39,018 bases of DNA, from assembly GCA_019114925.1 (NCBI GenBank), contig DXEO01000079.1:1-39018 (forward strand), in the 5' to 3' direction. Under the pieces are notes generated by a model that worked only from the letters and a program-made list of their open reading frames with translations, was not told where the DNA came from and did not search any database. Source of the DNA: Candidatus Corynebacterium faecipullorum. GTDB taxonomy: Bacteria; Actinomycetota; Actinomycetes; Mycobacteriales; Mycobacteriaceae. Both the position numbers and the translations under genes were made by a program. Shown here one piece after another: positions 1-39,018 of this stretch (positions are counted from its first letter, which is position 1; each line of letters starts with the position of its first letter).

Positions 1-780
1 TCCTTCGCCGACGGCGCGCACACCTCCATCCCCGCGCCGGGCCTGGGGGCACTTTCGGCGGCGCGGGGTGGGCAGGACTCCCGCCTGGCCCGCTCGCTGA
101 AGGCCCTCGGCGTGGGCGCGGACGATATCGCAGTGGTGTCGAAGCACGATACGTCTACTAACGCCAATGACCCCAACGAATCGGATCTACACGAGCGCAT
201 CGCCGCCGCACTCGGCCGCAGCCCCGGCAACCCGCTGTATGTGATTTCGCAGAAGAGCCTGACCGGGCACGCCAAGGGAGGGGCTGCCGCCTTCCAGCTG
301 GTGGGGCTGTCCCAGGTGCTGCGCAGCGGAATTCTCCCGCCGAACCGTTCGCTTGATTGCGTTGACCCGGCGCTGCGCCGTCACGCGCACCTGGTGTGGC
401 TGCGCCAGTCGCTGGACCTGCGCCGCACCCCACCCAAAGCAGGCCTGGTGACCTCCCTGGGCTTCGGGCATGTTTCCGCCCTCATCGCGCTGGTCCACCC
501 GGGTGCTTTCTTTGCCGCATTGGCCCGGGAGCAGGGTGAGGGCGTGGCCGAAACCTGGCGGGCAGCTGCTACCGAACGCGAACAGCGTGGTCTGCGGCGC
601 CTGGAAGAAGCCATGCGGGGTGGAGCAGCGCTGTACGAGCGGCCAGTGAACCGCAACCTCGGCTCGGGCCCAGCCGCCGAGGTGAGCGAAAGAGAGGCCG
701 CGGTGCTGCTGAGCGACTCCGCGCGCCTGCGTGATGGCATCCTGGATCCGGAGGGAGGAAACACAACAAAACGGGGGTAG
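1..780 (+). CDS. fas: type I fatty acid synthase, C-terminal (ketosynthase) part, 5' truncated by window
   Basis: Open frame from base 1; KS-like motifs SKHDTSTNANDPNESDLHERIAAALGRSPGNPLYVISQKSLTGHAKGGAAAFQ; stop TAG at 778-780. Confidence 0.9.
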   Translation, partial: SFADGAHTSIPAPGLGALSAARGGQDSRLARSLKALGVGADDIAVVSKHDTSTNANDPNESDLHERIAAALGRSPGNPLYVISQKSLTGHAKGGAAAFQLVGLSQVLRSGILPPNRSLDCVDPALRRHAHLVWLRQSLDLRRTPPKAGLVTSLGFGHVSALIALVHPGAFFAALAREQGEGVAETWRAAATEREQRGLRRLEEAMRGGAALYERPVNRNLGSGPAAEVSEREAAVLLSDSARLRDGILDPEGGNTTKRG

Positions 781-877
781 CAGGCGCTAGAGTATCCCCT
801 GCGTGCACCCTCTGGAACGATAAAGGAGCAGGTCAGGCGGGTTGGAGAAGTTTCCAAACCTGGGGCACCATGCAAGG

Positions 878-1873
878 GTGAATAAAGCTAAGAAACCTCT
901 TCTAGGACTCATCGCGGTCGCTGCCGCCGCCGTGCTCACCGCATGTTCGGCCACCGGCGGCGCGCCCCGCCCCGAAGCCGACGGCGAGCTAGCCGGTGGC
1001 GTCGACACCGAGCGCCTTGTCGTCGCTATGATTTCCCACGGCGCGCCGGGAGACACGTACTGGGACCTCGTGCGCAAGGGCGCGGAGGATGCCGCCCGCA
1101 AGGACAATATTGAGCTGCGCTATTCCTCTGACCCGGAAGCCCCCAACCAGGCAAACTTGGTACAGTCCGCCATCGACTCCGGCGTGGATGGCATCGCCGT
1201 GACCATGCCTAACTCTGGGGCGATTGGTCCTGTGGCCAAGAAGGCTGCGGACGCCGGCATCCCCACCGTGGGTCTTAACGCCGGCATGGATGATTACCAG
1301 AAGTACGGCATGAGCGCCTTTTTCGGCCAGGAGGAAAAGGTCGCCGGTACAAAGGCCGGCGAGCGGCTCAAAGAGGATGGCGCAAAGCATGTCTTGTGCG
1401 TTATCCACGAGCAAGGCAACTCTTCACAGGAGTCGCGCTGTGCTGGTGTGAAGGACGGGCTGGACAACGGAAAGGTGGAGATCCTCTACGTTAACGGTAA
1501 GGATCTGACCTCAGCGCAATCAACCATCAACGCGAAGCTGAGCCAGGATCCTTCCATCGACTGGGTGATGGCGCTGCAGGCCTCCGTGGCTATGCGCTCC
1601 GCCGACGCGGTTGCCGACGCCTCCTCCGAGGCCAAGGTCTCCACCTTCGACACCAACGCTGAGCTTGTTGGTGCCATCGCGGATAAGCGTATCCAGTGGG
1701 CCGTCGATCAGCAGCCCTACATGCAGGGCTACCTTGCCGTCGACTCTCTGTGGTTGGCACACCGCAATGGCTCCACCATGGGCGGCGGCCGTCCCGTGTA
1801 TACCGGCCCATCCTTCGTGGACTCCACCAACGTGGACATCATCTCCGAATCCGCTAAGGCAGGTCTGCGATGA
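878..1873 (+). CDS. sugar ABC transporter substrate-binding lipoprotein (CUT2/ribose type)
   Basis: Lipobox LTACS; periplasmic sugar-binding fold sequence (DGIAVTMPNSGAIGPVAKKAADAGIPTVGLNAG); start GTG 878 chosen because it gives a clean signal peptide (ORF extends to 842). Confidence 0.88.
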   Translation: MNKAKKPLLGLIAVAAAAVLTACSATGGAPRPEADGELAGGVDTERLVVAMISHGAPGDTYWDLVRKGAEDAARKDNIELRYSSDPEAPNQANLVQSAIDSGVDGIAVTMPNSGAIGPVAKKAADAGIPTVGLNAGMDDYQKYGMSAFFGQEEKVAGTKAGERLKEDGAKHVLCVIHEQGNSSQESRCAGVKDGLDNGKVEILYVNGKDLTSAQSTINAKLSQDPSIDWVMALQASVAMRSADAVADASSEAKVSTFDTNAELVGAIADKRIQWAVDQQPYMQGYLAVDSLWLAHRNGSTMGGGRPVYTGPSFVDSTNVDIISESAKAGLR

Positions 1874-2928
1874 GCGACACCGCTACTGCATCAGACGAGG
1901 CGCTATCTAGCCCCTCCGATACTCGCCTGACCCGCCGCAGCGGCTTCGCGCGGCTCATCCGCCGCCCAGAGTTGGCCAGCCTGCTCGGCGCGGTAGTCAT
2001 CTTCGTCCTCTTCATGATGGTGGCGCCCGCTTTCCGCTCGGTGGAGGCCTTCTCCACGGTGCTCTACGCCAGCTCCACGCTGGGTATCGTGGCCTTGGCG
2101 GTGGGCCTGCTCATGATTGGTAATGAGTTTGATTTGTCCTCCGGCGTGGCGGTGACCTCCGCGGCGCTCGTGGCCACCATGCTCAACTACAACTTCCACC
2201 TCAACTCGTGGGTGGGCGTGGGGCTATCTCTGCTGACCGCGCTGGCCATCGGTGCGCTCAACGGCTTTCTTGTGGTGCGCACCAAGATCGACTCCTTCCT
2301 CATCACCCTGGCGGCTTTCCTCATGCTGCAGGGCCTCAACCTGGCGATTACCAAGCTGGTCACCGGCCAGGTCGCTACCCCGACTATCTCGGACATGGAA
2401 GGCTTCGGCTCTGCTCGCGTCATTTTTGCCGGCACCATCCACATCGGCAGCCTGAGCATTCGCACCACCGTTATCTGGTGGATCCTCTTCGTCGCCATCG
2501 CCTCGTGGGTGCTGTACAAGACCCGCTGGGGCAATTGGATTTTTGCCGTCGGCGGCGATGACGAAGCCGCCCGCGCCGTCGGCGTTCCCGTGCGCCGCGT
2601 CAAGGTGGCGCTGTTTATGCTCGTGGGATTTGCAGCGTGGTTCGTGGGCATGCACACCCTTTTTGCCTTCGACTCCATCCAAGCCGGCCAAGGTATTGGT
2701 AACGAGTTCCTCTACATCATCGCTGCGGTCATTGGCGGCTGCTCCATGACCGGCGGGCGCGGTACCGCGGTGGGCACCGCCATCGGCGCGCTTATTTTCG
2801 GCATGACCAACCAGGGCATCGTGTACGCGGGCTGGAACCCCGACTGGTTCAAGTTCTTCCTCGGCGCCATGCTGCTCTTTGCCGTGCTCACGAACACCTC
2901 GGTCGCCAACTTCACGAGGAAGCGATAA
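1870..2928 (+). CDS. sugar ABC transporter permease (RbsC-like)
   Basis: Multi-TM; overlaps upstream stop (ATGA); TRWGNWIFAVGGDDEAARAVGVPVRRVK typical of CUT2 permeases. Confidence 0.9.
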   Translation: MSDTATASDEALSSPSDTRLTRRSGFARLIRRPELASLLGAVVIFVLFMMVAPAFRSVEAFSTVLYASSTLGIVALAVGLLMIGNEFDLSSGVAVTSAALVATMLNYNFHLNSWVGVGLSLLTALAIGALNGFLVVRTKIDSFLITLAAFLMLQGLNLAITKLVTGQVATPTISDMEGFGSARVIFAGTIHIGSLSIRTTVIWWILFVAIASWVLYKTRWGNWIFAVGGDDEAARAVGVPVRRVKVALFMLVGFAAWFVGMHTLFAFDSIQAGQGIGNEFLYIIAAVIGGCSMTGGRGTAVGTAIGALIFGMTNQGIVYAGWNPDWFKFFLGAMLLFAVLTNTSVANFTRKR

Positions 2929-2930
2929 CT

Positions 2931-3683
2931 ATGATTGAGCTGCACAATATTTCCCAAACCTTCGGCAACTTCCACGCCCTGCGTGGGATCAACCTCAGCG
3001 TCAAGGAAGGCGCAGTGACCTGTGTGCTGGGTGATAACGGCGCGGGCAAATCCACGCTGATTAAGATCCTCGCCGGACTTAACCAGCCCACCGGCGGCAC
3101 CATCACCGTCGATGGGGAAGAGGTGAGTTTCGCCAGCCCGCGCGATTCCCTCGATGCCGGTATTGCCACCGTGTATCAGGATTTGGCGCTGGTGCCCTCG
3201 CTGTCAGTGTGGCGCAACTTCTTCCTAGGCCAAGAGCTCACCGGGGCGCTGGGGAGCTTGCGTGAGGAAGAGATGAAGCGCATTACGCACGAGCAGCTGT
3301 CTGAGATGGGCATTGAGCTTGGCGATGTCTCCGTGGAACTCTCCGCTCTCTCCGGCGGCCAGCGCCAGGTGGTCGCCATTGCCCGCGCCATCTATTTCGG
3401 CGCGCGCTACATCATCTTGGACGAGCCGACCGCCGCGCTCGGCGTGAAGCAGTCGGGCATGGTGCTGCGCTTTATCGACGCCGCCCGCGAACGCGGCATG
3501 GGCGTGGTGTTCATTACGCACAACCCGCAGCACGCCTATCTCGTGGGCGATCACTTCATCGTGCTCACGGTGGGGCAGATGTCTCTCGACGCTTCCAAGG
3601 AAGAGGTTACGCTGCCGGAGCTGACCCAGTGGATGGCCGGCGGCGACGAATTGGAGGAGCTCAAGCAGGAGCTGGCGCGCTAA
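2931..3683 (+). CDS. sugar ABC transporter ATP-binding protein, single ABC domain
   Basis: Walker A GDNGAGKST, signature LSGGQRQ, Walker B YIILDEPTAALG. Confidence 0.92.
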   Translation: MIELHNISQTFGNFHALRGINLSVKEGAVTCVLGDNGAGKSTLIKILAGLNQPTGGTITVDGEEVSFASPRDSLDAGIATVYQDLALVPSLSVWRNFFLGQELTGALGSLREEEMKRITHEQLSEMGIELGDVSVELSALSGGQRQVVAIARAIYFGARYIILDEPTAALGVKQSGMVLRFIDAARERGMGVVFITHNPQHAYLVGDHFIVLTVGQMSLDASKEEVTLPELTQWMAGGDELEELKQELAR

Positions 3684-3713
3684 ACCACGGTTGGCGCAAC
3701 TAAGCTGGCCTGC

Positions 3714-4136
3714 ATGACTATGAGTGGCGTGAGCGTGGGCACCGACCTGGTGCACATCCCATCCTTTGCCCAGCAGCTGGAGCTTCCAGGTACGCGCTTT
3801 GCGCAGGTTTTTAGCGCCTACGAGCTACGCGTGGCGCAGGCCCGAGGACTCAGCGGTGCTGCCCGCGCGCAGCATCTCGCGGGGCGCTGGGCAGCGAAGG
3901 AGGCCTTCATCAAGGCGTGGTCACAAGCGCTTTACGGGCGTCCGCCGGTCCTAGCGGAGGAGGCCGTGGACTGGGCCGACATCGAGGTCCGCCCCGATGC
4001 ATGGGGGCGCGTAGCACTCGAGCTGCGCGGGGAGATCGCCCGCCTTGCGCGGGAATCCTTGGGGGATTTTTCTATGGCGTTGTCCATAAGCCACGATGGT
4101 GACTACGCCACCGCCATTGTGTACCTTTCGCGCTAA
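3714..4136 (+). CDS. acpS: holo-[acyl-carrier-protein] synthase
   Basis: VGTDLVHIPSFAQQL, AGRWAAKEAFIKAWS, LSISHDGDYATAIV. Confidence 0.9.
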   Translation: MTMSGVSVGTDLVHIPSFAQQLELPGTRFAQVFSAYELRVAQARGLSGAARAQHLAGRWAAKEAFIKAWSQALYGRPPVLAEEAVDWADIEVRPDAWGRVALELRGEIARLARESLGDFSMALSISHDGDYATAIVYLSR

Positions 4137-4161
4137 ACGCGCCTGGCTTCGCTGGGTTTGG

Positions 4162-4800
4162 CTAGGCGCTCGTGGCGATGGCAAAGAGATAGGCGATGAG
4201 CATGCGCTTAATCTCTTCCACCACGCCATCGAAGCTCTCCTCGGAACGCATGGTGCTGTAGTTGAGCAGCGAGACCACAGTGTGGACGAGGAAGGCTGCA
4301 ATTTCCACGCGGGAGTGAGCATCCATGCCTTGGGCAAGCGGCTCGATGATTTCCGCGATGGGCTTGAGCAGGCTGAGCTCCGTGTCAGCGGCCGTGGCGC
4401 GGGTGGCTGGTGTGGACTGCACCGCATGCCAGACCGCCCGGCGCGAAGGATCGTTGCGCCAGACGCGGGCCATTCGGTCAATGAACTCTTCAAGGAAGTC
4501 CGGCCATTGCAGGGCCGGAACGCGCTGGGAAAAGCGCTCAACCTCCGCCAGCATTTCCGCGGTATCTTGGCGGTCTAGCTCGCAGATTAAAACGTACTTG
4601 TTGGCGAAGTATTGATAAAGCGTGCCAATCGGTACTTCTGCGCGGCGCGAGACTTCATCGAAGGTAAAGGACTCGAAGCCATAGTCCACGAGCGTTTCCC
4701 GCGCGCAGGACAAAATCCGGTCATACTTGGCCCGGCTACGCGCCTGCGCTGGGCGACGCCTAGGGACCAGTATCTCCGGTGACTTCGAGCTCGATTCCAC
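4162..4800 (-). CDS. TetR family transcriptional regulator
   Basis: N-terminal HTH: RDRILSCARETLVDYGFESFTFDEVSRRAEVPIGTLYQYFANK-type. Confidence 0.9.
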   Translation of the reverse strand: MESSSKSPEILVPRRRPAQARSRAKYDRILSCARETLVDYGFESFTFDEVSRRAEVPIGTLYQYFANKYVLICELDRQDTAEMLAEVERFSQRVPALQWPDFLEEFIDRMARVWRNDPSRRAVWHAVQSTPATRATAADTELSLLKPIAEIIEPLAQGMDAHSRVEIAAFLVHTVVSLLNYSTMRSEESFDGVVEEIKRMLIAYLFAIATSA

Positions 4801-4803
4801 GGT

Positions 4804-5274
4804 TTAGTTGAGCCCCTTGAGCACGCGGGCGACGTGGCCGGTGGCCTTGACGTTGTACATGGCTTGGCCAATGGTGCCGTCTTCCTCGACGAGGAACGTG
4901 GAGCGGATAACTCCCTGGACGATCTTGCCGTAATTCTTCTTTTCGCCGAAAGCGCCGTAAGCCGTCATGATTTCCTTGTCGGGGTCAGACAGCAGCGGGA
5001 AGTTTAGCTCGTGCTCCTCGCGGAATTTCGCCAAGGCCTCGGGCTTATCGGGGGAGATGCCCACCACAGCGATGTTCATGCCGTTGAGCTGCTCCAAGCT
5101 ATCGCGGAAATCACAGGCTTCCTTCGTGCAGCCGGGGGTGTTGGCGCGCGGGTAGAAGTAAACCACGACGCGCTGGCCGGCATAGTCGCTCAGGCTTACC
5201 GTGTTGCCGGCATCATCGCTCAAGGAAAATGCGGGGGCTTTGTCTCCTACGGACAGTCGTTGTGCTTCAGTCAT
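4804..5274 (-). CDS. bcp: peroxiredoxin, Bcp/PrxQ family
   Basis: VVYFYPRANTPGCTKEACDFRDSLEQL. Confidence 0.92.
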   Translation of the reverse strand: MTEAQRLSVGDKAPAFSLSDDAGNTVSLSDYAGQRVVVYFYPRANTPGCTKEACDFRDSLEQLNGMNIAVVGISPDKPEALAKFREEHELNFPLLSDPDKEIMTAYGAFGEKKNYGKIVQGVIRSTFLVEEDGTIGQAMYNVKATGHVARVLKGLN

Positions 5275-5472
5275 GGTGTCTACCTTACCGTGCTCTCCCT
5301 TAGGGCTCTTTGGTGAATCTAAGTTTGCTCGCCGTAGTACAGCTGAGATAAACCTTGGCCAACTCTGCAGGGGAGCTGGTGGTCAATGTAGAATGTCCAC
5401 GTTAGAACCACAACGGTTAGAAAGACGCTAACCGCAACAACACCGAACGAAGCCAAAATTCAGGAGATTCAC

Positions 5473-5751
5473 GTGGCACGCAACATTGATGATATCCAGC
5501 GCGACATCGAGCGCACCAGCCGTCAGCTGGCTAGCACCTTGGATGAGCTCGCTGATCGCAGCAAGCCGCAGAACTTCGTTGAGGACGCTAAGGGCGCAGC
5601 AACCCAGAAGCTGCAGGAGCGCAATGTGCAGTTGGCGCTCGCCGGCATTGGCGCGGCTGTCGTAGGCCTCATCGCTTTTTCTGTCTTCCGCTCCAAGCGT
5701 CGTAAGTCCGACATCAAGGAGCTGCAGCGCCTGCTTGCTGAGCGTCGCTAA
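5473..5751 (+). CDS. DUF3618 domain protein, single TM
   Basis: ARNIDDIQRDIERTSRQLASTLDELADRSKPQNFVEDAKG plus C-terminal TM helix. Confidence 0.8.
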   Translation: MARNIDDIQRDIERTSRQLASTLDELADRSKPQNFVEDAKGAATQKLQERNVQLALAGIGAAVVGLIAFSVFRSKRRKSDIKELQRLLAERR

Positions 5752-5767
5752 GCGCACACTACGCAAC

Positions 5768-5806
5768 AAGGTCCCGCCAGGAGATTGAATCCTGGGCGGG
5801 ACCTTT
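5768..5806 (+). terminator. Rho-independent terminator
   Basis: aaggtcccgccagga..tcctgggcgggacctt hairpin followed by T-rich tail. Confidence 0.8.
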
Positions 5807-5853
5807 CTGTTTGGGTCTTTAAAGGGCAAGCGGCGGTCGGTTAGACTCAGGGC

Positions 5854-6360
5854 GTGAGTCGAAATTCCCCTGAGAACCTTCTGCTTTACCTGCGGCCGGA
5901 GGATGAGGATAAGGTGCGCGGGGTGTTTGCAGCGCTGGAGGAGGAAGGCTTTCCCGTCCAGTATCAGCGCCCGCACATCACGGTGACTTTTGCACCGATG
6001 ATGGACCCAGGCGTGGTGAAACTGGCGCGCGAGCTGCTGCCACCACTCATGCCGGCGGTGTTTCATCGCGTCGGGACGGTGGTATTCGGGAGGAAAAGCA
6101 AGCAGACCGTGGCCTGGCTTCTGGAGACCACTGATGAGCTAGAGATCGCTGCGCGCCAGATAAGCGCCGCGAACCCCGAGGGGAGGGGCCTGCGTTGGAC
6201 CCCGCACCTGACGATGGGGCTGCGCCTGTCCCGGGCGCTCGTGCCCGACTATATGCGTGCCCTCGATGAGATTGCCGGGCCGGAGCATAAAGAATTCACT
6301 GCCGAACATGCCGCCTGGTGGCGGCCTAAGACACAGTGCTTGGAGGTCTTCGGGGCTTAA
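5854..6360 (+). CDS. 2'-5' RNA ligase/2H phosphoesterase family protein
   Basis: Two HxTx motifs (PHITVTF and PHLTMGL); GTG start. Confidence 0.8.
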   Translation: MSRNSPENLLLYLRPEDEDKVRGVFAALEEEGFPVQYQRPHITVTFAPMMDPGVVKLARELLPPLMPAVFHRVGTVVFGRKSKQTVAWLLETTDELEIAARQISAANPEGRGLRWTPHLTMGLRLSRALVPDYMRALDEIAGPEHKEFTAEHAAWWRPKTQCLEVFGA

Positions 6361-6407
6361 GGGGCTATAACCCCCTTAACCGGGGGTGACGAGGACGCGG
6401 GGCGAAG

Positions 6408-6438
6408 AAACCCCCTTCATCTAGGATGAAGGGGGTTT
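6408..6438. terminator. bidirectional terminator between convergent gene and tRNA-Lys
   Basis: Perfect stem aaacccccttcat-ctagg-atgaagggggttt. Confidence 0.85.
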
Positions 6439-6444
6439 AACCTG

Positions 6445-6517
<73 letters not shown>

Positions 6518-6804
6518 TTGTGTCTACCCGGTGGCTTCTGATTTCCTCAGCGCCTGCCGTGCAACGAGATGTAACTTTAACACCCTCTTTGTAAAAAGGT
6601 AAAATCGCCAGGTAGTTGGGGTTTATTGGCGTCTTTGGTGGTGGCGTTTTGGCCGCTTTTAAAGCTGGGTGAATTAGCTGCGCAACGGGTGGGTAACGAA
6701 ATGGTTAAGGGGGGTGGCGCTAACTAGTTAGAAGGCCGTGCGGGCGGTTAGGCTTAGTGCACTCTTGTCATTGTCTTTAATCTTTCTATGAGCTAGGGGT
6801 TTCT

Positions 6805-8034
6805 GTGCGTTCTCTATTCCCTTCTGCACGTCCCGCCGTACTTCTCTCGAGCCTCGTTGCGACGGCCTCCCTTCTGGCCGCCTGCACCATCGGCGGGGCC
6901 GAGGATTCCAGCCCGGCTGAAGACCAATCGCAGGCAGCTGTCCAAGCGAGTGCTTCGGCGGAAGCGTCGGCGTCGGCAGCCGCTAAAGCGAAGCAGCTGA
7001 AGTTTTCCGTCAAAGATGGCGCGAGCAATGTTGATCCATCCGAGCCGGTGGAAGTGAGCTCCCCGGCTGGCCTGAAGTCGGTGACGATGACCAACGAGGC
7101 TGGCAGAAAAGTGGAAGATGAACTGTCCTCTGACTCCACCACGTGGAAGAGCGCTGAGGTACTGGGATATAACCGCACGTACACCATTGATGCCACGGAC
7201 CAAGATGGCACCCACAAGACCATCACGTTCACCACTCCGCAGGCCGCAGTGGTATCCGAGGTAGCTTTGAGCCCCCTGCCGGACTCCGAGGTGGGGGTGG
7301 GGCAGGTCATCGGTGTGCGCTTTGGTAACTACGTCACTGACCGCAAGGCGGCCGAAGAGGCGATTAAGGTCAAAACCGAGCCCGCCGTCGAAGGTGCTTT
7401 TTATTGGGTAAATAACCAGGAGGTGCGCTGGCGCCCGGAAAACTATTGGGAGCCGGGCACGAAGGTGACTGTCGATGTTGACTTGTACGGACGTAACCTC
7501 GGCGGTGGCGTCTACGGCGGTGAGGATGCCTCCACTAATTTCACTATCGGCGACCGCGTCATCACGCTGATTGATAACAACACCAAGATGATGTCGGTGT
7601 TCAAGAATGGTGAGGTGCTGCGCCGCATTCCTGTGTCGATGGGCAGGGATGGCCAGTGGGATACCCCGAATGGCACCTACATCATCGGTGACCAGTATCC
7701 GTCTCTCACCATGGATTCCACCACCTTCGGCCTGGCACTCGATGCTGGCGGCTACCGGACTGACGTTCAGTGGGCAACCCAGATGTCCTACTCCGGAATC
7801 TATGTCCACGCGGCGCCTTGGGCTGTCGGTGCGATGGGCAGCTACAACCAGTCCCACGGCTGCATCAATGTGACTACTGAGGCAGCTCAGTGGTTCCAAA
7901 ACACGGTCAAGCGCGGCGATCTGGTCAAGGTCTCTAACACCGGTGGTGGTGTGCTGAGCGCGCTCGACGGCCTAGGGGACTGGAATATGGATTGGGCCAC
8001 CTGGTCTGCGGGCAATGCCGACGCTAATCAGTAA
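6805..8034 (+). CDS. L,D-transpeptidase (YkuD) lipoprotein with Ig-like N-terminal domains
   Basis: Lipobox LLAAC; catalytic motif [25 protein letters not shown]. Confidence 0.92.
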
Positions 8035-8042
8035 CTCTCCTG

Positions 8043-8071
8043 GGGGCGGCGCTTATCGACAGTGCCGCCCA
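8043..8071 (+). terminator. hairpin downstream of L,D-transpeptidase gene
   Basis: gggcggc-gcttatcgacagt-gccgccc stem, no clear poly-T. Confidence 0.45.
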
Positions 8072-8271
8072 GGGTGCCCCCGAAAGTTAAATTAGCTAAT
8101 TCTTTGCCGGAGGTTTAAACGGCTATAACGGGCAGCGTTGCATCGCGCACGTGCGGTGTGCAAAGCGTGTGAAGTCTAACGCTTTAACTTCCGCAAAGTG
8201 GTTTGCGTCACGTCTTTGTTTTGGTGAATCTTGTGGAGAACTAGTTTTTCACTGCAAAGATGGAGGCAGAA

Positions 8272-9444
8272 GTGGATCTCTACGAGTACCAAGCTCGAGA
8301 CCTCTTTGAAGCTCATGGCGTTCCCACCCTCAAAGGCATTGTTGCGACCTCAGCTGTGCAAGCTGAAGAAGCAGCCGCGAAGTTGGGGACACCGGTGGTC
8401 GTGGTCAAAGCGCAAATTAAAACTGGCGGACGTGGTAAGGCTGGGGGAGTCAAGCTCGCGCATGGCCCCGCGGAAGCTGCGGAAAAGGCAAACGAGATCT
8501 TGGGCTTGAAGATCAAAGGCCACACCGTGCGCAAGGTCATGGTGGCCGAAGGCGCGGACATTGCGGCGGAGTATTACTTCTCGATCCTCCTTGACCGCAC
8601 CAAGCGGCGCTACCTAGCCATGCTCTCTAAGGAGGGCGGCGTAGAGATTGAAAAGCTGGCCGAAGAGCGCCCGGATGCCCTGATTAAGCGCAGCTTCTCC
8701 CCACTCGATGGCATGACGGACACGCTGGCGCGGGACATGGCGTATGAGGCGGGCTTTGATGAGGGGGACGTCGCCAAGCTGGTGCCCGTATTCAAGAAGC
8801 TCTACACGGTGTACACGGAGGAAGACGCCACGCTGGTGGAGGTGAACCCGCTGGTCAAGACATCGAGCGGTGAGATCATCGCGCTCGATGGCAAAATCAC
8901 GCTGGACGATAACGCGCAGTTCCGCCACCCAGAGCACCGCGACCTCCAGGACCACGGCGCGACCGATCCGCTGGAGCTCAAGGCTCAAAAGATGGGGCTG
9001 AACTATGTGAAGCTCGATGGTTCCGTGGGGATTATCGGCAATGGTGCTGGCCTCGTGATGTCCACGCTCGACGTTGTGGCCTATGCCGGCGAGGATCTTT
9101 CTTCGCAGCCGAAGCCCGCGAACTTCCTAGACATCGGTGGTGGCGCCAACGCCGAAGTGATGGCCAACGGACTTGAAGTAATCCTTAGTGATCTGCAGGT
9201 GAAAGCGGTCTTTGTCAACGTCTTTGGTGGTATTACCGCCTGTGATGAAGTGGCCAAGGGAATCGTGCAGGCCTACAAGATTCTGGACTCGGAGGGGATT
9301 GAGCCCAAGCCGCTCGTAGTGCGCCTCGACGGCAACAACGCGGAACTTGGACGCACGATTCTCAATGACGCACACCTGCCCAAACTGGAGCAGGTAGAAA
9401 CCATGGATGCTGCCGCCCGCAGGGCTGCGGAGCTGGCGAACTAG
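8272..9444 (+). CDS. sucC: succinyl-CoA synthetase (ADP-forming) beta subunit
   Basis: [27 protein letters not shown]-grasp; GTG start at 8272 preceded by ggagg. Confidence 0.95.
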
Positions 9445-9452
9445 GAGTAGAT

Positions 9453-10346
9453 ATGTCGATTTTTCTCAACAAAGACTCGCGGATCATCGTGCAGGGCATG
9501 ACGGGATCCGAAGGCATGAAGCACACACGCCGCATGCTGGAATCCGGCTCCAACATTGTGGGTGGGGTTAACCCGCGCAAGGCAGGAGAGCGCGTCGATA
9601 TTGATGGGCGCGAGATTCCCGTGTTTGGCAGCGTGCGTGAGGCCATGCAGGCGACAGGAGCCACCGTCACCGTGATTTTTGTGCCGGCAAAATTCACTAA
9701 GGACGCCGCGGAAGAAGCCATCCGTGCCGGTATTGAACTCGTGGTCATCATCACGGAAGGAATTCCGGTGAAGGACACCGCTGAGCTCTATGCGCTGGGA
9801 CGAGAGTCCAAAACGCGCATCATTGGGCCGAACTGTCCGGGGCTCTACACACCGGCCGAATCCAATGCCGGCATTATTCCCGCAGACACTGCGCCGAATC
9901 CAGGAAAGATTGGCTTGGTCTCGAAGTCGGGCACCTTGACGTATCAGATGATGTACGAGCTATCCGATATTGGCTTTAGCACGTGCGTAGGAATCGGCGG
10001 CGATCCGATTATCGGGACCACGCACATTTCAGCGATTGAGGCCTTCCAGAATGATCCGGATACCGAGGCGATCATCATGATCGGTGAAATCGGCGGTGAT
10101 GCAGAGGAGCATGCCGCTGCCTATATCAAGGATCACGTCACGAAGCCGGTGATCGCGTATATCGCGGGCTTTACCGCACCGGAGGGCAAGACGATGGGGC
10201 ATGCTGGCGCCATCGTGTCTGGTGGTTCTGGCACGGCAGAAGGCAAGAAGGCGGCGCTCGAAGCGGCCGGCGTGAAGGTGGGCAAGACACCCTCGCAGGC
10301 AGCGGAGCTGGTGCGAGCAGCCTTGGCTGAACCATGCGGCGTATGA
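9453..10346 (+). CDS. sucD: succinyl-CoA synthetase alpha subunit
   Basis: [46 protein letters not shown]. Confidence 0.95.
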
Positions 10347-10355
10347 GCCCACATG

Positions 10356-10385
10356 CGGTGTATGAGTCCTGAGGCTCATACACCG
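10356..10385. terminator. perfect 11-bp stem hairpin between convergent sucD and mpg
   Basis: cggtgtatgag-tcctgagg-ctcatacaccg; no U-tract, so Rho-independent function uncertain. Confidence 0.55.
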
Positions 10386-10392
10386 GTAGGGC

Positions 10393-10938
10393 TTAGCGGG
10401 GGAGCCCGCGACGTCGAGACACTGTCTTGTCGAAGGGAATCCAAAAGCGTAGCGCGGCGTCCTGGTTCTTTGAGATGCCGATGCGCGGCCCCTGGACCCA
10501 CTCAGGTTCCCTATCGCGTTGTTTAAGGCGAATGGGCGTGCCGTTGTCCGCGATACTGAAGCCAAGTGCCTTGCCTAAGTTGCCGGGGCCGCGGGCGAGA
10601 TTATGAAATTCCGTGTCACCCCGGCGTTGGTAGGCAAGGTCTATTCCGTCGATGATTTCCCCGCCGCGGAGCAAGCAACCCTGACCGGTGCCTTCGGGCG
10701 CGCAGACGATATTGCCGTTCCGGTGAATGCCGTAGGACATGTAGACGTAGAGGCGGCCGGGTGGGCCGAACATGGCGGCGTTGCGCGGGGTGCGGCCTTT
10801 AAAAGTGTGTGAGGCCTCATCGTCTGCGCCGAGGTAAGCCTCGACCTCCGTGATGCGCACCGAAACGCCGTTGTGTGTGAGCACCGTGCCCAGAAGCTGG
10901 GGAGCAACGACGTCGGCGGTGTCGGTGAAATCGATCAT
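10393..10938 (-). CDS. mpg: DNA-3-methyladenine glycosylase (MPG/AAG family)
   Basis: ITEVEAYLGADDEASHTFKGRTPRNAAMFGPPGRLYVYMSYGIHRNGNIV. Confidence 0.92.
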   Translation of the reverse strand: MIDFTDTADVVAPQLLGTVLTHNGVSVRITEVEAYLGADDEASHTFKGRTPRNAAMFGPPGRLYVYMSYGIHRNGNIVCAPEGTGQGCLLRGGEIIDGIDLAYQRRGDTEFHNLARGPGNLGKALGFSIADNGTPIRLKQRDREPEWVQGPRIGISKNQDAALRFWIPFDKTVSRRRGLPR

Positions 10939-10965
10939 TGCCGCAGTCTAACGCGAAAACAAACG

Positions 10966-11835
10966 TTAGGCCTTAGCACTTTCTTCCTCGGCCTCAATCG
11001 CCGCGTTGAATTCACGCTTGGAGGATTGCCACTGGTCCTCGGTCATTCCGATACGCCAGTAGCCAGAGATGGAAACGTCTTCCTTGGGAATTTCAGATTC
11101 CACGAAAAGGAAGCGACGCAGCTCTTTGATCATCTCGGCGACACCGTGGATGAACCAGCTGGTTTTCTTCTCCTTTGGGATACCAGCCTCGCGTACCACG
11201 CGGGATAGCTCAGTACCGTGGGTAGCGCCATTGCGGACTACCCAGACGATCTCCACGCCCTCGCGGGCGGGCAGCTCAAACGTGCGGTCTTCGGCCTCGA
11301 TCTCGATGAAGGCAGTAGCGGTCGCGCCCTCGGGGAGATGCTGCACACCGGCACCGATGGCCGGCGCTGCAGATTCATCGCCGGCGAACACGAAGTGCTC
11401 ATAGTCTGCGTTCGGTCCCCACGCGCCACCTGGGCCGAGGAAGCCGATCTTTTCGCCGACCTCAGCTACGCGTGCCCACGGGCCGGCCAGCCCCGAATCA
11501 CCATGGGCGACAAAATCAACGTCGAAGTCCCCGGTTTCAGAGTCCAGGTTGATCAAGGTGTAGGTGCGGAGAATTGGTTGTTTATCACGCGGCTGCTCTT
11601 CGCGAATCTGCTGGACATCAAACGGCCAAGAGTAATCGGCACTTTCTGGCACGAATAACAACTTGATGTAGTGATCCGTAAACTCCAGCTCCTTGCCCAC
11701 AAAAGCCGGGGAGTTCATGCTCAACCGAACCAAATCCGGAGAGACCTGGTAGCGACCAGTCACGGTTGCTTCATGCGCCTTGCGGGGCTTGCGCTTCGGC
11801 GCTGCCGCTTTAGCTTGGCTAGCCATCGTTATCAC
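10966..11835 (-). CDS. siderophore-interacting protein (FAD-binding, ViuB-like)
   Basis: LRTYTLINLDSETGDFDVDFVAHGDSGLAGPWA; FVFAGDESAAPAIGAGVQHLPEGA. Confidence 0.9.
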   Translation of the reverse strand: MITMASQAKAAAPKRKPRKAHEATVTGRYQVSPDLVRLSMNSPAFVGKELEFTDHYIKLLFVPESADYSWPFDVQQIREEQPRDKQPILRTYTLINLDSETGDFDVDFVAHGDSGLAGPWARVAEVGEKIGFLGPGGAWGPNADYEHFVFAGDESAAPAIGAGVQHLPEGATATAFIEIEAEDRTFELPAREGVEIVWVVRNGATHGTELSRVVREAGIPKEKKTSWFIHGVAEMIKELRRFLFVESEIPKEDVSISGYWRIGMTEDQWQSSKREFNAAIEAEEESAKA

Positions 11836-11889
11836 TGTCCTTTGAAAACTTGAGTTGCTGTGCGGGGCGGAAGGCTACCCACTATATGA

Positions 11890-11908
11890 TTAGGTAAGGC
11901 TAACATAC
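11890..11908. promoter_or_regulatory. DtxR-type iron box upstream of siderophore-interacting protein gene
   Basis: ttaggtaaggctaacatac vs DtxR consensus TTAGGTTAGSCTAACCTAA (16/19 by eye). Confidence 0.8.
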
Positions 11909-11971
11909 TCAAGTTAGGCTGGTTGTGGGGCTTGGTGGTGCGCGGGCGCGGTGATGCTGGGGCTCAATGCA

Positions 11972-12015
11972 AAAAGTTAACCCCGCATCCTGCTCAAGCA
12001 GAATGCGGGGTCTAT
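11972..12015 (-). terminator. terminator downstream of tRNA-His
   Basis: aaccccgcat-cctgctcaagcaga-atgcggggt hairpin; T-tract on the minus strand (gttaactttttgc). Confidence 0.75.
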
Positions 12016-12019
12016 TCGG

Positions 12020-12093
12020 GGTGGCTGACGGGGCTCGAACCCGCGACACCCAGGATCACAACCTGGTGCTCTACCAGCTGAACTACAGCCACC
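12020..12093 (-). tRNA. tRNA-His(GTG)
   Basis: Reverse complement ggtggctgtagttcagctggtagagcaccaggttGTGatcctgggtgtcgcgggttcgagccccgtcagccac; extra G-1. Confidence 0.95.
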
Positions 12094-12140
12094 ATCGTTG
12101 CCGAAAGCAACGAGATACAGGTTAACCCACGTTGTCCGTT

Positions 12141-12773
12141 TTACAAAAACGCCTGGTAGTCGTCGGTAGTAGCCGCCTTGAGCTCCTCGGCTTCCGGGGT
12201 GGAGGGGCCGTTATCCGTACGGAACACGCTGCGGCGATAAAAATCGAGCTCGCGAATGGACTCGATGATGTCCTGCAGGGCTCGATGTGCCATCCCTTTA
12301 TCCGGCTGGTTGTAATAGGCGCGCGGGTGCCAGCGGCGTGCCAGTTCCTTAATCGTGGAGACATCAATCATTCGGTAGTGCAGCGCGGCGTCCAGGCGTG
12401 GCATGTATTCGCGAATGAAGGTGCGGTCCGTTGCGATGGAATTGCCGGCAAGGGGGGCGGGGTGGTTGGCGTCGCAGTGCTTCTCGACGAGCTTCAGCAC
12501 CGCCTCCTCTGCCTCCGCAATCGTGATCGCAGATTCTCGAATCTCCTTGTCCAGCCCAGACTTCGCGTGCATCTCGGTGACGAAGTCATCCATCTGCGCG
12601 AGTTCTTCCTCCGTGGCGTGGACGACGAGGTCAATGCCTTCGTCGAGAATATTCAGTTCGGCGTCGGTAATCACGGCGGCAACTTCCACGATTACGTGGC
12701 GCTTCGGATCAAGCCCAGTCATCTCCAGGTCGATCCAGACGAGGCGGTCGTTCTTAGCGGGGGTATCATTCAT
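12141..12773 (-). CDS. orn: oligoribonuclease
   Basis: [38 protein letters not shown]; DEDDh exonuclease. Start could be ATG 12773 or 12785. Confidence 0.93.
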
Positions 12774-13042
12774 GCCTTCCACCATAGTTTCTCTTGGGGT
12801 GTGGTCGGGGATGCACCCTTTCAGTTCAGTGGGGGTAAATGGGGGTGGGGGAAGGGTGTGCTTATCGAAATCGGTCACTTAATCGGTATGTGCTGGGGTT
12901 TTGTGCTGGATGTGAATGTTAAGGGTGGTGCTTTCTCAACTTTTTCATGATTTCACGCACGAAAGTCGTCGCGGAAGGGGCATTATTAGGTCAGCCTTTA
13001 ACGTGACGGCACTCACATATTACGAAGGACGGTAACCTACCG

Positions 13043-14584
13043 ATGTCAGACTTTCTCGACACCCTCAACTCTTTGATTTGGTCACCAGCACTAGTCTTCC
13101 TGTGCCTCGGTGCTGGAATCTATTTCACCCTGGCCACCAAATTCCTGCAGATACGCTGCATTCCAGACATGATTAAGCAGCTGAAGGATGGTGAAAGCTC
13201 CGATTCGGGCGTGTCTTCTTTCCAATCGCTGATGATTTCCCTGGCCGGCCGTGTCGGCGTGGGCAATATCGCGGGTGTTGCGACGGCTATTGCCTTCGGT
13301 GGACCGGGTGCGGTGTTCTGGATGTGGGCGGTAGCGCTGCTAGGGTCCGCCACCTCCTTCGTGGAATGTACCTTGGCGCAGGTCTACAAGGAGAAGGACC
13401 AGGACACCGGCGAGTACCGCGGTGGCCCGGCCTACTACATCGAAAAGGCCTATAAGCACACTAAGGCCGGACCGTTCATGGTGGTTTATGGCATCGTCTT
13501 TGCCGTCGCAATGATTCTTGCTACCAGCTACTTCCTGCCTGGTATCCAGGCTAATGGTGTGGCCGCTGCTGTGCAGAACGCTTGGGGCGTTGAAGTTGGG
13601 TGGTCTGCTCTGGTTCTGGGCGGAATTCTGGCCATCATTATTATCGGAGGCGTCAAGCGCATCGCGAACTTCGCTTCCCTCGTGGTTCCGTTCATGGCCG
13701 CGGCATACATCCTCTTTGCCATGATCATTCTGATCATGAACTTCAACCAGATCCCTGAGGTCTTCGGCATGATCTTCAAGTCCGCCTTCGGTGCAGAGCA
13801 GGCCTTCTCTGGTCTGTTGGGCTCGGCCATCATGTGGGGCGTGAAGCGCGGTATTTACTCCAACGAGGCCGGCCAAGGTACCGGCCCGCAGTCTGCGGCG
13901 GCGGCGGAGGTTTCCCACCCAGCCAAGCAGGGCTTCGTGCAGGCTTTTGCGGTCTACATTGACACCCTTTTTGTGTGCTCTGCTACTGCTTTCATCATCA
14001 TCTCTACCGACATGTACAAAGTATTTGAAGATGAGTCGGAGGATGGCCCTGTGCGCTACGCCGGCTCCATCCCGGATGAAGTTGCAGTAGGACCGGGCTT
14101 TATCCAGCATGGCCTTGACACCCTGCTGGCAGGTTTCGGACCAAGCTTCGTCGCCATCGCCATTGCCTTCTTTGCCTTCACCACCGTCCTGGCGTACTAC
14201 TACATGGCGGAGGTCAACCTGACCTACTTCAACCGCTGGATCAGAAACAAGACCACCCGCCGCGCGCTCGTGTGGCTCCTGCGCATTCTCCTTGTGGTCT
14301 CCGTGGTCGTCGGAGCTACAACCACTCCGGGCTCTGCGTGGGCGCTGGGTGATATCGGAGTTGGTGCGACGGCATGGCTCAATATCATCGCTATTCTTTT
14401 CCTGCAGGTTCCGGCGCTCAAGTGCCTCAAGGACTACAGCGCACAGAAGGCTGCCGGAAAGGACCCGCAGTTTGACCCAGAGGCGCTGGGAATCAAGAAC
14501 GCTGATTTCTGGATAGAGCGCAAGCTCGCCCGGGAGGAGGCTGCACAGAAAGCTATCGCGGAGGATTCTCCGATCCAAGGTTAA
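13043..14584 (+). CDS. alanine/glycine:sodium symporter (AGCS family)
   Basis: ISLAGRVGVGNIAGVATAIAFGGPGAVFWMW; GIYSNEAGQGTGPQSAAAAEVSHPAKQG. Confidence 0.95.
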   Translation: MSDFLDTLNSLIWSPALVFLCLGAGIYFTLATKFLQIRCIPDMIKQLKDGESSDSGVSSFQSLMISLAGRVGVGNIAGVATAIAFGGPGAVFWMWAVALLGSATSFVECTLAQVYKEKDQDTGEYRGGPAYYIEKAYKHTKAGPFMVVYGIVFAVAMILATSYFLPGIQANGVAAAVQNAWGVEVGWSALVLGGILAIIIIGGVKRIANFASLVVPFMAAAYILFAMIILIMNFNQIPEVFGMIFKSAFGAEQAFSGLLGSAIMWGVKRGIYSNEAGQGTGPQSAAAAEVSHPAKQGFVQAFAVYIDTLFVCSATAFIIISTDMYKVFEDESEDGPVRYAGSIPDEVAVGPGFIQHGLDTLLAGFGPSFVAIAIAFFAFTTVLAYYYMAEVNLTYFNRWIRNKTTRRALVWLLRILLVVSVVVGATTTPGSAWALGDIGVGATAWLNIIAILFLQVPALKCLKDYSAQKAAGKDPQFDPEALGIKNADFWIERKLAREEAAQKAIAEDSPIQG

Positions 14585-14591
14585 GTAACGC

Positions 14592-14638
14592 AAAAGCCCG
14601 CTCTCTCTTTTTCATCATTTGGGGAGAGCGGGCTTTTG
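14592..14638 (+). terminator. Rho-independent terminator
   Basis: aaaagcccgctctc...gagagcgggctttt. Confidence 0.9.
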
Positions 14639-14644
14639 TTTGGG

Positions 14645-15457
14645 TTAAGCCATCTTCGAGTAGAAGCTGCCGATGATCGGCGCAACAATCGGGGTCGGCA
14701 CAATCTTGCCCAGTGCATTCATCACTTTGGACAGCGGGCCAGGGACCACGCGGCGCTGGTTGCGGGCCATGGCCTCCAGCGTCTCTGCGGAGCAGGATTC
14801 ATAGGTGGTCCACAAGAAGTCCGGGACGACCTTGTCCACGATCGATTGCTCTTCCTCGGGAATGATGGCATCGCGCACCGGGCCGGGGGCAAGCAGCGTA
14901 CAGGTCACGCCCGAGCCCTTGAGCTCGTAGTGGAGGGCTTCAGTGAAGGCATTGACGCCTGCCTTGGTGAAAACATAGGTGGCGTTGTTCGGGATAGAGA
15001 CGTTGCCCGCCGCCGAGCCCACGTTGCAAATAGCGCCGCTGCGTCGCGGCAGCATCTGCTCCAAGGCAGCGCGCGTCAAGCGGTGAACGGCCTTGCCGTT
15101 GAGGTCGAACTGCCGGGTCTCATAATCCCAATCCTGATCCATGAACTTGCCAAAGCTGGCGATACCCGCCGAATTGACGATGATGGAAATTTCCTTGCCC
15201 GCCATGAACTCGATGACGCGGTCCACGTCTGCTGCCTCGGAGAGGTCCGCTGCCAGCGCAATGGCGTCCACCTCGTGGCGTGAGCGCAGGTCCGCAGCGA
15301 TGGATTCGAGGACGTCTTCGCGGCGTGCGACGAGGATGACATTGTAACCGCGGGCGGCCAGGTCCTTGGCCATCGCAGCGCCAATTCCTTGGCTAGCGCC
15401 GGTCAGTAGCGCATAAGAGGAGCGGGTAGGGGCAGGCAGCCCAGGGGAGTGAGCCAT
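14645..15457 (-). CDS. short-chain dehydrogenase/reductase
   Basis: LLTGASQGIGAAMAKDLAARGYNVILVARRED; INSAGIASFGKF; YVFTKAGV. Start at 15457 chosen for its SD (aaaggac). Confidence 0.9.
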   Translation of the reverse strand: MAHSPGLPAPTRSSYALLTGASQGIGAAMAKDLAARGYNVILVARREDVLESIAADLRSRHEVDAIALAADLSEAADVDRVIEFMAGKEISIIVNSAGIASFGKFMDQDWDYETRQFDLNGKAVHRLTRAALEQMLPRRSGAICNVGSAAGNVSIPNNATYVFTKAGVNAFTEALHYELKGSGVTCTLLAPGPVRDAIIPEEEQSIVDKVVPDFLWTTYESCSAETLEAMARNQRRVVPGPLSKVMNALGKIVPTPIVAPIIGSFYSKMA

Positions 15458-15584
15458 AAACGGCGTCCTTTCTCTCAGGGTGGGAAGTCTCCACCCAGCG
15501 TAGAGCAATCAGGGTTTAAATCAGGGTAAACACCGATGAATCCTCAGCCCCAACTCTGGATAATGGAAGGCGAAAGGAGAGATC

Positions 15585-15770
15585 ATGAACAACCAACGTT
15601 TAACCCGTTCCACAACTGACACGATGCTCGGAGGCGTGTGCGGCGGCATCGCACACACGTACAACCTTGATCCGACCCTGGTGCGCATTCTTTTCGTTGC
15701 TGCTACCTTGCTGGGCTTCTCAGGCATTCTGCTCTACCTCATTCTCTGGGTTGTTATCCCAGTGGAGTAA
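15585..15770 (+). CDS. PspC domain protein
   Basis: MNNQRLTRSTTDTMLGGVCGGIAHTYNLDPTLVRILFVAATLLGFSGILLYLILWVVIPVE. Confidence 0.9.
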   Translation: MNNQRLTRSTTDTMLGGVCGGIAHTYNLDPTLVRILFVAATLLGFSGILLYLILWVVIPVE

Positions 15771-15787
15771 TCAGTAACCTCTGCAAA

Positions 15788-16420
15788 CTACTGCAGCGGG
15801 CCCAGGGCCATAAACCGCTTCCACGTTTCCCACTCTTCCCGCAAGCGCGGCAAGGCGCTGGGTGAGGTGACGGAGTCGTCGACAAGCACGGCGTCCTGCA
15901 TGCGCACGCCGTTGTCGAAGAAGAGAGCCGCGTGCCCGGATGCCCCGTAGCGGAGGACCGGCACCAAGTTGAGCCCATCGAAAGACAGCGGGGCATTGGG
16001 GCGCACATCGAGCCCCGCGATCGCCGCGAGCGTGGGTGCCAAGTCGAGCGGAGAGACGAGCTCTGTGCACTCTCCGGATTCTGCAACCCCGGGCCACAGA
16101 ACGGACATGGCGGCCTTGTCGCCCTGCAGGGAGCACACCGCCACCACACCATCGAGGGTGTCCAGTAGCTGGGGGTTCGGCTGCTCGAGAAGACGAAAGA
16201 CCTGCGGAGAAGCTGGCTGGGTATCCTCCCGAACCTCGAAGCCAGCGGCCTTGAAAATCTCCGTGATGCGCGTTGTGGCTCCGCGCTGTGGGTATTGTCC
16301 GGTGAGCACCGCGCGGCGTGATGCCGCATAGCTTGGTGCCGGTACCCACGCGTTAGCGAAGCGCATACCGCGCAGCGCTGATTCCGGGGCGTGGTCAAAA
16401 GTCGCGAGGGTGATGTCCAT
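15788..16420 (-). CDS. short sulfatase-fold protein without the catalytic CxPSR cysteine (probable pseudoenzyme or remnant)
   Basis: MRFANAWVPAPSYAASRRAVLTGQYPQRGATT aligns to the sulfatase signature; SVLWPGVAESGECTELVSPLDLAPTLAAIAGLDV..LSFDGLNLVPVL aligns to the sulfatase C-terminal part. Confidence 0.65.
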   Translation of the reverse strand: MDITLATFDHAPESALRGMRFANAWVPAPSYAASRRAVLTGQYPQRGATTRITEIFKAAGFEVREDTQPASPQVFRLLEQPNPQLLDTLDGVVAVCSLQGDKAAMSVLWPGVAESGECTELVSPLDLAPTLAAIAGLDVRPNAPLSFDGLNLVPVLRYGASGHAALFFDNGVRMQDAVLVDDSVTSPSALPRLREEWETWKRFMALGPLQ

Positions 16421-16444
16421 GGAAGAGAGTCCAATCTGTGCCCA

Positions 16445-16488
16445 AAGGCCACTTTCTGAGGCTTAGTGAAGCCCTAGAAAGTGGCCTT
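16445..16488 (-). terminator. long hairpin downstream of tRNA-Arg
   Basis: aaggccactttctgaggctt-agtg-aagccctagaaagtggcctt. Confidence 0.75.
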
Positions 16489-16496
16489 GACCTGCG

Positions 16497-16570
16497 TGCC
16501 CCCAGCAGGATTCGAACCCGCGACACATGGGGTAGAAACCCACTGCTCTAATCCACTGAGCTATGGAGGC
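16497..16570 (-). tRNA. tRNA-Arg(TCT)
   Basis: Reverse complement gcctccatagctcagtggattagagcagtgggttTCTaccccatgtgtcgcgggttcgaatcctgctgggggca. Confidence 0.95.
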
Positions 16571-16629
16571 GTACCGAAACATCATAACGCACCGTTGCGG
16601 ACTGCCTGATTATCGGGCTATCGCTGGCA

Positions 16630-16909
16630 TTAGTCCTGCGCTGGTGTTGAGGAAGCAAATTCGGCAGGGCGCGCGCTGGCGGTGTTGAGGAGGGAATCGA
16701 TCGAGGTGGCCACGCCGTAGAGATAATCTCCGGCCTCCGTCGTGTGGACTCCGCCGCGTCCGCGGGATAGCAGCTTCACGTTGAGATCTTTTTCAAGCTT
16801 GCGGACGCAGGCTCATAGAAGGTTGCGTGAGCTGTAGCGCTTCTGCAGCTTGCGTGAAAGAACCGTGATCTACGACGGCCCGAAAGTGGTGAAGCTGGCG
16901 AGAGTCCAT
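16630..16909 (-). pseudogene. LysR-type HTH remnant, frameshifted and lacking the effector domain
   Basis: Frame a: MDSRQLHHFRAVVDHGSFTQAAEALQLTQPSMSL; after a ~2-nt deletion, frame b: VRKLEKDLNVKLLSRGRGGVHTTEAGDYLYGVATSIDSLLNTA...PAQD*. Not in the supplied ORF track. Confidence 0.75.
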
Positions 16910-16985
16910 AAGGGCAGACTGCACGAATGCTGAGAATTATTTACCTTTTAGGTAAGAGAACGTCTGTGGCGGTAGACTGCCCACC

Positions 16986-19058
16986 ATGCACACTGAGAAA
17001 GAAAATCCCAGCTCACAGCACTTGCGGGGGCTGGCGCACTCGGGGTCGGGAGCGCAGCCTTCCCGCTTGTTGAATCTTTCTTTCGTCGTCTTCGCGGGAC
17101 TCGTGGGAGGAATTATTTCCTTGTTCTTTCTCGCGGATTCGCTTGCCGCCCTGGGCATCCCCGACCCAGGCCGCATGACAACGTTCGGCCTTCCCTTCTT
17201 CCGCGCGGTTGCCTGGATGCTGATGGCGCTAGCCATCGGTTCATTTATGTCCAGCGCCTTTTTGATTTACCCAGCCGTGCCGGACAAGGACAACGAGCGT
17301 CTCATCGAGGCTGGCCTGACCGTCGATGGGCACATTGCGGCGCGCACCGGTGCGTGGGCGGCCGTGGGTGCCGCGGTGGTGTCGTTGATTGAGGTCCCCC
17401 TCGTGATGTCGGACCTCACCGGTACCCCGTTGGGTCAGGTCCTCAACCCAGAGCTGATGGGCATGGCGGTGGGGCAGATCGCCACGTCGCAAGTGTGGCT
17501 GCTCACCGCAGGAATTGCAGCACTCGTTGCCATCATGGGCTTTGTGGCGCGCACCTGGGCAGGCCAGGTTGCCACGTTCTTCCTGTCGCTGTTGTTGACG
17601 GTGCCCCTCGGCATGGAGGGCCACTCGGCCTCCGGTGGTGATCATGATTACGGCACGAACTCGCTGCTATTACACCTGTTCTTCATCATGCTGTGGGTCG
17701 GCGGGCTCATGGGCCTTATTGCGCATGGCCGCCGCCTGGGGCCTGACATGGGCGTGGCGGTTCGCCGGTATTCCACAGTTGCGCTGCTGTCCATCTTGGG
17801 GTTGGCGGCGACCGGTGTGGTCAACGCGCTCATCCGCGTTGAGTTCGGGGATTTATTCACCACTCGCTATGGCTTGCTGGTGTTGAGCAAAACAGTGCTC
17901 ACCGTGGTGCTCGCGGCCATCGGCTTTGTGCATCGCCGGGTCACCATTCCCCAGCTGCAACGCGTGCCGCGCCTGTTTATTCGGGTGTCCGTGGTGGAGG
18001 TTCTCATCATGGCGACCACAGTCGGCGTAGCCATCTCGATGGGCCGTACACCGCCCCCGCCGCCGCGGGATCCGAACCTCAACGCCATGCAGATCCTCGT
18101 GGGCTACGAGCTTTTCGACGCCCCTACAGCCACCAACGTGTGGACCATGTTCCGCTTTGATCTCATGTTTGGCTCGCTCGGACTCGTGCTAGCCGGCTTC
18201 TACCTGTACGCGCTCTGGCGTCTGAAGCAGCGTGGGCTGACGTGGTCGGCGGTGCGTACTTCCTGGTTCCTTGTGGGTTCACTGGGCCTGACGTTGATCC
18301 TGAGCAATGGCATCGGCCTATACATGCCGGCGCTGTACTCCATGCACATGTTGGTGCACATGATTCTGTCCATGGCGATCCCTCTGTGCCTTGTGCTGGG
18401 CGCCCCAGTGACCTTGGTGATGGAAGCGTTTGAACCTGGGGAGCCGGGCAAGCCCACGCTTCACGACGCCGCCGTCGCCCTCACCAGATCCCGTACCCTG
18501 CGTGTGCTCACGCACCCAGCGGTCAACGTCCTGCAGTTCCTGGCTATTCTCTACGTGCTCTACCTCTTCCCGAGCTTCTATGAGGTCGCCATTTCGGAAC
18601 ATGCAGGTCACGTCATCATGAACTGGGTCTTCTTGATTTCCGGCTATATCTACTACTGGGAGGTCATCGGTCCGGATCCGCTGCCGTGGCGCGCGCCCAC
18701 GGGCGTTCGCTTGCTAATTCTGTTTGTGTCGATGCCCATGCACCTCTTCGCCGGTGTTTACCTCATGCAGATGCAGGTGATTCTTGGTTTGGACTTCTAT
18801 GAGTCCTTGAACCTGCCGTGGAATCCGGACTTTGTGAAGGACCAGCGGACCGGCGGTGGCATTTCTTGGGGATTCGGCCAGTTCCCGCTTGTGATTGTGT
18901 TCGGCTCACTCTTCCGGGACTGGCTGCGCGAAGATCGCGCGACCGCCCGGCGCTATGACGCTAAGGCAGACGTGGACGGCGATGCTGAGCTGGAACGCTA
19001 TAACGCCATGCTTAAACAAATGGGGGAAGGCGACGAGTCTAGCTTCCGCCAGCACTAG
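16986..19058 (+). CDS. bifunctional CopD-type copper resistance / CtaG-type cytochrome c oxidase assembly membrane protein
   Basis: 690-aa multi-TM; N-half CopD-like, C-half CtaG-like (YSMHMLVHMILSMAIPLCLVLGAPVTL; GHVIMNWVFLISGYIYYW). Confidence 0.85.
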   Translation: MHTEKENPSSQHLRGLAHSGSGAQPSRLLNLSFVVFAGLVGGIISLFFLADSLAALGIPDPGRMTTFGLPFFRAVAWMLMALAIGSFMSSAFLIYPAVPDKDNERLIEAGLTVDGHIAARTGAWAAVGAAVVSLIEVPLVMSDLTGTPLGQVLNPELMGMAVGQIATSQVWLLTAGIAALVAIMGFVARTWAGQVATFFLSLLLTVPLGMEGHSASGGDHDYGTNSLLLHLFFIMLWVGGLMGLIAHGRRLGPDMGVAVRRYSTVALLSILGLAATGVVNALIRVEFGDLFTTRYGLLVLSKTVLTVVLAAIGFVHRRVTIPQLQRVPRLFIRVSVVEVLIMATTVGVAISMGRTPPPPPRDPNLNAMQILVGYELFDAPTATNVWTMFRFDLMFGSLGLVLAGFYLYALWRLKQRGLTWSAVRTSWFLVGSLGLTLILSNGIGLYMPALYSMHMLVHMILSMAIPLCLVLGAPVTLVMEAFEPGEPGKPTLHDAAVALTRSRTLRVLTHPAVNVLQFLAILYVLYLFPSFYEVAISEHAGHVIMNWVFLISGYIYYWEVIGPDPLPWRAPTGVRLLILFVSMPMHLFAGVYLMQMQVILGLDFYESLNLPWNPDFVKDQRTGGGISWGFGQFPLVIVFGSLFRDWLREDRATARRYDAKADVDGDAELERYNAMLKQMGEGDESSFRQH

Positions 19059-19135
19059 AGAGCTGGCGCGTCCAGGGTGATGGAAAGGGTACTTCTGCCT
19101 GGATAGATGGATTTTTTGTTGACGCTTGCAACAAG

Positions 19136-19144
19136 TTATCCACA
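19136..19144 (+). promoter_or_regulatory. consensus DnaA box TTATCCACA
   Basis: Exact 9-mer, 121 bp upstream of the SSB-like ORF; function inferred. Confidence 0.4.
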
Positions 19145-19264
19145 GGTTGCTGGCGAAATCATTGCGGGTGCGGTTCTTGGTGGCAAAGATGCGAGGTAAG
19201 GGAGGCGCATCGCTTCCTTAAACTCAAGAAAGCCACGAGCCATGACCAGCAAAGGAATCTCGCA

Positions 19265-19909
19265 ATGTCTCAATACCCAATCTCCATTACAGGACGTCTG
19301 ACCCACGACCCGCACCTGACCAAAATTAGCGACACCATGTATAAGGCCCGCATCCGCATCGCTTCTTCCCGCAGCGTTCCGGAAAAAGACGAGGAGGGAA
19401 AAACCGTATGGCGGGAGCTGGACCTTAACTTCATCGATGGAGAAGTATGGGGTCAGTGCGCCATCAACGTGAAGAAGTCCCTGTTTAAGGGCATGCCCGT
19501 CTTCGTTATGGGCTCCATCGTGACGGACCGATGGAAAGATCAACACGGTGCGAAGCGCTCTAGGACCTATATCAAGATTGCTCACGTGGGCCTAGACCTC
19601 AACCGCTTCTGCGTCACCTCTACAAAGATCGGTACCTCCTATGGTGAGGAGGGCAGCGAAGCCCTCTGGCTAGGGGAGAACCCGCCGGTACTCGACGTGG
19701 ATTACACGGCACCGCCGAGCGATACACAGAACGCAGGGGATACGCAGAACGCAGACAACACAGAAGGCTCGGAGAGCGCAACGGAAGAAGCAATGCCAGC
19801 TGCATTGCGGCCGGGAGATACTCCGCAGGACACCGCGGCGGACCGTCAGCAAGCGCAGTGTGGGGCTGAACCATACCTTGAACCGGAGCCAGAAGAAGCG
19901 ATGGTCTAA
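19265..19909 (+). CDS. SSB-like single-stranded DNA-binding (OB-fold) protein
   Basis: ISITGRLTHDPHLTKISDTMYKARIRIASSRS...WRELDLNFIDGEVWGQCAINVKKSLFKGMPVFVMGSIVTDRW. Confidence 0.75.
   Translation: MSQYPISITGRLTHDPHLTKISDTMYKARIRIASSRSVPEKDEEGKTVWRELDLNFIDGEVWGQCAINVKKSLFKGMPVFVMGSIVTDRWKDQHGAKRSRTYIKIAHVGLDLNRFCVTSTKIGTSYGEEGSEALWLGENPPVLDVDYTAPPSDTQNAGDTQNADNTEGSESATEEAMPAALRPGDTPQDTAADRQQAQCGAEPYLEPEPEEAMV
19721..19756 (+). repeat. two tandem 18-bp units in the SSB-like tail
   Basis: gatacacagaacgcaggg / gatacgcagaacgcagac encoding DTQNAG DTQNAD. Confidence 0.85.
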
Positions 19910-19989
19910 GGACAAAGGACTACCGCCGCCCATGTCATGTAGTCTTTGTACTGTTATTTACCAATCCTGACAGAAGCAAAGGGTGAAAC

Positions 19990-21660
19990 ATGGGCGAATT
20001 CATCTACACGATGAAAAACGTGCGTAAGGCCATCGGTGACAAGGTTATTTTGGACAACGTCACCATGGCTTTCTACCCGGGCGCCAAGATCGGCGTCGTG
20101 GGCCCCAACGGTGCAGGTAAGTCCTCGATCCTGAAGATTATGGCCGGACTGGATCAGCCGTCCAACGGTGAGGCATTCATCGATCCGGGCAAGACCGTCG
20201 GCATCCTCCTCCAGGAGCCGCCGCTCAACGAGGAAAAGACGGTCCGTGAGAACGTCGAAGAGGGGCTCGGAGAGATCTTCCAGAAGAAGCAGCGCTTCGA
20301 AGAGATTGCTGAAGAGATGGCCACCAACTACTCCGATGAACTCATGGAGGAGATGGGCAAGCTCCAGGAGGAGCTGGATGCCGCCGATGCCTGGGAAGTG
20401 GATTCCAAGATCGAGCAGGCCATGGAAGCACTGCGCTGCCCGCCGTCCGATGATCCGGTGACCAATCTTTCCGGTGGTGAGCGCCGCCGCGTTGCGCTGG
20501 CCAAGCTGCTGCTGAGTGAGCCGGACCTGCTGCTGCTGGACGAGCCTACGAACCACCTTGACGCCGAGTCCGTCCAGTGGCTGGAGAAGCACCTCGAGAC
20601 CTACCCGGGTGCGGTCCTTGCCGTGACCCACGACCGCTACTTCCTCGACCACGTCGCGGGCTGGATCTGTGAGGTTGACCGCGGCAAGCTCTACCCCTAC
20701 GAGGGCAACTACTCCACCTACTTGGAGAAGAAGGCCGAGCGTCTCGAGATTGCTGGCGCTAAGGATAAGAAGCTGCAGAAGCGCCTCAAGGACGAGCTCG
20801 CGTGGGTTCGCTCCGGTGCGAAGGCCCGCCAGGCCAAGAACAAGGCTCGTCTCCAGCGCTACGAGGAAATGGCTGCGGAGGCCGAGCAGTACAAGAAGCT
20901 CGACTTCGAAGAGATTCAGATTCCGACTCCGCCGCGCCTGGGCAACAAGGTTGTGGAGGTCAAGAACCTGACCAAGGGCTTCGACGGCCGTGTCCTCATC
21001 AAGGATCTTTCCTTCACCTTGCCGCGCAACGGCATCGTCGGTGTTATCGGCCCCAACGGTGTGGGTAAGTCCACCCTGTTCAAGACCATCGTGGGATTGG
21101 AGCAGCCGGATTCCGGTTCCGTTGACGTCGGCGAGACCGTCAAGCTGTCTTATGTTGACCAGGGCCGCGAGAACATTGACCCGGAGGCCACCGTGTGGGA
21201 GGTCGTTTCCGACGGGCTGGATTACATCCACGTTGGTCAGAACGAGATGCCGTCCCGCGCCTACCTTTCCGCTTTCGGTTTCAAGGGCGCTGACCAGCAA
21301 AAGCCTTCCAAGGTCCTCTCCGGTGGTGAGCGTAACCGCCTGAACCTGGCCTTGACCCTTAAGGAAGGCGGCAACCTGATCCTCCTCGATGAGCCGACCA
21401 ACGACCTAGACGTGGAAACCCTGGGTTCCTTGGAAAACGCCCTGGAGAAGTTCCCTGGCTGCGCCGTGGTTATCTCCCACGATCGCTGGTTCCTCGATCG
21501 CACCTGTACCCACATCTTGGCGTGGGAGGGCAACGTTGCAGAAGGCCAGTGGTTCTGGTTCGAGGGCAACTTCGGCGACTACGAGAAGAACAAGGTCGAG
21601 CGACTCGGCGAGGAGGCTGCACGCCCGTCCCGCGTAACCCACCGTAAGCTCAGCCGCTAG
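19990..21660 (+). CDS. ettA: energy-dependent translational throttle protein EttA (ABC-F)
   Basis: 556 aa, two ABC domains, GPNGAGKSS, LSGGERRRVALAKLLLSEPDLLLLDEPTNHLDAESVQWLE, YEGNYSTYLEKKAERL. Confidence 0.95.
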   Translation: MGEFIYTMKNVRKAIGDKVILDNVTMAFYPGAKIGVVGPNGAGKSSILKIMAGLDQPSNGEAFIDPGKTVGILLQEPPLNEEKTVRENVEEGLGEIFQKKQRFEEIAEEMATNYSDELMEEMGKLQEELDAADAWEVDSKIEQAMEALRCPPSDDPVTNLSGGERRRVALAKLLLSEPDLLLLDEPTNHLDAESVQWLEKHLETYPGAVLAVTHDRYFLDHVAGWICEVDRGKLYPYEGNYSTYLEKKAERLEIAGAKDKKLQKRLKDELAWVRSGAKARQAKNKARLQRYEEMAAEAEQYKKLDFEEIQIPTPPRLGNKVVEVKNLTKGFDGRVLIKDLSFTLPRNGIVGVIGPNGVGKSTLFKTIVGLEQPDSGSVDVGETVKLSYVDQGRENIDPEATVWEVVSDGLDYIHVGQNEMPSRAYLSAFGFKGADQQKPSKVLSGGERNRLNLALTLKEGGNLILLDEPTNDLDVETLGSLENALEKFPGCAVVISHDRWFLDRTCTHILAWEGNVAEGQWFWFEGNFGDYEKNKVERLGEEAARPSRVTHRKLSR

Positions 21661-21708
21661 GGCCTTTTGCCCCTAGCGTTTAAGCACGAACTCCGGAAGG
21701 AACCTGGA

Positions 21709-22167
21709 ATGTCCGCTCAGAATGTTGTGTTGGAGGAGACTAAGGGCAACGTCCACGCGCTTACCGTGGGCGTGCGCTGGTCGGACTTCGACATGTACGG
21801 CCACATGATGAACGCCAACTTCATCGAGCTGGCGCAGGAGGCGCGCTTGGCTTTTGCCATGCACCACTTCTACGCTCGCGGCGTCAACATGGTGGCTTTC
21901 GTTCGTCACATCGAGGCGGACTATGTCCGCCCCATCAAGTGGGATGGACGCCATGGAACGGTGACGGTGGAAACCACGGTGGTGCGCCTCGGCACCACGT
22001 CTTTCACCACTCGCCAGACGATCAAGGATGCGCAGGGCCAAGTGGCCTGCGTCATTGATTGCGTGCAGGTCACCATCGACCCAGAAACTCAGATGCCGCG
22101 AGAGGTCTCTGAGCAGGAGCGCAATATTATCCTGGAGCACGCCGTCGTCGAGCTTGAGCAGCAGTAA
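21709..22167 (+). CDS. acyl-CoA thioesterase, 4HBT hotdog fold
   Basis: VGVRWSDFDMYGHMMNANFIELAQEARLAF; start ATG 21709 after gaagga. Confidence 0.9.
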   Translation: MSAQNVVLEETKGNVHALTVGVRWSDFDMYGHMMNANFIELAQEARLAFAMHHFYARGVNMVAFVRHIEADYVRPIKWDGRHGTVTVETTVVRLGTTSFTTRQTIKDAQGQVACVIDCVQVTIDPETQMPREVSEQERNIILEHAVVELEQQ

Positions 22168-22823
22168 TGGAGCGCGAAACTCTGACATTGCGCAGCGGTG
22201 GGGTAGGGCTGCGCGCCCTACTTTCCCGCGCGACGGGGCTGGATGCATCCGCAGCGGTGCGCCTGCGTCAGTACGATACCAACCAAGCTGAGGTCTTTGT
22301 CACCACCCCGTTCGATGTTGTCGTGGCGCGGCGCTGTGAGGGGACTGTGGGCCGCGACGGTGCCGTGGTGTCGGCGCCGGCGCTTCTCGACGCCCTCCAC
22401 ACCGTCCCTGATTCCCTCGGCCACGAGGGAGGCGTGGAACTTGATTTAGGTCCAGCACGTGATCCGTCCTGGCCGGGGGCCTTGCCGCCGGTACAGGGTT
22501 TTAGGGAGATCGACTCGCTGCCGGTCGACGTTGTCCGTGAACTCGCGGACAAGGGCCGTCAGCTGGCCCGCCAGTTCTCCGGGCCGATGGGACCTCCGAA
22601 GAGCCTGCTGAATCAGACGGTGCTCACCGTGAATGATGCGGAGACTCAGGTGGAGATTCCCATGCGGATGATTTTCGCCTGCACGAGCTTGGGGCTCATC
22701 CCGGGCTTTGCCGCCTCGCTCGAGATCCCGCGCCACCTTCGCGTGGCAGGCAAGGGGCGCTGGGTACGCCTCGATGCGCCTTATGGCAGCGTCTACCACT
22801 CGACTCGGCTGTCCTTGTTCTAA
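22167..22823 (+). CDS. conserved hypothetical protein, translationally coupled to thioesterase
   Basis: ORF overlaps upstream stop (taATGg); no recognisable catalytic motif. Confidence 0.75.
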   Translation: MERETLTLRSGGVGLRALLSRATGLDASAAVRLRQYDTNQAEVFVTTPFDVVVARRCEGTVGRDGAVVSAPALLDALHTVPDSLGHEGGVELDLGPARDPSWPGALPPVQGFREIDSLPVDVVRELADKGRQLARQFSGPMGPPKSLLNQTVLTVNDAETQVEIPMRMIFACTSLGLIPGFAASLEIPRHLRVAGKGRWVRLDAPYGSVYHSTRLSLF

Positions 22824-22844
22824 ATGTTGCTCAAGCAATGCGTA

Positions 22845-22885
22845 CCCCGCCAGTGCGGCGCCTACGGCGACCGTCCAGGGCGGGG
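22845..22885 (+). terminator. terminator-like hairpin
   Basis: ccccgcc...ggcgggg followed by ctttgc. Confidence 0.5.
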
Positions 22886-23031
22886 CTTTGCATAAAGAGC
22901 GCTACGGCTGCCACAGAGCGCTATGCCTACCTTGGATCTGATTGAGCTGAGACGGCACACAAAAGGGGTGATCTGCGTTACCCTAAAGGGGTCGAATTCT
23001 TTTTCTTCAGCAAAAGGAGATGGCTCGAACC

Positions 23032-24114
23032 ATGCGTATTGGCGTACCCAAAGAAATAATGAACAACGAAAACCGCGTCGCGCTGACCCCGAGTGCGGCG
23101 GACACGCTGATTAAAGACGGCCATGAGGTTTTGGTTGAGACCATGGCGGGGGAAGGCGCTTCCTTCCCTGACTCCGAGTATCAGGCCGTCGGTGCGACCA
23201 TCGTGCCCACTGCTGCGGAGGCATGGGCAGCGGAGATGGTGGTCAAGGTTAAGGAACCGCTGAAGTCCGAGTATGGCTACCTGCGCGAGGATCTGCTGCT
23301 GTTTACCTACCTGCACCTAGCCGCGGACCGCCCGTTGACGGAAGCCCTGATGAAGTCGGGTACCACGGCCGTGGCCTACGAGACAGTGACTGATTCTCGC
23401 GGCACCCTGCCATTGCTCACCCCAATGTCCCAGGTAGCTGGTCGTCTTGCAGTAATCGAGGGCGCACATCACCTGCTCTCCACCGAAGGTGGGCGCGGTT
23501 TGCTGGTCGCCGGCGTGCCAGGTACGCGGCCGGCTCGCGTCGTAGTCATCGGCGGTGGCCAGGTGGGGGCGTCGGCAGTCGCGATGGCGCACGGCCTGCG
23601 CGGCGAGGTGACGGTGCTGGACCTTGATCCGCACGTGCTGCAGCGCTTTGATGAGCAGTATCAAGGCAGCGTGCGCACTATCGTGTCGGCCCCATCGGCG
23701 CTGGAGGAAGAGCTGCTGGAGGCGGATCTGGTCATCGGCGCGGTGCTCGTTCCAGGTGCTGCGGCCCCGAAATTAGTGCGCGAGGATGTGGTCAAGCGGA
23801 TGAAGAAGGGCGCCGTGCTTGTCGACGTCGCCATTGACCAAGGCGGCTGCTTCGAGAACTCCCACAAGACCTCGCACGACGAGCCTACCTTTAATGTGCA
23901 TGACACCATCTTCTACTGCGTGGCTAACATGCCGGGCGCGGTAGCGAATACGTCTGCCCGGGCGCTGGGCTCTGCCACTCTGCCCTATATGCGCGCGCTG
24001 GCTGCTGATGGTTTCGACAGTGCAGTTGAGCGCTTCCCGGGCCTAGCTGATGGACTCATGACGCGTGGGGGAGAGCTGGTGTCCCAGCCGGTAAAGGACG
24101 CCTTCGGGCTTTAA
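23032..24114 (+). CDS. ald: alanine dehydrogenase
   Basis: MRIGVPKEIMNNENRVALTPSAADTLIKDGHEVLVE; YLHLAADRPLTEALMKSGTTAVAYETV; VVIGGGQVGASA. Confidence 0.95.
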   Translation: MRIGVPKEIMNNENRVALTPSAADTLIKDGHEVLVETMAGEGASFPDSEYQAVGATIVPTAAEAWAAEMVVKVKEPLKSEYGYLREDLLLFTYLHLAADRPLTEALMKSGTTAVAYETVTDSRGTLPLLTPMSQVAGRLAVIEGAHHLLSTEGGRGLLVAGVPGTRPARVVVIGGGQVGASAVAMAHGLRGEVTVLDLDPHVLQRFDEQYQGSVRTIVSAPSALEEELLEADLVIGAVLVPGAAAPKLVREDVVKRMKKGAVLVDVAIDQGGCFENSHKTSHDEPTFNVHDTIFYCVANMPGAVANTSARALGSATLPYMRALAADGFDSAVERFPGLADGLMTRGGELVSQPVKDAFGL

Positions 24115-25589
24115 AGGTTGAGCGCCATCGGCAGCAACGTGAAAGCCACAGCGTAGACCAACACGAAGCCGATGGCGTTGAACCAAATTCCGGTGATGAC
24201 CATCTGACGGATGTTGACTGCCCCGGTTCCGAACGCAATGGCGTTCGGGGCAGAGGCGACAGGCAGCATAAATGCGCACTGGCAGGCCTGAGTGACAACG
24301 ATGGCCATGAGCAGCGGGTCATAGCCCAAGGCCTGGGAAAGCCCGACGACGATGGGCACGAACGTTGCAATCGTGGCCATAGAACTCGTGATTTCTGTCG
24401 TCAGAATGACGATGAGGACGATAAGCGCAAGCGCTACCCAGAAAGGCAGGGCGGTGAGGCCGGAGAACGCTTCACCGATCCATTTATCGAGTCCGCTGTT
24501 GGTGATCTGGCCAGACAGTGCCAGGCCGCCGCCGAAGAGGAGAAGCGTGCCCCACGGGACATCGCGTGCGGTTTCCCAATCCATGAGCATGACCCCGTCT
24601 TGCGGGCGGCCGGGCAGGATGAAGAGGGACATGCCGGCAATCATTGCGATGACGGCGTCGCTAGCCCAGGTGTCTTTGAAAATGAGCGATACAAACATCC
24701 ACGCGAGCGCGGTAATACCAAAGATGATGGCGACGAGGCATTCCCCGAAGCTCATCTTGCCTAAGGCGGCGAGTTCTTTCTGGAACAGCTCCCGACCACC
24801 CGGAATGTCCTCGATTTCGGGTTTCCACACCACTTTCGTGATGATGAACCAGCCCACAAGCGTAAAACTAAGCGCTAGGGGTGTTCCGAAAACCATCCAC
24901 TGCGGGAAGGTGATGGTTGTCCCGATGGCGTCGTTGAGGTAGCCGACCACAAAGGCATTACCCGGGGAGGCAATAATCGTTCCGAAAGCGGAGATGGTTG
25001 CTGCAAAGGCGATGCCAAGCAGAAGACCGGCGCTGAAATTCGAGACCTTCGTCGTGCCGCTTCGCTCCTTAATTAATGCCACCAGGGACGCACCCAGCGG
25101 AATCATCATGAGCGCCGTTGCGGTGTTGGACACCCACATGCCTAAAGCTGCGGTGGCGAGCATCATGCCGAGAATGAGGCGATCGGGTTTTGTTCCCACG
25201 AGGAGAACAATGACGAGCGCGATGCGTCGATGCAGGTTCCAGCGCTGGATGCCGAGGGCGAGGAGGAACCCGCCAAGGAACAAGAAGATGATTTGCGCAG
25301 AATAGGATGCAGCAACATCTTTCATGTCGGCTGTGCCCAAGGCAGGGAAGGCGACCAAAGGAACCATCGCGGTGACGGCGAGGGGGAGGGCCTCGGTTAT
25401 CCACCACGTGCCCATGAGGACGACGATCGCAGCGGTGACGCGGGCATCGAAACCCGCAGATTGTGGCATCGCGAAGTAGGACAAGGCTGCCAGCACAATG
25501 CCTAGAAAGACGCCTGTATAGCGAATATTGCGTGTCCTGCGGGGAAGCGAAGGGGCGGATAGCCCTGGGGAGAGTGAGAGATTGGTCAT
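24111..25589 (-). CDS. DASS/SLC13 family sodium:dicarboxylate-type symporter
   Basis: WWITEALPLAVTAMVPLVAFPALG; FGTIIASPGNAFVVGYLN; LPVASAPNAIAFGTGAVNIRQM. Confidence 0.92.
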   Translation of the reverse strand: MTNLSLSPGLSAPSLPRRTRNIRYTGVFLGIVLAALSYFAMPQSAGFDARVTAAIVVLMGTWWITEALPLAVTAMVPLVAFPALGTADMKDVAASYSAQIIFLFLGGFLLALGIQRWNLHRRIALVIVLLVGTKPDRLILGMMLATAALGMWVSNTATALMMIPLGASLVALIKERSGTTKVSNFSAGLLLGIAFAATISAFGTIIASPGNAFVVGYLNDAIGTTITFPQWMVFGTPLALSFTLVGWFIITKVVWKPEIEDIPGGRELFQKELAALGKMSFGECLVAIIFGITALAWMFVSLIFKDTWASDAVIAMIAGMSLFILPGRPQDGVMLMDWETARDVPWGTLLLFGGGLALSGQITNSGLDKWIGEAFSGLTALPFWVALALIVLIVILTTEITSSMATIATFVPIVVGLSQALGYDPLLMAIVVTQACQCAFMLPVASAPNAIAFGTGAVNIRQMVITGIWFNAIGFVLVYAVAFTLLPMALNL

Positions 25590-25687
25590 TTTTAAAAGTT
25601 CGAGTCGGAGCTAATTTCTATTAGGCGAACAGTATCAGAGCCCTCCCGGAGGCCCCAGAGCTATATTCAACTTTGCTATAGCCCTAC

Positions 25688-26077
25688 TTAGGGCGCGCGG
25701 TTGATGAGCATCGCTGCCACTCGCTCCATGTGGTCCCAAATCATGGCGCGATAAGCCGGTGGGATGGTCTCCTCGTCGATCTGCGCCAAGGAGTTGCCCA
25801 TGAGCTCGAGCCAGCGATCGTGGGCGGCCATGTCAATGGGGTAGGGTGCATGGCGCATGCGCAGGCGTGGGTGGCCGCGCTGCTCGGAAAAGAGCTGGGG
25901 GCCTCCCCAATACTGCACGAGGAACCAGGTCAGGCGCTGCTGCGCGCCCTCCCAGTCATCGTCCGGGTACATCGGGCCGATGAGATCATCGTCGCGCACC
26001 TGGGCGTAGAAACCGCCGACTAGTTTCTCAAAGGTCTCCATTCCGCCGATGGCTTCGTACACGCTTGTTGCTTGCAC
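25688..26077 (-). CDS. glbO: group II truncated hemoglobin
   Basis: SVYEAIGGMETFEKLVGGFYAQVRDDDLIGPMYP; QYWGGPQLFSEQRGHPRLRMRHAPYPI. Confidence 0.93.
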   Translation of the reverse strand: MQATSVYEAIGGMETFEKLVGGFYAQVRDDDLIGPMYPDDDWEGAQQRLTWFLVQYWGGPQLFSEQRGHPRLRMRHAPYPIDMAAHDRWLELMGNSLAQIDEETIPPAYRAMIWDHMERVAAMLINRAP

Positions 26078-26079
26078 GC

Positions 26080-27081
26080 CTAATCTTCCTTTCGCGTCAG
26101 GCCAGGTTCTTCCAGATCAAAGATAGCCATCCCCCGTGGATAGGGTGTGGTAATTCCTTCCGTATGCATGGCGGTGAGGATTTTCGCCTGCATCGCGCGC
26201 TGCACATCCCATTGCTTGCCCGGTAGCGTCTTGACGGAAACACGGTAGGACATGTGGTCAACTTCCAAGCTGGACATGCCGTTGACCGTGGGCTTGGCCA
26301 GGATGAAGTCCTTGATGTCGGGGTTGCGGGCGGCGTCCTCTGCCGCGGAGGTGATGACATCGACTGCTCGGGTGGGGTCATTGCTCAGCGCGATGGGGAC
26401 CTGCACGCGGGCAACGGAGTAGCGGTCGGAATGGTTGGCCACCTGCAAGATTTCGCCGTTGCGGACGTACCACAGCGCACCATCGATATCGCGGACCGTG
26501 GTGATGCGCAGGGAGATGGATTCCACGTCGCCGAAGACCCCGTTGCCGAGGTCGATGGTGTCACCGATGCCGTACTGGTCCTCCATGAGCATGAAGATGC
26601 CGGACAGGAAGTCCTTGACCAGCGCCTGGGCGCCGAAACCAAGGGCGACACCAACCACGCCGGCCGAAGCCACGAGCGGGGCGACGTTGACTCCGAGCTT
26701 GTCCAAGATGGCGAGCACTGCCCACACCCAGACAAATATGGCCACCGCAGAGCGGCCGACGCCGGCGAGAGTCTGGATGCGGGAGGTGCGCCGTGCCTCC
26801 TGCGTTTGCTCGAGGACTTTGTCGGTTGTTCGGTGAGTTTTGCGCGGGGAGAGCGGCGAGCTGAGCTTGCCCTTCTTGATGCTGTTGTCGGCCAGCTTGG
26901 TGATGAGTCGGCGTAGCAGCCAACTGCCGATGATGGCGACGATGAGGATGAGCGCGATGCCGATGGGCTTGTCGATGAGCCAGGACTGCATGTTTTCTGT
27001 TTGCCACCAGCGGGTGACCGCGTCGACAGCCCCATCGGTCTGCACGGCGGAAGCGCTGAGGTATGCGGTTGGTCTGGTCAC
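26080..27081 (-). CDS. mechanosensitive ion channel, MscS family
   Basis: VVGVALGFGAQALVKDFLSGIFMLMEDQYGIGDTIDLGNGVFGDVESISLRITTVRDIDGALWYVRNGEI. Confidence 0.93.
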   Translation of the reverse strand: MTRPTAYLSASAVQTDGAVDAVTRWWQTENMQSWLIDKPIGIALILIVAIIGSWLLRRLITKLADNSIKKGKLSSPLSPRKTHRTTDKVLEQTQEARRTSRIQTLAGVGRSAVAIFVWVWAVLAILDKLGVNVAPLVASAGVVGVALGFGAQALVKDFLSGIFMLMEDQYGIGDTIDLGNGVFGDVESISLRITTVRDIDGALWYVRNGEILQVANHSDRYSVARVQVPIALSNDPTRAVDVITSAAEDAARNPDIKDFILAKPTVNGMSSLEVDHMSYRVSVKTLPGKQWDVQRAMQAKILTAMHTEGITTPYPRGMAIFDLEEPGLTRKED

Positions 27082-27196
27082 GTGTGTCCTTTCTGCTATC
27101 GCTCACGACTGACGCCTACCGATGGTAGGGAAGAGAGTTGAATATAAAAAGCTAGTCTTTCTCGCAACTGAACAGCTTGGTCTAGACTTGTGTCTC

Positions 27197-28357
27197 ATGA
27201 CTGACAACCGCACTCTTGGCTTTTCCTCCCGTTCCATCCATGCCGGTTACCAGCCGGATCCCTACATGGGATCCATCAACGTACCGATCTATGCCTCCAC
27301 CACGTACCAACAGGATGGCCTCGCGCAGCTGCGCGGCGGCTATGAGTACGGGCGCGTGGCCAACCCCACCGTTCACTCTCTGGAGAAAACTCTCGCCGCG
27401 CTAGAGAACGCCGAGTGCGCCCGCTGTTTCGCCACGGGCATGGCGGCCGTAGATACCCTCATCCGCATCCTTGTGCGCCCTGGCGACCACGTCATCCTCG
27501 GCAACGATGCCTATGGCGGCATGTACCGTCTCTTACACCATGATTACGGCGAGTGGGGTATCGAGCTGTCCATCGTCAACACCGCCGATACCGCGGCGGT
27601 GGAGGCGGCGTTGAAGGAGAACACCAAGCTCATCTGGTTGGAGACCCCGACCAACCCAGCGACGACAATCACGGATATCGCTGCTGTTGCTAAGGCGGTC
27701 AAGGCGGCTGGCGACGCCCAGATCGTCGTCGACAACACCTTTGCCACTCCCTACCTGCAGAACCCTTTGGAGCTAGGTGCGGATCACGTCCTGCACTCCA
27801 CCACAAAGTACCTGGGCGGCCACTCGGATGTGCTGGGCGGCGCGGTCGTGACCAACTCCGCGGAGATGGATGAGCGCCTGCTGTACTTCCAAGGCAACGT
27901 CGGTGCGGTGTCCTCGCCTTTCGACGCCTACCTCACCGCCCGCGGCATCAAGACCTTGGAAGTCCGCATGGATCGCCACTGTTCCAATGCGCAGGCTGTG
28001 GCGGAGTTCTTGGAATCCCGTCCAGAGGTCAAGCAGGTTCTTTACCCGGGCCTGCCCTCGCACCCGGGCCACGAGCTGGCGAAGAAGCAGATGCGCGGCT
28101 TCGGCGGCATGATGTCCGTGCGCTTCCACAGCGAGGAGCATGCCCGCCAGATTTGCCTCAACACCAAGCTCATCTCGCTGGCGGAGTCCCTCGGCGGTGT
28201 GGAGTCCCTCATCGAGCACCCGCAGAACATGACGCACATCTCCGCGGAGGGCTCCGAGCTCGTCCCGCCAGCAGACCTCGTGCGCATCTCCGTGGGTATC
28301 GAGTCCATTGATGATCTGCTCGCGGACCTGGAGCAAGCGCTCGACGCCCTAGCTTAA
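27197..28357 (+). CDS. metB: cystathionine gamma-synthase / trans-sulfuration PLP enzyme
   Basis: GFSSRSIHAGYQPDPYMGSINVPIYASTTYQQDGL; HSTTKYLGGHSDVLGG; ESLIEHPQNMTH. Confidence 0.92.
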   Translation: MTDNRTLGFSSRSIHAGYQPDPYMGSINVPIYASTTYQQDGLAQLRGGYEYGRVANPTVHSLEKTLAALENAECARCFATGMAAVDTLIRILVRPGDHVILGNDAYGGMYRLLHHDYGEWGIELSIVNTADTAAVEAALKENTKLIWLETPTNPATTITDIAAVAKAVKAAGDAQIVVDNTFATPYLQNPLELGADHVLHSTTKYLGGHSDVLGGAVVTNSAEMDERLLYFQGNVGAVSSPFDAYLTARGIKTLEVRMDRHCSNAQAVAEFLESRPEVKQVLYPGLPSHPGHELAKKQMRGFGGMMSVRFHSEEHARQICLNTKLISLAESLGGVESLIEHPQNMTHISAEGSELVPPADLVRISVGIESIDDLLADLEQALDALA

Positions 28358-28363
28358 AACCGC

Positions 28364-28400
28364 CGCAAGCGCCAAGGCAGTGTGAGCCTCGGCGCTTGCG
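28364..28400. terminator. hairpin between convergent metB and FAD/NAD(P) gene
   Basis: cgcaagcgcc-aaggc-agtgtga-gcctc-ggcgcttgcg. Confidence 0.65.
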
Positions 28401-28410
28401 CTGTGCGTGA

Positions 28411-30300
28411 TTAGAGGGAAGTGAGCAGTGAGCCGGCCGTGCGGTCGGTTTCCTGCAGCATGAGCGGGTCCGTGCCCGGCATGGGGGAGATGGTGGTATC
28501 CGGCCACTGCGAATAGGTGGGGATACCGACGATGTGCAGGCGCGAGTCCTCGGTTCCTCCGGGGTTGACCACGCGGCGGTTCCATGTTGTCTCCGGTGAG
28601 CCGGTGGCCTGGCCGTGGTCGACGAAGGCACGCACGCGCCCGTTGAGGGACACCGCGAGTGGATCGCCGGCGCGGCGGACATCGGGGGAGTGCATCCAGG
28701 CGTCGATAAGCCAGGTGGAGGAAGCCTCGCCGTGGGCGGTGCGCAGCGTGAACTTCTCGCCGATCTCCAGCTGGGGGCGCTGGCCTAGGAAGGTGACGAG
28801 GCCGGCGTCGACAAGCGCGAGCAGCTGGCGGGTGCGGAAGAGCGGCGGGCCGGAGCCCACCATCTGCCCGAAGGCCATGAACTCCTTGTAGGTGCTGGTG
28901 CGGGACTCCCACGTCATCCGGCCTTCCGAACCGGCGATGGAGGAGGGCTTACGCGCGGCCGAGATGGCCCACAGTGCGGACTTCAGCGGGGAATCGGCGG
29001 CGGCGACGGCCTCGACGATATCGCGCGCCAAACCTTCGGCGATGTACTCGGTGATCTCGGCGTTCTCAGTGTCCTTGAAGTCCGCCAGCGGGTGCGCCCA
29101 GTGCGCAAGGTCGAGCGGCTCAGTCGATGCGCCGTCGAGCGCGACGCGCAGCTGATCCGCCATGCCCCGAAGATCCGCGGCGCTGAGCTCCGTGGAATCG
29201 ATCGTGGCGAGGATATCCTCGAGCGGGCGCTGCAGGGCATCCGGTGCCACCCGCGCCTGGTTCTCGTAGTACTCGGCGTAGGCATCGCGCAGGATGTGCG
29301 GCAGCAGTTGCGTGCCGAAGTCCAGCTCCGCATCCGGATTGAGCGCGGCGACTGCGGCCCGGAAGCGGGTCAGCGCGGCCTTCGGTGGCAGCGCGTGGTA
29401 CTCCGACTTCGGGATATAGGGGTAGCCGCGGCCGGAGGAGACGATAAAGTGCGGTTCCTCGCCGTTCGGCTCATAGCGCAGGCCGGAGCGGGTAGAGGGG
29501 TCCTCCACGAACTCGCCGCCCCGGTCGATGGTGAGCAGCGCCATGACGTCGAAGAAACCCATGCCCAAACCGCGGACCAGGACCTTCTCGCCCGCAGGAA
29601 CCTCAGACACCGGCTGCTCCACGGGGTTATCCGGGCGCACCCAGTGCAAGCCGGAATCCGCAGCTTCGGCCAGCGCGCGCTCGGATTCGTTCAGGGCAGG
29701 TACCTGCCAGCCATAGGCCAGGACGGTGGCGTCGGCGGTGACGGTGGTGCCGTCGGAAAGCTTGATGGCGTCCTGCTCACCGCGCTCCTCCACGGACAGC
29801 GCGCGGGCGCGGTGCTGGACGACGTCCACGTTCTCTGGCAGCTGCGCCAGCGCAACCTTGAAAACCCACTCCAGGTAGGCGCCGTAGAGCGCACGGGAGG
29901 GGTTGGATTCCGGGCGGGTCTGCGCGAGCTCTTCGGCAAAAGAGGCAGCAAGCCCTTCGCGTGGCGGGTGGGAATCATAAAGCTCCAGCTTGGCAGGCGC
30001 GATGTCGGGGCGCTCGCCGCGCAGAAGCTGAATCCACTCATAGAGGATGGGGCCTTCAAGTACCGGCGCGGTGGTCGTGGAGCCGGGCTCGGTAAACAAC
30101 GTGACCGCGCCAGCCAACGTGTTCATGCACAGCGTGCGGGTCTGCTCCGTATCCCAAATGCGACCAGCGCCCAGCGGGGCATCGTCGATGATGTGGAGGC
30201 GCAGGGGTGAATGAAGGGGGGTCGCGCGCAGGTGGGCTGCGAGGCGCTCGACCAGCGAGATACCACGCGGGCCGGCCCCGACGATGGCGATGGCGGGCAT
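28411..30300 (-). CDS. FAD/NAD(P)-binding protein (PF13454-like oxidoreductase)
   Basis: MPAIAIVGAGPRGISLVERLAAHL; DAPLGAGRIWDTEQTRTLCMNTLAGAVTLFTEPGS. Confidence 0.85.
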   Translation of the reverse strand: MPAIAIVGAGPRGISLVERLAAHLRATPLHSPLRLHIIDDAPLGAGRIWDTEQTRTLCMNTLAGAVTLFTEPGSTTTAPVLEGPILYEWIQLLRGERPDIAPAKLELYDSHPPREGLAASFAEELAQTRPESNPSRALYGAYLEWVFKVALAQLPENVDVVQHRARALSVEERGEQDAIKLSDGTTVTADATVLAYGWQVPALNESERALAEAADSGLHWVRPDNPVEQPVSEVPAGEKVLVRGLGMGFFDVMALLTIDRGGEFVEDPSTRSGLRYEPNGEEPHFIVSSGRGYPYIPKSEYHALPPKAALTRFRAAVAALNPDAELDFGTQLLPHILRDAYAEYYENQARVAPDALQRPLEDILATIDSTELSAADLRGMADQLRVALDGASTEPLDLAHWAHPLADFKDTENAEITEYIAEGLARDIVEAVAAADSPLKSALWAISAARKPSSIAGSEGRMTWESRTSTYKEFMAFGQMVGSGPPLFRTRQLLALVDAGLVTFLGQRPQLEIGEKFTLRTAHGEASSTWLIDAWMHSPDVRRAGDPLAVSLNGRVRAFVDHGQATGSPETTWNRRVVNPGGTEDSRLHIVGIPTYSQWPDTTISPMPGTDPLMLQETDRTAGSLLTSL

Positions 30301-30320
30301 ATAAATCAACCTCAAACTTT

Positions 30321-30336
30321 TAGACTGTGCTGTCTA
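30321..30336. promoter_or_regulatory. candidate McbR operator TAGAC-N6-GTCTA
   Basis: TAGAC-tgtgct-GTCTA in the divergent intergenic region; exact match to the C. glutamicum McbR motif as recalled from the literature. Confidence 0.65.
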
Positions 30337-30418
30337 GTGGAATAATACAGCTCAGTATGTGTTGTGTTAAATCCAGAGACCAACACAAACCGACTATCGA
30401 CTTTCTGAAAGCATTACC

Positions 30419-32059
30419 GTGAAAACTCTACGCGCACTCGCCGCCACCCTGGCAGCAGCCCTCGCCTTAGCAGGCTGCTCCGCCGCGGACCGGCCGGACG
30501 GGGAGGATAACGTCCTCACTTACCTCGAGCCGCAATTCTTCCGCACGCTCTATCCGCCGGCCGCCGGCTTTTACCCCAACGGTGGCGTGGTCAACCAGCT
30601 CACCGACCGCCTCCTTTACCAAGACCCAGAGACCCTCGAGCTTTCGCCGTGGATCGCTACGGAGATGCCCAAGGTCAACGACGATGCCACGGAGTACACG
30701 TTTAATATCCGCACCGACGTCACCTACTCCGATGGCTCCCCGCTAACCGCCGAGAACGTCGTGGCCAACTTCGACCTCTTCGGGCGCGGCGACAAGTCCC
30801 GCACGCTGACCAGCTCCGAGCAGATCGCCAACTATGACCGCGGCGAAGTCGTGGACGAGGACACCGTGAAGTTCTACTTCACCCAGCCCTCCCCGGGCTT
30901 CCTCCAAGCCACCTCCGCCTATAACGCCGGCCTGCTCTCCGATTCCACGTTGGCTTTAGACAACGAGGGCTTCGGCCCCGGGAATGCGGTTAACGTCATC
31001 GGCTCTGGGCCCTTTGTGGTGGAATCGGAAGAAATCGGCACCGACCTCAAGCTCAAGACCCGCGAGGACTATGACTGGGCCCCGCCAGCGGTCGAGCATC
31101 AGGGCCGCGCGGATATCGACGGCATCCACTACATCCTCGCCGCCGAGGAATCCGTGCGCACCGGCGCTATCCTCTCCGGCCAGGCCGATATCGCCCGCCA
31201 GATTTCCGCCCCGCAGGAGCCGCTGCTTCAGGAACAGGGCATCGACATCATCTCGCGTGGCACCAACTCCATGAACAACCAATTCGCCTTCCGCTTCGAC
31301 CACCCGCTGCTGCAGGACAAGCGCGTGCGCGAGGCCATCATCCACGGCGTGGACCGCGAGGAAATCCTCCGCGTGCTCTTCTCCGAGTCCTACCCGCTGG
31401 CCACCTCCTCCGTGGCCGAGACTGGCCTGGCCTACAAGGACCAGTCCGCCGCCTATACCTTCGACCCCGAGGAGTCCAAGCGCCTCCTCGATGAGGCTGG
31501 CTGGGAGCCCGGCCCCGACGGCATCCGCGTCAAGGACGGCCAGCGCCTCGTCCTGCGTACCAACACCGCCTTGCCGCAGCCGCGCTCCAAGGAAGTCATG
31601 ACCATGGTGCAGGACCAGCTACGCGCCCTGGGAATCGGCATTCAGGTCAACGCCGGCGACCAAGCCACCCAGAACGCCGATGCCAAGGACATCAACAAGG
31701 TGCAGATCTACCACTCGATGGTGGGCCGCGCCGACTACGAGGTCATCACGTCGCTCTACGGCATCAACAACCGTGATGCCTTCCTCAACCAGGACGCGGA
31801 GGGCAATCCCATCGACGAGCACCTGCAGGAGCTTCTCGACGCCGTCCTCGACACCCCCGACAAAGAAGGCCGCATCAAGGCCACGGAAGAGGTCCAGGAC
31901 TACCTCACCGAGCAGGCCTACGTGCTTCCGCTCTTCGAGGAACCCGTGGTTTATGCGGTTCGACCAGGCATTTCGGGCTTTAGCCCAGAATCGGTGGCGC
32001 GGCCCTGGTTCTACGAGGTGTCCATCGACGCCGCGGCATCGGATGAAGAGGAGAAATAA
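30419..32059 (+). CDS. peptide/nickel-type ABC transporter substrate-binding lipoprotein (SBP family 5)
   Basis: Lipobox LALAGCS; LTDRLLYQDPETLELSPWIATEMPKVNDDATEYTFNIRTDVTYSDGSPLTAENV. Confidence 0.92.
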   Translation: MKTLRALAATLAAALALAGCSAADRPDGEDNVLTYLEPQFFRTLYPPAAGFYPNGGVVNQLTDRLLYQDPETLELSPWIATEMPKVNDDATEYTFNIRTDVTYSDGSPLTAENVVANFDLFGRGDKSRTLTSSEQIANYDRGEVVDEDTVKFYFTQPSPGFLQATSAYNAGLLSDSTLALDNEGFGPGNAVNVIGSGPFVVESEEIGTDLKLKTREDYDWAPPAVEHQGRADIDGIHYILAAEESVRTGAILSGQADIARQISAPQEPLLQEQGIDIISRGTNSMNNQFAFRFDHPLLQDKRVREAIIHGVDREEILRVLFSESYPLATSSVAETGLAYKDQSAAYTFDPEESKRLLDEAGWEPGPDGIRVKDGQRLVLRTNTALPQPRSKEVMTMVQDQLRALGIGIQVNAGDQATQNADAKDINKVQIYHSMVGRADYEVITSLYGINNRDAFLNQDAEGNPIDEHLQELLDAVLDTPDKEGRIKATEEVQDYLTEQAYVLPLFEEPVVYAVRPGISGFSPESVARPWFYEVSIDAAASDEEEK

Positions 32060-33067
32060 ATGACAACCCGCCAGATTCTCAGCCGCGTTGGGCAGGCCCT
32101 CCTTGTGCTGCTTATTACCTACACCGTGGCTTTCCTGCTTCTGTCGGCGCTGCCGTCGGATGCCGTGCAGTCCCGCTTCGGCGACCCAGCCCTGGGCCTA
32201 TCCCAGGCGGAGATTGAGGCCATTCGGGAGGAGATGGGTGCCGACAAGCCGCTCGTGGTGCAGTACTTCACCTCCCTGGGCGGCTTCCTCACAGGGCACT
32301 TTGGTAACTCCACGCAGTCGGGTGCCCCGGTAGCCACGCTGCTTGCCGACGCCCTTCCCCACACCCTCATCCTCGCCATCAGCGCCATCGGCTTGGCACT
32401 CATCGTGGCCGTGCTTGTGGCCTTCCTAGCCACGCTGCCGGGCCTCGGTGCCATCGGTTCCTTCTTCCGAGGTCTTCCTTCCTTCATGGTCTCGCTGCCG
32501 GGATTCTGGATTGCCATCCTGCTTATCCAGTTCTTCTCCTTCCAGCTGGGTTGGCTGCGTGTTATCGAACCCGGCAGCGTGGAGGGCCTCATCCTGCCCA
32601 CCCTGACGCTGTCGGTGCCCATGGCCGCGCCGTTGATTCAGGTGTTGATTCGCTCCATTGATGAGACGCAATCGCGGCCCTTCGTCCAAGCGGTACGCGC
32701 ACGCGGTGCTTCGGAGTCCTGGATCTTCTGGCGCACCGTCCTGCGTAATTCGCTGCTGCCCACCTTGACCATGGCGGGCCTGCTCTTCGGAGAGCTCGTT
32801 GGCGGTGCCGTGGTGACCGAGACTGTCTTTGGCCGTACCGGCTTGGGCTACATGGTGGCCCAGGCCGTGGCTAACCGCGATACCCCGGTTCTGCTGGCCG
32901 TGGTTCTCATCGCCGCCACTTCCTACATCATCATCAACCTCGTGGTGGATCTGCTCTACCCGGTGCTGGACCCGCGCCTGCGCGCCAGCACCCCGGAGCG
33001 AGCGGCCCGCCGCAGCACAGATTCCGCCACCTCGGCCGCTACTTCGGAAAGGACGGTGCGCTCATGA
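32060..33067 (+). CDS. ABC transporter permease (DppB-like)
   Basis: TM protein; VRARGASESWIFWRTVLRNSLLPTLTMAGLLFGELVGGAVVTETVFGRTGLGYM. Confidence 0.93.
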   Translation: MTTRQILSRVGQALLVLLITYTVAFLLLSALPSDAVQSRFGDPALGLSQAEIEAIREEMGADKPLVVQYFTSLGGFLTGHFGNSTQSGAPVATLLADALPHTLILAISAIGLALIVAVLVAFLATLPGLGAIGSFFRGLPSFMVSLPGFWIAILLIQFFSFQLGWLRVIEPGSVEGLILPTLTLSVPMAAPLIQVLIRSIDETQSRPFVQAVRARGASESWIFWRTVLRNSLLPTLTMAGLLFGELVGGAVVTETVFGRTGLGYMVAQAVANRDTPVLLAVVLIAATSYIIINLVVDLLYPVLDPRLRASTPERAARRSTDSATSAATSERTVRS

Positions 33068-33918
33068 GCATGACGCACACCAAACCGCTGCGTTCTACAC
33101 GGACGCCGCGCCGCGACACCTCTAACCCGTGGCTCGCGCCGGGTTCCATCATCGCCATCGTGATCCTCGCGATTGCCTTCCTGGCCGCGCTCTTCCCGAG
33201 CTTGTTCACCTCGGCTGACCCCTATGCCGGCACCGACGTGGCCCTGTTGCCGCCGGGGGAGTCCGGCCACCTCATGGGAACGGACGCGGTGGGCCGCGAT
33301 CTCTATGCGCGCATCGTCTACGGTGCCCGCCAGTCGCTCCTCGGGGCGCTCATCGCCGTGGCTGTCGGCCTCGTCGTCGGCACGCTGATTGGTCTTCTCG
33401 CCGGCTCCCTGCGAGGAGCGGTGGATAGCGTTCTCATGCGCGTCGTCGACGTGTTGCTGTCCATCCCCGGCATCCTGTTGTCGCTGTCCATCATCATCGT
33501 GCTGGGTTTCGGCTCCGTGCAGGCGGCGGTGGCTGTCGGTGCGACCTCGGTGGCGACCTTCGCGCGCCTAGCCCGCTCCCAGGTAATCTCCGTGGCCAGC
33601 TCGGATTACATCGAGGCCGCCTACGGCACGGGTGCCACTCACGCCACCGTGCTCTTCCGCCACATCCTTCCCAACTCACTGACCCCCGTCATCGCCTTGG
33701 CCACCCTGCAGTTCGGCACCGCCATCCTGCAGCTGTCCATCCTCGGCTTCCTGGGCTACGGCGCGCCGCCGCCGACCCCAGAGTGGGGGCTTATCATCGC
33801 CGAGGGCCGCGACTTCATGGCCACCGCCTGGTGGCTCATCATCCTGCCCGGCATTGCGCTGGTGGCCGTGGTGATGTCCGCCAACCGTCTGTCCCAGAAC
33901 TTCCCCGTGGAGGCCTAA
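33064..33918 (+). CDS. ABC transporter permease (DppC-like)
   Basis: LMGTDAVGRDLYARIVYGARQSLLGALIAVAVGL; overlaps upstream stop. Confidence 0.93.
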   Translation: MSMTHTKPLRSTRTPRRDTSNPWLAPGSIIAIVILAIAFLAALFPSLFTSADPYAGTDVALLPPGESGHLMGTDAVGRDLYARIVYGARQSLLGALIAVAVGLVVGTLIGLLAGSLRGAVDSVLMRVVDVLLSIPGILLSLSIIIVLGFGSVQAAVAVGATSVATFARLARSQVISVASSDYIEAAYGTGATHATVLFRHILPNSLTPVIALATLQFGTAILQLSILGFLGYGAPPPTPEWGLIIAEGRDFMATAWWLIILPGIALVAVVMSANRLSQNFPVEA

Positions 33919-33919
33919 C

Positions 33920-35578
33920 ATGTCTGTTACAAAAAATGCAGCGCAGCCCCTGCTGCGCGTGCGGGACCTCAACGTGTCCTATTCCACTGCCGGTGGCGAC
34001 GTTCCTGCCGTACAAGGCGTCAACCTCGAGGTTCACCCGGGGCAGATGACCGCCATCGTGGGCGAGTCCGGTTCCGGCAAGACCACCTCCGCTATGGCAG
34101 CCATCGGTTTGCTGCCCTCGAATGCCACTATCGATGCCGGCACCATCACCTTCGATGGCCGCGATATCACCTCCCTGCGTCGCCGTCAGTGGCGTGAGCT
34201 GCGTGGGCGACGCATCGGGCTCATCCCGCAGGATCCCAATAACTCCCTCAACCCAGTGCAGACCATCGGCGCCTCGGTGGAGGAGGGGCTGCGCATCCAC
34301 AAGGTCGGCACCGCGGCCGAGCGCAAGGCTAAGGCACTGGAACTCCTGGAGCGCGTCGGCATCGATGACCCTGAGCGCCGCTATCACCAGTACCCGCACG
34401 AGCTGTCCGGCGGCATGAAACAGCGGGTGCTCATCGCCGCCGCCGTGGCGCTGGAGCCTGACCTCATCATCGCCGACGAGCCCACTTCCGCGCTGGATGT
34501 CACCGTGCAGAAGATCATCCTCGACCTCCTTGACGACATGCGCGCAGAGCTCGGCATGGGCATCCTCTTCATTACCCACGACCTCGCCGTGGCCGGCGAC
34601 CGCGCCGACCGCGTCGTGGTCATGGAAGCCGGCCAACTGCGCGAGGAAGGCCTGGCCGCCACGGTGTTGACGAACCCGCGCCACGACTACACCAAACGTC
34701 TGCTTGCCGACGCCCCCTCCCTCACCGTAGCCGACGCCGGCGCGACGACTACACGCGCCGCCAAGGTCGCCGCAACCACTGACCGCTCCGCCGACACACC
34801 GCTGGTACGCGTGGAGGGTCTGACGCAGCGCTTCGGTGATTTCACCGCGGTCGATGACATCTCCTTCACCGTGGCCAAAGGATCCACCCACGCCATCGTG
34901 GGCGAGTCCGGCTCCGGCAAGACCACGACGGGGCGCAGCATCGCCATGTTCAACACCCCGACTTCCGGCAGCATCACCGTGGGCGGGCGCGACATCGTGG
35001 GCCTGCGCGGTAGAGCCTTGCGCGAAGAGCGAAACAACATCCAGCTGGTCTACCAGAACCCTTATGGCTCGCTGGATCCCAAGCAGACGATTGGCCAGAC
35101 GGTGGCGGAGCCGCTGCGGAATTTGAAGGGGGCGTCGGCAAGCAATGCGAAGGCCAAGGCCAAAGAGTTCCTAGAGTTGGTTGCCCTCAACCCGGATTAC
35201 TACGATCGGCGCCCCCGCGAGCTCTCCGGCGGTCAGCGCCAGCGCGTGGCTATCGCGCGCGCGATGATCGTGGAACCGGAGCTGGTCATCCTCGACGAGG
35301 CCGTTTCCGCCCTCGACGTCACCGTGCAGGCCCAGATTCTGCGCCTGCTTGCCCGGCTGCAGGAGGAGCTCGGTCTGACCTACATCTTCATCTCGCACGA
35401 CCTAGCGGTGGTCAACCAAATTTCCGATACCGTCTCGGTGCTCTCGAAGGGCCAGCAGGTGGAATATGGGCCTACCACCGAGGTCTTTAGCAACCCGCAA
35501 TCGTCGTTTACCCGAAAGCTCATCGAGGCCATCCCCGGCTCGCGTTACCGCGCCGGCGACCTCAACCTGGGCCTGTAG
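33920..35578 (+). CDS. ABC transporter ATP-binding protein, DppD-DppF fused
   Basis: Two Walker A (GESGSGKTT) and two LSGG signatures in 552 aa. Confidence 0.93.
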   Translation: MSVTKNAAQPLLRVRDLNVSYSTAGGDVPAVQGVNLEVHPGQMTAIVGESGSGKTTSAMAAIGLLPSNATIDAGTITFDGRDITSLRRRQWRELRGRRIGLIPQDPNNSLNPVQTIGASVEEGLRIHKVGTAAERKAKALELLERVGIDDPERRYHQYPHELSGGMKQRVLIAAAVALEPDLIIADEPTSALDVTVQKIILDLLDDMRAELGMGILFITHDLAVAGDRADRVVVMEAGQLREEGLAATVLTNPRHDYTKRLLADAPSLTVADAGATTTRAAKVAATTDRSADTPLVRVEGLTQRFGDFTAVDDISFTVAKGSTHAIVGESGSGKTTTGRSIAMFNTPTSGSITVGGRDIVGLRGRALREERNNIQLVYQNPYGSLDPKQTIGQTVAEPLRNLKGASASNAKAKAKEFLELVALNPDYYDRRPRELSGGQRQRVAIARAMIVEPELVILDEAVSALDVTVQAQILRLLARLQEELGLTYIFISHDLAVVNQISDTVSVLSKGQQVEYGPTTEVFSNPQSSFTRKLIEAIPGSRYRAGDLNLGL

Positions 35579-35606
35579 CCTGGTGCCGAAAAGAAAGGAT
35601 TAGAAC

Positions 35607-36794
35607 ATGGCAGACATCATTAACCTAGTGTCGGGTGTTGAGGGGGACGTCGCCAAGCTGCGCGAGCGCCGGCTCGAGGCCAAGGAGAATGCGCAAGCCT
35701 CCTTCGCTGCACTCCTCGAGCCTGCAGAGCCCGGTACGTTCAGCTACGCGGAGCGCTACGCCATCGCTACCTTCGTTGCTGGCATTTATCAGGCTCCGCG
35801 GGCGGTGGAGTTCTATTCCGACCTGCTGGCGGAGGAATCGGAGGAGCTCGCTGCAGAAGTAGCCCGCGCGGTGGAGCGCGGCATCACCACCGGCCCGTAC
35901 TCCGGTGGTGGCTTCACACTTTTCGACGGCTCCCCGCGCCTCGCCGCCGCCCTCGACTTCGCCCACCTGCTGGTCTTCCACCCCAAGGACGCCTCCCCGG
36001 CTGCGATTGGTCACCTGCAGGCTAACGGCTGGACCAACGATGACATCGTGTCGTTGGCACAGCTGGTCAGCTTCCTGTCCTTCCAGCTGCGCGTGGCGCA
36101 CGGCCTTTCCGTGCTTGCCGGTACCGAACGGCCCGCGCCCGTGACTGAGGCGCCGTGTCCCACCCAGACCCCGGAGTGGGTGCCGGGGGAAGGGACGCTG
36201 GTGCCGGACGTCGCCAAGCCGCAGGGCTTTGTGGCGCACTCGCTGGGTTGGAAGCCGTGGGTGCCGCCGCAGCCGAAGGATAAGTTCACGGAGGCGCAGC
36301 GTGACGCACTGATTAAGCCCGAGCGCATTGATATGGAGTACTTCCGACTGTTGGCCCGCGACCCGGCCGCGCTCAAGGCGCGCACGCTCACGGACCTGGA
36401 CATCTTCTACAACATCGACGGAGGATTGGGCCGCGCCGAGCGTGAGCTGGCCGCCACGGTGGTATCGCGGCTCAACGGCTGCGAGTACTGTGCGTCGGTG
36501 CACCAGCAGCGCGCGAAGGAAGAAGGTGGTGACGCGGCGGCGATTGACCGTTTGCTCGAGGAAGGGGTAGGCGCTGACCTGGGCTCAACTCAGTGGTCCG
36601 CTATCCGCGATGCCGCCTTGGCGCTGACCGAGTCGCCTTTTTCCTTTGACGCCTCCCACGTGTCTGGTCTCCGCGAAGCCGGTTTCGATACGCTGGCCAT
36701 CATCGACGTCATCAATTCCTCCGCGTTCTTCAACTGGGCTAACCGCCTGATGCTGACGCTGGGGGAGCCGGATGTGCCGAAGCGCTTTCGCTAA
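35607..36794 (+). CDS. fused double carboxymuconolactone-decarboxylase (AhpD-like) domain protein
   Basis: C-half RLNGCEYCASVHQQRA (CxxC-SVH); N-half CMD-like FSYAERYAIATFVAGIYQAPRAVEFY without CxxC. Confidence 0.85.
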   Translation: MADIINLVSGVEGDVAKLRERRLEAKENAQASFAALLEPAEPGTFSYAERYAIATFVAGIYQAPRAVEFYSDLLAEESEELAAEVARAVERGITTGPYSGGGFTLFDGSPRLAAALDFAHLLVFHPKDASPAAIGHLQANGWTNDDIVSLAQLVSFLSFQLRVAHGLSVLAGTERPAPVTEAPCPTQTPEWVPGEGTLVPDVAKPQGFVAHSLGWKPWVPPQPKDKFTEAQRDALIKPERIDMEYFRLLARDPAALKARTLTDLDIFYNIDGGLGRAERELAATVVSRLNGCEYCASVHQQRAKEEGGDAAAIDRLLEEGVGADLGSTQWSAIRDAALALTESPFSFDASHVSGLREAGFDTLAIIDVINSSAFFNWANRLMLTLGEPDVPKRFR

Positions 36795-36812
36795 CTAGAA
36801 GGAGGAACAACC

Positions 36813-37493
36813 ATGACTGAGATGAAGACTGCCGTTGTGACCGGGGCGACCGGTGGCATGGGCGTGGAGATCATCAAGGATCTTGCCCGAGACTACCGCG
36901 TTTTTGCGCTCGGTCGGCGAGCCGGGGAGCTGCCAGAGGCAGAAAACATCGTGCCGGTGGAAATCGACTTGCTATCGCTGCTCGACGGCTCACCGCTTCC
37001 CACCGAGCTTTCAGAACTGGAGCGCGTGGACGTGCTCGTGCATGCGGCGGCCAAGGCGGACAAGCACTCGGTAGAAAGCGCTAGCCCTGAAGACTGGCGC
37101 GCGCAGATGGACCTCAACGTGCATGTTCCGGCTGAGCTGACCCGCCTGCTGCTGCCCGCGCTGCGCGCAGCGGAAGGGCTTGCGGTGTTCATCAACTCCG
37201 GTGCGGGCATCCACTCCTACGGTGACAACGTCATTTATGCCGCCACGAAGCACGCTCTGTACGCGCTTGCCGACGGCCTCCGCCTCGGCGAGCTCGGCAT
37301 CCGCGTGTCCACAGTCGCGCCGGGCCCGACGGATACCCCGATGCTGCAGGGCCTGCAGGACTATAACCCGAAGCACGTTATCGCCCCGATCGAGGTGGCG
37401 AAGGCTATTCGCGCCACCGTCGATGCCGGGCCAACGACGCAGCTGACAGAGATTCGCGTGCGCCCGCGCATTGAGCTGAACCAGCGCAAGTAG
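36813..37493 (+). CDS. short-chain dehydrogenase/reductase
   Basis: AVVTGATGGMGVEIIKDLARDYRVFALGRR; VIYAATKHALYALADGLR; SD aaggagg. Confidence 0.9.
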   Translation: MTEMKTAVVTGATGGMGVEIIKDLARDYRVFALGRRAGELPEAENIVPVEIDLLSLLDGSPLPTELSELERVDVLVHAAAKADKHSVESASPEDWRAQMDLNVHVPAELTRLLLPALRAAEGLAVFINSGAGIHSYGDNVIYAATKHALYALADGLRLGELGIRVSTVAPGPTDTPMLQGLQDYNPKHVIAPIEVAKAIRATVDAGPTTQLTEIRVRPRIELNQRK

Positions 37494-37549
37494 GGGGCGC
37501 GTTTTCGCTCAAGATGCGAGAAACCCACTACACGGTACAGTTATGAGAC

Positions 37550-38296
37550 GTGTCCACTTCTCAACGCCGCCGCCCCGCCTACTTGGTGATCGCGGATTCG
37601 CTTAGGAGCAAGATCGAATCCGGCGAACTGAAGCCGGGCGACCGCTTTCCCACCGAGCGGGAATTGGTTCAGGAATACAAGGTGGCGCGCATGACGGTGC
37701 GCCACGCGCTGGATATCGTCCAGATTGAGGGCCTTATTGACCGCAAGCGCGGGCGCACTGGAGGCACGTTTGTGCGTGCCACCCCGCCGACGCTGAGCCT
37801 GACGAGTGGGCGCAGTGCCCTCGACCAATTGCGCGAGCATGGCCTTGAGGTTGAGGTGCGGGTGCTGTCGTTGGTGTTTATTGAAGCACCTGGGCACCTC
37901 GCCTCTACCTTCGGGATTGAGGAGGGTGATTTCGTGTGGGAGTGCCGCACGGTGCAGGTCTCAGCGGGCTCGCCCATCATGGCCTCCACGCTTCTTATCC
38001 CGCAGGCCTTGGCGCCGAGCCTCACGGAAGAAGAAATGCAGAAACCGCTGGCCGAGCTGTTGACGGAGCTTAACCTGGCACCAGTGTTTAAGCGGGACTC
38101 CCTCGTGGCTGCGACCGCGCGCACGGAGGAGCAGAAAGCACTGGGCGTTGGGCGCAACCAGCCGGTCTTGCGCATTACACGAACCGTCAAGACGGAGGGC
38201 GGCGTCGTTGCCGCTCAGCTGGAAGAGACCCTGCGCCCCGATGCGGTCACGGTGGAGGTCGTCATCGGCGAGGATCCCACGCCCACCCTCGACTAG
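37550..38296 (+). CDS. GntR family regulator with UTRA domain (HutC subfamily)
   Basis: IESGELKPGDRFPTERELVQEYKVARMTVRHALDIVQIEGLIDRKRGRTGGTFV; GTG start. Confidence 0.92.
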   Translation: MSTSQRRRPAYLVIADSLRSKIESGELKPGDRFPTERELVQEYKVARMTVRHALDIVQIEGLIDRKRGRTGGTFVRATPPTLSLTSGRSALDQLREHGLEVEVRVLSLVFIEAPGHLASTFGIEEGDFVWECRTVQVSAGSPIMASTLLIPQALAPSLTEEEMQKPLAELLTELNLAPVFKRDSLVAATARTEEQKALGVGRNQPVLRITRTVKTEGGVVAAQLEETLRPDAVTVEVVIGEDPTPTLD

Positions 38297-38364
38297 AAAC
38301 CCCGCGAGGTTAGTCGCCATAAACTCCGTCGTGCCGGGAATGCAACGAGAAATCTTCCGCTCGG

Positions 38365-38651
38365 CGGGTTTCGTCTTTTAAGGGCTTAAGGGGCTTGCTG
38401 TTACTGTCCCTTTATCACCCTGCTGCATCCGGCTTCGTGTAGTGCGTGCTCCGAGACCGCCGTGCTCCCCGTCAACCGATCTTCCAATCGCCGGGCGTGC
38501 TGTCCTTAGGATCGCCGAGTTCTCCGTCAGTCTGGCCTCAGTAGGAGGGGTTCGCCCTTTAAGGACGTGCGAGCCTTGCTGTCACTGCCCTGAACCTGGT
38601 GGGCTTCGTCCTTTAAGGGCTAGGAGACTCCGTTACTCCTGCTGCCTCCGG
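38365..38651 (+). repeat. three degenerate copies of GGGyTTCGyCyTTTAAGG plus flanking motifs in noncoding DNA
   Basis: 38366 gggtttcgtcttttaagg, 38547 ggggttcgccctttaagg, 38601 gggcttcgtcctttaagg; related ctgctgcMtccgg near 38420 and 38639. Confidence 0.6.
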
Positions 38652-38828
38652 TGGCACACGACCCGTGGTCCGGGATCCCCGCGTACCTTGTTGTGGTTCG
38701 CAGGTGGTGTTGAACTGAAGGATCGCCGATGTGCCCGCGAACCTTCCCTCGGTTGGCGGGTGGCGGTGTTGTCGCTGGTGGTGAGCCGTTGTCCTTTCTG
38801 TTTCTGTTGTGTGTGGTGGCCGCGGGGG

Positions 38829-39018
38829 TTAGCTGCTGTCGGGTGGTGGGTCTGGTGGTTGTTGTGGCGTTGTGTCTGGGGTTGTTGCAGCTCCTTGGGC
38901 TGTGTCCTGTGTCTTTGTGGTTGCTTTCTCTGCGGTGAGTCTGGTGAGTGCTTCTTGGTATTCCGGCATTGCGGTAATTGGTGCACCCCAGGGTGGGATG
39001 AAGCTAACGCCGGTGTTG
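38829..39018 (-). CDS. C-terminal 62 aa of an unidentified protein with a P/T/Q-rich tail (5' end outside window)
   Basis: Minus frame NTGVSFIPPWGAPITAMPEYQEALTRLTAEKATTKTQDTAQGAATTPDTTPQQPPDPPPDSS*, open to the window edge. Confidence 0.5.
   Translation of the reverse strand, partial: NTGVSFIPPWGAPITAMPEYQEALTRLTAEKATTKTQDTAQGAATTPDTTPQQPPDPPPDSS

Follow-up and report, generated by a model that had tools for sequence, protein, structure and literature searches.

McbR is a TetR-type dimer that acts as a repressor of sulfur-amino-acid genes in corynebacteria. Its regulon in C. glutamicum was described by Rey et al. 2005 and is considered here as far as it is given in papers citing that work (PMC2580772, PMC2807442, PMC6892785), in which the gene cluster cg2678-cg2674 already appears as a repressed member. 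McbR further controls ssuR and cysR, which encode ROK regulators, as well as genes of methionine and cysteine metabolism, and mcbR itself is listed under McbR control (PMC2580772). The binding sites typically, or at least often, lie between the -35 and -10 elements and overlap the promoter (PMC2580772), and published work on C. glutamicum names S-adenosylhomocysteine as the effector.

We analysed a stretch of 39,018 nucleotides (the window) from a Corynebacterium close to C. aurimucosum and C. minutissimum. Between an FAD-dependent monooxygenase-like gene (FAD gene) and the gene of an ABC transporter substrate-binding lipoprotein (SBP), it holds a palindrome that, with a probability of about 0.92, represents the tighter-binding of two dyads in a tandem McbR operator, which would place the divergent FAD/TIGR04028-transporter promoter under sulfur-responsive repression.

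Results

The perfect dyad TAGACtgtgctGTCTA at 30321..30336 (no strand) is the predicted primary McbR operator, based on its exact consensus match and its conservation in promoters. A sequence-only reading had described a perfect TAGAC-N6-GTCTA palindrome here, unique in the window, 21 bp from the FAD gene and about 80 bp from the SBP gene. This description holds throughout: the sequence reads TAGACTGTGCTGTCTA with 0 mismatches, ttTAGACtgtgctGTCTAgt was found where it had been placed, a pattern scan of the 39 kb returned one exact match, and the distances are 21 bp from the site start to the ATG at 30300 (minus strand), which is served by a GAGG ribosome-binding site, and 83 bp from the site end to the GTG at 30419. 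The motif had also been correctly recognized as the published McbR consensus, given as TAGAC-N6-GTCTA in PMC2723105 and PMC9210681. Together with the evidence below, this makes the 16-base palindrome very probably an McbR operator.

The genome of the host (2.12 Mb, 83% complete, 235 contigs) contains 14 TetR_N proteins, as determined by a search of the contigs, and an McbR orthologue is among them (G000:C81, L012). With 202 aa, it is 72-73% identical to McbR of C. glutamicum, and the helix-turn-helix stretch including the recognition helix, RVIGIDRILREADVAKASLYSLFGSKDALVIAY, is the same in both proteins. As the C. glutamicum reference we take genome G064, which encodes the C. glutamicum McbR sequence at 99.5%. 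Across the genus, mcbR was found in 238/242 genomes. Upstream of the host's own mcbR lies CATACcggtttGTCTA, with two mismatches to the consensus, which is consistent with the listed control of mcbR by McbR.

A whole-genome motif scan, which the sequence-only reading had proposed as a check, gave four exact sites in the host and none for the reversed control motif. Besides the palindrome, these sites are located upstream of metK (contig C30, TIGR01034), of a Meth_synt_2/MetE-like gene (contig C20, PF01717) and of a ROK-family regulator gene of the cysR/ssuR type (contig C73, PF00480), so that all four adjoin expected or plausible McbR targets. Sites with one mismatch were not enriched in this genome, with 27 matches (exact ones included) vs 44 for the control, and the one-mismatch scan was dropped as a regulon predictor because the control gives more matches. 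Two of its matches are credible: C73:57275, which adjoins the exact site of the ROK gene, and C68:1495, ~120 bp upstream of cysH. Exact-motif counts across the genus were likewise rejected as evidence, since they often did not exceed those of the reversed control. The lack of enrichment and the control-level counts make the motif by itself weak to modest evidence.

At the ROK gene (L004/L021, G000:C73:57241-57290), two McbR-type sites are spaced by 34 bp, the second with one mismatch. Comparable pairs with a spacing of 34-35 bp occur in G005, G006 and G011.

The reading of the palindrome as an McbR site becomes convincing through position-specific conservation rather than through the motif itself. 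To assess conservation, we assembled 103 loci that contain an orthologue of the SBP gene. A search of the genus contributed 30 of them and retrieved stretches another 60; the remaining 13 are named loci (C. aurimucosum, C. minutissimum, C. striatum, C. flavescens, Leucobacter and others), some of which duplicate genomes of the genus set. In the orthologous intergenic regions the palindrome is exact in 57/103 and has at most one mismatch in 85/103, while the reversed motif reached this level in 0/103 and the whole set of controls, with altered spacers (4, 5, 7, 8), swapped arms or the reversed motif, in at most 2/103. After similar regions had been collapsed, 25 of 63 diverged representatives retained an exact copy and 48 a copy with no more than one mismatch. 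There is free variation at the six spacer positions (e.g. TGTGCT, TGCCTA, CCGTTT), and the palindrome is kept in place while spacer and flanks diverge. Counting against the assignment, 18/103 promoters have at least two mismatches, although mcbR is nearly universal. Two loci from Leucobacter, in which the FAD and SBP genes are likewise arranged divergently, lack the palindrome; one of these genomes gave no McbR match and the other a match of 35% identity at best. Absence of an mcbR orthologue or of conservation in orthologous promoters had been named beforehand as the observations that would speak against an McbR site; both the orthologue and the conservation were found.

A second, degenerate dyad, AATACagctcaGTATG, which is a putative operator, lies at 30344..30359 (no strand), 23 bp downstream of the first when measured from start to start. 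With the palindrome as anchor, we aligned the 48 diverged promoters and used ATAC/GTCTA as the criterion for a second copy. Such a copy is present at 21-24 bp in 34/48 promoters, in 31 of them at exactly 23 bp, while other offset windows match in 0-10/48. At the 23-bp offset, 5.8 of 10 positions match on average, against a background of 2.5 (sd 0.43), and the right arm GTCTA is exact in 23/48. Most relatives have GTCTA as the right arm of the second copy, and the left arm mostly reads [AG][AG]TAC, a form of TAGAC fitted to an AT-rich promoter element. The host copy deviates from the consensus in both arms, with mirrored changes (G to T, C to A) that leave an ATAC-N6-GTAT dyad; in the C. glutamicum reference the pair consists of TAGACaggttgGTCTG and TATACcgatcaGTCTA, 22 bp apart. 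By its match to the consensus, the palindrome is the stronger of the two tandem dyads; the second one does not appear in the sequence-only reading.

The two dyads lie among promoter-like sequences. A consensus scan yielded a putative FAD-gene promoter, TTAACA-N17-TATTAT (30342..30370, minus strand, 10/12), and a putative SBP-operon promoter, TTTAGA-N16-AATAAT (30319..30346, plus strand, 9/12), vs 0.2 matches expected in shuffled sequences. They are arranged face-to-face and have an AATAATA stretch in common. The first dyad falls within the spacer of the putative SBP promoter and also covers the position at which transcription from the putative FAD promoter would be expected to start, the second overlaps the -10 element and spacer of the putative FAD promoter, and both predicted operators thereby cover the best FAD-strand promoter match of the window. 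An extended -10 element, TGTGTTAAATC (30363-30373), with a TGTGTTA core that recurs in relatives, could be an alternative element of the SBP promoter. As the dyad pair overlaps both facing promoter-like sequences, a single repressor complex could silence both genes.

The SBP gene (30419..32059, plus strand) is the orthologue of cg2678; the protein is 63% identical to its counterpart in the C. glutamicum reference genome and passes the curated cut-off of TIGR04028 (NCBIfam, 850.7 vs 468.5 bits). A literature search for KPN_01854, the prototype of TIGR04028, gave no paper. On the same strand follow two ABC permeases (32060..33067, cg2677 orthologue; 33064..33918, cg2676 orthologue), a duplicated ABC ATPase (33920..35578, cg2675 orthologue) and a fused CMD and alkylhydroperoxidase-domain (AhpD) protein (35607..36794, TIGR04029 and TIGR04030, cg2674 orthologue). 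The operon matches the C. glutamicum cluster gene by gene and in the same order. The sequence-only reading had regarded the palindrome as a direct link between the sulfur regulon and a transporter without assignment; since the orthologous cg2678-cg2674 cluster is already listed as McbR-regulated, this link is not new. In rhizobia, the CMD (TIGR04029) and AhpD-domain (TIGR04030) parts are separate proteins, which are joined in the fused protein at 35607-36794. A GntR/UTRA-family regulator gene (37550-38296), downstream of an SDR gene, adjoins the operon.

The FAD gene (28411..30300, minus strand, PF13454 in Pfam) is divergent from the SBP gene in 100/100 loci where both are visible. Its product shows full-length homology to the Streptomyces L-aspartate N-hydroxylase 8CP2 (E 2.8e-60). 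In the alignment, however, Arg412 alone is kept of the aspartate-site residues Arg266, Arg409, Arg412, Asn413 and Arg416. An assignment as aspartate N-hydroxylase was rejected due to the loss of these residues, and the substrate of the FAD protein is probably a different one.

Of the FAD-family genes without an intact SBP gene next to them, 13/38 are preceded, at 26-99 bp, by a site with no more than one mismatch, compared to 0/38 for the control. FAD orthologues without the transporter have mostly lost the palindrome too, and its main role may therefore be in transporter control. Taken together, the sites at stand-alone FAD genes and the loss along with the transporter suggest that the pair controls the transporter in the first place, with the FAD gene as a probable second target. 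From these sequences the FAD gene is probably also an McbR target, although it was not found as a co-target in the McbR-regulon literature searched.

Exact palindromes are found 70-75 bp upstream of the stand-alone FAD paralogues L161 (G001:C1), L180 (G024:C1), L193 and L194. In L162, L164, L173 and L184 the SBP operon is lost, the palindrome is gone and the FAD gene still resides beside the SDR gene, an arrangement that looks like a clean operon deletion.

The window contains a further predicted operator, which had been missed in the sequence-only reading. The degenerate McbR-type site TGAACagcttgGTCTA (27169..27184, plus strand, 2 mismatches) ends 12 bases ahead of the start codon of metB, encoding cystathionine gamma-synthase (27197..28357, plus strand, NCBIfam NF005871, 614 bits). 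All eight relatives with a readable metB start (8/8) have this operator as TGAAC/TGTAC/TGGAC-agcttg-GTCTA. The metB start was set at 27197, as relatives align from that Met, and is probably better than the long-ORF start at 27122. With the metB site and the palindrome, two predicted McbR-type operators are present in the window.

Discussion

The arrangement suggests the following mode of regulation. At sufficient sulfur supply, an McbR dimer would occupy the perfect dyad and probably also the weaker one 23 bp downstream, thereby blocking RNA polymerase at both overlapping promoters. S-adenosylhomocysteine would release McbR and allow expression of the transporter and probably of the FAD gene, the products of which most likely scavenge an organic sulfur compound.

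Three other explanations of the palindrome were considered. Its origin by chance has next to no probability: the control counts indicate that the genomes of many corynebacteria hold a few exact matches by chance, but the conservation of the site at the same place between diverging flanks, in 85/103 promoters vs 0/103 for the control, already refutes this explanation. The palindrome could also be bound by a different TetR-type regulator with a similar motif, and the ~13 further TetR_N proteins of the genome would provide candidates. As the motif equals the McbR consensus, the recognition helix of McbR is unchanged and the same exact motif is found at metK, the MetE-like gene and the ROK regulator gene, we regard this as highly improbable.

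More weight has to be given to the explanation that the palindrome governs the transporter operon alone, with the FAD gene as a bystander that has its own constitutive promoter. The site is gone from those SBP-less FAD genes that still neighbor the SDR or GntR genes (L162, L164, L167, L173, L184), and no conserved promoter is observed at a fixed distance from it towards the FAD gene, both of which would fit a bystander. The sites at 13 of the 38 FAD-family genes that lack a neighboring intact SBP gene (control 0/38), the exact copies before the four stand-alone paralogues and the coverage of the window's best FAD-strand promoter match by both operators argue in the opposite direction, and make a mere bystander role rather unlikely. 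We hence favor a tandem McbR operator that acts on the transporter and probably on the FAD gene.

More tentatively, the genes may constitute an organosulfur module, in which the TIGR04028 importer, a flavin monooxygenase with an altered pocket and the CMD/AhpD partner would act together in oxidative sulfur release. A cooperative 23-bp tandem McbR operator would jointly silence importer and oxygenase, and the stand-alone FAD paralogues would have joined the McbR regulon separately. With its 23-bp spacing, the predicted tandem operator lends itself to a straightforward test of McbR cooperativity. The predicted operator ties an uncharacterised transporter and probably a flavin enzyme to sulfur starvation across the genus Corynebacterium, and due to this tie the search for the cargo can be narrowed to organic sulfur compounds. 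The tandem pair, the shared promoter overlap, the probable link to the FAD gene and the metB site are contributed by this analysis and are modest additions to a known regulon.

The closest described system is the McbR regulon of C. glutamicum, with which the host has the consensus, the regulator orthologue and the target operon cg2678-74 in common; the companions, i.e. methionine genes, a ROK regulator and the cysH cluster, are similar as well. The operators differ from the C. glutamicum pair in that the first dyad of the host is perfect and the second is decayed. In the McbR regulons of C. variabile (predicted) and C. jeikeium (studied), the same master regulator has been extended to sulfur scavenging, but the scavenging genes, namely taurine genes and proteases, differ from those of the host (PMC3219685). 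The L-aspartate N-hydroxylase (PDB 8CP2/8CP5, PMC10404684) resembles the FAD protein over the full length and differs in the aspartate site. Rhizobial TIGR04028/04029/04030 cassettes contain the SBP, two permeases, the duplicated ATPase and the CMD and AhpD-domain proteins, as does the host operon. They additionally include an FMN-dependent luciferase-like monooxygenase, which is missing from the host operon, where the FAD monooxygenase-like gene is located divergently instead. The presence of the FMN monooxygenase in the rhizobial cassettes makes an import-and-oxidise role plausible.
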